Below are positions 1 through 43,788 of a DNA stretch of 43,788 nucleotides, one piece after another. Location: assembly GCA_017857245.1 (NCBI GenBank), contig JAFMDO010000005.1:1-43788 (forward strand), given 5' to 3'. Position 1 is the stretch's first letter; each line of letters starts with the position of its first letter. The translations under genes and the position numbers were made by a program. Under the pieces are notes generated by a model. It was not told where the DNA came from and ran no database searches. It worked only from the letters and a program-made list of their open reading frames with translations. This DNA is from Pontimonas sp. (lineage in GTDB: Bacteria > Actinomycetota > Actinomycetes > Actinomycetales > Microbacteriaceae).

Positions 1-150
1 GCTCGAAGCCACGAGAAACGTGAGTATTCGGGTGCGCGCAAAAGAAGTCATATTTCTCCTGGGGAGACGAGAACTCCGGGGTCGTTCCCGAAATAGGCGT
101 TAGAACCTAAGGCTAACCCAGTGGTTCTGGGATTCCAAGGGGCAATCTGA

Positions 151-1371
151 CTAGCGTGAACGCAATTCCGCGAGTACCGCTTCGAGCTGGTCAATCCCCC
201 AGTCGAGGTCCTTTTTGGACACGATGAGAGGGGGCGCCAAGCGAATGGTGGAACCGTGGGTGTCCTTGGCGAGAACACCTTTTCGCATCAGAGCCTCACA
301 CACCTCGCGACCCGTGGCGAGGGTTGGGTCAATGTCAATACCGGCCCACAGCCCAGCACCACGGACCGCAAGAACACCTTTACCCACCAAGGCCTCAAGC
401 CTTTTCTTCAAGTGTTTTCCCAGTCGCTGGGACCGACGTTGCATGTCCCCCTTGGCGAGCATCCTCACCACAGCAAGTCCCACCGCTGCCGCGAGGGGAT
501 TTCCACCAAAGGTGGACCCGTGTTCGCCTGGCTTCAAAACACCCATGACTTCTTTGCGCCCCACAACAGCGCTGACCGGGACAATCCCGCCCCCCAAGGC
601 TTTGCCCAAGATATACATATCGGGCACGACTTTTTCGTTGTTGCACTGAACAGTGGCACCTGTCCGGCCAAGCCCCGATTGGATTTCGTCGGCGATCATC
701 AAAACATTGTTGGCTTTGGTGAGCGCGCGCACCTTCTTCAGATATCCCTTGGGGGGAGTGATAATTCCAGCCTCCCCCTGAATGGGTTCGATTAATACGG
801 CCACCGTGTTGGCATCAATTTCTTTCTCCAGCGCCTCTGCGTCGCCATAGGGGACGCTGACAAAGCCGGGGGTGAAAGGGCCGAAATCCTTGCGGGAAGA
901 TTCATCGGTCGAAAAACTCACAATCGATATGGTGCGACCGTGAAAGTTCTCCTTCGCGACGATGATTTTGGCTTTGTTCGCAGCCACACCTTTGACCCGG
1001 TACCCCCAGGCGCGGGAAACCTTGATGGCGCTTTCTACGGCTTCGGCGCCAGTATTCATCGGCAAGACCATGTCCATCCTCAGCAGGGCCGCCAATTCTT
1101 TCGCAAACGGGCCCAACTGGTCGTGATAAAAAGCGCGGGAGGTCAACGTCAGTTTGCCGAGTTGTTTCCTCGCAGCGCGAATCAATGTTTTGTTACCGTG
1201 GCCGAAATTGACAGCAGAATATGCGGCCAAACAGTCGAGATATTTTTTCCCCTCAACATCAGTCACCCAGGCGCCTTTGGCGCTAACCGCAACAACGGGA
1301 AGCGGGTTGTAGTTCCTGGTGAGAGACTCACGCTCGGTTTCTAGGGCTCGGGCTGTCGTGGTTGGGGTCAT
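151..1371 (-). CDS. rocD: Ornithine aminotransferase (ornithine--oxo-acid transaminase)
   Basis: A 406-residue class III PLP-dependent aminotransferase that transfers the delta-amino group of ornithine to 2-oxoglutarate, giving glutamate-5-semialdehyde (P5C) and glutamate in the cytosol. Seen: the NTGAEAVE substrate/cofactor loop near residue 107, the HGRT segment near 144, the ADEIQSGLGRTG motif near 227 and the PLP-lysine motif ILGKALGGG with Lys257. Length fits the family. The start chosen is the ATG at 1371, which overlaps the stop of the upstream hydrolase gene as ATGA; a start nine codons earlier would lie inside that gene. It is the second gene of a two-gene operon with the guanidino-hydrolase, which probably supplies its ornithine. 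The product P5C is a substrate of the PutA encoded 1.4 kb away. Other class III transaminases (acetylornithine type) are less likely given this context. Confidence 0.93.
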   Translation of the reverse strand: MTPTTTARALETERESLTRNYNPLPVVAVSAKGAWVTDVEGKKYLDCLAAYSAVNFGHGNKTLIRAARKQLGKLTLTSRAFYHDQLGPFAKELAALLRMDMVLPMNTGAEAVESAIKVSRAWGYRVKGVAANKAKIIVAKENFHGRTISIVSFSTDESSRKDFGPFTPGFVSVPYGDAEALEKEIDANTVAVLIEPIQGEAGIITPPKGYLKKVRALTKANNVLMIADEIQSGLGRTGATVQCNNEKVVPDMYILGKALGGGIVPVSAVVGRKEVMGVLKPGEHGSTFGGNPLAAAVGLAVVRMLAKGDMQRRSQRLGKHLKKRLEALVGKGVLAVRGAGLWAGIDIDPTLATGREVCEALMRKGVLAKDTHGSTIRLAPPLIVSKKDLDWGIDQLEAVLAELRSR

Positions 1372-2213
1372 GATGCCCTCAACTCTAAAGTGCAACACTT
1401 GACGCCGCCGCCAGCGAGCAAAAGCTCGGAGAGGTCGACCCCGATGGGGTTATATCCGCGCTCTCTGAGGTCTCTCGCAAAAGTCACTGCCTTTTCTGCG
1501 ATGACCACATTGTGTCCATCGCTAAAGGAGTTCAATCCCAAAATCCCCGCGTCCTCTTCGCTCGCGATAATGGCGTCGGGGTATCGGGTGCGAAGAATTT
1601 CCAGAGATGCCTCATCAAAAGCGCTGGGAAGATAGGCGATGGTTTTTGAATCAATCACCGCAAGTGCTGTGTCTAAGTGATAAAAACTGGGGTTGATGAG
1701 CTGTAACGACACGACCTCACGACCATAAATCTTCGCGATTTCTTGGTGGCTGCTGGTGTCGCTGCGGAAACCAGAGGCCGCGAGGATGACATCCCCCACG
1801 AGCAAGAAGTCACCCTCGCCCTCGTTAGTTGATTCGGGTTCGACGACTGCTAGCCCATGCGCCGCAAACCATTCCATATACGCGGGACCTTCGGGCTGAC
1901 GCTCTAGATAGTGAAACTTGGCGCCGTAAGCAATTCCATCCAGCACAAAACCGCCGTTCGCCGCGTACACCATGTCCGGTAGGCCTGGAACGGGATCAAT
2001 GAGCTCAATCGTGAATCCCAGTTCCCGATACGTGTCATAGAGCGCGGTCCACTGCTTCAGCGCCAAGGCCGTATCGGTGGGGTCCTCGGGGTGCATCCAG
2101 GGATTGATCCGGTAGCTCACAGTGAAGAATTCTGGTCGACACATCAAAATGGTGGGGAGCGCCGTCTTCTCGGAAGAATCGCTCGCTCTATATGCAGTCA
2201 CAGTCGTTGTCAT
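1368..2213 (-). CDS. Guanidino-group hydrolase: DDAH-like, probable arginine dihydrolase
   Basis: A 281-residue member of the guanidino-group modifying (GME) superfamily, the group that holds arginine deiminase, dimethylarginine dimethylaminohydrolase and arginine dihydrolase. Seen: MCRPEFF and the RINPWM segment (Asn38), DMVYAANGG (Asn86), an EGEGD acidic motif near 132, His179 in FYHLDT and a C-terminal GGGVKCCT with the likely nucleophilic Cys273. Homologues beside rocD in other actinobacteria are usually annotated DDAH. The INPWM and AAN features resemble the cyanobacterial ArgZ/AgrE arginine dihydrolase domain, and the co-operonic rocD needs ornithine, so I infer arginine to ornithine plus ammonia and CO2. 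No ornithine carbamoyltransferase or carbamate kinase is nearby. The ATG at 2213 follows TGGAGG very closely; a TTG at 2258 is a possible alternative start. It is divergent from the Lrp-type regulator. Confidence 0.85.
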   Translation of the reverse strand: MTTTVTAYRASDSSEKTALPTILMCRPEFFTVSYRINPWMHPEDPTDTALALKQWTALYDTYRELGFTIELIDPVPGLPDMVYAANGGFVLDGIAYGAKFHYLERQPEGPAYMEWFAAHGLAVVEPESTNEGEGDFLLVGDVILAASGFRSDTSSHQEIAKIYGREVVSLQLINPSFYHLDTALAVIDSKTIAYLPSAFDEASLEILRTRYPDAIIASEEDAGILGLNSFSDGHNVVIAEKAVTFARDLRERGYNPIGVDLSELLLAGGGVKCCTLELRAS

Positions 2214-2259
2214 GCCTCCATCTTCACACGCAACGAACGCTCTTTGATGGCTATTCAAC

Positions 2260-2303
2260 GCAGATATTCTTCACAAATAGGACCCAAAACGCACGATATC
2301 TGC
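2260..2303. promoter_or_regulatory. Paired inverted half-sites in the divergent hydrolase/lrp promoter region
   Basis: GCAGATAT at 2260-2267 and its exact reverse complement ATATCTGC at 2296-2303 form an 8-bp perfect inverted repeat with a 28-nt spacer, centre to centre 36 bp. The right arm ends one base before the lrp -10 hexamer and the left arm lies in the likely promoter of the hydrolase-rocD operon. This is a sensible operator arrangement for the adjacent Lrp/AsnC regulator. The repeat is seen; the regulatory role is inferred. Confidence 0.5.
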
Positions 2304-2304
2304 A

Positions 2305-2310
2305 TAAACT
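2305..2310 (+). promoter_or_regulatory. -10 element of a probable leaderless lrp promoter
   Basis: TAAACT ends six bases before the ATG at 2317, so transcription would begin at or next to the start codon. The GGAG at 2311-2314 is too close to the ATG to be a normal ribosome binding site. No good -35 hexamer is apparent. Confidence 0.6.
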
Positions 2311-2316
2311 GGAGAT

Positions 2317-2754
2317 ATGGATGCTCTTGACTCACGAATCATCACAGAACTCCGCCATAACTCCCGCGCCAACTACGGCGATATCGGGGGATTAGTCGGG
2401 CTATCTGCCTCCGCGGTCAAACGTCGAGTAGACAAACTCGTGGCGCAAGGAATCATCCGCTCTTTCACCGTGGTGGTTGATCCTTCCGTCGATGGGATGG
2501 CGGTAGAGGCTTATATCGAGCTCTTTTGCCAAGGCACGGTCTCTCCGCCAGAACTGGAACGCATCCTGTCCCACATCCCCGAGGTCATCGCAGCAGGCAC
2601 GGTCAGCGGTGATGCGGATGCGATTGTTCACATGCGCGCCAAAGACATAGCGTCACTGGAGCGCGCTATCGAGCGAGTTCGATCGGCGCCCAATGTGAAC
2701 CATTCCAAGAGCTCCATCGTCCTCTCGCGGCTGGTCCACACACCTGCGGGCTAA
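2317..2754 (+). CDS. Lrp/AsnC-family transcriptional regulator
   Basis: A 145-residue feast/famine regulator. The N-terminal winged helix-turn-helix (about residues 1-60) shows the family opening MDALDSRIITEL and the recognition segment SASAVKRRVDKLVAQG; the rest is the RAM ligand-binding and dimerisation domain, including the AGTVSGDADAIVHM stretch near 92-105. It is divergent from the hydrolase-rocD operon and convergent with putA, so it is the obvious candidate activator or repressor of arginine/ornithine/proline catabolism with an amino acid as effector (inference). The stop TAA overlaps the putA stop in a CTAA tetramer. The mRNA is probably leaderless. Confidence 0.92.
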   Translation: MDALDSRIITELRHNSRANYGDIGGLVGLSASAVKRRVDKLVAQGIIRSFTVVVDPSVDGMAVEAYIELFCQGTVSPPELERILSHIPEVIAAGTVSGDADAIVHMRAKDIASLERAIERVRSAPNVNHSKSSIVLSRLVHTPAG

Positions 2755-5700
2755 ATCGCTAACTCTCGCATTCGTGCGTCAGGGGCGCCAAACCGGTGCG
2801 CCGTGAGCGACACAGCTTGTTCCTTGAGGAAGGGAAGTATCTCTACCCGGCCACTCTCGGTCACTTCGTCACCATAAATGGAAACTTCGGGGGCTCCATC
2901 AAACGCCACGGCTAACGCATCGACGCGGCCGCCCAGCAACCGAACCCGCTCCGGCAAATGTGTGTTTACCCTCGCTACGAAAGCTCTTTCGGTTTCCACA
3001 ACCACGGAACCCAGGCTCCCTAAATGCTCCGGAGCTTTACCCAGTAGGAGCACGATCGACTCTGGTAGCGGGTCGGTACTTGACACATTGATTCGCGCTC
3101 CTGCGCGAAGCCCCGCAATAAGAACCCGCATCGTTTCTACCAGGGGAACAAACCCAGCAACCCTCACCGTCACCTCGTGCGGGTGGTACCGGAAGACGTT
3201 GCGCTCTACCCCAAGCCCGCTGGGATCCTGAGACACACCGTATATTTCTTCCCACGCAAGGGTGTCGCTAGCGAGTGCGCGAGCGATGAAGGACGCCCCC
3301 TCGTCCTCACTGCTGAGTGATGCAAGCTCGGCGAGATAGGGGTCGGTCCTGTGAGATCCCACCACAGCAGTTGCTGGGGTTCGCCGCCACGAACCCAACC
3401 CAAAGAGATAGTTGGGCCCGCCAGCCTTGGAACCCGCGCCGACGCTGGAGCGTTTCCAACCGCCAAAGGGCTGACGTTGAACAATCGCCCCCGTGATCCC
3501 ACGGTTGACATAACAGTTTCCCGCCTGCACGCGGGCCAGCCAGTGCTCAACCTCTCGGGGGTCGAGGGAATGAATCCCCGCGGTAAGGCCAAAATCGGTG
3601 CCGTTTTGTAGCGCGATTGCTTCATCCAGCGTCCTTGCTGTCATGATGGCAAGCACAGGACCGAAGTATTCGGTCCTGTGGAATTTACTACCCGCCTTGA
3701 CCCCTGTTCTGACTCCCGGCGACCACAGTCGACCTGATTCGTCTAATTGCCGAGGCTCAAGAATCCAGCTTTCGCCCCGACCAAGCTCTGTTAGTCCCGA
3801 GCGAAGCTTCCCGCCGGGTGCTTCAATCACCGGTCCCATCATGGCTTCTGGGTCATCGGGGTACCCCACTCTTAGCGTGGTCACCGCATCCACGAGCTGC
3901 CTGCGGAAGCGCTCCGATTTAGCGACGGACCCCACAAGGATGAGAATGCTCGCCGCGGAGCATTTCTGACCGGCGTGCCCAAAGGCGCTCTTCACTGCGT
4001 CGGCCACCGCTAGATCAAAGTCAGCACTGGGAGTCACGATCAAAGCATTCTTGCCGCTGGTTTCTGCCAACAACGGCAACTCTGCACGCCAGGACCGGAA
4101 CAACCGGGCTGTTTCAAATGCGCCGGTGAGAATCAGCCGATCCACGCCGGGGTGTGAAATCAGACCGTGACCGATCTGGCCCTCTTCAATATCGATAAGT
4201 TGCAACACATTCTTGGGAACACCGGCTGCCCACAGCGCCTCTGCAATAAGGGCACCGCATCGCCGGACCTGCGGAGCTGGCTTGATCGCCACCGCACTTC
4301 CCGCCGCGAGCGCCGCTAAGACCGATCCCGCAGGAATGGCGACGGGGAAGTTCCACGGCGGTGTCACGAGAGTGAATTGTGCGGGCTGGAATCGGGCACC
4401 ATCCACGGTCTCAAGTTCCAGAGCGGAATGGGCGTAGTACCTGGCAAAGTCAACAGCCTCGCTGACCTCAGGGTCACCCTCCAGCAGAGTTTTCCCCGCT
4501 TCTTGCATCATCACCGCAAGAAATTCACCCCGCCGTTTGTTCAGCTGTTCTGCCGCAGCCAGCAGAATGATCGCCCGCTCTCCTGCTGGTTTCTTCCCCC
4601 ACAGAGCACCGGCTTTACGCCCCCGCGCCACAAGGTCATCCACGACTATTCCACCCTTGATGGGTCCGAGGGATTCCGGAATTGCTGCTTTGCCCAACGA
4701 GTCCAGACCCAGCTTTTTGCCCCGCGCGGACGACGCCAATTTCCTGACTTCCCTTGCCCACCCGCGGTTTGCCGCCAAAGAAGGGTCGGTGTCAGGTTCG
4801 TTGTGAAAAACATCACCCACGTGCACTCCTGAGGGCTGGAAGTCACCTTGGTTTTGAACTCGGTGGTACTTCGGCGCGTTGGCGGTGAGCGCTTTCAGAG
4901 AAGAACGAAACCGCGCCTCCTCGCGCGCAAACAGCTCTGCGTTGTCGTGGAGATCAAATACCGCGGACATAAAGTTCTCGGGGCTCGCGTTCTCATCCAA
5001 CCGGCGGACCAAATACCCAACGGCCGCATCAAATTCTTTGGGGTGCACGACGGGGGTGTAGAGAACCAGTTGGCCGACCGTCTCGCGGACCGCATCAGCC
5101 TGATGGGGTGCCATACCGATCAACATTTCGAAGTCGACACCTTCCAGAGACCCTCGGCCCTTAGCCATCAGGTAGGCGAGGGCAACGTCAAAAAGGTTGT
5201 GGCCAGCGACCCCGATGCGGACAGCCTTCGTTCGTGCCGTGGTGAGGGAGTATTCCAGCACCCGCTTGTAGTTTGTGTCACTTTCCTGCTTTGAGGGCAA
5301 CACTGCCAGAGGCCAGTCGTGAACCGCTCCATCCACTTCTTCCATTTGAAGGTTCGCGCCCTTCACCACACGCACCTTCACACAGGCGCCACCCTTGCTC
5401 ACCCTGTCACTGGCAAAAGCCTGGATGCGCTTCATCGCATCCAGGGCTTCGGGCAAATAGGCCTGGAGAACGATGCCGCCCGTGTAGTTCTTCAGTGACG
5501 CATTGCTATAGACGCCCTCAAAGACCTCGATGGTCATATCGAGGTCTTTGAACTCCTCCATGTCGAGGTTAATAAAAGTGGGTGGTGTCGTAGCGGCTGC
5601 CTGCTGGAACAGAGGAATAAGGCGCTTGACTACTCGTTCTACCGTCTCGTCAAACGCCCACATCGATAGCTGGCTAGAAAGGGAGGAAACCTTCACGGAA

Positions 5701-6272
5701 ACGTAATCCACGTCCGGGCGCGCAATAAGGGCGGACACCCCTGCCAAACGGCGATCGGCTTCTTGATCGCCCAACACAGCCTCCCCTAAAAGATTGATGT
5801 TCAAACGATCGCCATTGCGGGTCAAATGCTTGAGTGACTTACCGAGGCGTTTGTCGCTCGCGTCGATTATCAGGTGGCCGATCAACATTTTCAGCGCCCA
5901 CCGGGCTATCGGCACCACCAGGCTCGGAAATATGGGGGCAAAAAACCCACCCACCTGAATCAGCATGCGCAAAATGCCAGGCAGAAAAGCCGGTATATCG
6001 CGGGATAGCTCGCGAAAGTTCCGACCGGCAACCGCCAAATCTTCGGGGCGGGCAACGCGATCCACAAACCCCAGTGCAAACGCTGGCCCTTGAGCGTCTT
6101 TCAAGACCCCCGCCAACCTCTCGGAGGAGGCGTCTGGCCTGCGGTGGAGAATCGCGGCGCGGTCGAGCCACGAACGGACGAGAGCCACCGAATCGTTTGC
6201 TAGCGATGTGGCTCCAGCAATCCCCAAAGGTTTTTTTGGGGTCGCTGGTTTCTCGTTCAACGCCTGGGCCAT
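2751..6272 (-). CDS. putA: Bifunctional proline dehydrogenase / P5C dehydrogenase
   Basis: A 1173-residue PutA that oxidises proline to P5C (FAD-dependent, electrons to the membrane quinone pool) and then to glutamate (NAD-dependent). Seen: a proline dehydrogenase barrel from about 85 to 460, with the conserved YLVRRLDENA near 420-429; an aldehyde dehydrogenase domain from about 530 to 1000, with TPPWNFPVA near 637, general base Glu737 in AETSGKN and catalytic Cys771 in GHAGQKCSA; and a roughly 170-residue C-terminal domain seen in long PutA proteins. There is no N-terminal ribbon-helix-helix domain, so it should not be a DNA-binding autorepressor. It also receives P5C made by RocD. Its start is supported by a TACGCT -10 box seven bases upstream and no ribosome binding site. 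It overlaps the lrp gene by 4 bp in convergent orientation. Confidence 0.95.
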   Translation of the reverse strand: MAQALNEKPATPKKPLGIAGATSLANDSVALVRSWLDRAAILHRRPDASSERLAGVLKDAQGPAFALGFVDRVARPEDLAVAGRNFRELSRDIPAFLPGILRMLIQVGGFFAPIFPSLVVPIARWALKMLIGHLIIDASDKRLGKSLKHLTRNGDRLNINLLGEAVLGDQEADRRLAGVSALIARPDVDYVSVKVSSLSSQLSMWAFDETVERVVKRLIPLFQQAAATTPPTFINLDMEEFKDLDMTIEVFEGVYSNASLKNYTGGIVLQAYLPEALDAMKRIQAFASDRVSKGGACVKVRVVKGANLQMEEVDGAVHDWPLAVLPSKQESDTNYKRVLEYSLTTARTKAVRIGVAGHNLFDVALAYLMAKGRGSLEGVDFEMLIGMAPHQADAVRETVGQLVLYTPVVHPKEFDAAVGYLVRRLDENASPENFMSAVFDLHDNAELFAREEARFRSSLKALTANAPKYHRVQNQGDFQPSGVHVGDVFHNEPDTDPSLAANRGWAREVRKLASSARGKKLGLDSLGKAAIPESLGPIKGGIVVDDLVARGRKAGALWGKKPAGERAIILLAAAEQLNKRRGEFLAVMMQEAGKTLLEGDPEVSEAVDFARYYAHSALELETVDGARFQPAQFTLVTPPWNFPVAIPAGSVLAALAAGSAVAIKPAPQVRRCGALIAEALWAAGVPKNVLQLIDIEEGQIGHGLISHPGVDRLILTGAFETARLFRSWRAELPLLAETSGKNALIVTPSADFDLAVADAVKSAFGHAGQKCSAASILILVGSVAKSERFRRQLVDAVTTLRVGYPDDPEAMMGPVIEAPGGKLRSGLTELGRGESWILEPRQLDESGRLWSPGVRTGVKAGSKFHRTEYFGPVLAIMTARTLDEAIALQNGTDFGLTAGIHSLDPREVEHWLARVQAGNCYVNRGITGAIVQRQPFGGWKRSSVGAGSKAGGPNYLFGLGSWRRTPATAVVGSHRTDPYLAELASLSSEDEGASFIARALASDTLAWEEIYGVSQDPSGLGVERNVFRYHPHEVTVRVAGFVPLVETMRVLIAGLRAGARINVSSTDPLPESIVLLLGKAPEHLGSLGSVVVETERAFVARVNTHLPERVRLLGGRVDALAVAFDGAPEVSIYGDEVTESGRVEILPFLKEQAVSLTAHRFGAPDARMRELAI

Positions 6273-6279
6273 ACCGGCA

Positions 6280-6285
6280 AGCGTA
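6280..6285 (-). promoter_or_regulatory. -10 element of a probable leaderless putA promoter
   Basis: Read on the minus strand, TACGCT is followed by seven bases and the putA ATG at 6272. The promoter must fit in the roughly 46 bp between putA and the upstream terminator hairpin, and its -35 region lies beside that hairpin. Confidence 0.55.
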
Positions 6286-6318
6286 GGGGGTGTACTTGCT
6301 CAGCGCACATCATGCAAA

Positions 6319-6363
6319 AACCCCTCGGTGTTGAGAGTCAGAGACTCCCTTCACCGAGGGGTT
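6319..6363 (-). terminator. Rho-independent terminator after the small DUF4190-like gene
   Basis: A perfect 12-bp inverted repeat (AACCCCTCGGTG at 6319-6330 with its complement at 6352-6363) encloses a smaller GAGTC/GACTC hairpin (6335-6347). On the minus strand the stem runs straight into a TTTTTG tract, as expected for a terminator of the gene ending at 6374. Confidence 0.8.
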
Positions 6364-6373
6364 TCGCTAGACC

Positions 6374-6733
6374 TTAGCTACGGAGGCGACCAGGGCCACC
6401 CATGTCCCAGTCTTGGAAACCTTGGAGTGGGCCAAACCCATCAATCGCGGAGGCGACGAGGATAATCCAGCCAATGGCAACCAGGAGGCCGAGCACGATC
6501 AATCCCGAGCTGACCGCAACAGCAACTTTTGCAGGAACGTTGGATACGCCCGCGTTCTTGGACCACACCCAGGCGATAATGCCAAGGATGAGGGCGGGAA
6601 TTTGGGTGAAAAACGCCAACACGAGGGCAACAATTCCCATGGTTTTGCCCGCGTAGTCGTCGTAGGGACCAACGCTCGTCGTGGTGGTGGCAGCGTGTTC
6701 CGTTGCCGCCACAGGCTCAATAGTCTTTGCCAT
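6374..6733 (-). CDS. Small DUF4190-like membrane protein
   Basis: A 119-residue protein of unknown function. After a roughly 30-residue Ala/Thr-rich cytoplasmic leader it has two hydrophobic segments: about 31-57 (MGIVALVLAFFTQIPALILG) and about 69-96, joined by the short loop WSKNAGVSNVP. This two-helix layout resembles the DUF4190 family of actinobacterial membrane proteins, which often flank signalling or envelope genes. The C-terminus is polar and glycine-rich (DWDMGGPGRLRS). The ATG is preceded by AAAGGAGAAACC, a strong ribosome binding site, unlike many genes here. It is monocistronic: a terminator follows it and pfkA diverges from it. Confidence 0.75.
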   Translation of the reverse strand: MAKTIEPVAATEHAATTTTSVGPYDDYAGKTMGIVALVLAFFTQIPALILGIIAWVWSKNAGVSNVPAKVAVAVSSGLIVLGLLVAIGWIILVASAIDGFGPLQGFQDWDMGGPGRLRS

Positions 6734-6834
6734 AGGTTTCTCCTTTTCAATGACCAGGGTTTCTCGCCCTGCTCCCCCAGGATACGGGCGGTTTCTTGGC
6801 CGGGCCTTGGTGAATCCTATGAATTTGACGTGAT

Positions 6835-6853
6835 GCGGGTAATCGCTTCCCGC
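6835..6853. promoter_or_regulatory. Short inverted repeat upstream of pfkA
   Basis: GCGGG at 6835-6839 and CCCGC at 6849-6853 flank a 9-nt spacer, ending 20 bases before the pfkA start. A CAGAAT hexamer six bases before the pfkA ATG could be its -10 box, which would put this repeat around the -35 position. Weak evidence only. Confidence 0.25.
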
Positions 6854-6873
6854 AAAAGCGCCAGAATAGAGAC

Positions 6874-7896
6874 ATGAAAATTGGAATCCTCACCAGCGGT
6901 GGCGACGCTCCCGGCCTGAATGCCGTCATCCGGGCCGCTGTCCTCAAAGGCACCCGTGTTCACGGCCACGAATTCGTCGGTTTCGTCGGTGGATACAAGG
7001 GTCTCTGTGAACCCGACATCATGCCTTTGACCCGACACGAAGTGAAAGGTATTTCCAAGGAGGGTGGCACCATCCTTGGAACCTCACGAACGAACCCTTT
7101 TGAACACGGTGGGGTCGAAAGAGTCAACGAGGTCCTGGCAGAGCACAACATTGACGCCATCATCGCCATCGGCGGCGAAGGCAGCCTCGCCGCAGCAAGG
7201 GAGCTCTCCGATGCCAGCGTTCCGATTGTCGGGGTTCCCAAGACCGTAGACAACGACCTCAACGGGACTGACTTCACCTTCGGTTTTGACACCGCGATCA
7301 GTATCGCCACGGAGGCGATGGATCGCCTCCGCACCACCGGGGACTCACATTCTCGTTGCATGGTTGCCGAAGTTATGGGACGTCACGTGGGGTGGATTGC
7401 CCTTCACTCGGGTATGGCCGCCGGAGCGCATGCGATTTTGATTCCCGAACGCAAGACCAGCATGGAAGATATCTTGAAATGGGTCCGCTCGGCGGCCGAT
7501 AGAGGGAGAGCGCCTCTGGTCGTGGTGGCGGAGGGCTTTGCCCTCGACACAATGGATGACGCGCATTCAGAACGCGGTTTGGATGCGTTCGGTCGGCCAC
7601 GACTCGGTGGTATTGGCGAGATGCTTGCCCCCATGATTGAGGACGCCACCGGGATTGAGACTCGCGCCACCACCTTGGGACACATCCAGCGCGGGGGAAC
7701 GCCGAGCGCCTTTGACCGGGTGCTTGCCACCCGTTTCGGGATGAGTGTCATCAACCTGGTGAATGACCACCAGTGGGGCCACATGGTGGCGCTTCGAGGG
7801 ACAGAAATAGTGCGTGTCGATTTTGTCGACGCTCTAGGTGCCCTCAAAACCGTGCCCGATGACCGATACGAGGCAGCGGCGATGCTCTTTGGTTGA
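6874..7896 (+). CDS. pfkA: 6-phosphofructokinase, group III (actinobacterial) type
   Basis: A 340-residue phosphofructokinase, phosphorylating fructose 6-phosphate to the 1,6-bisphosphate in glycolysis. Seen: phosphate-binding GILTSGGDAPGLNAVIR at the N-terminus, GGEGS (Glu102-Gly103), PKTVDND with Lys123 and catalytic Asp126, the MGRHVGW fructose-6-phosphate motif near 168, and GHIQRGG near 270. Classical ATP enzymes carry GGDGS and PGTIDND; Gly at the 104-equivalent combined with Lys at the 124-equivalent is the mixed pattern of group III PFKs, close to the mycobacterial enzyme. Some relatives use PPi, so the phosphoryl donor is not proven by sequence. The AcuI-like gene overlaps its 3' end, suggesting co-transcription. 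Confidence 0.92.
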   Translation: MKIGILTSGGDAPGLNAVIRAAVLKGTRVHGHEFVGFVGGYKGLCEPDIMPLTRHEVKGISKEGGTILGTSRTNPFEHGGVERVNEVLAEHNIDAIIAIGGEGSLAAARELSDASVPIVGVPKTVDNDLNGTDFTFGFDTAISIATEAMDRLRTTGDSHSRCMVAEVMGRHVGWIALHSGMAAGAHAILIPERKTSMEDILKWVRSAADRGRAPLVVVAEGFALDTMDDAHSERGLDAFGRPRLGGIGEMLAPMIEDATGIETRATTLGHIQRGGTPSAFDRVLATRFGMSVINLVNDHQWGHMVALRGTEIVRVDFVDALGALKTVPDDRYEAAAMLFG

Positions 7897-8896
7897 GCAC
7901 GCCACAGGCTGGTGGATCACCGGTGAAGGCTCGGGTCATCTCACGGCCACTCTGCGTGGAAATATTTCCCCTTCCGAGCTTGGCGAGGGTTCCTTAGAGA
8001 TTTCGGTGAGCCACTCCGCCCTCAATTACAAGGACGCCCTGGCCCTGACGGGTTCCCGCGGTGTCGTCCGCCAGACCCCGCTGATTCCTGGAATAGACGC
8101 TGTCGGGTCTGTCGTGTCGTGCTCTGAGAGCAGTTTTCACTTGGGCGACTCAGTGGTGCTCACCGGCTGGGGCTATGGCGAGCAACGCCATGGTGGACTT
8201 GCCACGCGGATCCGCGCGGATCCGGGGCACGTGCTCGCTCTACCTGCTGGTCTCACCCCCGAACAGGCGGCGTCGATTGGTACCGCAGGTTTCACCGCCG
8301 CCCTTGCGATGACCAAGCTTCAGACCGCAGGGCTCACTCCCGAATCGTGCACAAAGCCGATTGCCGTTACCGGTGCCGCCGGTGCTGTGGGCTCCTTCTG
8401 CATCTTCTTACTCGCTCAGGCTGGTTTTAGGGTCACTGCCATCACAGGGCGCACCGATGAACAGGAGTACCTGAGAGGACTCGGAGCAACCGAGGTCCTC
8501 TCCCGGCAAGAAGTACTTACCCAGGCGGGGAAGCCCCTTTCGAAAGAGCTCTATTCCGGAGTGATTGACCAGGCCGGTGGTGAGCTGTTGGCCACTCTGC
8601 TTGCCTGCACCGCCAGCGACGGCGTGGTGGTGGCGTGTGGTCTCGCGGGGGGAACAGATCTTCCCGCTACCGTAATGCCCTTTATCTTGAGGGGGGTCAG
8701 CTTGATGGGAGTTAACTCAGTGACACAGTCTCGAGAGATCCGGCGCGAAACGTGGGATCGGTGGGCTTCACTTGCCCCCACCGTTCCGTGGGAGAAAATC
8801 ACCAAGGTCATAGGTCTCGATGAAGTCGAAGAATATGCGCCCAGGGTTATTGCCGGTCTGACCAGGGGACGAGTAGTTGTCGAGGTTGCGGCTTAG
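7889..8896 (+). CDS. acuI: Acrylyl-CoA reductase-like NADPH oxidoreductase (AcuI/YhdH family)
   Basis: A 335-residue medium-chain dehydrogenase of the quinone-oxidoreductase branch without the zinc ligands. Seen: SHSALNYKDALALTG near residues 46-60 (family signature), PGIDAVGSV, an NADPH-binding loop VTGAAGAVGSF near 158-168, and RGVSLMGVNSV near 265. In AcuI the reaction is NADPH reduction of acrylyl-CoA to propionyl-CoA, which detoxifies acrylate from DMSP or 3-hydroxypropionate; that would suit a marine bacterium, but paralogues have other substrates. The start is uncertain: comparison with the family favours TTG at 7889 (8-bp overlap with pfkA), while ATG 7859 in the same frame would lie deeper in pfkA. 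The stop TAG shares TTAG with the convergent DUF3618-like gene. Confidence 0.82.
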   Translation: MVEHATGWWITGEGSGHLTATLRGNISPSELGEGSLEISVSHSALNYKDALALTGSRGVVRQTPLIPGIDAVGSVVSCSESSFHLGDSVVLTGWGYGEQRHGGLATRIRADPGHVLALPAGLTPEQAASIGTAGFTAALAMTKLQTAGLTPESCTKPIAVTGAAGAVGSFCIFLLAQAGFRVTAITGRTDEQEYLRGLGATEVLSRQEVLTQAGKPLSKELYSGVIDQAGGELLATLLACTASDGVVVACGLAGGTDLPATVMPFILRGVSLMGVNSVTQSREIRRETWDRWASLAPTVPWEKITKVIGLDEVEEYAPRVIAGLTRGRVVVEVAA

Positions 8897-9120
8897 TCGT
8901 CCTTCGTAAACGCCCAGAGCACCGCCGCAACACCGGCAATGGCACTCGCGCCAATTCCCGCAAGCCACGCCGCAGGAAACTGGTCATAGGAGCGCGAAAC
9001 CCAACCTGCGGCCTGTTTGGCTAGTTCGGCAGGAGTGATTCTGTGTTCAATTTCGTCCAAAGTGGCTTCGAGATCGGCCCTGGTGGAGGAAACGAATTCC
9101 CGGACTTCTTTGCGCGACAT
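8893..9120 (-). CDS. DUF3618-like small membrane protein
   Basis: A 75-residue protein. The first half is a charged amphipathic helix (SRKEVREFVSSTRADLEATL) followed by an amphipathic region, and the last 25 residues form one transmembrane segment (AAWLAGIGASAIAGVAAVLWAF) ending in KDD. This matches the DUF3618 pattern found in actinobacteria downstream of holin-superfamily proteins. Function unknown. Its ATG overlaps the stop of the preceding gene as TAATG, so it is the third gene of the operon. Confidence 0.72.
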   Translation of the reverse strand: MSRKEVREFVSSTRADLEATLDEIEHRITPAELAKQAAGWVSRSYDQFPAAWLAGIGASAIAGVAAVLWAFTKDD

Positions 9121-9527
9121 TATTTATCCCCCCGGAGGACCTGAATATCCTTGCGGATGCTCTCAATAGTTTCATCCGGTGTGGGGCTCTTTGCCCGGGA
9201 CATCACGCCAGCGCCGGCAAGGGCAATCGCGGCTGCGGCCACAAGAACAACACCAGCGCTGATGAGTGAGGCTGCCCAGAGCGGAACAACCAGGGCCAAA
9301 GCAAACACTGCCGTGAAGACCAAAAGCAGCAAGGCAAAGATAATCAAGGACACGCTGATGGCAAAGAGTCCCAGCCCAATCCCTGTGGCTTTGAGCTTTG
9401 CCACGATTTCCGTCTTGAGGAGCTCGAGCTCGGCTCGAACCAGTTGCACGATGAGGTGGGGAATGTCCGTCATCAGCGAGAGAAAGCTTTTCTTCTTCGC
9501 TGCATCACGAGCCGACTGCTCGGTCAT
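9120..9527 (-). CDS. Holin-superfamily membrane protein (DUF1469-like, PF07332 type)
   Basis: A 135-residue protein. An N-terminal amphipathic helix (about 14-45, DIPHLIVQLVRAELELLKTE) is followed by two long transmembrane helices, about 50-80 and 83-108, and a short charged C-terminal tail. This is the layout of the so-called phage holin 3_6 family, which in actinobacteria is a chromosomal envelope protein, not a lysis gene; nothing else here is phage-like. AGAGGATC precedes the ATG. It lies between the YtxH-like gene (11-bp gap) and the DUF3618-like gene (1-bp overlap). Confidence 0.78.
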   Translation of the reverse strand: MTEQSARDAAKKKSFLSLMTDIPHLIVQLVRAELELLKTEIVAKLKATGIGLGLFAISVSLIIFALLLLVFTAVFALALVVPLWAASLISAGVVLVAAAAIALAGAGVMSRAKSPTPDETIESIRKDIQVLRGDK

Positions 9528-9538
9528 AGAGAGATCCT

Positions 9539-9799
9539 CTAGGCGCCGTCAGACTTGGAGCCGGTGGCATCACGAACCTTCGTGACCACCGTCTTTGCCG
9601 CCTGAGTAGCTTTATCCGTCAAGTCCGGTGCCTTGTCTTTCACGAACTCCTCCACGGTGTGAACCTGGCGCTGAACACGGGGATCCTGCCATACCTTTTC
9701 GGCGCCCGCTCGGATTTGCTCGTACCGCTCGCGCCCTGCACGGGCCCCCAAGATGTAGCCTAAAACTAGGCCAACAACCATAAGAATTTTGCCCTTCAT
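9539..9799 (-). CDS. YtxH-like small membrane protein
   Basis: An 86-residue protein with an N-terminal transmembrane helix containing a glycine-rich YILGARAGRERYEQI motif (residues about 12-30), then a helical soluble tail rich in Lys and Asp. The motif is characteristic of YtxH-domain proteins, often stress-associated, of unknown mechanism. The chosen ATG at 9799 has CGGAGGAAGC just upstream, a strong ribosome binding site; an in-frame ATG at 9823 lacks one. First gene of the three-gene operon, with a 16-bp palindrome 18 bp upstream. Confidence 0.75.
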   Translation of the reverse strand: MKGKILMVVGLVLGYILGARAGRERYEQIRAGAEKVWQDPRVQRQVHTVEEFVKDKAPDLTDKATQAAKTVVTKVRDATGSKSDGA

Positions 9800-9816
9800 T
9801 GCTTCCTCCGATATGT

Positions 9817-9832
9817 ATTCCAATTTTGGAAT
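9817..9832. promoter_or_regulatory. 16-bp palindrome in the promoter of the YtxH-holin-DUF3618 operon
   Basis: ATTCCAATTTTGGAAT: perfect 7-bp arms around TT. On the minus strand it lies between a possible -35 (TTACAT) and a possible -10 (TATCGG) spaced 17 nt apart, which is a classical position for a repressor or MerR-type activator. The palindrome is seen; promoter and operator roles are inferred. Confidence 0.5.
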
Positions 9833-9872
9833 GTAATACGACTTCCCCCAGAGTAGCGGGGTTTTCTAGGAT

Positions 9873-11831
9873 TTACCAGATGGAGACGCGCTTTTCTGGG
9901 GCCAGCCACAGGGCGTGGTTTTCTCCCACGCCAAACGCTTCATAAAACACATCGAGGTTCCTGGCGATTTGATTACAGCGGAACTCGGGGGGCGAATGCG
10001 GGTCAATCGCCAACAACCGCAGCGCTTCTTCTTCACGAACAGCAAGCTTCCACGACTGGGCCCACGACAGGCAGAATCGCTGCGCTCCCGTCAGTCCCTC
10101 GACTACCGGTGGCTCCTCTCCTCCAAGAGCCAAGAGGTAGGCCTGCCAGGCAATCGCTAGGCCGCCCAGGTCGCCGATATTTTCCCCGATCGTAAGTTCC
10201 CCATTCACCTTGTGGCCCGGTAATTGTTTCGGAGACAAGGCATTGAACTGCGTAATCAAATCGCCGGTTCGCTCTTCGAAGGCTTCGCGGTCGCTCTCGC
10301 TCCACCAATTGTGAAGCTTCCCAGAACCATCAAACCGAGACCCCTGGTCATCGAACCCGTGCCCGATTTCGTGCCCAATTACGGCGCCTATAGCGCCGTA
10401 ATTGGCCGCGGCATCTCGCTCAGGGTCAAAGAACGGGTACTGGAGGATCGCTGCGGGAAAAACGATCTCGTTGAAACCCGGGTTGTAATAGGCGTTCACC
10501 GTTTGGGGCGTCATGAACCATTCGGTGCGATCGATGGGCGACCCAATCTTTCCCAGTTCTCTGGCGAACTCAAACTCGTTACCCGCTTGAACATTAGCCA
10601 GCAGGTCCGAAGGGTCTACGGCGAGAGTGCTGTAATCCCGCCACTTTTCGGGATATCCGATTTTGGGGACAAACGTATCGAGCTTTTCGAGGGCTTTGAC
10701 CTTTGTGGCCTCGCTCATCCAGGTGAGTCCCTGGATGCTTTCTCGGTAAGCGTCCAACAGCTTCGTTACCAGTTCATCCATCTGCGCCTTGGATTCTGGC
10801 GGAAAGTGCTCTTCAACATAGAGCTCCCCGACGGCTTCCCCCATGACGGACTCGACGAAAGAAACACCCCTTTTCCACCGCTTCCTTATCTCGGGTGTCC
10901 CCGAGAGCGTGGTGCCAAAGAAGTCGAAGTTTGCCTGCACCAGGGCATCGCTGAGGTAGGAGGAGAAAGCCCTGACGGTGTTCCAGATCATCCAGTCTCG
11001 AATTTCAGGCGCCGACAATTCGCTCCACACCGCTTCGAGGGATGTCACAAAGTCAGGCTGGCGAATCACGAGCTCGGCAAAGACCACCGAGTCGATTCCC
11101 GCTGCTTCCCGCCACAGCTCAAAGGGAAGGGCACCCAGGCTGGCGGTGAAGTCCTCCGCAGGCCACAAGTTATAGGTCGCCTCCGCATCCCGGCACTTCA
11201 CGTTGTCCCAGTGGTGACTGGCTAACCGAGTTTCCACCGCCATGACCCGCGCTGCCCGTTCAGCCACCTGATTTACCCCCACCAAATCAAAGACTCGCTC
11301 GAGGTGCGAGAGAAAAGCGGAGCGGATATCGGCATATTCGTCTTGGCGGTAATAGGCCTCATCGGGCAACGAGATACCGCCCTGCTCAAGGAAGATGACA
11401 TAGCGATCGGGATTGCCCGGGTCGTTATCGACAAAAAGTTGCCAGAAGCCTTCGACGCCTCGGCGTTCAAGGCTTCCCAGCACGATGGCAAGCGCTTCTT
11501 TGCCCCTATCGGCTGCCTCCGCAATCTCTTCCAGGAGTGCCGCGAGCGGAGCCACCCCGACCGATTCGATTCTTTCTTCATCCATAAAGCTGGTGTAAAG
11601 GTCGCCTACTTTTCGGGCAGCTGAACCAGTCGCGGCACCATGGGAGCTTTCGATAATGTCCTTGACGGCTTTTTCAGCTTCTTCCGCGAGAACCGTGAAA
11701 GCGCCGTAGCGCGCTTTGTCGGCGGGGATTTCTGAAGAGTCAAGCCATCGGCCATTCATGTGGAGATAGAGGTCATCCCCGGGGTGTCGTTGGTCATCGC
11801 GTTCTTTAGTTTCTATTCCACTTTTTAGCAC
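9873..11831 (-). CDS. M13-family (neprilysin-like) zinc metallopeptidase
   Basis: A 652-residue oligopeptidase with the full M13 set of motifs: NAYYNPGFNEIVFPAAILQ near 446-464 (substrate binding), HEIGH at 487-491 (zinc ligands His487 and His491, catalytic Glu488), GENIGDLGG near 549-557 (third ligand Glu550) and the conserved C-terminal VSIW. It has no signal peptide or membrane anchor, so it probably degrades peptides in the cytosol, like bacterial PepO. The GTG start at 11831 is supported by a TAGGCT -10 box six bases upstream and no ribosome binding site. Divergent from the MATE gene. Confidence 0.93.
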   Translation of the reverse strand: MLKSGIETKERDDQRHPGDDLYLHMNGRWLDSSEIPADKARYGAFTVLAEEAEKAVKDIIESSHGAATGSAARKVGDLYTSFMDEERIESVGVAPLAALLEEIAEAADRGKEALAIVLGSLERRGVEGFWQLFVDNDPGNPDRYVIFLEQGGISLPDEAYYRQDEYADIRSAFLSHLERVFDLVGVNQVAERAARVMAVETRLASHHWDNVKCRDAEATYNLWPAEDFTASLGALPFELWREAAGIDSVVFAELVIRQPDFVTSLEAVWSELSAPEIRDWMIWNTVRAFSSYLSDALVQANFDFFGTTLSGTPEIRKRWKRGVSFVESVMGEAVGELYVEEHFPPESKAQMDELVTKLLDAYRESIQGLTWMSEATKVKALEKLDTFVPKIGYPEKWRDYSTLAVDPSDLLANVQAGNEFEFARELGKIGSPIDRTEWFMTPQTVNAYYNPGFNEIVFPAAILQYPFFDPERDAAANYGAIGAVIGHEIGHGFDDQGSRFDGSGKLHNWWSESDREAFEERTGDLITQFNALSPKQLPGHKVNGELTIGENIGDLGGLAIAWQAYLLALGGEEPPVVEGLTGAQRFCLSWAQSWKLAVREEEALRLLAIDPHSPPEFRCNQIARNLDVFYEAFGVGENHALWLAPEKRVSIW

Positions 11832-11837
11832 CCACTT

Positions 11838-11843
11838 AGCCTA
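11838..11843 (-). promoter_or_regulatory. -10 element of a probable leaderless M13 peptidase promoter
   Basis: On the minus strand TAGGCT, six bases, then the GTG start at 11831. It is back to back with the leaderless MATE promoter, the two hexamers only 28 bp apart. Confidence 0.6.
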
Positions 11844-11871
11844 ATCTCGCAAACCCTGGCCTTCCTGGTTG

Positions 11872-11877
11872 TAGCGT
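11872..11877 (+). promoter_or_regulatory. -10 element of a probable leaderless MATE promoter
   Basis: TAGCGT, six bases (GGGCTG), then GTG at 11884. This favours the GTG over the in-frame ATG two codons later. Confidence 0.6.
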
Positions 11878-11883
11878 GGGCTG

Positions 11884-13221
11884 GTGCGAATGGACAGCCT
11901 GGATAAGCGGATTTTTGCGCTCGCCATACCCGCTCTGGGCGCACTGGTAGCGGAGCCGTTATTCCTGCTCACCGACACCGCGATGGTCGGGCACCTTGGT
12001 GCAGACGCTTTGGCAGCACTGGGGCTTGCGAGCACCATCGCCGCCACCGTGGTGGGATTACTCATCTTCCTCGCCTACGCCACGACGCCCCTGGTGGCCA
12101 GGCGCTTAGGGTCAGGTGACACACCCGGTGCGATTAGCGCGGGAATAGATGGCCTGTGGCTTGCGGCAGGCCTCGGGGTTGTCTTGGGAATTCTCGGTTA
12201 CCTCACCACACCTGCCGTTGTGGGGCTCTTCCCCGCCAGCGATGCGGTGGCGGCCGGCGCCGCCTCCTATCTTTTGGTTTCGTGGTGGGGATTGCCGGGG
12301 ATGCTTCTGGTGATCGCTGCGACCGGGATGCTCCGCGGCCTTCAGGACACAAAAACACCCCTCTACATCGCTGTTGCCGGGTTTGGCGCGAACGCTCTGC
12401 TCAACGCGCTGCTGATCTATGGCTTCAACCTGGGGTTGGTGGGATCCGCCTGGGGAACTGTCACCGCGCAGTGGGCGATGGCTGCGGTGTTCCTTGTCTT
12501 GGTGACGAAGAAAGCGTCCACCGTTCACGTGTCTCTTCGACCCGGGCTTACCGGGCTCACCCAGGCCGCCAAGTCCGGTAGTTGGTTGCTGGTGAGAACG
12601 CTCAGCCTTCGCATCGCGCTGGTGGCCACCGTGGTGGTGGCCACCAGCCTGGGCACCTCCGAGTTGGCCGCCTGGCACATTATTTTTACTCTTTTCTCGC
12701 TCTTGGCCCTCGCCTTAGACGCTCTCGCCATCGCTGGTCAAGCGCTGATTGGGCATGACTTAGGGGCGGGCAATCGCGCTGCTGTTCGGACAACAACCCA
12801 GCGGTTGATTCGCTGGGGATTTCTTTCTGGGGGAGTTCTGGCCGCCATAACGGGAGTGCTTTCTCCGCTTCTTCCCCTGGTAATGACCTCGGAGACCAGT
12901 ATCCGCGAGGCATTGTGGCCCGTCCTGGTGTTACTGGGGCTCACGCTCCCTCTTTCCGCTTTCGTGTTTGTCTTAGACGGGGTTCTTATTGGAGCCGGTG
13001 ACGGCAGATACCTTGCGCTCACCGGGGTAATAAACCTTGCGATGTTTGCTCCGTTCTTGTGGCTCGCAAGTCTGGTTTCCACCCCGGGGGGCGAAATTAA
13101 CCTGCTGGGCCTGATGATGCTGGAAGTGGCATTCGGTATCGGATACATTGGGGCCAGGGCTCTCACCTTGGGTCTTCGCTATCGGGGAGAGGCCTGGTTA
13201 ATCATCGGTGAAAATCGCTAA
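11884..13221 (+). CDS. MATE-family efflux transporter (DinF-like)
   Basis: A 445-residue inner-membrane antiporter with about 12 hydrophobic helices. The opening IFALAIPALGALVAEPLFLLTD followed by TAMVGHLG is the MATE signature, and the DinF subgroup is suggested by LGTSELAAWHI in the middle. Such proteins export cationic drugs or metabolites in exchange for Na+ or H+; the substrate cannot be read from sequence. Starts at GTG 11884 with a leaderless-type promoter. The following MFS gene overlaps it by 14 bp, so the two transporters are probably co-transcribed. Confidence 0.9.
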   Translation: MRMDSLDKRIFALAIPALGALVAEPLFLLTDTAMVGHLGADALAALGLASTIAATVVGLLIFLAYATTPLVARRLGSGDTPGAISAGIDGLWLAAGLGVVLGILGYLTTPAVVGLFPASDAVAAGAASYLLVSWWGLPGMLLVIAATGMLRGLQDTKTPLYIAVAGFGANALLNALLIYGFNLGLVGSAWGTVTAQWAMAAVFLVLVTKKASTVHVSLRPGLTGLTQAAKSGSWLLVRTLSLRIALVATVVVATSLGTSELAAWHIIFTLFSLLALALDALAIAGQALIGHDLGAGNRAAVRTTTQRLIRWGFLSGGVLAAITGVLSPLLPLVMTSETSIREALWPVLVLLGLTLPLSAFVFVLDGVLIGAGDGRYLALTGVINLAMFAPFLWLASLVSTPGGEINLLGLMMLEVAFGIGYIGARALTLGLRYRGEAWLIIGENR

Positions 13222-14404
13222 GACCCCTTCGGCCCAATCCTGGAGAAACGCCCTCTTTGTCGTCTTCCTGATCAACGGTTTAGGTTTTTCCACGTGGCTT
13301 GCTCGAGTTCCCGCCATCAGAGATGGCTTAGGGCTCAGCACATCAGAGGTTGCCGCTCTCTTATTCACTGGAGCACTCGGCGCCGTCAGCGGTCTTGCTT
13401 TTTCCAGCCACATCATTGCCTGGGTGGGGCAACGCAACACCATCGTGTTTTTTGGGCTCCTCGGGATCGCCGGGCTCGTAGGCATCGGCTGGGGCAGCAC
13501 CGTGTTCTCCAGCTATACCGTGACTCTGGTGGCCATCATCGCTGCGGGAGCCGGAAACGGGATTGCTGATGTGGCAATGAATGTGGAGGGGGCGGCTCTC
13601 GAACGCACCATAGCCCGCAACGTGATGCCGTGGTTCCATGCTTTTTGGTCACTCGGCACGGTCACCGGAGCTGGGCTCGCAGCCCTAGCTAGCTTCCTTG
13701 GCGTTGGGCTTGCCGCTCATGCCGCCGCCATCGGGATGTTATTGACAGCCCTCCTCCTTTTTGTGTCCCGTTACCTCAGCGATGACAGCAGAGACAGCGA
13801 GGGTGGGGGGAATAGCGCCACCACGCTTCGTGAACGTCTAGCGGTGTGGAAAGAACCACGCACAATCGCCATCGGCTTGATTGCCTTGGGGATGGCTTTC
13901 GCCGAGGGATCCGCCAATGATTGGCTGGCGCTGGCCATGGTCGATGGCAGGGACGTCAGTAACGCCACGGGCGCTCTGTGGTTTGGCTTCTTCACTGCTG
14001 GCATGATGGCCGGCCGCATTGGCGGGGTGTGGGTGTTGGACCGCTTTGGGCGAGTCCCCGTATTACAAGCCTCCGCTGTGTTGGCCGTGACCGGGCTTGC
14101 CATGGTGATCCTTATTCCCCACCTGGGACTCAGTGCCGTGGGCACGATCTTGTGGGGAATAGGAAGCTCGTTGGGCTTCCCGGTGGCAATGTCTGCCGCT
14201 GCGGATAACCCCCGCGGAGGTGCCGCGCGCGTCAGCGCAGTAGCAACGCTCGCCTATGGCGCCTTCTTGATTGGTCCCCCCCTGATCGGCGGAATTGGAT
14301 CTCAGGTGGGTCTCTTGGGGGCTCTCTGGGTTGTTGTTGTCATGGTGGTGGTATCTCTCCTGGCCTCGCCGGCTAGCAAACCCCGCACAAGTGCCGCTGG
14401 CTAG
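13208..14404 (+). CDS. MFS transporter
   Basis: A 398-residue major-facilitator protein with about 12 transmembrane segments in two halves; the loop between them (about 200-220) contains [12 protein letters not shown]. Seen: an N-terminal [18 protein letters not shown] segment, [18 protein letters not shown] near 115, WLALAM near 239 and a second-half [14 protein letters not shown] loop with the usual basic motif. The [11 protein letters not shown] start and ADVAMN motif resemble uncharacterised sugar or drug exporters of actinobacteria. GTG start at 13208, inside the end of the MATE gene. Its stop codon TAG at 14402 begins the -10 box of nucS. Substrate unknown. Confidence 0.87.
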
Positions 14405-14407
14405 ACT
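14402..14407 (+). promoter_or_regulatory. -10 element of a probable leaderless nucS promoter
   Basis: TAGACT overlaps the stop codon of the upstream MFS gene and is followed by eight bases and the GTG at 14416. No ribosome binding site precedes the GTG. Confidence 0.5.
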
Positions 14408-14415
14408 GTTTCCCT

Positions 14416-15111
14416 GTGCGCCTCGTTATTGCAACCTGCTCTGTGGATTACGCCGGCAGGCTGAGCGCTCATCTCCCGCTTGCCACCCGAGTGATCATGC
14501 TCAAAAGCGATGGCAGTGTCCTCATCCACTCCGATGGCGGCAGCTATAAACCTCTGAACTGGATGGCCCCGCCGTGTACGTTCGAAGCCCTCGCCCCAGA
14601 AGACGCCCAGAAAGAAGCGGGGGTGGTGGAGACCTGGAAGGTCATCCACCAGAAAACGTCGGACATTCTCGTGGTCAACATTCACGAAATCCACGAAGAC
14701 ACTTCGAGAGAACTGGGTAGCGACCCAGGGCTGATTAAGGACGGGGTCGAATCAGATTTGCAGAAGCTCTTGGCCGAGCAAATCGAAATCGTCGGCGAGG
14801 GCGTGTCTCTTGTGAGGCGGGAGTATATGACTGCGATTGGGCCTGTCGATATTCTCGCCACCGATTCGCAGGGTCAATCCATCGCCATCGAAATCAAGCG
14901 GCGCGGTGATATCGACGGCGTCGAGCAGCTGACGCGGTATTTGGAACTGCTCAACCGCGACCCCCTCCTCGCTCCGGTACGAGGGGTATACGCTGCCCAA
15001 GAAATTAAGCCCCAAGCGCGGACGCTGGCCGAGGACCGAGGGATTGCCTGCTTGGTCTTGGACTATGACCACATGCGCGGTCTTGACAACGCGTCGGAGA
15101 GATTGTTTTAG
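14416..15111 (+). CDS. nucS: Mismatch-specific endonuclease NucS/EndoMS
   Basis: A 231-residue homologue of NucS, which replaces MutS/MutL mismatch repair in most actinobacteria by cutting both strands at G-T, G-G and T-T mismatches. Seen: N-terminal beta domain opening [16 protein letters not shown] with the LNWM substrate-recognition stretch near 47, C-terminal PD-(D/E)XK nuclease with Asp145 (GPVDILATD), Glu159 and Lys161 (IEIKRRG), and the terminal DNASERLF, a likely sliding-clamp binding tail. Length fits. GTG start, probable leaderless mRNA, so expression may be separate from the upstream transporter operon. Confidence 0.95.
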
Positions 15112-15122
15112 AGCTCGTCCCC

Positions 15123-15128
15123 TAGGAT
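15123..15128 (+). promoter_or_regulatory. -10 element of a probable leaderless promoter for the HAD gene
   Basis: TAGGAT, six bases (TTTGGG), then GTG at 15135, only 11 bp after the nucS stop codon. Confidence 0.6.
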
Positions 15129-15134
15129 TTTGGG

Positions 15135-15803
15135 GTGCTGACCTACCCCACCATCCTTTTGGATCTCGATGGAACCATGGTCGACTCAGCACCCGGCGTA
15201 GTGTCGACCATTGCGCAAACGCTTCGCGAACTGGGTGAGCCTGTGCCCGATATGAAGGAACTTCTGCGGTGGGTAGGCCCGCCATTACCGGAATCTTTTG
15301 AAAAGCGGGCGGGCTTTAGCCCTGCGCGCACCAGTGAGGCGATTCAGGTCTTCCGCTCGCACTACATCGATTATGGCGTTTTTGATTCCCGAGTCTTCGA
15401 TGGCATGGGCGAGTTCCTCCGCAACGCCAAAAAGGCTGGTGCGCACTTGGCGGTGGCAACCTCTAAGCCCACCATCTCAGCGACCATCATGTTGGAGCAC
15501 TTCACGCTGTCGCCTCATTTCGATGTCATCTGCTGCGCTGCAGATGACGAATCGCGGGGGGCCAAACACGAAGTCATTGAAGACGCCCTCCGAGGCCTCC
15601 AGGACAAGGGGCTACCCACCGACAACGTGATTATGGTTGGAGATCGAATCCACGACGTTGAAGGGGCCAGAGTCCATGGCATCGACACCATCCTGGTGCG
15701 CTGGGGTTATGGCGGGCCAGCCGAATGGGAACAGGCGCACCGCGTGGTGGACACTCCCCGACAGCTGCACGAGCTCCTAGGTGTTCCCGGGTCACACCGA
15801 TGA
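15135..15803 (+). CDS. HAD-superfamily phosphatase (phosphoglycolate phosphatase/PpaX-like)
   Basis: A 222-residue haloacid dehalogenase-type phosphatase. Seen: motif I DLDGT with nucleophile Asp10 and Asp12, a helical cap of about 70 residues carrying WVGPPLPESF as in PGP/PpaX proteins, motif II VATSKP near 111 with its Thr/Ser, and motif IV MVGDRIHDVEGA near 170. Likely substrate is a small phosphoester such as phosphoglycolate or pyrophosphate; this cannot be fixed from sequence. The following MFS gene starts within its stop codon (ATGA), so translation is probably coupled. Confidence 0.87.
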   Translation: MLTYPTILLDLDGTMVDSAPGVVSTIAQTLRELGEPVPDMKELLRWVGPPLPESFEKRAGFSPARTSEAIQVFRSHYIDYGVFDSRVFDGMGEFLRNAKKAGAHLAVATSKPTISATIMLEHFTLSPHFDVICCAADDESRGAKHEVIEDALRGLQDKGLPTDNVIMVGDRIHDVEGARVHGIDTILVRWGYGGPAEWEQAHRVVDTPRQLHELLGVPGSHR

Positions 15804-17095
15804 GCCAAGACCCACCTACGAGAGAAATTCCCCTGCCCCTGACAGGGTCAATACCGCTTCCCGTTGACACCCCAAACGTCTCCGCCACGAAGCCGCCGTC
15901 TCGCCTGTGGTGGATTCTGATGGTGTCAGCAGGCGGAATCTTAACTGCCATGACGTTCCCTGGCCAGACTGCTGGACTTTCCCCCTTCACAGACCCTTTG
16001 CTCGAAAACTTGGCCATCGATCGCACCGCGATATCGCTGAGCTACCTCATTGCCACCCTCGCCGGCGCTGCCACAATGCCCATTCTTGGCCGGTTGATGG
16101 ATAAATACGGCGCCAAGAGAACCATCTTGTGGATTGGGATTGTGCTGAGCCTGGTTCTGCTGGGAGCAAGTTTTATCACCGAGATTCTTGGGCTGACTTT
16201 CTCCTACGTGGGCTTGCGCATGACCGGTCAGGGGGCACTATCCCTTGCCGCCACGACCTTAATCGCCCGGACGGTCACCCACCGGCCAGGACTCGCCCTA
16301 GGCATCGTGGGTGCTGCGGGGTCCGCTGGAATTTCTCTCGCCCCCGTTGCCGTCGAGCGTGTCATCGCCTGGAGCGACGTCGCCACTGCCTGGCGCCTTG
16401 AATCAGCACTGGTTGCCCTCGTGGTGATTCCGATTGCTCTGGCGCTACCGAGAGACCGCCCTCGCCTAACAACAGACACCGGGACCCACATTGTGATTGT
16501 CCCGGAATCTGGGCATACCGTGGCGCAGGCGCTTCGCACCGGAATGTTCTGGGTGATTGCTGCCGCAGGTTTCACCGTGGGAATGATGTCCACGGGATTG
16601 TCCTTCCACCTCATTTCGATTCTGGGCGAACAAGGGCTGACTCCGCTGGAAGCCGCCTCCAACTTCATTCCCCAGACCGTGACAGCGCTGCTTGCCACCC
16701 TCGGGCTGGGAGCAGTTGTGGACCGCATCGACCCCCGCTGGGGCGTTGTCGCTTCCATGGTCACCATGGCTGGTTCGCTGATCCTTGTTCCCTTCGTTTC
16801 TCCTGGTGTGAGCGCCATCATTTTTGGCTTAGTTCTGGGAGCGGCAATGGGCGCGCTCCGCGGTGTTGAGGCAGCGGCTTTCGTGCGCTACTACGGCAGG
16901 GGTCACATTGGCAGCATCCGAGGAATTGCCACCTCGATCATCCTCGCCTCCACGGCCTTAGGTCCGTTGTATTTCGCGGTGGGCCACAACCTCACCGGCT
17001 CCTACGCTCTGGCGAGTTCCCTGGGAGCATTGCTGCCAGCATTGGTTGCGATGTCCGCCATCTTCATCAAACCACCGGTGTCACTGGCGTCATGA
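15800..17095 (+). CDS. MFS transporter (oxalate/monocarboxylate-like)
   Basis: A 431-residue major-facilitator protein. A proline-rich cytoplasmic leader of about 35 residues is followed by about 12 transmembrane segments. Seen: GGILTAMTFPGQTAGLSPF in helix 1, the motif-A loop GRLMDKYGAKR between helices 2 and 3, and GAAMGALRGVEAAAFVRYYGRGHIG-type residues in helix 10 region (split here for length: RGVEAA, YYGRGHIG). The pattern resembles MFS permeases for small carboxylates, but the substrate is not known. The start ATG at 15800 overlaps the HAD stop as ATGA. Its own stop overlaps the next gene as ATGA. Confidence 0.85.
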   Translation: MSQDPPTREIPLPLTGSIPLPVDTPNVSATKPPSRLWWILMVSAGGILTAMTFPGQTAGLSPFTDPLLENLAIDRTAISLSYLIATLAGAATMPILGRLMDKYGAKRTILWIGIVLSLVLLGASFITEILGLTFSYVGLRMTGQGALSLAATTLIARTVTHRPGLALGIVGAAGSAGISLAPVAVERVIAWSDVATAWRLESALVALVVIPIALALPRDRPRLTTDTGTHIVIVPESGHTVAQALRTGMFWVIAAAGFTVGMMSTGLSFHLISILGEQGLTPLEAASNFIPQTVTALLATLGLGAVVDRIDPRWGVVASMVTMAGSLILVPFVSPGVSAIIFGLVLGAAMGALRGVEAAAFVRYYGRGHIGSIRGIATSIILASTALGPLYFAVGHNLTGSYALASSLGALLPALVAMSAIFIKPPVSLAS

Positions 17096-17667
17096 CTCTC
17101 GAGCCCATCGACCTCAATGCTCTCCCGCTAAGATTCACTCCGCCCGATGGGTGGCGAACGCCGCACCCCCGGTGGATTGACCTTCACCAAGGTGTCATCC
17201 CACCAGAGAACTGGGAACCCTATCCAGGTGCTCCCCCCGTTCCTGCGTTCTGGCCGTGGTGGGAAGAAAATGGCACCGCGTGGTTCTCTTTCTTTCGCAA
17301 CCGAGCTCCCGCGCCAGCGCGGGCTATGGGACATTGGTTCTCCCTGGCAGCTCTGGGACTTTTTACCCTCGTTGTCTCCCCTTTTGCACTATCAGGCTGG
17401 TGGATACCGGCAGGGGGTTTCGCCGGAGTCGCCTTCCTGGCGTTAGGAGTTCCAGGGGTGATACGAACCTACCGCCGGGGGAGCGCACCCCACGCGGATC
17501 CTCTAGCGCTCATCCACGACTGGGCCAGCCTGCGCAGAGAAGCGTTTTTTAACCGCGAATTTCAGCGCAGGATCCGGAGGGAACCAGGCCTTGACAGGAG
17601 CGAGTTGGAGAGCTCTCTCGCTACTGTGTGGTGGGGCGAAAGCGGCGAAGCCGCAGAGAATTACTGA
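17092..17667 (+). CDS. Unknown two-helix membrane protein
   Basis: A 191-residue protein I do not recognise. The first 70 residues are rich in Trp and Pro (WRTPHPRWIDLHQG, NWEPYPGAPPVPAFWPWWEE), then two transmembrane helices at about 81-101 and 105-124 joined by a short SGWW turn, then a charged C-terminal region with RIRREPGLDRSELESS. Short W-P-rich motifs before two helices occur in actinobacterial DUF2510-like envelope proteins, but the match is weak. Coupled to the MFS gene by ATGA. Its last 47 bp overlap the 3' end of copA on the opposite strand. Confidence 0.7.
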   Translation: MTLEPIDLNALPLRFTPPDGWRTPHPRWIDLHQGVIPPENWEPYPGAPPVPAFWPWWEENGTAWFSFFRNRAPAPARAMGHWFSLAALGLFTLVVSPFALSGWWIPAGGFAGVAFLALGVPGVIRTYRRGSAPHADPLALIHDWASLRREAFFNREFQRRIRREPGLDRSELESSLATVWWGESGEAAENY

Positions 17668-19825
17668 CCACGAACACCGAGGACAACGCCATGGCCAATC
17701 CAGCCAGCAAGGGATTCAATAGACCCGCCATTGCCAGGGGAATTGCCGCGACGTTGTAGGCAAAAGCCCAAAAAAGATTCGCCTGGATGGTGCGGAGGGT
17801 GCGCCTGGATAGTCGGATTCCATCGGACACCGCGAGAATATCGCCTTGGACAATAGTGATGTCCCCAGCCGTCATCGCCGCGTCGCTGCCGCTACCCATC
17901 GCAATCCCGACATCGGCGGTGGCTAGACCGGGAGCGTCATTGATCCCATCTCCGACCATCGCAACCGTGTGGCCTTGCGATTGCAGCTCGGTAATGAGGG
18001 TGGCTTTACCCTCGGGTGTCATCGCGCTAAAGACTCGGTCAACCCCCACCGCTTTGGCAACGTGTTGAGCAACCACATCGTGATCGCCGCTGGCCAAAAT
18101 GGGTGTCAGCCCCAGGGCGGTGAGCTCTTGGATAGCGCGGGCGCTGGTGGCGCGAAGGGTGTCAGAGAGAGCAATTGCTCCCACAGCAGAATCCCCCCGC
18201 GTAATCACGACCACCGTGGAACCGGCCAGGCGTTGCTGATCAAGAGCGGACTGCAGAGGGTGGTCAGTGGTGATGTCACGCTCGTGCACCCACTCGGGGG
18301 TTCCCGCAGACACCGACACCCCGTCCTGTTGCCCCTCAACCCCCAACCCAATTCGCGCAACAAAATTGGTAATCGCTCGTTCGGTTGACTCGCGCTCCGT
18401 TGCGTGGGCGACTATCGCCCGGCCAATCGGATGCTCTGATCCTCGCTCGAGCGACAGGGCCAGGTCCAGAACGTCGCTCTCGCTGGCTCCTTCAGCGCTC
18501 ATGACCGCACTAACCTGCATAGCCCCTGTCGTCAGGGTTCCCGTCTTATCCACAATGATCGTGTCCAGCGAACGACTTTTCTCGATGACTTCGGGTCCAC
18601 GAATTAGGAGTCCTAGTTGAGCGCCTCTGCCTGTTCCCACAAGAAGGGCGGTGGGGGTGGCTAAGCCCAAAGCACAGGGACACGCAATGATCACGGTTGC
18701 CACTGCCGCTTGGAAAGCAAAGTCTGCTGAAGCACCTGCGAGAAGCCATCCCGCAAGCGTGAGAAGGGACAAGACAATAACGATGGGCACAAAGACAGAG
18801 GACACTCGGTCTGCGAGCCTTTGGCTGGCCGACTTCCCCTGCTGCGCAGCCTCGACCAGCGATGCCATTCGGGCTAATTCCGTTTCGGCGCCAACCCTGG
18901 TGGCCTGCATTCGCAAGAATCCGGTCACGTTGATGGTTCCACCCCAGACCGTGTCACCGACCACAACATCACGCGGTACGGATTCACCCGTCATCATCGA
19001 GGTGTCAATGGCGGCCGATCCTTCGAGGACTTCACCATCCGTGGGAATGCGCTCTCCCGGTCGCACCACCAAGTGATCTGAGACCCTCACCAAGGCGATA
19101 GGAACAACTTTTTCCACCCCGTCGCGAAGAACCGTGGCCTCCGCGGCGCCCGACTCTAACAGGGCTCTCAACGCTGCTCCTGCTTCGCGCTTGGCGCGGT
19201 TTTCAAGATATCGCCCCATCAACATAAAGGTCGTAAGGGCAGCTGCGACCTCCAGATATATCTCGGCCCCGGCTTGGTCGTGTGTGCCAATGAGTGTCAG
19301 TGTCATCGTCATGCCCAGTTCACCAGCTCCGCCAAAGAACAGTGCATAGAGCGACCACCCAGTGGCGGCCGTAATCCCGAGCGAAATAAGCGTGTCCATG
19401 GTGACGACACCGTGCCGGAGGTTGAGGCCAGCCGCCTTATGGAAGGGCCACGCCCCCCAGGTCGCAATAGGCAGAGCCAAGACGGTCACGACCCACTGCC
19501 ACCCAATAAATTGCAGAGCGGGAATCATCGACACGACCATCAGGGGCACGCTTACGAGCGCGGAAACCACAAGTCGCGTGACCAACGGCGAGTGCCCTTC
19601 TGCACTACTGGGCCGATCGCCATGCTCACTAGCTTCATAGCCGGTGGACTGAACCACCTGAATGAGCGCCTCGAGGGAAGAAGAATCACTCAGAATAGTG
19701 GCGCGTTCCGTTGCATAGTTGACGCTTGCCTCAGCGCCTTCGACCTTGTTGAGCGCTTTCTCAATCCGCGTGGCGCAGGAAGCGCAGGTCATTCCCTCGA
19801 TATCAAGCTGGATGACAGTGCTCAC
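17621..19825 (-). CDS. copA: Copper-exporting P1B-type ATPase
   Basis: A 734-residue heavy-metal P-type ATPase pumping Cu(I) out of the cytosol. Seen: one N-terminal HMA domain with GMTCASC (Cys14, Cys17), the actuator TGES near 279, the membrane metal site CPC at 382-384, phosphorylation motif DKTGTLT with Asp426, nucleotide-binding SEHPIGRAI near 462 and MVGDGINDAP near 620, and eight predicted helices. Late helices carry YNVAAIPLA and MALSSVFVVSNSLR, the Cu(I)-specific YN and MxxSS signatures. The GTG start overlaps the copZ stop as GTGA. Only one HMA domain is present, so CopZ likely delivers copper. Confidence 0.95.
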   Translation of the reverse strand: MSTVIQLDIEGMTCASCATRIEKALNKVEGAEASVNYATERATILSDSSSLEALIQVVQSTGYEASEHGDRPSSAEGHSPLVTRLVVSALVSVPLMVVSMIPALQFIGWQWVVTVLALPIATWGAWPFHKAAGLNLRHGVVTMDTLISLGITAATGWSLYALFFGGAGELGMTMTLTLIGTHDQAGAEIYLEVAAALTTFMLMGRYLENRAKREAGAALRALLESGAAEATVLRDGVEKVVPIALVRVSDHLVVRPGERIPTDGEVLEGSAAIDTSMMTGESVPRDVVVGDTVWGGTINVTGFLRMQATRVGAETELARMASLVEAAQQGKSASQRLADRVSSVFVPIVIVLSLLTLAGWLLAGASADFAFQAAVATVIIACPCALGLATPTALLVGTGRGAQLGLLIRGPEVIEKSRSLDTIIVDKTGTLTTGAMQVSAVMSAEGASESDVLDLALSLERGSEHPIGRAIVAHATERESTERAITNFVARIGLGVEGQQDGVSVSAGTPEWVHERDITTDHPLQSALDQQRLAGSTVVVITRGDSAVGAIALSDTLRATSARAIQELTALGLTPILASGDHDVVAQHVAKAVGVDRVFSAMTPEGKATLITELQSQGHTVAMVGDGINDAPGLATADVGIAMGSGSDAAMTAGDITIVQGDILAVSDGIRLSRRTLRTIQANLFWAFAYNVAAIPLAMAGLLNPLLAGLAMALSSVFVVSNSLRLRRFRPTTQ

Positions 19826-20052
19826 AGCCCAGAAATCTCCCCCACAGTTTCATACCCAGCATCGCGGACAGCCTGGCGCAAACTATCAGCACTAATCTCG
19901 GCAGTGGCGTCAACGGTCACCGTGGCGGGCCCGGTTGTATCGAGGGTGATGGCGACATCAGTTACTTCAGCAAGCGCACCAACTTCCTTTGTGACAGCTT
20001 GCACGCAGTGATCGCAGGTCATTCCCACCACTTCAAGGGTGTATTTCGACAC
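19822..20052 (-). CDS. copZ: Copper chaperone, HMA-domain protein
   Basis: A 76-residue ferredoxin-like HMA protein that carries Cu(I) to CopA. Seen: VVGMTCDHC near the start with the two copper-binding cysteines (about residues 12 and 15), then VTDVAITLDT and a C-terminal DAGYETVGE, covering one complete domain. The GTG at 20052 is chosen because AGGAG lies seven to eight bases upstream and the domain starts right there; longer readings would run into the neighbouring promoter. It is the first gene of copZ-copA. An inverted repeat 35 bp upstream may be the operator of a copper sensor, none of which is encoded nearby. Confidence 0.9.
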   Translation of the reverse strand: MSKYTLEVVGMTCDHCVQAVTKEVGALAEVTDVAITLDTTGPATVTVDATAEISADSLRQAVRDAGYETVGEISGL

Positions 20053-20086
20053 GATGACTCCTTCTGGGTCTCCCCCACGGTAGCGA

Positions 20087-20103
20087 GAAAATATGAGATT
20101 TTC
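20087..20103. promoter_or_regulatory. Inverted repeat between copZ and gabD2
   Basis: GAAAAT-N5-ATTTTC lies in the 85-bp divergent gap, about 35 bp from copZ and 35 bp from the aldehyde dehydrogenase start, a position suited to a shared or copper-responsive operator. It does not match the copper-sensor operators I know (CsoR, CueR types), so the role is speculative. Confidence 0.3.
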
Positions 20104-20137
20104 CCCCGAACCCAGAATTTCTTGCAACGATAGGGGC

Positions 20138-21709
20138 ATGACGCCGACCGAAGTTTCCTCCACCACCACAGCCCTGCCCTTTGCCGAGCACCTGGAGCGC
20201 TGGAAGGGGCTCATTTACCCCGGTTCTAATGCCCAGAAGCATTTCCAGCCTCATAACGGTTCCCTGATAGCCGAATTGCCCTCCTGCGCTCGCTCTGATG
20301 TTGAAGAGGCCTTCGCCCTTGCTAGGAGTGCCCAATTAATTTGGGCGAAACGTCCACTGCGGGAGCGAACCGCACTTGTGCGAAGATTCCACGACCTTAT
20401 TCTCGATCACGACAGCGTGCTGCTCGATGTCGTGCAAACGGAAACGGGTAAATCCCGCGCCAGCGCCTTTGACGAAGTGGCTGACATTGCTTTGAACTCT
20501 CGCTACTACGCCAACAGTGCCAGGCGACACCTAGCACCCAGGCGCCGCCAGGGTGCTTTACCCTTCGTCACCAGCGCGAAAGAGTACTACTGCCCCAAAG
20601 GTGTAGTGGGAATGATCACCCCTTGGAACTATCCACTCACGTTGCCTATCACCGATGCTTTGCCCGCTCTGCTGGCAGGAAACGCCATCGTGTTGAAGCC
20701 TGATGCTCAAGCCCCTTTCAGCGCTCTCGCAGCGATTTCGCTCCTGGTTGATGCGGGTCTTCCGAAAGATCTTTTTCAAGTGGTATTGGGGGATGGTCCC
20801 CTGGTCGGGGGCGCCATCATCGACAACGCTGACTTTGTCATGTTCACCGGGTCTACCGCCACCGGCAAGATCGTCGCCGAGGCGTGTGGCAGGCGGTTGA
20901 TTGGCTTCGCTGCAGAACTGGGCGGAAAGAACCCCATGATTGTCTTGGATGACGCCCCTCTTGATCGAGCACTCCAGGGAGCCCTTGCCGCCAGCTTCTC
21001 CAACGCCGGGCAGTTGTGTGTGTCGATCGAGCGCCTTTACGTACAAGACACGATCTATGACACCTTTGTTCCCGCCTTTCGGGAGGCAGTGAACAACATA
21101 AAGCTCGGAACCGCCCTCGACTTTTCCTACGACATGGGGTGCCTGATTTCTCAGGAACAGCTCGACAAAGTCGTCGGACACGTCCAGGACGCGGTCGCAC
21201 ACGGTGCCACCGTGCTGGCTGGTGGCTCGGCCAGGCCCGACATCGCGCCCTTCGCTTTCGAACCGACGCTCTTGGAAAATGTCACCGAGGCTATGGCGCT
21301 CTGTCGGGGTGAAACCTTTGGCCCCGTCGTGTCCCTGTATCGCTTCAGCACCGATGACGAGGCGGTCGCTCTCGCCAATGACACCCGCTATGGGTTGAAT
21401 GCCAGCGTGTGGGGCAGTCGGAAACGAGCTCAGGCGGTGGCCAAACGCATCGAAGCCGGAAGCGTCAACGTGAATGAGGGATTCACCGCTTCCTGGGCTT
21501 CCACCGATGCGCCCATGGGTGGTTTCAAAGAATCAGGGGTTGGCCGACGACACGGCCGAGAAGGTATCGTCAAATTCACCAACCCTCAGGCCGTTGCCAC
21601 CCAGCGCTGGATGAATATTGCACCACTTCCTGGCATGAGCTCGGGGACCTTCGCCAGCACTATGGTCAAGGGCTTGAAGTTGCTCAAGTTCTTGCCAGGA
21701 CGGGACTAA
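20138..21709 (+). CDS. gabD2: Succinate-semialdehyde dehydrogenase (GabD2-like aldehyde dehydrogenase)
   Basis: A 523-residue NAD(P)-dependent aldehyde dehydrogenase. Seen: TPWNYPLTLP near 161 (with the catalytic Asn), FTGSTATGK near 236, general base Glu260 in AELGGKNPM, nucleophile Cys294 in FSNAGQLCVS, and the family tail with VNVNEGF and APMGG. The extended similarity in the LAPRR and ending LKLLKFLPGRD resembles mycobacterial GabD2, which oxidises succinate semialdehyde to succinate, feeding the TCA cycle. I choose the ATG at 20138 because the family begins there; a 15-codon upstream extension from 20093 cannot be excluded. The short-chain dehydrogenase starts 5 bp after its stop, so the two form an operon. 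Confidence 0.9.
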   Translation: MTPTEVSSTTTALPFAEHLERWKGLIYPGSNAQKHFQPHNGSLIAELPSCARSDVEEAFALARSAQLIWAKRPLRERTALVRRFHDLILDHDSVLLDVVQTETGKSRASAFDEVADIALNSRYYANSARRHLAPRRRQGALPFVTSAKEYYCPKGVVGMITPWNYPLTLPITDALPALLAGNAIVLKPDAQAPFSALAAISLLVDAGLPKDLFQVVLGDGPLVGGAIIDNADFVMFTGSTATGKIVAEACGRRLIGFAAELGGKNPMIVLDDAPLDRALQGALAASFSNAGQLCVSIERLYVQDTIYDTFVPAFREAVNNIKLGTALDFSYDMGCLISQEQLDKVVGHVQDAVAHGATVLAGGSARPDIAPFAFEPTLLENVTEAMALCRGETFGPVVSLYRFSTDDEAVALANDTRYGLNASVWGSRKRAQAVAKRIEAGSVNVNEGFTASWASTDAPMGGFKESGVGRRHGREGIVKFTNPQAVATQRWMNIAPLPGMSSGTFASTMVKGLKLLKFLPGRD

Positions 21710-21714
21710 AGATC

Positions 21715-22554
21715 ATGGCCAACGTTTTTTCTTTTTCCGGCAGCACCCCTGTTGTGACCGGTGCCGCAAGCGGTATTGGTCGATTGATGGCGCTGGGTGC
21801 CGCTACAAGGGGGGCCGCCGCCGTGGTGTTGTGGGACCTGAATGAAAAAGCCCTCGCTGCGGTATCCGCCGAAATAGAGGCGCTCGGAGCGAAGGCGCAC
21901 CCCTTTGTGGTCGATATTTCTGACCGGGATAGCGTGATGGCGACCGCAAAGAAGGTTGTCACCAACGCTGGTGTTCCCGATGTGGTCATCAATAACGCCG
22001 GGGTGATTTCTGGCAAGCACTTCCTTGATCTCACAGAGAAAGACATCACGACAACGTATGCGGTGAACACCCTCGGGCTGTATTGGACACTTCAAGCCTT
22101 TCTGCCCGCGATGAAAAAGAGGGATTCCGGTCGCCTCGTAACGATCGCGAGCGCCGGAGGATTGGCAGGCTCTGCAACCCAAACCGATTATGCCGGCAGT
22201 AAGTTTGCAGCGGTCGGCTTCACCGAATCACTGCGCGCTGAGTTGCGCGGTGACTCAAGCGGTGTGAGCACGCTGACCGTGTGCCCGTTCTATATCAACA
22301 CCGGGATGTTTGACGGGGTGAAGTCAGGTTCGCCGTTGCTGCCTATTCAAGACCAACACCTCAGCACGACCAAGATTCTTGACGCGATTGAATCGCGTAA
22401 GAGGGAGTTGTTCCTGCCCGGAATGGTCTACAGCGTCAGGATCTTCAGGCTGTTGCCAACCGTAGTGTTCGACTTATTGGCGGACGCTTTCGGCATCAAT
22501 AAGGCGATGAAGACTTTCCGTGGGCGAGGGCCCACGAGAAAGAATTCAGCCTGA
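21715..22554 (+). CDS. Short-chain dehydrogenase/reductase
   Basis: A 279-residue SDR. Seen: Rossmann motif VVTGAASGIGR near residues 13-23, NNAGV near 92, catalytic Ser in IASAGG near 140, and YAGSK (Tyr-x3-Lys) near 159-163, followed by ESLRAEL; the C-terminal 50 residues are hydrophobic and basic. This extended C-terminus and the membrane-like ILDAIESRKRE...VFDLLAD region resemble SDRs acting on lipophilic alcohols or ketones. It likely works with the aldehyde dehydrogenase encoded 5 bp upstream, one oxidising an alcohol and the other the aldehyde (inference). The substrate is unknown. Confidence 0.88.
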   Translation: MANVFSFSGSTPVVTGAASGIGRLMALGAATRGAAAVVLWDLNEKALAAVSAEIEALGAKAHPFVVDISDRDSVMATAKKVVTNAGVPDVVINNAGVISGKHFLDLTEKDITTTYAVNTLGLYWTLQAFLPAMKKRDSGRLVTIASAGGLAGSATQTDYAGSKFAAVGFTESLRAELRGDSSGVSTLTVCPFYINTGMFDGVKSGSPLLPIQDQHLSTTKILDAIESRKRELFLPGMVYSVRIFRLLPTVVFDLLADAFGINKAMKTFRGRGPTRKNSA

Positions 22555-22560
22555 TTTTTT
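22519..22560 (+). terminator. Possible terminator hairpin at the end of the SDR gene
   Basis: CGTGGGC-GAGG-GCCCACG (22519-22536) is a perfect 7-bp stem inside the last SDR codons, and a T7 tract follows at 22554-22560. The 17-nt distance between stem and T tract is longer than usual for a rho-independent terminator, so the call is tentative. Confidence 0.35.
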
Positions 22561-22562
22561 TG

Positions 22563-22646
<84 letters not shown>

Positions 22647-22737
22647 AATGATGGTCACCCACCAACGTGCCGAGATTACCACAGCCTCGTCCGCCCGTGA
22701 GGGCCTGGGAGCAGAGTGCAGCCAGGGAACCGGGCTA

Positions 22738-22756
22738 CCATCCCCTAAAGGGGTGG
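22738..22756 (+). promoter_or_regulatory. Hairpin in the fhaA leader
   Basis: CCA-T-CCCC-TAAA-GGGGTGG forms a 7-bp stem with one bulged T and a TAAA tetraloop, 22 bp before the fhaA start. It would lie in the 5' leader of the fhaA-pknB operon or overlap its promoter; TACCAT at 22736-22741 is a possible -10 element. Confidence 0.3.
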
Positions 22757-22778
22757 GACCATTCCAGCGAAAGGCCAC

Positions 22779-23498
22779 ATGGGGTTTCTGGATAATTTTG
22801 AGCGAAGCGTTGAACGCCTCGTGGGAGGAAGCTTCGCCAAAGCATTCGCTAGCGGTGTCCGCCCTGGCGAGATAGCTGCAGGGCTCAAAAGAGAAATCGA
22901 TGCCCGAGCAAAGATTGTCTCGCGAACGCGCATCCTCGCCCCCCATGACTACTCAATTTCTCTAGCACCCGCCGACCACGAACGCTTGACCCGCCTGGGC
23001 AATGAATTAGTCGAAGAAATCACGCAGGCACTGAGCGCTTATGCGACGCTCCGCCGCTATTCCTTTTCTGCCCGGCCCACTCTCACGTTGATGGCATCGG
23101 CGGATTTGTCTGAGGGAATGTTGGACATCAGGAGTGATTCTCCCGGTGTTGTTGTCTGGGTCCCCACGCTGACCTGGGATTCCATCCACTACCCCCTCGT
23201 TGCTAAATCCACGATTATCGGCCGGGGAACGGACTCTGATATCCATGTGGTTGCCCCCGGAGTCTCCCGCCACCACTGCGAAATCCGCTGGAATGGCAAA
23301 CGTGCAGAAGTGCTCGATTTGGGCTCCACCAATGGAACACAGCTGGATGGGGTTTCCGTCACCCGCGCCGCCTTGCCGGATGCCTGCACCCTGGGTATCG
23401 GCCAGGCGCGTATCCTGTTTGAGGTGGTCCCTCAGGCAGAGCAGGCATACCACGCTCTCGCCCGTCCTCAACCAGCGCCCAACCAGGAGACACCATGA
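22779..23498 (+). CDS. fhaA: FHA-domain regulator FhaA (DUF3662/FHA)
   Basis: A 239-residue cytoplasmic scaffold. Residues 1-120 are the DUF3662 domain (FLDNFERSVERLVGGSFAKA, then PGEIAAGLKREID), and about 140-230 is a forkhead-associated domain with IIGRGTDSDIHV, SRHHCEIRW and LDLGSTNGTQLDG, the phosphothreonine-binding loops. In mycobacteria FhaA binds phosphorylated MviN/pseudokinase and links PknB signalling to lipid II flipping. The mycobacterial protein is longer, with a disordered middle that is much shorter here. First gene of the seven-gene operon; GAAAGG lies six bases before the ATG. The next gene overlaps it as ATGA. Confidence 0.93.
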   Translation: MGFLDNFERSVERLVGGSFAKAFASGVRPGEIAAGLKREIDARAKIVSRTRILAPHDYSISLAPADHERLTRLGNELVEEITQALSAYATLRRYSFSARPTLTLMASADLSEGMLDIRSDSPGVVVWVPTLTWDSIHYPLVAKSTIIGRGTDSDIHVVAPGVSRHHCEIRWNGKRAEVLDLGSTNGTQLDGVSVTRAALPDACTLGIGQARILFEVVPQAEQAYHALARPQPAPNQETP

Positions 23499-23977
23499 GT
23501 GAACTCACCCTCTTCGTGTTGCAGCTCGCTTTCCTAGGACTCCTCTGGGCATTCGTCTTCTCGATCGTGTATGCCTTGCGCACTGACCTCTTTGGCCCTG
23601 CACGGATGCGTTCTGAGGAAGTTTCCGCCCCCGCACAGGAGCCGGTCAACCCTGTCTCTCCGAGTCCCTCCCCTCCCAGTGGAACTGCCTCCACGCTATT
23701 GGTCACCGGCGGTCCTAAAGAAGGATTGTCTTTGGAGCTTCTTCCCGAAGAACAGTTCACCATTGGGCGCTCCAGCGACTCAACCCTGGTGATTCGCGAT
23801 GACAACACCTCCACACATCACGCCCGCCTGATGCTGTGGAATGACCAGTGGATGGTTCAAGACCTCGATTCCACCAATGGCACGTTTGTCGATGGCAAGC
23901 GCGTGAGTATTCCCACGCCGGTGCCGTTGAATACTCCCGTAACTATCGGCACCAGCTCCTTCGAACTGCGTCGGTGA
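23495..23977 (+). CDS. fhaB: FHA-domain protein FhaB/FipA
   Basis: A 160-residue protein with one N-terminal transmembrane helix (about residues 6-27, LQLAFLGLLWAFVFSIVYAL), a proline-rich linker (45-65) and a C-terminal FHA domain with FTIGRSSDSTLVI, STHHARLML and LDSTNGTFVDG. In actinobacteria FhaB binds FtsZ/FtsQ or phosphorylated kinases at the septum. It starts within the fhaA stop codon (ATGA) and its own stop overlaps the pstP GTG as GTGA, so it is translationally coupled on both sides. Confidence 0.92.
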   Translation: MSELTLFVLQLAFLGLLWAFVFSIVYALRTDLFGPARMRSEEVSAPAQEPVNPVSPSPSPPSGTASTLLVTGGPKEGLSLELLPEEQFTIGRSSDSTLVIRDDNTSTHHARLMLWNDQWMVQDLDSTNGTFVDGKRVSIPTPVPLNTPVTIGTSSFELRR

Positions 23978-25221
23978 GGCTTGTGGCATCGACCAGCATC
24001 CTGAGCGCCGCGTCTTCCCACATTGGGAAGGTGCGCGCCAGTAATCAGGATTCCGGTTCGGTGGGCCGCCATCTCTATGTGGTGGCCGACGGTATGGGTG
24101 GTCATGCCGGGGGAGATGTCGCAAGTGCGATCGCGGTCCAGCACCTTTATGGCCTGGATCACCCCTACGCGAGTGTTGAAGAAGCCCGGGAGCAGCTGTT
24201 TCGCAGCATCTTGGATGCCGGTGCGGAGCTGACCCAAGCGGTGGTGCAACACCCTGAGCTCACCGGCATGGGCACGACAGTGAGTGCGATGATTCGAGTG
24301 AAATCTTCGATGGTCATCGCCCATATTGGTGACTCTAGGATTTATCGGCTCCGCGAAGGGGTGTTGGAACAGATCACTGCGGACCACACTTTTGTCCAGC
24401 GCCTCGTGGACAGTGGCCGGATCACCCCAGAAGAAGCGGCTGTCCACCCCCGACGATCAGTCCTCATGCGGGTGCTAGGTGACGTGGATGCAGAACCTGA
24501 GATCGATACCCACATCATTGATACCCAACCCGGAGATAAATGGTTGCTCTGTTCTGATGGGCTGAGCGGTTACGTATCCGAGCGGGACATGGCAGAAACG
24601 CTGCTGACTGTGGATGACCCTGAACTGGTCTGTCACAAACTCATCACCCAAAGCTTGTCCGAAGGGGCCCCCGACAACGTCACTGTGGTGATTGTTCGGG
24701 TGTCAGAAGACAGCGACACTTCTCCGCCCGCTGAACCCCGCATGGTGGGGGCCGCCGCGGGGCCTATGACGTATGAGTCTGGACCGCTTGCCAAGAGGCC
24801 TGCGCTCCCCGCGATGCTTCTTCACCCGCTCCGGGCCCTTCCCCCCGCAGACGAACACTTCGAGCCCGAGGCAGACTACCTCGAGGAGCTCATCCGCGAA
24901 GATCGCCGCCGACTGATTCGTCGACGCGTGACGTGGTCGCTCTCTATCATCATCCTTCTGGCGGCAATCGCTGGCGCCACTTTTGGTGCCTACCAGTGGA
25001 CCCAAACCCGCTACTTTGTGGGCGAAAGCAACGGGGTCGTGGCAATTTATCAAGGGGTTCCAGAAAGTGTGGGGCCTTTCGGGTTGTCCTCGGTATTTGA
25101 AGAAAGCGTCATTGACCTTGAATCCCTGCTCCCCTTCGAGCAAGAACGGGTAAATGCGGCAATCCCGGCCGAGTCACTCGAAGAAGCCCGCAACATTCTC
25201 GAACGTCTGAGGAAAGAATAA
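23974..25221 (+). CDS. pstP: PP2C-type Ser/Thr phosphatase
   Basis: A 415-residue membrane phosphatase that reverses PknA and PknB phosphorylation. Seen: NQDS near 24 and VADGMGGHAGGD near 36 (metal-binding Asp), HIGDSRIYRL near 113, LLCSDGLSG near 193 and PDNVTVVIV near 235; a proline-rich linker; a transmembrane helix near residues 320-345 (TWSLSIIILLAAIAGATFGA); and a roughly 70-residue extracytoplasmic tail. The GTG at 23974 overlaps the fhaB stop; a second GTG is three codons later. Its TAA stop shares an A with the rodA start (TAATG). Confidence 0.95.
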   Translation: MRLVASTSILSAASSHIGKVRASNQDSGSVGRHLYVVADGMGGHAGGDVASAIAVQHLYGLDHPYASVEEAREQLFRSILDAGAELTQAVVQHPELTGMGTTVSAMIRVKSSMVIAHIGDSRIYRLREGVLEQITADHTFVQRLVDSGRITPEEAAVHPRRSVLMRVLGDVDAEPEIDTHIIDTQPGDKWLLCSDGLSGYVSERDMAETLLTVDDPELVCHKLITQSLSEGAPDNVTVVIVRVSEDSDTSPPAEPRMVGAAAGPMTYESGPLAKRPALPAMLLHPLRALPPADEHFEPEADYLEELIREDRRRLIRRRVTWSLSIIILLAAIAGATFGAYQWTQTRYFVGESNGVVAIYQGVPESVGPFGLSSVFEESVIDLESLLPFEQERVNAAIPAESLEEARNILERLRKE

Positions 25222-26624
25222 TGTCGGCCAACGAGCAGGTTTTGCCACCGGTATCCCCGGTCACGGGCAGGGTCGTGCTGCGGGTGCGAATGCCGCAAAA
25301 ATTGAGAAATATCGAGCTCGGCCTGCTTCTGCTGGCCCTGGGACTCAGTGCCCTCTCCTTGGCTCTTGTTCAATGGGGGGCCCTGGGAGAGCTCGATTGG
25401 AGCCTGCTCACCTATGCCGCCGGGCTTGCCGGGCTCACCCTCGGTGTTCATCTGGCGCTCCGCCTGGTGGCCAGAGATGCGGACCCTTTTATCGTCCCGA
25501 TAGCCACCATGCTCAATGGTCTTGGCATCACGATGATTCACCGGCTTGATCTCGCCAGTGGTGCCAGTGGTTGGGATGCGGCAGGGGTCCGACAGATGGC
25601 CTGGACGGCCGTGGCGCTGGTCATCGCCATCGGTGTGCTGTTAGTCGTTCGCAACTACCGAGTGTTGTTGCGTTACCGGTACCTGGCAATGCTGGCGGGG
25701 ATTATTCTGCTCACCATGCCGCTGTGGCCAGGCATCGGTCGCACCGTCAATGGCGCCACGTTGTGGGTGAACCTGGGGGGAATCGTTTTCCAGCCAGGAG
25801 AAATTGCCAAGATTGCCCTCGCCATTTTCTTCGCCGGATATCTCATGACCGCCAGAGAAAGCCTCAGCACCGTGGGCAAGAAGCTCTGGGGAATTCGTTG
25901 GCCGCGAGTGCGGGATCTCGGTCCCCTGCTCGTAATTTGGGTGGTCGCTATGGGGGTCCTGGTCTTTCAAAGAGATTTGGGAACATCCCTCCTGTATTTC
26001 GGTCTTTTCTTGGCGATGCTTTATGTCGCAACCAACAGGGTCCTATGGATTGGGCTGGGCGGTGGCCTATTTGTCGTAGGAGCAGTCCTTGCGGCAACCC
26101 AAATTGGTTACGTCCAAGGAAGGGTGATGGGCTGGCTTGATTCCTTTGATCCCGATATCTATAACGCCGTCGGGGGCTCCTATCAGCTGGTGCAGGGGCT
26201 GTTCGGTTTCGCCGAGGGGGGGTTCATTGGCCGTGGCCTGGGACAGGGACAACCGTCCTTCGTTCCTCTGGCCAACTCGGACTACATCGTTGCCGCTCTC
26301 GGAGAAGAATTAGGGATCGTCGGCATTTTTGCACTCTTGGGGCTCTACCTTCTCCTGGTGTCCAGGGGTTTGCGGGTGGGGTTTATGGGAACCGATGACT
26401 TTGGCCGGCTTCTCTCTGCAGGGCTCGGTTTTGTGTTGGCCTTGCAAGTATTCATTGTGATCGGCGGGGTGACCAGAATTATTCCTGTCACGGGCCTCAC
26501 CACGCCGTTTTTGGCGGCGGGTGGCTCGTCCCTGGTGGCGAACTGGGTCATCGTCGCGCTGATCCTGCGCCTCAGCGATGACGCTCGTGCCTCGGTCCGT
26601 CATGACGCGGGGGTCGCGGCATGA
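25221..26624 (+). CDS. rodA: SEDS-family glycosyltransferase RodA/FtsW
   Basis: A 467-residue polytopic protein with about 11-12 helices that polymerises lipid II into glycan strands. Seen: the KPGEIAKIAL-like stretch FQPGEIAKIALAIFFAGYL near 190 and RDLGTSLLYFGLFLAML near 247 (SEDS signatures with the catalytic Asp after the arginine), then the GRGLGQGQPSFVPLANSDYI loop near 340 and late VTGLTTPFLAAGGSS near 430. A roughly 30-residue basic leader precedes helix 1. Context with pbpA identifies it as the elongation-type SEDS partner of the class B PBP rather than FtsW. Start overlaps the pstP stop; the pbpA start overlaps its stop as ATGA. Confidence 0.94.
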   Translation: MSANEQVLPPVSPVTGRVVLRVRMPQKLRNIELGLLLLALGLSALSLALVQWGALGELDWSLLTYAAGLAGLTLGVHLALRLVARDADPFIVPIATMLNGLGITMIHRLDLASGASGWDAAGVRQMAWTAVALVIAIGVLLVVRNYRVLLRYRYLAMLAGIILLTMPLWPGIGRTVNGATLWVNLGGIVFQPGEIAKIALAIFFAGYLMTARESLSTVGKKLWGIRWPRVRDLGPLLVIWVVAMGVLVFQRDLGTSLLYFGLFLAMLYVATNRVLWIGLGGGLFVVGAVLAATQIGYVQGRVMGWLDSFDPDIYNAVGGSYQLVQGLFGFAEGGFIGRGLGQGQPSFVPLANSDYIVAALGEELGIVGIFALLGLYLLLVSRGLRVGFMGTDDFGRLLSAGLGFVLALQVFIVIGGVTRIIPVTGLTTPFLAAGGSSLVANWVIVALILRLSDDARASVRHDAGVAA

Positions 26625-28066
26625 ATACCCCATTAAGGCGAGTCGGCATCGCTATCGCGATGATGTTTGCGCTCCTTTTCCTCTCCAGTAGTTACGTCCA
26701 GGTCATCGCCTCCGAGGACATTGCCAACGATGACCGCAACGTGAGGAAGCTCTATGAGAGCTTTTCAGCCGAACGAGGACAAATATTGGCCGGCGGGATC
26801 CCGATTGCTGAATCAATTCCTGTCGATAACCAGTTCCGGTTCCTTCGCACCTACCCCTACGCAGAAATCTATGCACCGGTGGTGGGGTACTACACCCTGA
26901 CCCAAGGAAATGCAGGAATTGAAAGTGCTATGAACCCGCTCCTGACGGGACGGGCGAACTCGCAACTGGTCGAGAAGTTGCGAGCCCTCGTAACGGGTTC
27001 GACCCCTCAGGGTGCCAGCGTGATGTTAAGCATTGACCCTGAAATTCAGCAGGTTGCCTGGGATGCCTTGGGGGACAGGCGGGGGTCAGTTGTCGTACTG
27101 GAGCCTTCCACAGGGCGGATTCTGGCGATGGTGTCAAAGCCCTCCTATGACCCCAATCTCCTGGCGGCCCACTCTTCGTCCTCCGTTCTTTCTGCTTATC
27201 TTGAGCTCTCCGATGACCCTGAGAACCCCCTAGCAAACAGAGCCATCGCCGGGGACCTCTATTTCCCGGGCAGCGTCTTCAAAACCCTCATGATGGCGGC
27301 TGCATTGGAATCGGGCCGATTCACCGCCGAAAGCCAGTTCCCCAACCCCAGCTCCCTTCCTTTGCCCCTCAGCACTGCTGAGGTTAACAACTCCGGCGGC
27401 AGGCTCTGCGGAGGCGGAGAGACGGTCAGTCTCGAAGACGCTTTTCGTCTGAGTTGCAATATCCCCTTTGCTGAGTTAGGTCTCGAATTAGGGGAAGGAG
27501 CCATCGGATCGATGGCAGAAGATTTCGGCTTCGGAGCGACCTTGGAAATTCCCCTGCGCGTCACGCCGAGCGTTTTTCCTCGGGGGATGGACCAGGCCCA
27601 ACTCATGGTGAGCTCCTTTGGCCAGTTTGATGTCCGGGTGACCCCGTTAGAGATAGCGATGATTAGCGCTGCCATTGCTCATGGTGGGACCCTGATGACT
27701 CCCAGCCTTGTTGATGAGGTCCTTGCGCCAAATCTTCGTGTGGTCAGCGCGTTTGAGCCCCAGATCTATTCCCGGCCGCTGAACGCGAATACTGCTGCCG
27801 AACTGAACCGGATGATGGTCGGCAATGTTGACCGTGGCGTGGCGGGTAATGCCGGTATCGTCGGGATGCAAGTCGCGGGAAAAACGGGAACCGCAGAAAC
27901 AGGAATCGGTGATGGTCGAACCCTGTGGTTCAGTGGCTTTGCTCCCGCGGATAATCCCCAGATTGCTCTCGCGATCGCCGTGGAGGGTTCCCGTTCCGAA
28001 GGGACTGGGAACGCCATCGCCGCTCCCATTGCCAACACCATTTTTCAGGCGGTGATCGAGCGATGA
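26621..28066 (+). CDS. pbpA: Class B penicillin-binding protein PbpA
   Basis: A 481-residue monofunctional transpeptidase anchored by one N-terminal helix (about residues 9-31). The dimerisation domain is short, and the transpeptidase domain carries SxxK as GSVFK (Ser218, Lys221), SxN as LSCN near 289, and KTG in AGKTGTAETG near 428. It crosslinks peptidoglycan made by RodA. Length is as in mycobacterial PbpA. Start overlaps the rodA stop (ATGA), and its own stop overlaps the pknA start (ATGA). Confidence 0.94.
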   Translation: MNTPLRRVGIAIAMMFALLFLSSSYVQVIASEDIANDDRNVRKLYESFSAERGQILAGGIPIAESIPVDNQFRFLRTYPYAEIYAPVVGYYTLTQGNAGIESAMNPLLTGRANSQLVEKLRALVTGSTPQGASVMLSIDPEIQQVAWDALGDRRGSVVVLEPSTGRILAMVSKPSYDPNLLAAHSSSSVLSAYLELSDDPENPLANRAIAGDLYFPGSVFKTLMMAAALESGRFTAESQFPNPSSLPLPLSTAEVNNSGGRLCGGGETVSLEDAFRLSCNIPFAELGLELGEGAIGSMAEDFGFGATLEIPLRVTPSVFPRGMDQAQLMVSSFGQFDVRVTPLEIAMISAAIAHGGTLMTPSLVDEVLAPNLRVVSAFEPQIYSRPLNANTAAELNRMMVGNVDRGVAGNAGIVGMQVAGKTGTAETGIGDGRTLWFSGFAPADNPQIALAIAVEGSRSEGTGNAIAAPIANTIFQAVIER

Positions 28067-29748
28067 GGCCCACTGCTGGTCAAGTATTTAGCTCCCGCTA
28101 TGAACTCGTCTCGCGGATCGCCATCGGCGGAATGGGGGAAGTTTGGAAAGCAAACGATTTGGTAATTGGCCGGACCGTTGCGATCAAGATTTTGAAAGAC
28201 GAATATATGGGTGACCCCGGCTTCCGGGAAAGGTTTAGGGCGGAGGCTCGGCACGCGGCACTGGTGAACCATGAGGGCATCGCCAACGTCTTTGACTACG
28301 GGGAGGAAGAGGGCAGCGCATACCTGGTGATGGAACTCGTTCCTGGAGAAGCGCTCAGTAGCGTGTTGGAGCGGGAGAAAATCTTACCCGCCACCAAGGT
28401 GCTCAATTACGTGGCTCAAACCGCCGCAGCTCTGCACGCAGCCCACCAAGCAGGCCTCGTCCATCGAGATATCAAACCCGGAAACTTGCTCATCACCCCC
28501 GATGGCACCGTCAAAATCACTGACTTTGGTATCGCGCGTTTGGCCGATCAAGTCCCCCTGACCGCCACCGGCCAAGTGATGGGAACCGTTCAATACCTCG
28601 CTCCCGAACAGGCCGGTGGAAAAACAGCCTCACCCCTGACAGATGTGTACTCCTTGGGAATCGTCGCCTACGAAGCGTTAGCAGGAAAACGGCCCTTCCG
28701 TGGGGAATCTCAGGTCGCAATCGCCATGGCGCAGATCAAGGAGGCGCCTCCGGCGCTTCCCACCTCAATCCCGGAAGAAGTCCGTGCCCTGGTGATGTCC
28801 TGCATGGCGAAGAAGCCCGAGGGACGTCCCGCCTCTGCGGAAGCCCTCTATCTCGCCGCTTCAGCGATGGCTCGAGGCGATAGCGAAGCAGGGTTAGCGC
28901 TTATTCCCTCGCCCGTGGAACCGGACGAAAACACCGAGAAAAAATCTCCCTCTACGCCCCCGTTGCGACTGAGCGATAAGCCCCAAAAAATGGGTAAGAA
29001 TTTCTGGATTTTTGGCGGGGTAGGGGCAGCGGTGGCTATCGCTCTGATCGCAACATCCCTCGCGGTGCTGTTGCAACCCCCCACCGATGACGTGGTGGAA
29101 GACCCAATAATCCCCGTCATCGCTCCTCCTTCACCAGAACCTGTGGAACCCCCGGTGACGACAGAAACCCCTGTAGAAGAACCCGCCACGGTTGTCACGG
29201 TGGAAATCAGCGAATCCGAGATCGTGGGCAAAACCAGAACCCAGGTGGAAGAAACGTTAGCGGCCAAGGGTCTCCGTCTAGACGGGATCACCGGCAACAT
29301 TGCGCCAGCACAGGATCGGGTGGGCACCGCCTACCGTGTCAACCCCCAGGGGGTCGTGGCCCGTGACACCCTGATTGCGGTGTATTTTTACGCGGCAATC
29401 CCCCAGCCTCCGAAACCTCGAATCATCACAGTGATCCCCGCGACCGGCCCCTACGCACCGGATGATGAAGTACTTCTCGAGTGGCCCAGCTATGCACAAT
29501 GTCCCTCGGGTTTCCCCCTAGCCAGCTACACGCTGCAGGTGGTCGGTGGCGTGATCCTCGATGGCGAGGGGGCGACCGTTCTGCAACCAGAGCAAACGGC
29601 CGTGAATGTCCTCCTGGGCGAAGGAGAAATGCTCAGCGCCAGCTATCTGGTGAAATGTGGGGCTCTTTCCTCCCCCCTCTCCACCGATTTAGTCATTGCG
29701 ATCACCGCCCCTGACGCCGATGAAGAATCGGACCCCCCCGTAGAATAA
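28063..29748 (+). CDS. pknA: Transmembrane Ser/Thr kinase PknA with a PASTA-like extracellular domain
   Basis: A 561-residue kinase. The catalytic domain (about 13-270) shows the glycine loop IAIGGMGEVW, Lys42 in VAIK, HRD at 134-136 with RDIKPGN, DFG at 154-156 and an activation loop with TATGQVMGT. A juxtamembrane stretch leads to a transmembrane helix at about 313-337, a proline-rich stalk (340-375), a PASTA-like unit at about 378-445, and a second domain at about 452-550 with a beta-sandwich-like sequence and two cysteines (480 and 532). Classical mycobacterial PknA lacks PASTA domains, so this extracellular part is unusual. It phosphorylates division and wall-synthesis proteins. The start overlaps the pbpA stop (ATGA). 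Confidence 0.93.
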   Translation: MRPTAGQVFSSRYELVSRIAIGGMGEVWKANDLVIGRTVAIKILKDEYMGDPGFRERFRAEARHAALVNHEGIANVFDYGEEEGSAYLVMELVPGEALSSVLEREKILPATKVLNYVAQTAAALHAAHQAGLVHRDIKPGNLLITPDGTVKITDFGIARLADQVPLTATGQVMGTVQYLAPEQAGGKTASPLTDVYSLGIVAYEALAGKRPFRGESQVAIAMAQIKEAPPALPTSIPEEVRALVMSCMAKKPEGRPASAEALYLAASAMARGDSEAGLALIPSPVEPDENTEKKSPSTPPLRLSDKPQKMGKNFWIFGGVGAAVAIALIATSLAVLLQPPTDDVVEDPIIPVIAPPSPEPVEPPVTTETPVEEPATVVTVEISESEIVGKTRTQVEETLAAKGLRLDGITGNIAPAQDRVGTAYRVNPQGVVARDTLIAVYFYAAIPQPPKPRIITVIPATGPYAPDDEVLLEWPSYAQCPSGFPLASYTLQVVGGVILDGEGATVLQPEQTAVNVLLGEGEMLSASYLVKCGALSSPLSTDLVIAITAPDADEESDPPVE

Positions 29749-29786
29749 CTAGCGCCATAACGAAACGCCATTACCAAAGGATTCCC

Positions 29787-31544
29787 TTGACACAGCCAGC
29801 CCCCGGTCCCTGGACCTCCCGCCTTCTTGGCGGGCGGTACGAGGTGCGCGAAATCATCGGTCGAGGTGGAATGGGCGACGTGTATCTAGGAGTGGACGCA
29901 CGACTGGGGCGTCAGGTAGCTATCAAAGTCCTCAAGTCCACCCTTTCCTCGGACCCCACCTTCAGGAATAGGTTCCGTCTCGAAGCAATGGCGGCATCAA
30001 AAATGTCACACCCCTCGATTGTCCGCGTCTTTGATGCGGGAGATGAGGTCGATGGCCTTGACGAGTCTTCTCCTGCTGGCAGCACCACCCCCTACATCGT
30101 GATGGAACATGTCGAAGGGCATTTGCTGAGCGAACTTATGATCCAAGGAAAGCTGGAGGAGCGCCACGTCCTGAAGGTTGCCGATGGTGTTCTGACGGCG
30201 CTTGAGGTTTCCCACCAGGCAGGAATTGTTCACCGTGATATCAAGCCCGCGAATGTCATGGTCACGGGCGACGGCAGCGTGAAGGTAATGGACTTTGGTA
30301 TTGCTCGGGCTGTCACGGACTCCACCGCAAGCCTTGAGCAGACAACCTCGATCCTTGGAACAGCCCTGTACATTTCCCCCGAACAGGCCCGTGGTGATGA
30401 CCCCGACACCCGCACCGACCTCTATTCCCTCGGTGTGGTGATGTATGAGCTACTCGCGGGAGCCCCGCCGTTTAATGCAGACTCACCGGTCGCCGTTGCT
30501 TACATGCACATCAGCGAGGAACTCCGTCCTCTTCGGGAGGCAAACCCCGGAATCTCTGATGACGTAGCTCTGGTAGTGGAGACAGCGATGCGCAAAAACC
30601 TCGCCGAGCGCTTCCCCACCGCCAGTTCTTTTAGGGCCGCTCTAGAGGACATCGCTCAAGGACGGGAGCTCAAGCTCCCCACAACCAGAGAACGCGCCAA
30701 GGTTGCTCCTGCCTTCACCGGAAGTGTGCCGGTGGCAAATGTAGAGGCGGAACACCGGAACCTCGTTGAAGGGTTTGAGATCTTCGAATCCCGGGGCATT
30801 CGTTCACAATCCGTTCCCGCCCTAGCGGTGACCCTTTTCAGTGCACTCGCGGTCTTGCTGGTCGTGGGGATTGTTTTGTGGGTTTTCACGCTGAACCCGG
30901 CGACCTCCACCGCCACCGCTGCCCCTCAGGTTCCTGACCTCACCAGCCAAACCGAAGCGGTCGCTTCAGCCACCATAACCTCACTGGAATTGGACCCCCA
31001 AGTGGAATACGAGGCCAGTAACACGGTGCCTGAGGGCGCCGTGATTCGCACAATCCCCTCAGGAGGAATCAGAACGGCAAGAGGCGAGCCCGTTCGGATT
31101 GTTGTCTCCAGCGGAATCGCCACCTTCGAAATGCCGGACATCCGCAATATTGATATTGACGAAGCTCGAACCGCTCTGAACGATCTCGGGTTGCTTGTGG
31201 ACCAAGTCGTCGAGACGTACTCACCGAGCTTGACAGCAGGCATTGTGATGGCTTCCACTCCTGCGGCCGATAGCCCGATGCTTTCCGGGACCAGTGTCAC
31301 CTTGACTGTGTCGAATGGTTTGGTGTTAGTCCCCGACGTTGTTGGCCTCACGGTCGGTGAGGCCAACCCCTTCTTGACCGGACCTTCCATGCAGCTCTCG
31401 GTTCGGCTTGAGCTTGCGACAGACTGCTCGGGCCAAACCGTTAAGTCACAATCCCTCACACCGGGGGATCATCCTCAGCGCTCGGAAATCACTCTGGTCT
31501 ATTGCGGCCTAGTCCAAACTCAAGACCCTGCGCCGGTCGGTTAG
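29787..31544 (+). CDS. pknB: Transmembrane Ser/Thr kinase PknB with three PASTA domains
   Basis: A 585-residue kinase sensing muropeptides or lipid II and controlling peptidoglycan synthesis. Seen: glycine loop GRGGMGDVYLG near 25-35, Lys47 in VAIKVL, HRD at 149-151 with RDIKPAN, DFG at 169-171, activation loop TTSILGT, transmembrane helix at about 346-368 and three PASTA units at about 380-443, 446-510 and 513-573. The last unit carries a cysteine pair (547 and 573). Four PASTA units are usual in mycobacteria. A TTG start is used, with AAAGG seven bases upstream; a 38-bp gap after pknA is the only non-overlapping junction in the operon. The stop shares TTAG with the convergent amidotransferase gene. 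Confidence 0.94.
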   Translation: MTQPAPGPWTSRLLGGRYEVREIIGRGGMGDVYLGVDARLGRQVAIKVLKSTLSSDPTFRNRFRLEAMAASKMSHPSIVRVFDAGDEVDGLDESSPAGSTTPYIVMEHVEGHLLSELMIQGKLEERHVLKVADGVLTALEVSHQAGIVHRDIKPANVMVTGDGSVKVMDFGIARAVTDSTASLEQTTSILGTALYISPEQARGDDPDTRTDLYSLGVVMYELLAGAPPFNADSPVAVAYMHISEELRPLREANPGISDDVALVVETAMRKNLAERFPTASSFRAALEDIAQGRELKLPTTRERAKVAPAFTGSVPVANVEAEHRNLVEGFEIFESRGIRSQSVPALAVTLFSALAVLLVVGIVLWVFTLNPATSTATAAPQVPDLTSQTEAVASATITSLELDPQVEYEASNTVPEGAVIRTIPSGGIRTARGEPVRIVVSSGIATFEMPDIRNIDIDEARTALNDLGLLVDQVVETYSPSLTAGIVMASTPAADSPMLSGTSVTLTVSNGLVLVPDVVGLTVGEANPFLTGPSMQLSVRLELATDCSGQTVKSQSLTPGDHPQRSEITLVYCGLVQTQDPAPVG

Positions 31545-32179
31545 AGGCCGGTCACTCTAGGGCTGAGGCCCCGTGCTGCCGCGGTAGCACCGTGGAGCCC
31601 GGTCACCTCAAGCCAGTTGGCAATCATCGTGTAGCCACCTTCGGTGAGCACTGACTCAGGGTGAAATTGCACCCCATAGAGCGGAGCAGTGCGGTGGTTG
31701 AGTCCCATGATGACGCCACCGGTGGTGCGAGCGGTCACCAGTAAATCCGCAGGCACCGTCCCGTCCACGACGGCCAGGCTGTGATACCTCGTCGCCTGAA
31801 ATTCGTCGGGAACACCGTGGAACAAAGTACTCCCGTCGTGTTTCACGCTTGATGCTTTTCCATGCATCAGCTCGTCGGCGTGGGCCACCGTTGCCCCCAG
31901 GGCTTCGGCAATCGCCTGGTGGCCCAGACAGACCCCGAGTAGGGGGATGTTGTGAGCCAGGGCTTCCTTCACAATCGGGATGGAGATTCCAGCGTCTTCC
32001 GGTGTTCCAGGGCCTGGAGACACCAGTATCCCGTCATACCGACCAACGAGCTCCGCGATATCTTTTTCCAGCACATCATCGTTTCGGATGACATCCGTGG
32101 TGGCACCCAGTTGATGGAGATAACCGTTGAGGGTATAAACGAAACTGTCGTAGTTGTCGACGACCAGAATGTGTGTCAT
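31541..32179 (-). CDS. pabA: Class I glutamine amidotransferase (anthranilate/ADC synthase component II)
   Basis: A 212-residue amidotransferase that supplies ammonia for anthranilate (TrpG) or aminodeoxychorismate (PabA) synthesis. Seen: VDNYDSFVYTL near 8, SPGPGTPEDAG near 54, nucleophile Cys84 in GVCLGHQAIAE, and His173/Glu175 in VQFHPES. Mycobacteria encode the counterpart (called trpG) beside pknB. No synthase large subunit is nearby, so PabA versus TrpG cannot be settled from this window. Convergent with pknB with a 4-bp overlap; divergent from crgA across 100 bp. Confidence 0.9.
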   Translation of the reverse strand: MTHILVVDNYDSFVYTLNGYLHQLGATTDVIRNDDVLEKDIAELVGRYDGILVSPGPGTPEDAGISIPIVKEALAHNIPLLGVCLGHQAIAEALGATVAHADELMHGKASSVKHDGSTLFHGVPDEFQATRYHSLAVVDGTVPADLLVTARTTGGVIMGLNHRTAPLYGVQFHPESVLTEGGYTMIANWLEVTGLHGATAAARGLSPRVTGL

Positions 32180-32266
32180 GACCCTGCCGTTTCACGTGAT
32201 GCCTGGGAGCCCCAGCCTAGCAATCCAGTCCCTGGGCTTTCGAAAGGGATAGCTCGCTGTGCAGGT

Positions 32267-32272
32267 TAGACT
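32267..32272 (+). promoter_or_regulatory. -10 element of a probable leaderless crgA promoter
   Basis: TAGACT, seven bases (CATAGGC), then the ATG at 32280, without a ribosome binding site. This favours that ATG over an upstream TTG reading of the same frame. Confidence 0.6.
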
Positions 32273-32279
32273 CATAGGC

Positions 32280-32516
32280 ATGGCAAAGAGACCTAAGGAC
32301 CCCGGCGCTGCGACAAGTGCGCTCCCCCAGGGCAACGACAACCCTGTGTGGTTTAAACCCATAATGTTCGGACTCATGCTGATCGGTCTTGCGTGGATTT
32401 TGACCTTTTACGTTTCCAGTTCACAGCTTCCCGTTGCCGCTATTGGCTCGTGGAACATTGCCGTGGGATTCGGCATCATGTTCGTCGGCTTCCTGATGAC
32501 GACGCGGTGGAAATAA
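32280..32516 (+). CDS. crgA: Cell division protein CrgA
   Basis: A 78-residue two-helix inner-membrane protein of the actinobacterial divisome, which in mycobacteria and Streptomyces interacts with FtsZ, FtsQ, FtsI and PbpA. Seen: a short basic N-terminus (MAKRPKDPG), helix 1 near 27-48 (PIMFGLMLIGLAWILTFYVS), a short loop with SSQLPVAAIG, and helix 2 near 53-74 ending FLMTTRWK, the conserved C-terminal signature. Its placement between the kinase/amidotransferase block and ppiA agrees with mycobacterial synteny. Confidence 0.95.
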   Translation: MAKRPKDPGAATSALPQGNDNPVWFKPIMFGLMLIGLAWILTFYVSSSQLPVAAIGSWNIAVGFGIMFVGFLMTTRWK

Positions 32517-32527
32517 CACCGTTCTTT

Positions 32528-32543
32528 ATTACACGGGTGTAAT
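32528..32543. repeat. 16-bp palindrome in the crgA/rhomboid convergent gap
   Basis: ATTACACGGGTGTAAT is a perfect 7-bp inverted repeat around GG, followed on the plus strand by CCCC-ACT-GGGG. Because the flanking genes converge it is more likely a structural or terminator element than an operator, but its loop is very small for a terminator and there is no T tract. A TGTGGATAA sequence (DnaA-box consensus) lies at 32564-32572. Confidence 0.4.
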
Positions 32544-32578
32544 TCTCCCCACTGGGGAAAGCCTGTGGATAACTTTTG

Positions 32579-33391
32579 CTACGCGAACAATCTGAGCGTT
32601 GTCAGCGCCACTAAGGCCCCGGCAACAGCGACTAAAAGTCCCACCTGTTGCGCCCGCTGATGGGATTGACGGGTGGCGACCATCACCCACGCGACTAGCG
32701 CGCCCACGACAAGGCCACCGATGTGAGCCTGCCACGAAATCCCCGGGACGATGAAACCCATCACCAGGTTGAGCGCCAAGACAATGAGCAGCTGGACATT
32801 CGCTCCTCCAAATGACCGTTGAATCACAAAAAGCGCTCCAAACAGACCGAAGATAGCTCCGGAGGCCCCGACCACCGCCACCGCTGGCGCCAGCCACAAC
32901 ACGGCGACCGATCCCCCGAGGCCCGCAAGAAGAAAAAGGGTGACAAATCGGCCCCGCCCGATGAGGCGTTCGACTAAAGTGCCGAGGACATAGAGGGAAA
33001 ACCCGTTAAAGAGAATGTGAAACAACGAAGCAGTGGAGTGAACAAATACAGTGGTGAGCATCCGCCACGGCTCTATGGCGGTCAGCGGAGGCCAATAGAG
33101 TAGCGACTCCGTCACCGTCCCGCCGCTCAGCCACTGAGCCGCATAAACCGCTCCGACAACACCCAGCAGAGCGTATGTGGCAGCAGGGCGATAGGCCCCG
33201 CTGCGACGCTTGGTCATCGAGGCAGCTCGCGGTGCTGAAGCCGCTACGCAGTCGGGGCATTGGGCCCCGACTGCGGCGGGAATCTGACACTCTCCACAGA
33301 TGGTTCTTCCACACCGTTGACACAGCGCAAAGCTCTCCCGGTGGGGATGGCGATAGCAGGTGTCGCTACTCGTGGAAGACCCTTGACTCAC
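32579..33391 (-). CDS. Rhomboid-family intramembrane serine protease with N-terminal zinc finger
   Basis: A 270-residue membrane protease. Residues 10-50 hold a B-box-like zinc finger (CYRHPHRESFALCQRCGR, then CGEC and CPDC). Six helices follow; the catalytic dyad is Ser177 in GASGAIFGLFG and His223 in WQAHIGG, and the conserved WRMLTTVFVHS and HILFNGFSLY segments are near 109-134. Mycobacteria also encode a rhomboid beside ppiA/crgA. The substrate is unknown. The start overlaps the ppiA stop (ATGA), so it is the second gene of a two-gene operon. Confidence 0.92.
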   Translation of the reverse strand: MSQGSSTSSDTCYRHPHRESFALCQRCGRTICGECQIPAAVGAQCPDCVAASAPRAASMTKRRSGAYRPAATYALLGVVGAVYAAQWLSGGTVTESLLYWPPLTAIEPWRMLTTVFVHSTASLFHILFNGFSLYVLGTLVERLIGRGRFVTLFLLAGLGGSVAVLWLAPAVAVVGASGAIFGLFGALFVIQRSFGGANVQLLIVLALNLVMGFIVPGISWQAHIGGLVVGALVAWVMVATRQSHQRAQQVGLLVAVAGALVALTTLRLFA

Positions 33392-33930
33392 GAGGTGGCA
33401 GTCACACTCACGCTGGTGAGAACTACGTCTTCGTGTGGCTTATCGCCACCATCAGTAGCAACGCCTTCGATAGCCCGCACAATAGCTTCAGAGCCTTCAT
33501 CCAGAACGACACCGAAAATCGTGTGAGCACCCTGGAGCCATGTGGTTGCGCCCGTGGTGATGAAGAATTGGCTCCCGTTGGTTCCTTGGCCGCCGCGGGT
33601 GCCGGCGTTTGCCATCGCCAGCATAAAGGGCTTGGTGAAGTCCAGCTCAGGGTGGATCTCGTCGTTGAACTGGTAGCCGGGTCCCCCCATACCGGTGCCG
33701 GCGGGGTCGCCGCCCTGAATCATGAAACCCGGAATGATGCGATGAAAAATTACGTCGGAATACAGCGGCCCTTCGCCGGCCGCTCCGGTAGTGGGGTTGA
33801 CCCACTCGCGCTCGCCGGTGGCGAGGCCGACAAAGTTATCGACAGTCTTAGGCGCGTGGTTGCCATAAAGGCCGACGACGATATCCCCGTGGTTAGTGTG
33901 CAAAGTGGCTGTGTGAGTATGTAGAGTCAT
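33388..33930 (-). CDS. ppiA: Cyclophilin-type peptidyl-prolyl isomerase
   Basis: A 180-residue cyclophilin, catalysing cis-trans isomerisation at prolines. Seen: the catalytic FHRIIPGFMIQGGDP stretch near 65, GTGMGGPGY near 80, FMLAMANAGTRGGQGTNGSQFFI-type residues near 105-125 (here read as AMANAG and GSQFFIT), and LQGAHTIFGVV near 134. No signal peptide, so it acts in the cytosol. A CACAAT hexamer sits six bases before the ATG and may be a leaderless promoter. Operon with the rhomboid gene. Confidence 0.94.
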   Translation of the reverse strand: MTLHTHTATLHTNHGDIVVGLYGNHAPKTVDNFVGLATGEREWVNPTTGAAGEGPLYSDVIFHRIIPGFMIQGGDPAGTGMGGPGYQFNDEIHPELDFTKPFMLAMANAGTRGGQGTNGSQFFITTGATTWLQGAHTIFGVVLDEGSEAIVRAIEGVATDGGDKPHEDVVLTSVSVTATS

Positions 33931-34035
33931 CCCTCTATTGTGCCAGTGACCACCGATGTGGTGAGCCCAGCCAGAGAAAGCACAGGAATTTCTTCGCCAC
34001 TTCTGGGAGAATATGGTGGGTCGAAGGAGGACACC

Positions 34036-34404
34036 ATGGAACTTGACCGATCAACTCGCAAAGAACTCGCACGTCTTGCCCATGAGGCGCAAGATTTGTG
34101 GGAGGAACAACGCGACGTGCTCTCCCGCGCCAAGAAAGTTGCTCGCCATGCCTCCACCAGTGCCGGCGACCTCGCGCGGAAAGAGGTCCTCCCCCGTGCT
34201 TACGACACGTATCGTGAAACCATTCATCCCACATTGGCCAAGCTCCCTTGGTCCCAGGCAGCAAAGGCACCCGTGAGAAAATCCAGCAACCCCTTCGTCT
34301 TTGTTCTTATGGCCATCGGAACCATCGCCGTGGCGGTCATTGGCTACGCCGCGTGGCAAACACTGCGCGCCGATGATGACCTGTGGGTCGAAGAAGAAGC
34401 CTAA
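34036..34404 (+). CDS. Unknown membrane-anchored protein
   Basis: A 122-residue protein of unknown function. Residues 1-60 are highly charged and helical (MELDRSTRKELARLAHEAQ, then LWEEQRDVLSRAKKVARHA), like an amphipathic coil; a single transmembrane helix lies at about 92-111 (FVFVLMAIGTIAVAVIGYAA); the tail is short and acidic (DDDLWVEEEA). The ATG at 34036 is chosen because GAAGGAGG ends six bases upstream. TATGGT at 34013-34018 is a plausible -10. It is divergent from ppiA and convergent with the OpuC operon. Confidence 0.75.
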   Translation: MELDRSTRKELARLAHEAQDLWEEQRDVLSRAKKVARHASTSAGDLARKEVLPRAYDTYRETIHPTLAKLPWSQAAKAPVRKSSNPFVFVLMAIGTIAVAVIGYAAWQTLRADDDLWVEEEA

Positions 34405-34407
34405 GCC

Positions 34408-35169
34408 CTACATCCCTTTGGGTTTGAGGTAGCGCTGGGCGAGGGCGCTCAAGAAGTCAAATACCAGCGCAAGAATCGCCACCATCACTGCGCCGATCAA
34501 AATAGCAGGACCTCGGTCAAGCTTAAGTCCTGAGTTAATAGTCTCTCCGAGCCCGCCACCTCCGACAAGGAAAGCCAACGCGGCCATTCCGATGTTGATG
34601 ACAATCGCGGTGCGAATTCCGGCAATGATCACGGGGACCGCAAGCGGGAGTTCTATTTCAAACAACACCTGACGCTTGGTGTATCCCATACCGCGTCCTG
34701 CTTCAATGACAGCCTGATCAACCTGCTCCAGGCCCACAATGGTGTTTCGCAACACCGGCAATAAAGAGAATGTTGCCAGGGCAAGAATCACCGTGTTGAT
34801 GCCCGTGCCCATGAACGAGAAGAAAATCACGATCAACCCGTAGGCAGGCAGTGCCTGAGCCAGACCGAGGGTGTCAACCAGGAAATTCTTGAGACGAGGC
34901 AGCCCCCGCCTGGTGACCGCAATGCCAATAGGAATAGCAATCAGAATGACGAGGGCTGAGGAAGCAAAGCCCAAAATGATGGTTTGAACCAGCTGTCTCT
35001 GCAGTTTTTCGGGAGCAAGGATTGCAGCAGTTGTCGGATCAATATCGGAATACAGCCAGACAGCGATACCAATAATCGCGAGTAAACCCGCAAAAATAGG
35101 CGTCACAATGATGTCGAGCCGCTCCGCAAGGGGGCTCTTCGTTGTGTTTGACGCCACAGCAGTGCTCAT
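34408..35169 (-). CDS. Osmoprotectant ABC importer permease (OpuCD-like)
   Basis: A 253-residue permease with six helices; after a 20-residue leader the EAA-loop EAGRGMGYTKRQVLFEIELP lies near 161-180, the contact with the ATPase. It matches the second permease of OpuC/ProW-type quaternary-ammonium importers (betaine, choline, carnitine). The gene overlaps the ATPase stop as TGATG. Last gene of the four-gene operon. Confidence 0.9.
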   Translation of the reverse strand: MSTAVASNTTKSPLAERLDIIVTPIFAGLLAIIGIAVWLYSDIDPTTAAILAPEKLQRQLVQTIILGFASSALVILIAIPIGIAVTRRGLPRLKNFLVDTLGLAQALPAYGLIVIFFSFMGTGINTVILALATFSLLPVLRNTIVGLEQVDQAVIEAGRGMGYTKRQVLFEIELPLAVPVIIAGIRTAIVINIGMAALAFLVGGGGLGETINSGLKLDRGPAILIGAVMVAILALVFDFLSALAQRYLKPKGM

Positions 35170-36302
35170 CAGCGGGCCTGACCACCCGAGTCGCTGATGA
35201 TGAGCGAGGCGAGGCTTTCAATGCTGCAACACCCTAGGTATCGGCCGCCGCGGTCAACCACCACCGCCATTCCGACAGAAGACTGGAGCATCACGCCAAG
35301 CGCATCCTGCAGCGTGTCTTCGGGCTGAAGATCGATAGTGATGGGCTTACCGCTCTTCTCAATGGGCTGAGTGGTGCGGTTCAGCGATGCTTCACTAATC
35401 CAACGAAGCGGCTTGTGATCTTTGTCCAGCAGAACCGCAGTCTTTTCGGGCGAGTTTTCCAACAGCCTGAGAGCCTCATCGCGCATAACGGGCATCTCAA
35501 GAGCGGGAATATCGTGCAGCTCGATATCACGGACCTTCTTCAGAGTAAGGCCCTTCAAAATAGCTCCCGATCCCAAGAAGTTCTCCACAAATTCATCCGC
35601 CGGATCGGACAAAATAACCTCGGGAGTATCGATTTGGGCAATTTCTGATCCCTCGCGAAGGATGGCGATTCGGTTTCCCATTTTGATAGCTTCGTCAATA
35701 TCGTGAGTGACGAAGACAATGGTCTTTTTCAAATCCTGCTGTAGCCGCAAGAACTCGTTTTGGAGGCGGTCCCTGGTGATGGGGTCAATGGCTCCAAAAG
35801 GCTCATCCATCAACAACACGTCGGGGTCGGCCGCCAAAGCCCTTGCGACACCCACCCGTTGCGCCTGACCACCAGAGAGTTCCTTGGGATACCGGTCGCG
35901 ATAAATTGCTGGATCCATGGAAACAAGCTCCAGCATTTCGTCAACACGGGCTGAGGTCTTTACTTTGTCCCAACCCAAAAGCTTGGGCACCGTTGCAATA
36001 TTTTCCGCAATCGTGCGATGCGGGAAAAGACCCACTTGCTGGATGACATACCCAATTTTTCGCCGGAGGACGCTGGAGTCGATATCGGTGACGTCTTCGC
36101 CTTTGAGGTAAATTTTTCCGCCCGTAGGCTCGATGAGTCGGTTGATCAGACGAAGAGTCGTGCTTTTCCCGCAGCCCGAGGGTCCCACCAGAACGAGCAC
36201 CTCACCCTCGTGGACATCCATGGTCAGGTTCGCCACAGCGGGGGCTTCGGTTCCGGGATATGACTTAGAAACGTTTTCCAACCGAATCAGGGGTTCGCTC
36301 AT
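35169..36302 (-). CDS. Osmoprotectant ABC importer ATPase with CBS domains (OpuCA-like)
   Basis: A 377-residue ABC ATPase. Seen: Walker A GPSGCGKSTT near 38, Q-loop VIQQVGLFP near 86, signature LSGGQAQRVG near 141, Walker B DVLLMDEPFGAIDP near 162, and H-loop VFVTHDI near 196; the C-terminal 110 residues contain a tandem CBS-like region that in OpuA/OpuC senses ionic strength or nucleotide. It powers betaine/choline uptake. Overlaps both neighbours by 1-4 bp. Confidence 0.94.
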   Translation of the reverse strand: MSEPLIRLENVSKSYPGTEAPAVANLTMDVHEGEVLVLVGPSGCGKSTTLRLINRLIEPTGGKIYLKGEDVTDIDSSVLRRKIGYVIQQVGLFPHRTIAENIATVPKLLGWDKVKTSARVDEMLELVSMDPAIYRDRYPKELSGGQAQRVGVARALAADPDVLLMDEPFGAIDPITRDRLQNEFLRLQQDLKKTIVFVTHDIDEAIKMGNRIAILREGSEIAQIDTPEVILSDPADEFVENFLGSGAILKGLTLKKVRDIELHDIPALEMPVMRDEALRLLENSPEKTAVLLDKDHKPLRWISEASLNRTTQPIEKSGKPITIDLQPEDTLQDALGVMLQSSVGMAVVVDRGGRYLGCCSIESLASLIISDSGGQAR

Positions 36303-36955
36303 CGGATACCTTTCGAGATAGTTGCGCGTCTGAGTAATTGCAAGGAAATATCAATGACCAGCGCGAGGAGAAGACAGAGAAGGGTTCCCGTCCAGATTGA
36401 TTCAAAAGAGTTAGGCAAGGGAAGCCTGGCAAGACCGCTCTTGATGAAATCACCGAGACCGCCACCAGCGACCAGAGTGGCAATGGCGGCAACTCCCACC
36501 ACCAACATCGCTGACACGCGGATGCCCGCGATGATGACGGGCCAAGCCAGGGGAAGCTGCACCCGCAGTAATACCTGCGTGGGGGTCAGTCCCATCCCCT
36601 TAGCGGCCTCCAGAACACTGGAATCAATACCATCAAGCCCAGCGATGGTGTTGCGAAGAATGGGAAGCAAAGAATACAAAAGCAAGGCAAGAAAAGAGGG
36701 GGCAAAGCCCAGTCCCACGAGAGGGATGAAGATGGTGAAAAGAGCGAGCGAGGGAATAGTCAAGAAGACCGAGGAAATAGCGAGAGAGAGTTCTCGAGCC
36801 AGTGGGCTCCGCCTGGTGACAACGCCCAAGACAATTGCAAAAACGCTTGCGACGCCAAGAACGCTCACCACATAAACACTGTGTTCGATAAGGCCGATTT
36901 GGACTTGGTCCCAACGGGTGGAGACAAAACCCCACCAGTTATTGAAAAATTCCAT
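36299..36955 (-). CDS. Osmoprotectant ABC importer permease (OpuCB-like)
   Basis: A 218-residue permease with six helices and the EAA-loop EAAKGMGLTPTQVLLRVQLP near 127-146. Longer readings of the frame (to 37006) would cross the intercistronic hairpin, so the ATG at 36955 (MEFFNNWWG) is chosen, although its ribosome binding site is weak. It follows the binding-protein gene after a 62-bp gap containing a strong hairpin and overlaps the ATPase gene as ATGA. Confidence 0.9.
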   Translation of the reverse strand: MEFFNNWWGFVSTRWDQVQIGLIEHSVYVVSVLGVASVFAIVLGVVTRRSPLARELSLAISSVFLTIPSLALFTIFIPLVGLGFAPSFLALLLYSLLPILRNTIAGLDGIDSSVLEAAKGMGLTPTQVLLRVQLPLAWPVIIAGIRVSAMLVVGVAAIATLVAGGGLGDFIKSGLARLPLPNSFESIWTGTLLCLLLALVIDISLQLLRRATISKGIR

Positions 36956-36974
36956 GCGATCACCGTTCCGGTGC

Positions 36975-37010
36975 GTGAATGCTGGGGACCCGCAGGCCCC
37001 CAGCATTCAC
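36975..37010 (-). other. Intercistronic hairpin after the binding-protein gene
   Basis: GTGAATGCTGGGG at 36975-36987 and its exact complement at 36998-37010 form a 13-bp perfect stem with a 10-nt loop, 7 bp after the binding-protein stop. There is no T tract on the minus strand, so it is more likely an mRNA-stabilising or partial-termination element that raises binding-protein levels over permease levels. Confidence 0.7.
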
Positions 37011-37017
37011 TATCGAA

Positions 37018-37983
37018 CTAGCCGGAAATAAGACCTTCCTCAACGAGGTAGTCGTTGGCGACAACCTTGGGGTCCTGCCCTTCAGCAGAAACCAACGCGT
37101 TCAGGCCAGCCATACGAATTTCGTCCAGCGGGGCAAGAATGGCTTCGATGATTCCATCGAAGGCTTCTGGTGCCTCGCTGTACTTGTCCTCGCGAATGGT
37201 CCCCGACACGTTGTAAAGGATGTTTACGCCTGGATCTTCAACCAAAGTCAGGTTGAGGGCAGGAATACGGCCATCCGTGGTGAACACCTCGCCGAAGTCG
37301 CAGTTGTTCGCTGCGGTCTCGGTGTAGATGATTCCCGTGTCGAGAATGAGCTGCTGGTCCACAGGCAAGGTAATGCCGGTTGCTTCTTCGGTCAGCACCA
37401 GACCGTCGGGGCGAGAGGGGAATTCAGATTCCATACACACGGTGGCGTCTGCGTTATCGCGGACGTATTCCATCATGGTCTGCAGGCTGAAGGCGCCACC
37501 ATTTGCTTCGGTTACCTCAGGTGAGGAGGTGAAGCCGTAGGTGTTGTTGAAGGGCGAGCGTGAAAGCCACACAATGCCGTTCTTCTCCAGGTCCATCTCG
37601 CGGACTCCGGTCGTCAGTACTTCAGGGTCGAAGCTGGGCTGCTCCTGACCGAGGTGATTAGTCCACCCGGTGCCGTTGTATTCCATGTAGATGTCGATCT
37701 CACCGGACTCGAGTCCCGCGCGAGCGACGGCCGTTCCACCCAAATTAACCTGGTCTTCCACGGTGGCGCCGGCTTCCTCAAAAGCCAGAACCATCATTTG
37801 GCCAAGAATCAGCTGCTCGTCGAAGTCTTTAGACCCCACGGCAACATCAATTCCAGAAAGGTCGTAGTCCGACAGCGAGCCAGATCCGCCGCTGTTCCCA
37901 GCGCCATCAGACGCGCAACCAGCCAAGGCCAGAAGTGCAGTTGCGCCAGTCAGCGCAACGATGTTCTTTATTGATTTCTTCAT
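37018..37983 (-). CDS. Osmoprotectant ABC importer substrate-binding lipoprotein (OpuCC-like)
   Basis: A 321-residue lipoprotein. The signal peptide MKKSIKNIVALTGATALLAL ends in the lipobox ALAGC with lipidated Cys at about residue 22, followed by a Gly/Ser-rich linker and the OpuAC/ProX-type fold: VAVGSKDFDEQLILGQM, IDIYMEYNGTGW near 110 and late LVEDPGVN. It captures quaternary amines outside the membrane. The ATG at 37983 follows GATGGAGG by about 11 bases and begins a perfect signal peptide, so longer readings are rejected. First gene of the operon, divergent from the IclR gene. Confidence 0.93.
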   Translation of the reverse strand: MKKSIKNIVALTGATALLALAGCASDGAGNSGGSGSLSDYDLSGIDVAVGSKDFDEQLILGQMMVLAFEEAGATVEDQVNLGGTAVARAGLESGEIDIYMEYNGTGWTNHLGQEQPSFDPEVLTTGVREMDLEKNGIVWLSRSPFNNTYGFTSSPEVTEANGGAFSLQTMMEYVRDNADATVCMESEFPSRPDGLVLTEEATGITLPVDQQLILDTGIIYTETAANNCDFGEVFTTDGRIPALNLTLVEDPGVNILYNVSGTIREDKYSEAPEAFDGIIEAILAPLDEIRMAGLNALVSAEGQDPKVVANDYLVEEGLISG

Positions 37984-38053
37984 TAGTTTGGTATTCCTCC
38001 ATCTAGTTTCGATACTCCGAGGGTAGGGAAGCCTGCGGGGTATGGCTAACTCG

Positions 38054-38070
38054 GTTGTCCATATAACAAC
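38054..38070. promoter_or_regulatory. Inverted repeat in the opuC/iclR divergent promoter
   Basis: GTTGT-N7-ACAAC sits over the -35 position of the iclR promoter (TTGTCC at 38055, 16-nt spacer, TAGCCT at 38077) and upstream of the importer operon. Both sides are consistent with an operator bound by the divergent IclR-type protein. Confidence 0.45.
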
Positions 38071-38076
38071 ACCTGG

Positions 38077-38082
38077 TAGCCT
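38077..38082 (+). promoter_or_regulatory. -10 element of a probable leaderless iclR promoter
   Basis: TAGCCT, six bases (GGGAAC), then ATG at 38089; no ribosome binding site. Confidence 0.6.
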
Positions 38083-38088
38083 GGGAAC

Positions 38089-38925
38089 ATGGCGCTTCAC
38101 ACCTCAGGACTCACCCGGGACCTTGAAGTTCTCGAGCTCCTTGGCAGTGATTCTTCCTGGGAACAGGGCGGTTTAGGAGTCCAAGAGATTTCCGCACGGC
38201 TGCGCCGGGATAAGGGTCAAGTCTCGCGGGTGTGTCAGACGCTGTCGGCGACAGGGCTGATTAACCGTGACAGGCAGACAAAAAAATATCGCCTGGGACA
38301 TCACCTCTATGCCCTTGCCATGCGCACGCAAGAAGCACATCTAGCAATACTGGCGCGGCCCGCGCTGCTCGAGCTCATGGCACAAGCCGAAGAGTCCGCC
38401 CACCTCACCGTGCTTCGCGGTGGAGAGATCATGACTGTCCACACGGAACTCGCTCAGCATCCCGAACGAGACGACAGCTTTGATGGAATCTCCCTTCCCG
38501 CTCTCAAGACGGCCTCTGGTCGCGCCATCCTTGCCGCCTTCACGCCCGATGAGCTCGCTGCCTGGTGGGAAGAGCACGGCGAATTAAGGAACTCCACCCC
38601 ACGGCCCACCAGTGATTCGCCCGCCGAGGCCCGTGAGCTCGGTCGCATTCGGCGCCGGCCTAATTCCATCAACACGTTGATGAGACTCCAGCGGGTCGCT
38701 CGACAGGTGCACAAACAGGGGTATGCGATTTCTAATGGGGATCTAACGGAGAACATTGTTGATGCTGCTGCTGCGATTAGGAACAGTTCAGGGATCGTGG
38801 TCGGAGCTGTTTCCGTGGGTGCCAGAATAAACAGAATCCGCGACGGAAACCGGGCTCTCGGGGCTCTTGTTGCTGAATCTGCACACGCCCTCTCTCATCG
38901 CCTGGGTTATCCCCCGTCCTCTTAG
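38089..38925 (+). CDS. IclR-family transcriptional regulator
   Basis: A 278-residue regulator. An N-terminal winged helix-turn-helix (about 8-75, LGVQEISARLRRDKGQVSRVC) is followed by the IclR effector domain with ARPALLELMAQAEESAHLTVL near 84 and SGRAILAAF near 142. The divergent osmoprotectant importer is its most likely target, with a quaternary amine or breakdown product as effector (inference). Probable leaderless mRNA. Its TAG stop codon begins the -10 box of the next gene. Confidence 0.9.
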   Translation: MALHTSGLTRDLEVLELLGSDSSWEQGGLGVQEISARLRRDKGQVSRVCQTLSATGLINRDRQTKKYRLGHHLYALAMRTQEAHLAILARPALLELMAQAEESAHLTVLRGGEIMTVHTELAQHPERDDSFDGISLPALKTASGRAILAAFTPDELAAWWEEHGELRNSTPRPTSDSPAEARELGRIRRRPNSINTLMRLQRVARQVHKQGYAISNGDLTENIVDAAAAIRNSSGIVVGAVSVGARINRIRDGNRALGALVAESAHALSHRLGYPPSS

Positions 38926-38928
38926 ACT
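38923..38928 (+). promoter_or_regulatory. -10 element of a probable leaderless promoter for the unknown membrane gene
   Basis: TAGACT overlaps the iclR stop codon TAG and is followed by six bases (GGCGCC) and the ATG at 38935. Confidence 0.55.
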
Positions 38929-38934
38929 GGCGCC

Positions 38935-39924
38935 ATGAAACTCCCCCAGCGCGCAATTCTGGCACCGCTTCTCGGCCTCGGCTGCGGCTGGATTCTCTTC
39001 ATGTTCGCCTCGTGGTCGGACCTTTTTGTTCAACCGGTGTATGACGCGGCTGGAAACTTCCTCAGCGATGGTCCCTCTGTTCGCCTTTCCACATATCTTT
39101 ACCTTCTCGGGATTGCGCTCTTTGCCTTCGGGGCTTTCCTAGGTTTGAGGCTTTCCAGTAAACATCGGGCGGGTGGCACCACAGATAGCGCCCTGGCCCT
39201 GGCGGCCTACCGGTTTGGGAACCTGTCCGTAATTATCGCCCTTGCCGCAGGGGCGGTCTTCGCAATTGCGAACTTCTTGAACGCTTTCGGGGGCAGAAAT
39301 GCTGAATCCCTGGGTGACCGGATTATTGGTGTCTACCTGCCGATAGTGCTTGCCACCGCTCTCGTGGTTGTTCTTTTATTGTTCTCCTTCGTGTATCGGT
39401 CATTTTCGCCAGACTCGTCGGAAGCTGACCAAAAGAAAGCAACAATTCGCCAGAAAGCCCTTGGGTGGGGTTACGCTCTCCCGATTTTGGCCGCAGCCAT
39501 CGCAATCATCCTTGGCCTGATTGTGTATGACGTCACCGGGACATCGTTGGAGACCTGGGTGTGGGTCATCATTCAAGTGCTCATTGCCTCAGGGATCATC
39601 CTGGGAACCCGGTTTGCAAGAAGAGCCAAGGCAGAGAAACCTCCTGCGCCCAAACCCAGGACCGCGGGGGCCAGCGGAGCGTGGAACCTGAACTTTGTGT
39701 TATCGATTGTTTTTGGTGGGGTGGTATCGGTTATGGCCTTCGTCTTTGGGATCGGAGCTTTTGAGCAATTGCGCGACTACAACTTCGACTACGCCGGCTG
39801 GGAAATCGAACCGGTCACGTTTTCCTGGGTTGTCGGTGACTTTGCCCCAGCGTTGGTCTTGATTGCGCTCGTCATCATCGGTCTCTATGCCACTATCACC
39901 GAGCGGCACCGGGTCGAGGGCTAA
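38935..39924 (+). CDS. Unknown polytopic membrane protein
   Basis: A 329-residue protein with about eight hydrophobic helices. An N-terminal helix (APLLGLGCGWILFMF) is followed by an extracytoplasmic loop with FVQPVYDAAGNF, further helices near 53-72, 93-115, 131-154 and 176-196, a cytoplasmic stretch rich in Lys and Pro (KAEKPPAPKPRT, near 232), and two final helices. I do not recognise a characterised family. The DUF5671 label is possible but not supported by motifs I can see. It follows iclR and converges with the EamA gene with a 4-bp CTAA overlap. Confidence 0.75.
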   Translation: MKLPQRAILAPLLGLGCGWILFMFASWSDLFVQPVYDAAGNFLSDGPSVRLSTYLYLLGIALFAFGAFLGLRLSSKHRAGGTTDSALALAAYRFGNLSVIIALAAGAVFAIANFLNAFGGRNAESLGDRIIGVYLPIVLATALVVVLLLFSFVYRSFSPDSSEADQKKATIRQKALGWGYALPILAAAIAIILGLIVYDVTGTSLETWVWVIIQVLIASGIILGTRFARRAKAEKPPAPKPRTAGASGAWNLNFVLSIVFGGVVSVMAFVFGIGAFEQLRDYNFDYAGWEIEPVTFSWVVGDFAPALVLIALVIIGLYATITERHRVEG

Positions 39925-40847
39925 AGAATCTCGGGAATCCCGTCCCCGACGGGCATCCGCTTGCCTTTGCGATGAACCGCTTGCCTCTGCCTGCTCGCAA
40001 GATAACTCCCTAGCACCACAAGGGGGAATCCCACCAAGATTCCCGTGGTGATCGGTTCGGCGAGGAAAACTACCCCCAACACGGCAGCTACAGCCAAATT
40101 TACATAGGTGATGAGGCTCGCCCGGGCAGGTCCTATTTCGCGAATAAGTGCAAAAAAGATGACGAACGCTAAGGCAGAACAAATCACCCCGAGGACGAGC
40201 AGCGCTCCCCAAGACTGCCAGGAAGGCCCGTCGCTGATATCCCGGGGTAGTGAAAAAGCGGCAAAGGGTGCATAGACCACGCTCACAATAGTGAGCGAGA
40301 CAGCGATGACCCCCAGGGTGGGGACCTCGTGGGGCATTCTGTTGGCGATGATTGGTGCGACGGCATAACCGACGGCCGCGGCCAACATCATGAAAATTGG
40401 CGCCAGCGGGGTCGCACCCGAAAAAGCGTCGATTCCCACAAGGGAAATCACGCCCGCGAGGCCAATAAACAGGCCCAGTACGGTGAGGGGGTGCCAGGCT
40501 GATCGATCCCCCAACAAACCCACGGCAAAAGCAGCAATAAAAGGAACGGTCGTAATCAAGAGGCTTGCAAGGGAGGAAGAAATATCTTTCTGAGCCTCAG
40601 GGATTAAAAACCACGGGCCGACCATTTCAAAGCTGGCGAACGCAACCACGGCGGGCCAGGCTTTGAGGGTGGGCTTTACCATCCCCCGGTAGATCACAAT
40701 GGGCATCAAAATGACCGCCCCCAGGAAGACCCGAGCAAACACTACGCTCGTGGTGTCAAAGTATTCGAGCGCAATTTCGATGAAGAAATACGGCGTTCCC
40801 CAAACCACGCCGATGATGAGAAAGAGGCCGAAAGCTTTACGAGACAC
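39921..40847 (-). CDS. EamA/DMT-family transporter
   Basis: A 308-residue drug/metabolite exporter with ten helices in two EamA repeats. Seen: GVVWGTPYFFIEIAL in helix 1, an arginine/proline turn with FARVFLGAVILMP near 40, and a second-half repeat beginning near 160. The GTG at 40847 is chosen because a TACGCT -10 box lies six bases upstream, giving a leaderless start, and helix 1 begins right there; a TTG at 40889 extends the frame by 14 codons and is less likely. Substrate unknown. Confidence 0.86.
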   Translation of the reverse strand: MSRKAFGLFLIIGVVWGTPYFFIEIALEYFDTTSVVFARVFLGAVILMPIVIYRGMVKPTLKAWPAVVAFASFEMVGPWFLIPEAQKDISSSLASLLITTVPFIAAFAVGLLGDRSAWHPLTVLGLFIGLAGVISLVGIDAFSGATPLAPIFMMLAAAVGYAVAPIIANRMPHEVPTLGVIAVSLTIVSVVYAPFAAFSLPRDISDGPSWQSWGALLVLGVICSALAFVIFFALIREIGPARASLITYVNLAVAAVLGVVFLAEPITTGILVGFPLVVLGSYLASRQRQAVHRKGKRMPVGDGIPEIL

Positions 40848-40853
40848 TCCGTC

Positions 40854-40859
40854 AGCGTA
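40854..40859 (-). promoter_or_regulatory. -10 element of a probable leaderless EamA promoter
   Basis: On the minus strand TACGCT, six bases (GACGGA), then GTG at 40847. Confidence 0.55.
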
Positions 40860-40863
40860 GTAG

Positions 40864-41037
40864 ACAATATCGGCAGATTTTCTTCCCAAAAACCCGCTCG
40901 TCCCCCTGGTCTATTCAGCCGATGCCAAGAGGAAGGTCTTCGCGATCCCTGCCGTCACCATTGGGATGGAGCTGGGGGTGGGTGTGATTTTCCTGGGGGT
41001 AACGGCGGTCCTCATCACCCCGTGGTGGGGGAGCTAA
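40864..41037 (+). pseudogene. Possible 3' remnant of a membrane-protein gene
   Basis: An open frame of 57 codons with no ATG, GTG or TTG before an ATG at 40966 (23 codons left). It encodes YSADAKRKVFAIP then GVGVIFLGVTAVLITPWWGS, a plausible last transmembrane helix of a larger protein. Its TAA overlaps the convergent gene stop in a CTAA tetramer, as for real gene pairs in this window. It could be a decayed gene, a micro-protein or chance. Confidence 0.25.
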
Positions 41038-41258
41038 TGCTTCCTGCGCGCCACCAAAACCATAATGCCAGCGGCCCCTATCGCCACAATTCCTAACAGG
41101 AGCGCCAAGGCTCCGAGGGCGCCCGCGGCGAATTCTTCCACCAGAAACCCCTCCGGAGTCAGGGATTGTCCAGCAAAGACATAAAAGGCGAAGAGGGCGC
41201 TTCCCAACACGATAAGCGCGACACCAGCGAGTGCGGTTATTCGTGCAAGTTTTCTCAT
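41034..41258 (-). CDS. Small two-helix membrane protein
   Basis: A 74-residue protein: a short basic N-terminus (MRKLAR), helix 1 about 8-29 (TALAGVALIVLGSALFAFYVF), a loop with GQSLTPEGFLVEEFAAG, helix 2 about 46-68 and a basic tail ARRKH. Unknown function. The ATG at 41258 begins the hydrophobic domain; an extension of 23 codons would overlap the upstream gene. It lies 29 bp after the DUF1349-like gene on the same strand, so the two probably form an operon. Confidence 0.65.
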   Translation of the reverse strand: MRKLARITALAGVALIVLGSALFAFYVFAGQSLTPEGFLVEEFAAGALGALALLLGIVAIGAAGIMVLVARRKH

Positions 41259-41287
41259 TGTTCGATCTAGAGGAGGATTTCCCAAAC

Positions 41288-41875
41288 TCAATCGTGAAGG
41301 CTGGTGTCGCTGGGGCCCCTGGACCACGATGTGAAAGTCACCCTCAGGCCAGCCCGTGTAGGGGCTGCGACAAATGGCCCTGCTTCACTGGCCACGCCCT
41401 CTGGCCAGTGGCAGAGCCGAACAAGTCGCCAAGGTTCATCATCAACCCGAGCCCGAATCGTAATGGCATTGCCGCTTCGACTGGCTCGAATAGTGATTAG
41501 TCGACCCGCCCACTCCGCAACCGGCGCCAAAGACCAATCCGAAAAACCTTGGGTCACCACCGCGCCTAATTGCAGGAGGCCATCCACGCTTTCGACTCCC
41601 GCCTTAATCCAAGTCTTCTGATCAATCCGCACGAAAAGCCCCGCTTGGTCGAACTGGGCAGTGAAGGAACCCTCAAACGCGACCTCCATCGCTTCCTCGA
41701 CCGCTAAGTCGACCAGCAACGCGTGTTCGCTGTCACGGGTGAACCCGGAAGAGGTTTCCCGCCACGCATCACTCTGGTTGTGGGCCTCTACGACCAGGCC
41801 CCCCTCGGTTTCTTGGGAAGACACCGGCGGGTGTGACCAGGCGCCCTGTGACCAGACAATCTGTTGGGAATCCAT
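41288..41875 (-). CDS. DUF1349-like (YesU-type) beta-sandwich protein
   Basis: A 195-residue soluble protein matching the DUF1349 concanavalin-like family, often annotated as regulation of enolase 1 or YesU. Seen: AWSHPPVSSQETEGGLVVEA near the start, FDQAGLFVRIDQKTWIKAG near 94-112, the conserved SDWSL near 132, and a late AAPTRAGLRVTF near 170. The fold is typical of carbohydrate-binding or accessory hydrolase domains; no catalytic function is certain. No signal peptide. A TAGTCT -10 box six bases before the ATG supports this start. Confidence 0.82.
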   Translation of the reverse strand: MDSQQIVWSQGAWSHPPVSSQETEGGLVVEAHNQSDAWRETSSGFTRDSEHALLVDLAVEEAMEVAFEGSFTAQFDQAGLFVRIDQKTWIKAGVESVDGLLQLGAVVTQGFSDWSLAPVAEWAGRLITIRASRSGNAITIRARVDDEPWRLVRLCHWPEGVASEAGPFVAAPTRAGLRVTFTSWSRGPSDTSLHD

Positions 41876-41881
41876 GTCTTC

Positions 41882-41887
41882 AGACTA
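41882..41887 (-). promoter_or_regulatory. -10 element of a probable leaderless DUF1349 promoter
   Basis: On the minus strand TAGTCT, six bases (GAAGAC), then ATG at 41875. Confidence 0.6.
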
Positions 41888-41993
41888 GCGAGTGACCGCT
41901 GTTGCTAGGTTTCTGGGATGGACCAGTTCGACTTCATCGCTGGTAGCTACAACGCCCATCAGAATTGAAAGAATGGCTGCTAGATCAGTGGGA

Positions 41994-41999
41994 TAGTGT
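41994..41999 (+). promoter_or_regulatory. -10 element of a probable leaderless promoter for the seven-helix protein
   Basis: TAGTGT, six bases (GTTTCT), then ATG at 42006. Confidence 0.6.
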
Positions 42000-42005
42000 G
42001 TTTCT

Positions 42006-42947
42006 ATGGGATCCAGAAGCTGGCGGGCTCCTAGCAAGGTTTTGAGCCACCGTGGCCTGAATCTCATGGCTCTTGCGTGCCTAGTCGGTAGCGCGGTGGC
42101 GTTGGGCCTCTATTTTGCGGACCCGCGCGAATTGCTCGGAGTGCCGGTGTGGGAAAAACCCCTGAAATTCCTGATTTCAGGAGGCCTCTACTCAGCAACA
42201 TTTTCGTGGCTTTACTCCTTTGTCGATAAGGGTAAAAAGTTCGCTCATCTCATGGGAAACCTGATAGCGATGCTGTTGGTGGTTGAGATAGTCGTTATCG
42301 CGGGACTTGGAGCATCTGGCACGACAAGCCATTTCAATGTGTCGACACCTTTTCATATCGCTATCTGGTCCGTGATGGCCACAGCCATCACGGGGGTGTG
42401 GGTATCCACCTTCTTGCTAGGGGCAACGCTGTGGACCGCTCCCAGAATGGCCTCGGAGCTTCGACTTGCTGTTCGCTGGGCTCTAGGGCTTGGCTTGGCT
42501 GGTATGGGAATCGCCTTCACCATGACGCCACCACAACCTCAGCAGGTCCTCCCCGAAAACTGGCAAGGAATCGCAGGGGCCCACACCGTGGGCGCAGCCG
42601 ATGGTGGTCCTGGCATACCCTTTCTTGGCTGGTCAAGCGTGTCAGGCGATCTTCGTGTCTCTCACTTCTTCGGATTGCATGCCTTACAGGTTTTGCCGCT
42701 GCTGGCACTCGTCTTGTCAGCACTAATTGTCAACTACGCCGCAAGGGTTGCAATCCTCCGGGGCTTCGCCGTCGGCTATGGCATGCTCATCGTGATCACT
42801 TATGTTCAGGCTCTCTCTGGAGAGAGCCTGACGAACCCCTCAACACTCACTCTTGCGGCAACCGCAACGATGGTAGCCCTTTCGCTTCTTATCGGTGGCT
42901 GGACCTTCATAAGGGTGAGGAAATCGGAAGGGGCAATAGCTCCTTGA
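42006..42947 (+). CDS. Conserved seven-helix membrane protein, function unknown
   Basis: A 313-residue polytopic protein. Helices are seen near 18-36, 55-71, 84-102, 118-140, 155-171, 229-248 and 256-300. Conserved-looking motifs are VWEKPLKFLISGGLYS near 48 (charged residues at a helix start), GAHTVGAADGGPGIPF near 193 with GWSSVSGDLRVSHFFGLHALQ near 207 (two histidines beside hydrophobic helices). I recognise these stretches from uncharacterised actinobacterial membrane proteins but know of no established function; the histidines suggest metal or haem binding as a possibility only. Leaderless-type promoter. Confidence 0.8.
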   Translation: MGSRSWRAPSKVLSHRGLNLMALACLVGSAVALGLYFADPRELLGVPVWEKPLKFLISGGLYSATFSWLYSFVDKGKKFAHLMGNLIAMLLVVEIVVIAGLGASGTTSHFNVSTPFHIAIWSVMATAITGVWVSTFLLGATLWTAPRMASELRLAVRWALGLGLAGMGIAFTMTPPQPQQVLPENWQGIAGAHTVGAADGGPGIPFLGWSSVSGDLRVSHFFGLHALQVLPLLALVLSALIVNYAARVAILRGFAVGYGMLIVITYVQALSGESLTNPSTLTLAATATMVALSLLIGGWTFIRVRKSEGAIAP

Positions 42948-42966
42948 GCGTAGTTCGATAGTGCTT

Positions 42967-42997
42967 GTGGAGCCGCCGCAGCTCACAACTTTTCTAC
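42967..42997 (+). repeat. Copy 1 of a 31-nt direct repeat
   Basis: Pattern GTGGAGC-N6-AGCTCACAAC-N4-CTAC, starting 20 bp after the seven-helix gene stop. The constant parts match copy 2 at 43318 exactly; GTGGAGC and GCTCAC can pair to form a small stem. Confidence 0.7.
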
Positions 42998-43047
42998 ATC
43001 GTCTTGTTTGAGACCCTGTTTTTCGAAATCACAACTATGAAACATTG

Positions 43048-43075
43048 TTGACATCCGGCTATTGCGCCATACCGT
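43048..43075 (+). promoter_or_regulatory. Promoter of the small membrane gene
   Basis: TTGACA at 43048-43053, 16-nt spacer, TACCGT at 43070-43075: the best -35/-10 pair in the window and unusual here in having a consensus -35. It would give a leader of about 35 nt before the ATG at 43119. Confidence 0.55.
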
Positions 43076-43118
43076 CTTTAATCAGAGGGGATGCTTTGTC
43101 CACCGACATACTGGACGC

Positions 43119-43313
43119 ATGTTGTGGTGGATCGCAATGGTTGTAATCGGCGTGTGGATGGCCGTAAGTGGCTTCGCCAAATCAAGTGCGACACCGTTCA
43201 TTTTTCTTGTGGCCAGAGCCCAATTGCTGTGGAAATCCCAAGCACACAGCTTCTTGGGTGTCTCAGGAGTAGGAGTTGCTTTAGTCGGAGCTTTTCTCCT
43301 GATTAGTAAATGA
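43119..43313 (+). CDS. Small two-helix membrane protein between direct repeats
   Basis: A 64-residue protein with two hydrophobic helices (MLWWIAMVVIGVWMAVSGF, and SGVGVALVGAFLLISK at the end) separated by a polar loop with ARAQLLWKSQAHS. Unknown function. The ATG at 43119 is chosen because the hydrophobic helix begins there; a TTG at 43062 would add 19 polar residues and lies inside the promoter. A near-consensus promoter precedes it, and 31-nt repeats flank it on both sides. Overlapping frames exist but lack hydrophobic or codon signals. Confidence 0.5.
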   Translation: MLWWIAMVVIGVWMAVSGFAKSSATPFIFLVARAQLLWKSQAHSFLGVSGVGVALVGAFLLISK

Positions 43314-43317
43314 GTTC

Positions 43318-43348
43318 GTGGAGCGTAGATAGCTCACAACACCTCTAC
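43318..43348 (+). repeat. Copy 2 of a 31-nt direct repeat
   Basis: Same pattern as at 42967: GTGGAGC, six variable bases, AGCTCACAAC, four variable bases, CTAC. It starts 5 bp after the small membrane gene stop and runs into a terminator hairpin. Both copies follow a stop codon, 351 bp apart. Confidence 0.7.
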
Positions 43349-43370
43349 CTCCCCCTTTTTAGGGGGAGGT
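43347..43370 (+). terminator. Strong hairpin after the small membrane gene
   Basis: A perfect 10-bp stem (ACCTCCCCCT with AGGGGGAGGT) around a TTTT loop, followed by TTC only. The stem is strong but the T tract is short, so it may act as a terminator or mRNA end protector. Confidence 0.6.
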
Positions 43371-43433
43371 TTCACAGAATTACAAGTAAAAACCACGATT
43401 ATTTTATACTTTTGCGAAAGTTGGACCTTTCCT

Positions 43434-43562
43434 ATGCGGCGCCCAAAGGACATCCATACGCCTGCAATAGAACGAAATTCTCACCCAATGAACCCACTAC
43501 CGAAGTTTGCAAAGGTCTGGCTGGGTCTAGTTGCGTGGACTATTCTTGTGGCCCTGACTTAA
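43434..43562 (+). CDS. Possible small ORF in an AT-rich stretch
   Basis: A 42-codon frame: polar N-terminus MRRPKDIHTPAIERN and a short hydrophobic C-terminus (VWLGLVAWTILVALT). TATACT at 43405-43410 in the AT-rich DNA upstream is a plausible -10. Translation might instead start at an internal ATG at 43488. It overlaps the convergent gene by 23 bp. I cannot tell whether it is a real micro-protein. Confidence 0.3.
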   Translation: MRRPKDIHTPAIERNSHPMNPLPKFAKVWLGLVAWTILVALT

Positions 43563-43788
43563 TTGACCAAAAATCGAGAGCGTTCTTGAATGGTGTCTTC
43601 GGAGGATAGATCCATTCTGGCGCCCCTGCGGCAAGATCGTAACTCTTCATAAAACTCTCATACTCCCCGTAGAACTCATCCATGGTCATCCCAACGTGCT
43701 TCTTGAAGGACCCGTGCCATCCCAGGCGCCACGCATCCTCCAGGATGGAAACCATGGCAATCTCTGGCGAAGTGATGTGCATAAGATA
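43540..43788 (-). CDS. C-terminal part of an unrecognised protein, cut by the window edge
   Basis: The frame is open to the right edge and codes for at least 82 residues ending at TAG 43540. Visible: ILEDAWRLGWHGSFKKHVGM, TMDEFYGEYESFM and the C-terminus PEWIYPPKTPFKNALDFW. The W-x-F-x3-x-G-M-T-M-D-E-F-Y pattern recalls the C-terminal ends of zinc-peptidase-like secreted proteins, but this is too short for a safe assignment. The start lies outside the window, so ATG 43782 is probably internal. Confidence 0.5.
   Translation of the reverse strand, partial: YLMHITSPEIAMVSILEDAWRLGWHGSFKKHVGMTMDEFYGEYESFMKSYDLAAGAPEWIYPPKTPFKNALDFWSIKSGPQE

Follow-up and report, generated by a model that had tools for sequence, protein, structure and literature searches.

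The repeats near the right-hand end of the Pontimonas sp. window (the whole stretch of 43,788 nt analysed here) belong to an element of about 88 nt, hereafter E, which probably represents a decayed attL-like site. The array of mostly single genes separated by copies of E would then be an additive island docked at tRNA-Ala(TGC) and composed of integrase-less, CIME-like units, a reading to which we assign a probability of about 0.8. The locus seems to serve these bacteria as a site for exchanging genes. What is read directly from the sequences is the family of elements, the identity of its members with a tRNA end, the position of the arrays, a filled and an empty site, changed neighbours around one gene and an att plan shared with integrase-bearing elements.

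The repeat of the window and element E

The sequence-only reading had described a 31-nt repeat, GTGGAGC-N6-AGCTCACAAC-N4-CTAC, on either side of a small membrane gene. Two exact matches are present on the same strand, 351 bp apart (Table 1), and a third is absent from the window even when up to three mismatches are allowed. In the whole 1.28-Mb assembly, the pattern minus CTAC (up to two mismatches) returned the same two sites and one site with two mismatches (C18:18954), while the exact pattern had zero matches among the named genome contigs. That shuffled sequences gave zero matches is no fair comparison, the pattern having been taken from these very data. At offset 351 the best ungapped segment scores 18 (match +1, mismatch -1), a best score also reached in 2 of 40 Markov-simulated windows, and with a mismatch value of -1.5 the observed score of 11 is lower than the simulated mean of 13.45. 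Another pair in the real window scores 20, above the reported repeat; its two stretches (19760-20042) lie 230 bp apart and share GCAGGTCATTCCC-like sequence. Judged alone, the pair of 31-nt matches lies close to chance expectation for a sequence of the window's size. The repeat is real and becomes significant because it is contained in E, which is present in 9 of the 19 genus genomes, but as a unit it did not hold, being merely the best-matching piece of the longer element.

A loose pattern search in the 19 genus genomes gave 13 sites (three of them in the window's own genome, G000) against six in a reversed control, and therefore most of the loose sites are chance matches. Two of the sites, in G001 and G006, are similar to E1, the window copy farther from the tRNA, over about 85 nt, and the sequence preceding the relatives of the small gene in G007 and G009 is likewise E1-like over about 85 nt. 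A first profile, built on sequence only from six copies of E, detected 15 clear copies (E-value <= 4e-8) in the nine genomes; seven weak matches (E-value 0.012-0.17) were set aside, except the second G018 copy, which was used in the polarity test below. Further copies thus exist in the genome and its relatives; the opposite outcome, with no other copies and one arrangement fixed in all relatives, was looked for and did not occur. A second profile (R2), built from the 15 clear copies, has strong matches in the window at E1 and E2 only. Across 299 family genomes it matched in five, all of this genus and none outside it; that search had stricter filters and found five of the seven genus members sampled (G000, G001, G003, G006, G007, G009, G016), so that the negative outside the genus holds for strong copies only. 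One G001 copy used as query against phages and plasmids gave only short weak matches (best E-values 4 and 0.3), and two exact patterns gave zero matches against viral contigs.

Table 1. Positions of the array features in the window.
Feature	Position	Strand	Remarks
313-aa gene left of E1	42006..42947	+	earlier unit or resident gene
E1, attachment-site-like, farther from tRNA	42965..43051	+	R2 66.6 bits, E-value 4e-20
First 31-nt repeat, within E1	42967..42997	+	
E1 core	42968-42977		TGGAGCCGCC, 7/10 identical to tRNA-Ala 3' end
E1 arm	43029-43037		only one recognisable
Small gene carried by unit	43062..43313	+	ORF list; 83 aa from TTG 43062 or 64 aa from ATG 43119
E2, attachment-site-like, nearer tRNA	43316..43403	+	R2 58.2 bits, E-value 2e-17
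Second 31-nt repeat, within E2	43318..43348	+	
E2 core	43319-43328		TGGAGCGTAG, 9/10 identical to tRNA-Ala 3' end
E2 arm	43380-43388		one clear
Next unit's gene, 3' end	43540..43788	-	ORF list

Well-kept copies of E start with TGGAGCCTAG, often preceded by TTCG or TTG, and their first 10-13 nt reproduce exactly, on the other strand, the 3' end of the tRNA-Ala(TGC) gene nearby. In 10 of the 15 copies, 9 or all 10 positions of this core agree with the tRNA end; the low score of the G007 core (2/10) is due to a one-base shift. About 50 nt after the core are common to the copies, with a mean pairwise identity of 0.60. In E2 a CCTCCCCC/GGGGGAGG hairpin takes the place of the middle part. The arm-type repeat TTACAACTA follows at about 61-63 nt from the core (up to two mismatches in 14/15 copies) and is doubled at 13-bp spacing in six copies. 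In E units the arms are confined to one end; a second pair on the integrase side was not seen. We rejected the idea that the E body is a decayed tRNA half, as p < 0.05 was obtained in only 3 of the 15 copies, and dropped a protein-coding reading of the repeat: the WSxxSSQ-like frame that several copies show is interrupted by stops in the G006 copy. E1 and E2 are identical at only 51 of 88 positions and E1 is closer to a G001 copy (73%), which disfavours a tandem duplication within the window. The duplicated 3' element proposed from the sequence alone is not the mechanism that we favour.

Outside the copies of E, the only place in the genus where paired arms were found is G014:C14:155-176 (L195, minus strand). 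There, paired E-type arms TACAACTAAAAATTACAAC and a neighbouring TCTGATTTTCGAAA occur without a recognisable tRNA-Ala core, at a distance of a few hundred bases from a pair of small genes, which we take to resemble an antitoxin/PIN-toxin pair; the site may be an attachment site with another core.

Arrays beside tRNA-Ala(TGC)

Copies of E are direct repeats between mostly single genes, in an array that ends at tRNA-Ala. Both tRNA-Ala(TGC) and E are on one contig in five genomes (G001, G002, G006, G007, G011), and in G000 they are joined through a 55-nt overlap between the window's contig end and contig C62. Read towards the tRNA, G000 has the 42006 gene, E1, the small gene, E2, a reverse gene and tRNA-Ala. 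The 42006 gene has no family in the Pfam scan and matches in 23 of 99 genomes, its own included; the reverse gene runs on to C62:1162, with the tRNA starting at C62:1351, and its C62 part has zero relatives in the other 18 genus genomes. The array of G001 consists of a 274-aa membrane-like gene, E, GNAT (reverse), E, MFS and tRNA-Ala, and that of G006 (contigs C120 and C91, put together on the part of the racemase gene that their translations have in common) of E, DUF1349, E, Asp/Glu racemase (reverse), E, a TipAS-domain gene and tRNA-Ala. Shorter arrays are found in G002 (a 106-aa gene, E, TipAS-domain gene, tRNA-Ala), G011 (E, a reverse 364-aa gene, tRNA-Ala) and G007 (a reverse 250-aa gene, E, small gene, tRNA-Ala). 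Contig ends break two arrays before the tRNA, namely those of G009 (unjoined C43 and C2: E, a reverse 483-aa gene, E, small gene, E ... reverse gene, tRNA-Ala) and G018 (unjoined C52 and C11: E, multicopper oxidase, weak E ... tRNA-Ala). Cargo names derive from Pfam, the TipAS protein having been scanned in G002 and the racemase as a contig-cut part.

Beyond tRNA-Ala, where the contig continues, tRNA-Ile, a DUF3566-like gene and a gyrA-like gene are found; gyrA, DUF3566 and lipoprotein-like are gene names that we presume from the look of the sequences. By their neighbouring genes, the strong copies of E mark one chromosomal region. The G017 copy stands apart, upstream of isochorismatase, an IS transposase (G017:C63) and tRNA-Ala (CGC). 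The 3' end of tRNA-Ala(TGC) was detected in 13 of the 19 genus genomes; it is without E alongside in G004, G005, G008, G014 and G017:C17 (flank of 0.7 kb in G017 and 2.2 kb in G014), and the remaining genomes have differing fillings beside it. Variable genes thus lie between repeats of a tRNA end, at a site that is empty or differently filled in relatives, as is characteristic of additive islands.

Units of E measure about 0.35-1.8 kb. From gene to next core the distance is 5, 5, 6, 7, 11, 16, 20 and 26 nt in 8 of 12 junctions and 53-188 nt in the other four. Successive cores of G001 share 12 and 13 nt, as direct repeats bounding both of its units. No site-specific recombinase was found among 11 scanned cargo genes (some of them contig-cut), no integration or transfer genes within the units, and no integrase in the E arrays examined. 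Core repeats of apparent att type at both unit ends, with no such genes between them, are the features by which a CIME would be recognised. Core identity to the tRNA end, listed from left to right with the tRNA at the right, is 9, 10 for G001; 7, 9, 9 for G006; 5, 9, 10 for G009; 7, 9 for G000; and 9, 9 for G018. Core decay increases with distance from the tRNA (exact permutation p 0.014, 4/288; 12 copies in five arrays, the weak second G018 copy among them).

The rightmost copies of five arrays (G001b, G009_94, G011, G002, G006c) are 73-83% alike, yet each is followed by a different gene, apart from TipAS, which G002 and G006 share. Either recent insertions with one att type or an exchange of genes to the right of a resident site could have led to this. 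G002 and G006 are sister species (98.8% for the gyrA-like protein) with TipAS proteins 94% identical; the DNA of this unit right of the arms is nearly identical between them, while the E bodies are 73% alike and the G002 copy lacks one 13-bp arm. This mismatch, together with the type of E1 in the window, indicates that exchange or deletion also takes place inside E and that E does not always stay with one gene.

Concerning the small gene, its product is hydrophobic (by eye), with no Pfam family for either start (83 or 64 aa), no NCBIfam or PHROG family for the 64-aa form and zero relatives in the named genomes searched. Its relatives in G007 (81%) and G009 (72%) are alignable with it together with the upstream stretch, and the neighbours on both sides differ among the three genomes. 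Cores are present on both ends of the unit in all three. On its 3' side, G007 reads TTTCG-TGGAGCCTAG-GAGAATCG, straight into tRNA-Ala (empty site), and G009 reads TTTCG-TGGAGCCTAG-TTGGATCC, into a further E (filled site); the window is like G009 in having a further E. Of the E copies that precede the small gene, those of G007 and G009 match each other best (84%), a type to which E1 of the window is not closest. The suggestion of an exchangeable cassette stands in a broad sense, with a small gene between differing neighbours in three genomes and G007 lacking the further repeat and gene. The best consensus promoter of the region, claimed for the same unit, was not recovered: sigma-70-type promoters in 41800-43788 number 0 (shuffle mean 1.6), and TTGACA at 43048 has no conserved counterpart where G007 and G009 align.

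More distant relatives of the small gene were observed at G000:C53:2045 (39%) and in G010:C6 (L044 1400-1680; 47%), the latter beginning about 25 nt after a tRNA-Arg(acg) gene. In addition, the window carries a DUF1349 gene (41288-41875, minus strand), whose G006 relative (43% identity) is an E-flanked unit. The profile scan recognised no E copy beside the window gene, which may consequently be an older unit with its sites worn away. The tRNA-adjacent unit ends in a similar hairpin, AAAACCCC..GGGGTTTTCT, in G000 (L115 1300-1350) and G009 (L119 180-228); it could be a terminator of the tRNA transcript, as if the inserted unit supplied one.

Integrase-bearing elements and the origin of the arrays

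A Pfam search for tyrosine recombinases had matches in all 19 genus genomes. Fifteen stretches around further matches were examined, of which G005:C65 is the one that starts with GTGGAGCCTAGTT. It is a fragmentary element of 4,350 bp that encodes a 418-aa integrase, a GNAT protein and a DUF4379 protein. Its GTAGCCTAT repeats are paired at 66/79 and a second time at 4307/4320, the integrase end; linkage to a tRNA is absent in its assembly. A 619-aa protein of this contig (L165 1172-3031) shows seven DUF4379 treble-clef stretches and matches PHROG endonuclease families. Four relatives of the C65 integrase (E-value <= 1e-30) were found in the 299 family genomes. The best one (35% identity) is in G185, a member of another genus, directly beside tRNA-Ala(TGC), and the gene order nearby is that of the E genomes (tRNA-Ile, DUF3566-like, gyrA-like). 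The other three adjoin tRNA-Tyr, tRNA-Ser and tRNA-Ser, and viral contigs gave only one partial match of 26%. The G185 element is complete, with 5,680 bp between copies of GTGGAGCCTAGGGGAATCGA, a 20-nt direct repeat of the tRNA end, and paired TTAAGCC repeats at 12-bp spacing at both ends.

E, C65 and G185 have a plan in common, namely a tRNA-end core followed after 60-75 nt by paired repeats of 12-13 bp. The arms are at 67/80 in E (G001b, core at 4), 66/79 in C65 (core at 2) and 74/86 in G185 (core at 1). Their letters differ (TTACAACTA in E, GTAGCCTAT in C65, TTAAGCC in G185), which would be expected of related integrases with different arm specificities. With its tRNA-end core and its arms at the distance seen in integrase-bearing elements, E looks like a site used by a tRNA-targeting tyrosine integrase. 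C65 and G185 have arm sites flanking the core on either side, an arrangement not found in E units. Separately, a tyrosine-recombinase frame with one stop (PF00589) was noticed near tRNA-Ser(cga) in G000:C38 (L168 749-1207), and this tRNA may also have carried an integrative element once.

In the explanation that we favour, E would be one half of an attachment site (attL-like) resulting from tyrosine-integrase insertion at the 3' end of tRNA-Ala(TGC). A unit would comprise a copy of the tRNA end as core, a spacer of about 60 nt, one or two 13-bp arm-type repeats and usually one gene, and would end at the next core or at the tRNA itself. Recombination by the integrase between a circular unit's core and the tRNA end would restore the tRNA and leave core, arm and gene behind; repeated insertions would extend the array on the tRNA side while older cores decay. 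If units were added successively on that side, the sites far from the tRNA would be the older and more decayed ones. Units without an integrase would be either non-autonomous, with an integrase acting in trans that most genomes have lost or would receive from outside, or what is left of larger elements after shrinkage, in the manner of CIMEs and additive genomic islands. We infer recombination by such an integrase, a function of the arms, mobility in trans and an order of insertion. Several observations speak against the favoured reading. The E arrays examined contained no integrase, and the one-contig genome G001 has Xer-like tyrosine recombinases only; the arm letters of E are not those of C65 or G185, paired arms are in the minority (6/15 copies) and the units lack a second arm pair. 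In addition, E does not always accompany the gene on its right, the G017 copy is near a different tRNA-Ala (CGC), C65 has no tRNA linked to it in its assembly, and the arrays of G009 and G018 are interrupted by contig ends. A narrower form of the favoured reading, in which a trans-acting integrase gathers single genes, each bearing a one-armed attachment site, in order at the tRNA-Ala end of a small-genome genus and that end plays the role of an integron's attI, is conceivable but rather doubtful.

A remnant version, which overlaps with the favoured reading, takes the array as the decayed trace of a few large tRNA-Ala elements, with no single-gene moves and with the genes between the scars being simply those that survived. 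The small genomes and decayed cores agree with it, as do the several genes carried by integrase-bearing elements at or fitting tRNA-Ala, the lack of a second arm pair in the units, and an E1 in the window that is not of the type preceding the small gene in G007 and G009. G001, moreover, lacks a helper integrase, its one contig having just two tyrosine recombinases, XerD over its cut-off and an XerC-like protein. Gene ends at 5-26 nt from the next core in 8 of 12 junctions would, however, be rare under random deletion, and the small gene of G007 and G009 has kept a similar E (84%) with both neighbours changed. We regard this version as a tentative possibility that falls somewhat short of even odds.

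Explanations without a tRNA-directed integrase fare far worse. An array of genes and attC sites, handled by an integron integrase on folded single-stranded sites, is very improbable. Like integron cassettes, the units are mostly single genes with direct repeats after them, in an array anchored at one site; a dyad is present at the start of E, and the E body of G002 and G006 differs along with the left neighbour. The anchor, though, is a tRNA gene whose end is copied by the start of E, IntI was not seen (G001 and G000 have two full-length recombinases each, all Xer-like, with IntI models far below cut-off), and hairpin covariation is not above shuffles. Core motifs of attC are RYYYAAC and GTTRRRY; any match to them was found in 4 of 15 copies and none in the attC arrangement. 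Hairpin potential around E2 (z -4.4 at 43306-43385, which includes the CCTCCCCC hairpin) and the 7-pair stem given by RNAalifold on six copies would suit a conserved RNA element or terminator at gene ends, such as a 3' UTR motif, riboswitch or attenuator. RNA structure of the repeat, raised by the sequence-only reading, was tested and not confirmed: E1 has no folding advantage over shuffles (z 0.93), covariation is scored unfavourably by RNAalifold (+0.36), base-pair counts over the 15 copies are at shuffle level, Rfam has no match up to E-value 10 and genes stand beside E in both orientations, leaving this explanation highly unlikely. Equally remote as the integron is a dispersed repeat of REP/MITE type without relation to the tRNA. 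E is indeed short, repeated, partly palindromic and in one orientation per array, but its strong copies are in one chromosomal region (G017 apart), unrelated loci are largely without copies and its start matches the adjacent tRNA end.

Relation to known islands and significance

A literature search, in which few subscription journals were covered, returned related systems and none naming this locus. In the parts of the papers considered here, additive flexible genomic islands at tRNA genes are described for Ca. Actinomarinales (PMC7771536), and for Ca. Methylopumilus an additive island whose markers are repeated copies of the final 20 bp of tRNA-Lys (PMC10872708). Both resemble our arrays as insertions at tRNA genes of small-genome bacteria that are marked by repeated copies of a tRNA end. 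As far as those parts go, tRNA copies alone are described there, unlike the 88-nt marker with arm-type repeats, the mostly one gene per unit and the matching integrase family and att plan reported here. CIMEs and accretion are defined in a review (PMC5704250), and work on Dehalococcoides (PMC3146451) reports tandem islands at ssrA with 20-bp repeats, 15 of them without integration modules. The E units are similar in being bounded by att-type repeats, free of integration genes and in tandem at one RNA gene. They differ in that a serine recombinase is described for Dehalococcoides, whereas here the sites appear to be of tyrosine-integrase type, with units of about 0.35-1.8 kb and often decayed cores. 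Tycheposons of Prochlorococcus, of 4-200 kbp according to the text of PMC10872708 used here, likewise bring cargo to tRNA genes and are linked to tyrosine recombinases, but E units do not reach 2 kb, and none was found to carry a recombinase.

The array therefore belongs to the known additive-island/CIME kind, from which it is set apart by its arm-bearing element and mostly single-gene units. Cassette-like gene gain at tRNA genes had already been described from tRNA repeats in other small-genome bacteria. Placed next to each other, the arm-bearing element, the integrase family and the complete element docked at this tRNA make it testable whether one integrase would mobilise single-gene units in trans. 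Apart from this, individual units can be delimited with the 88-nt profile, and their age could be ranked by the decay of their tRNA copies, provided that the polarity holds.
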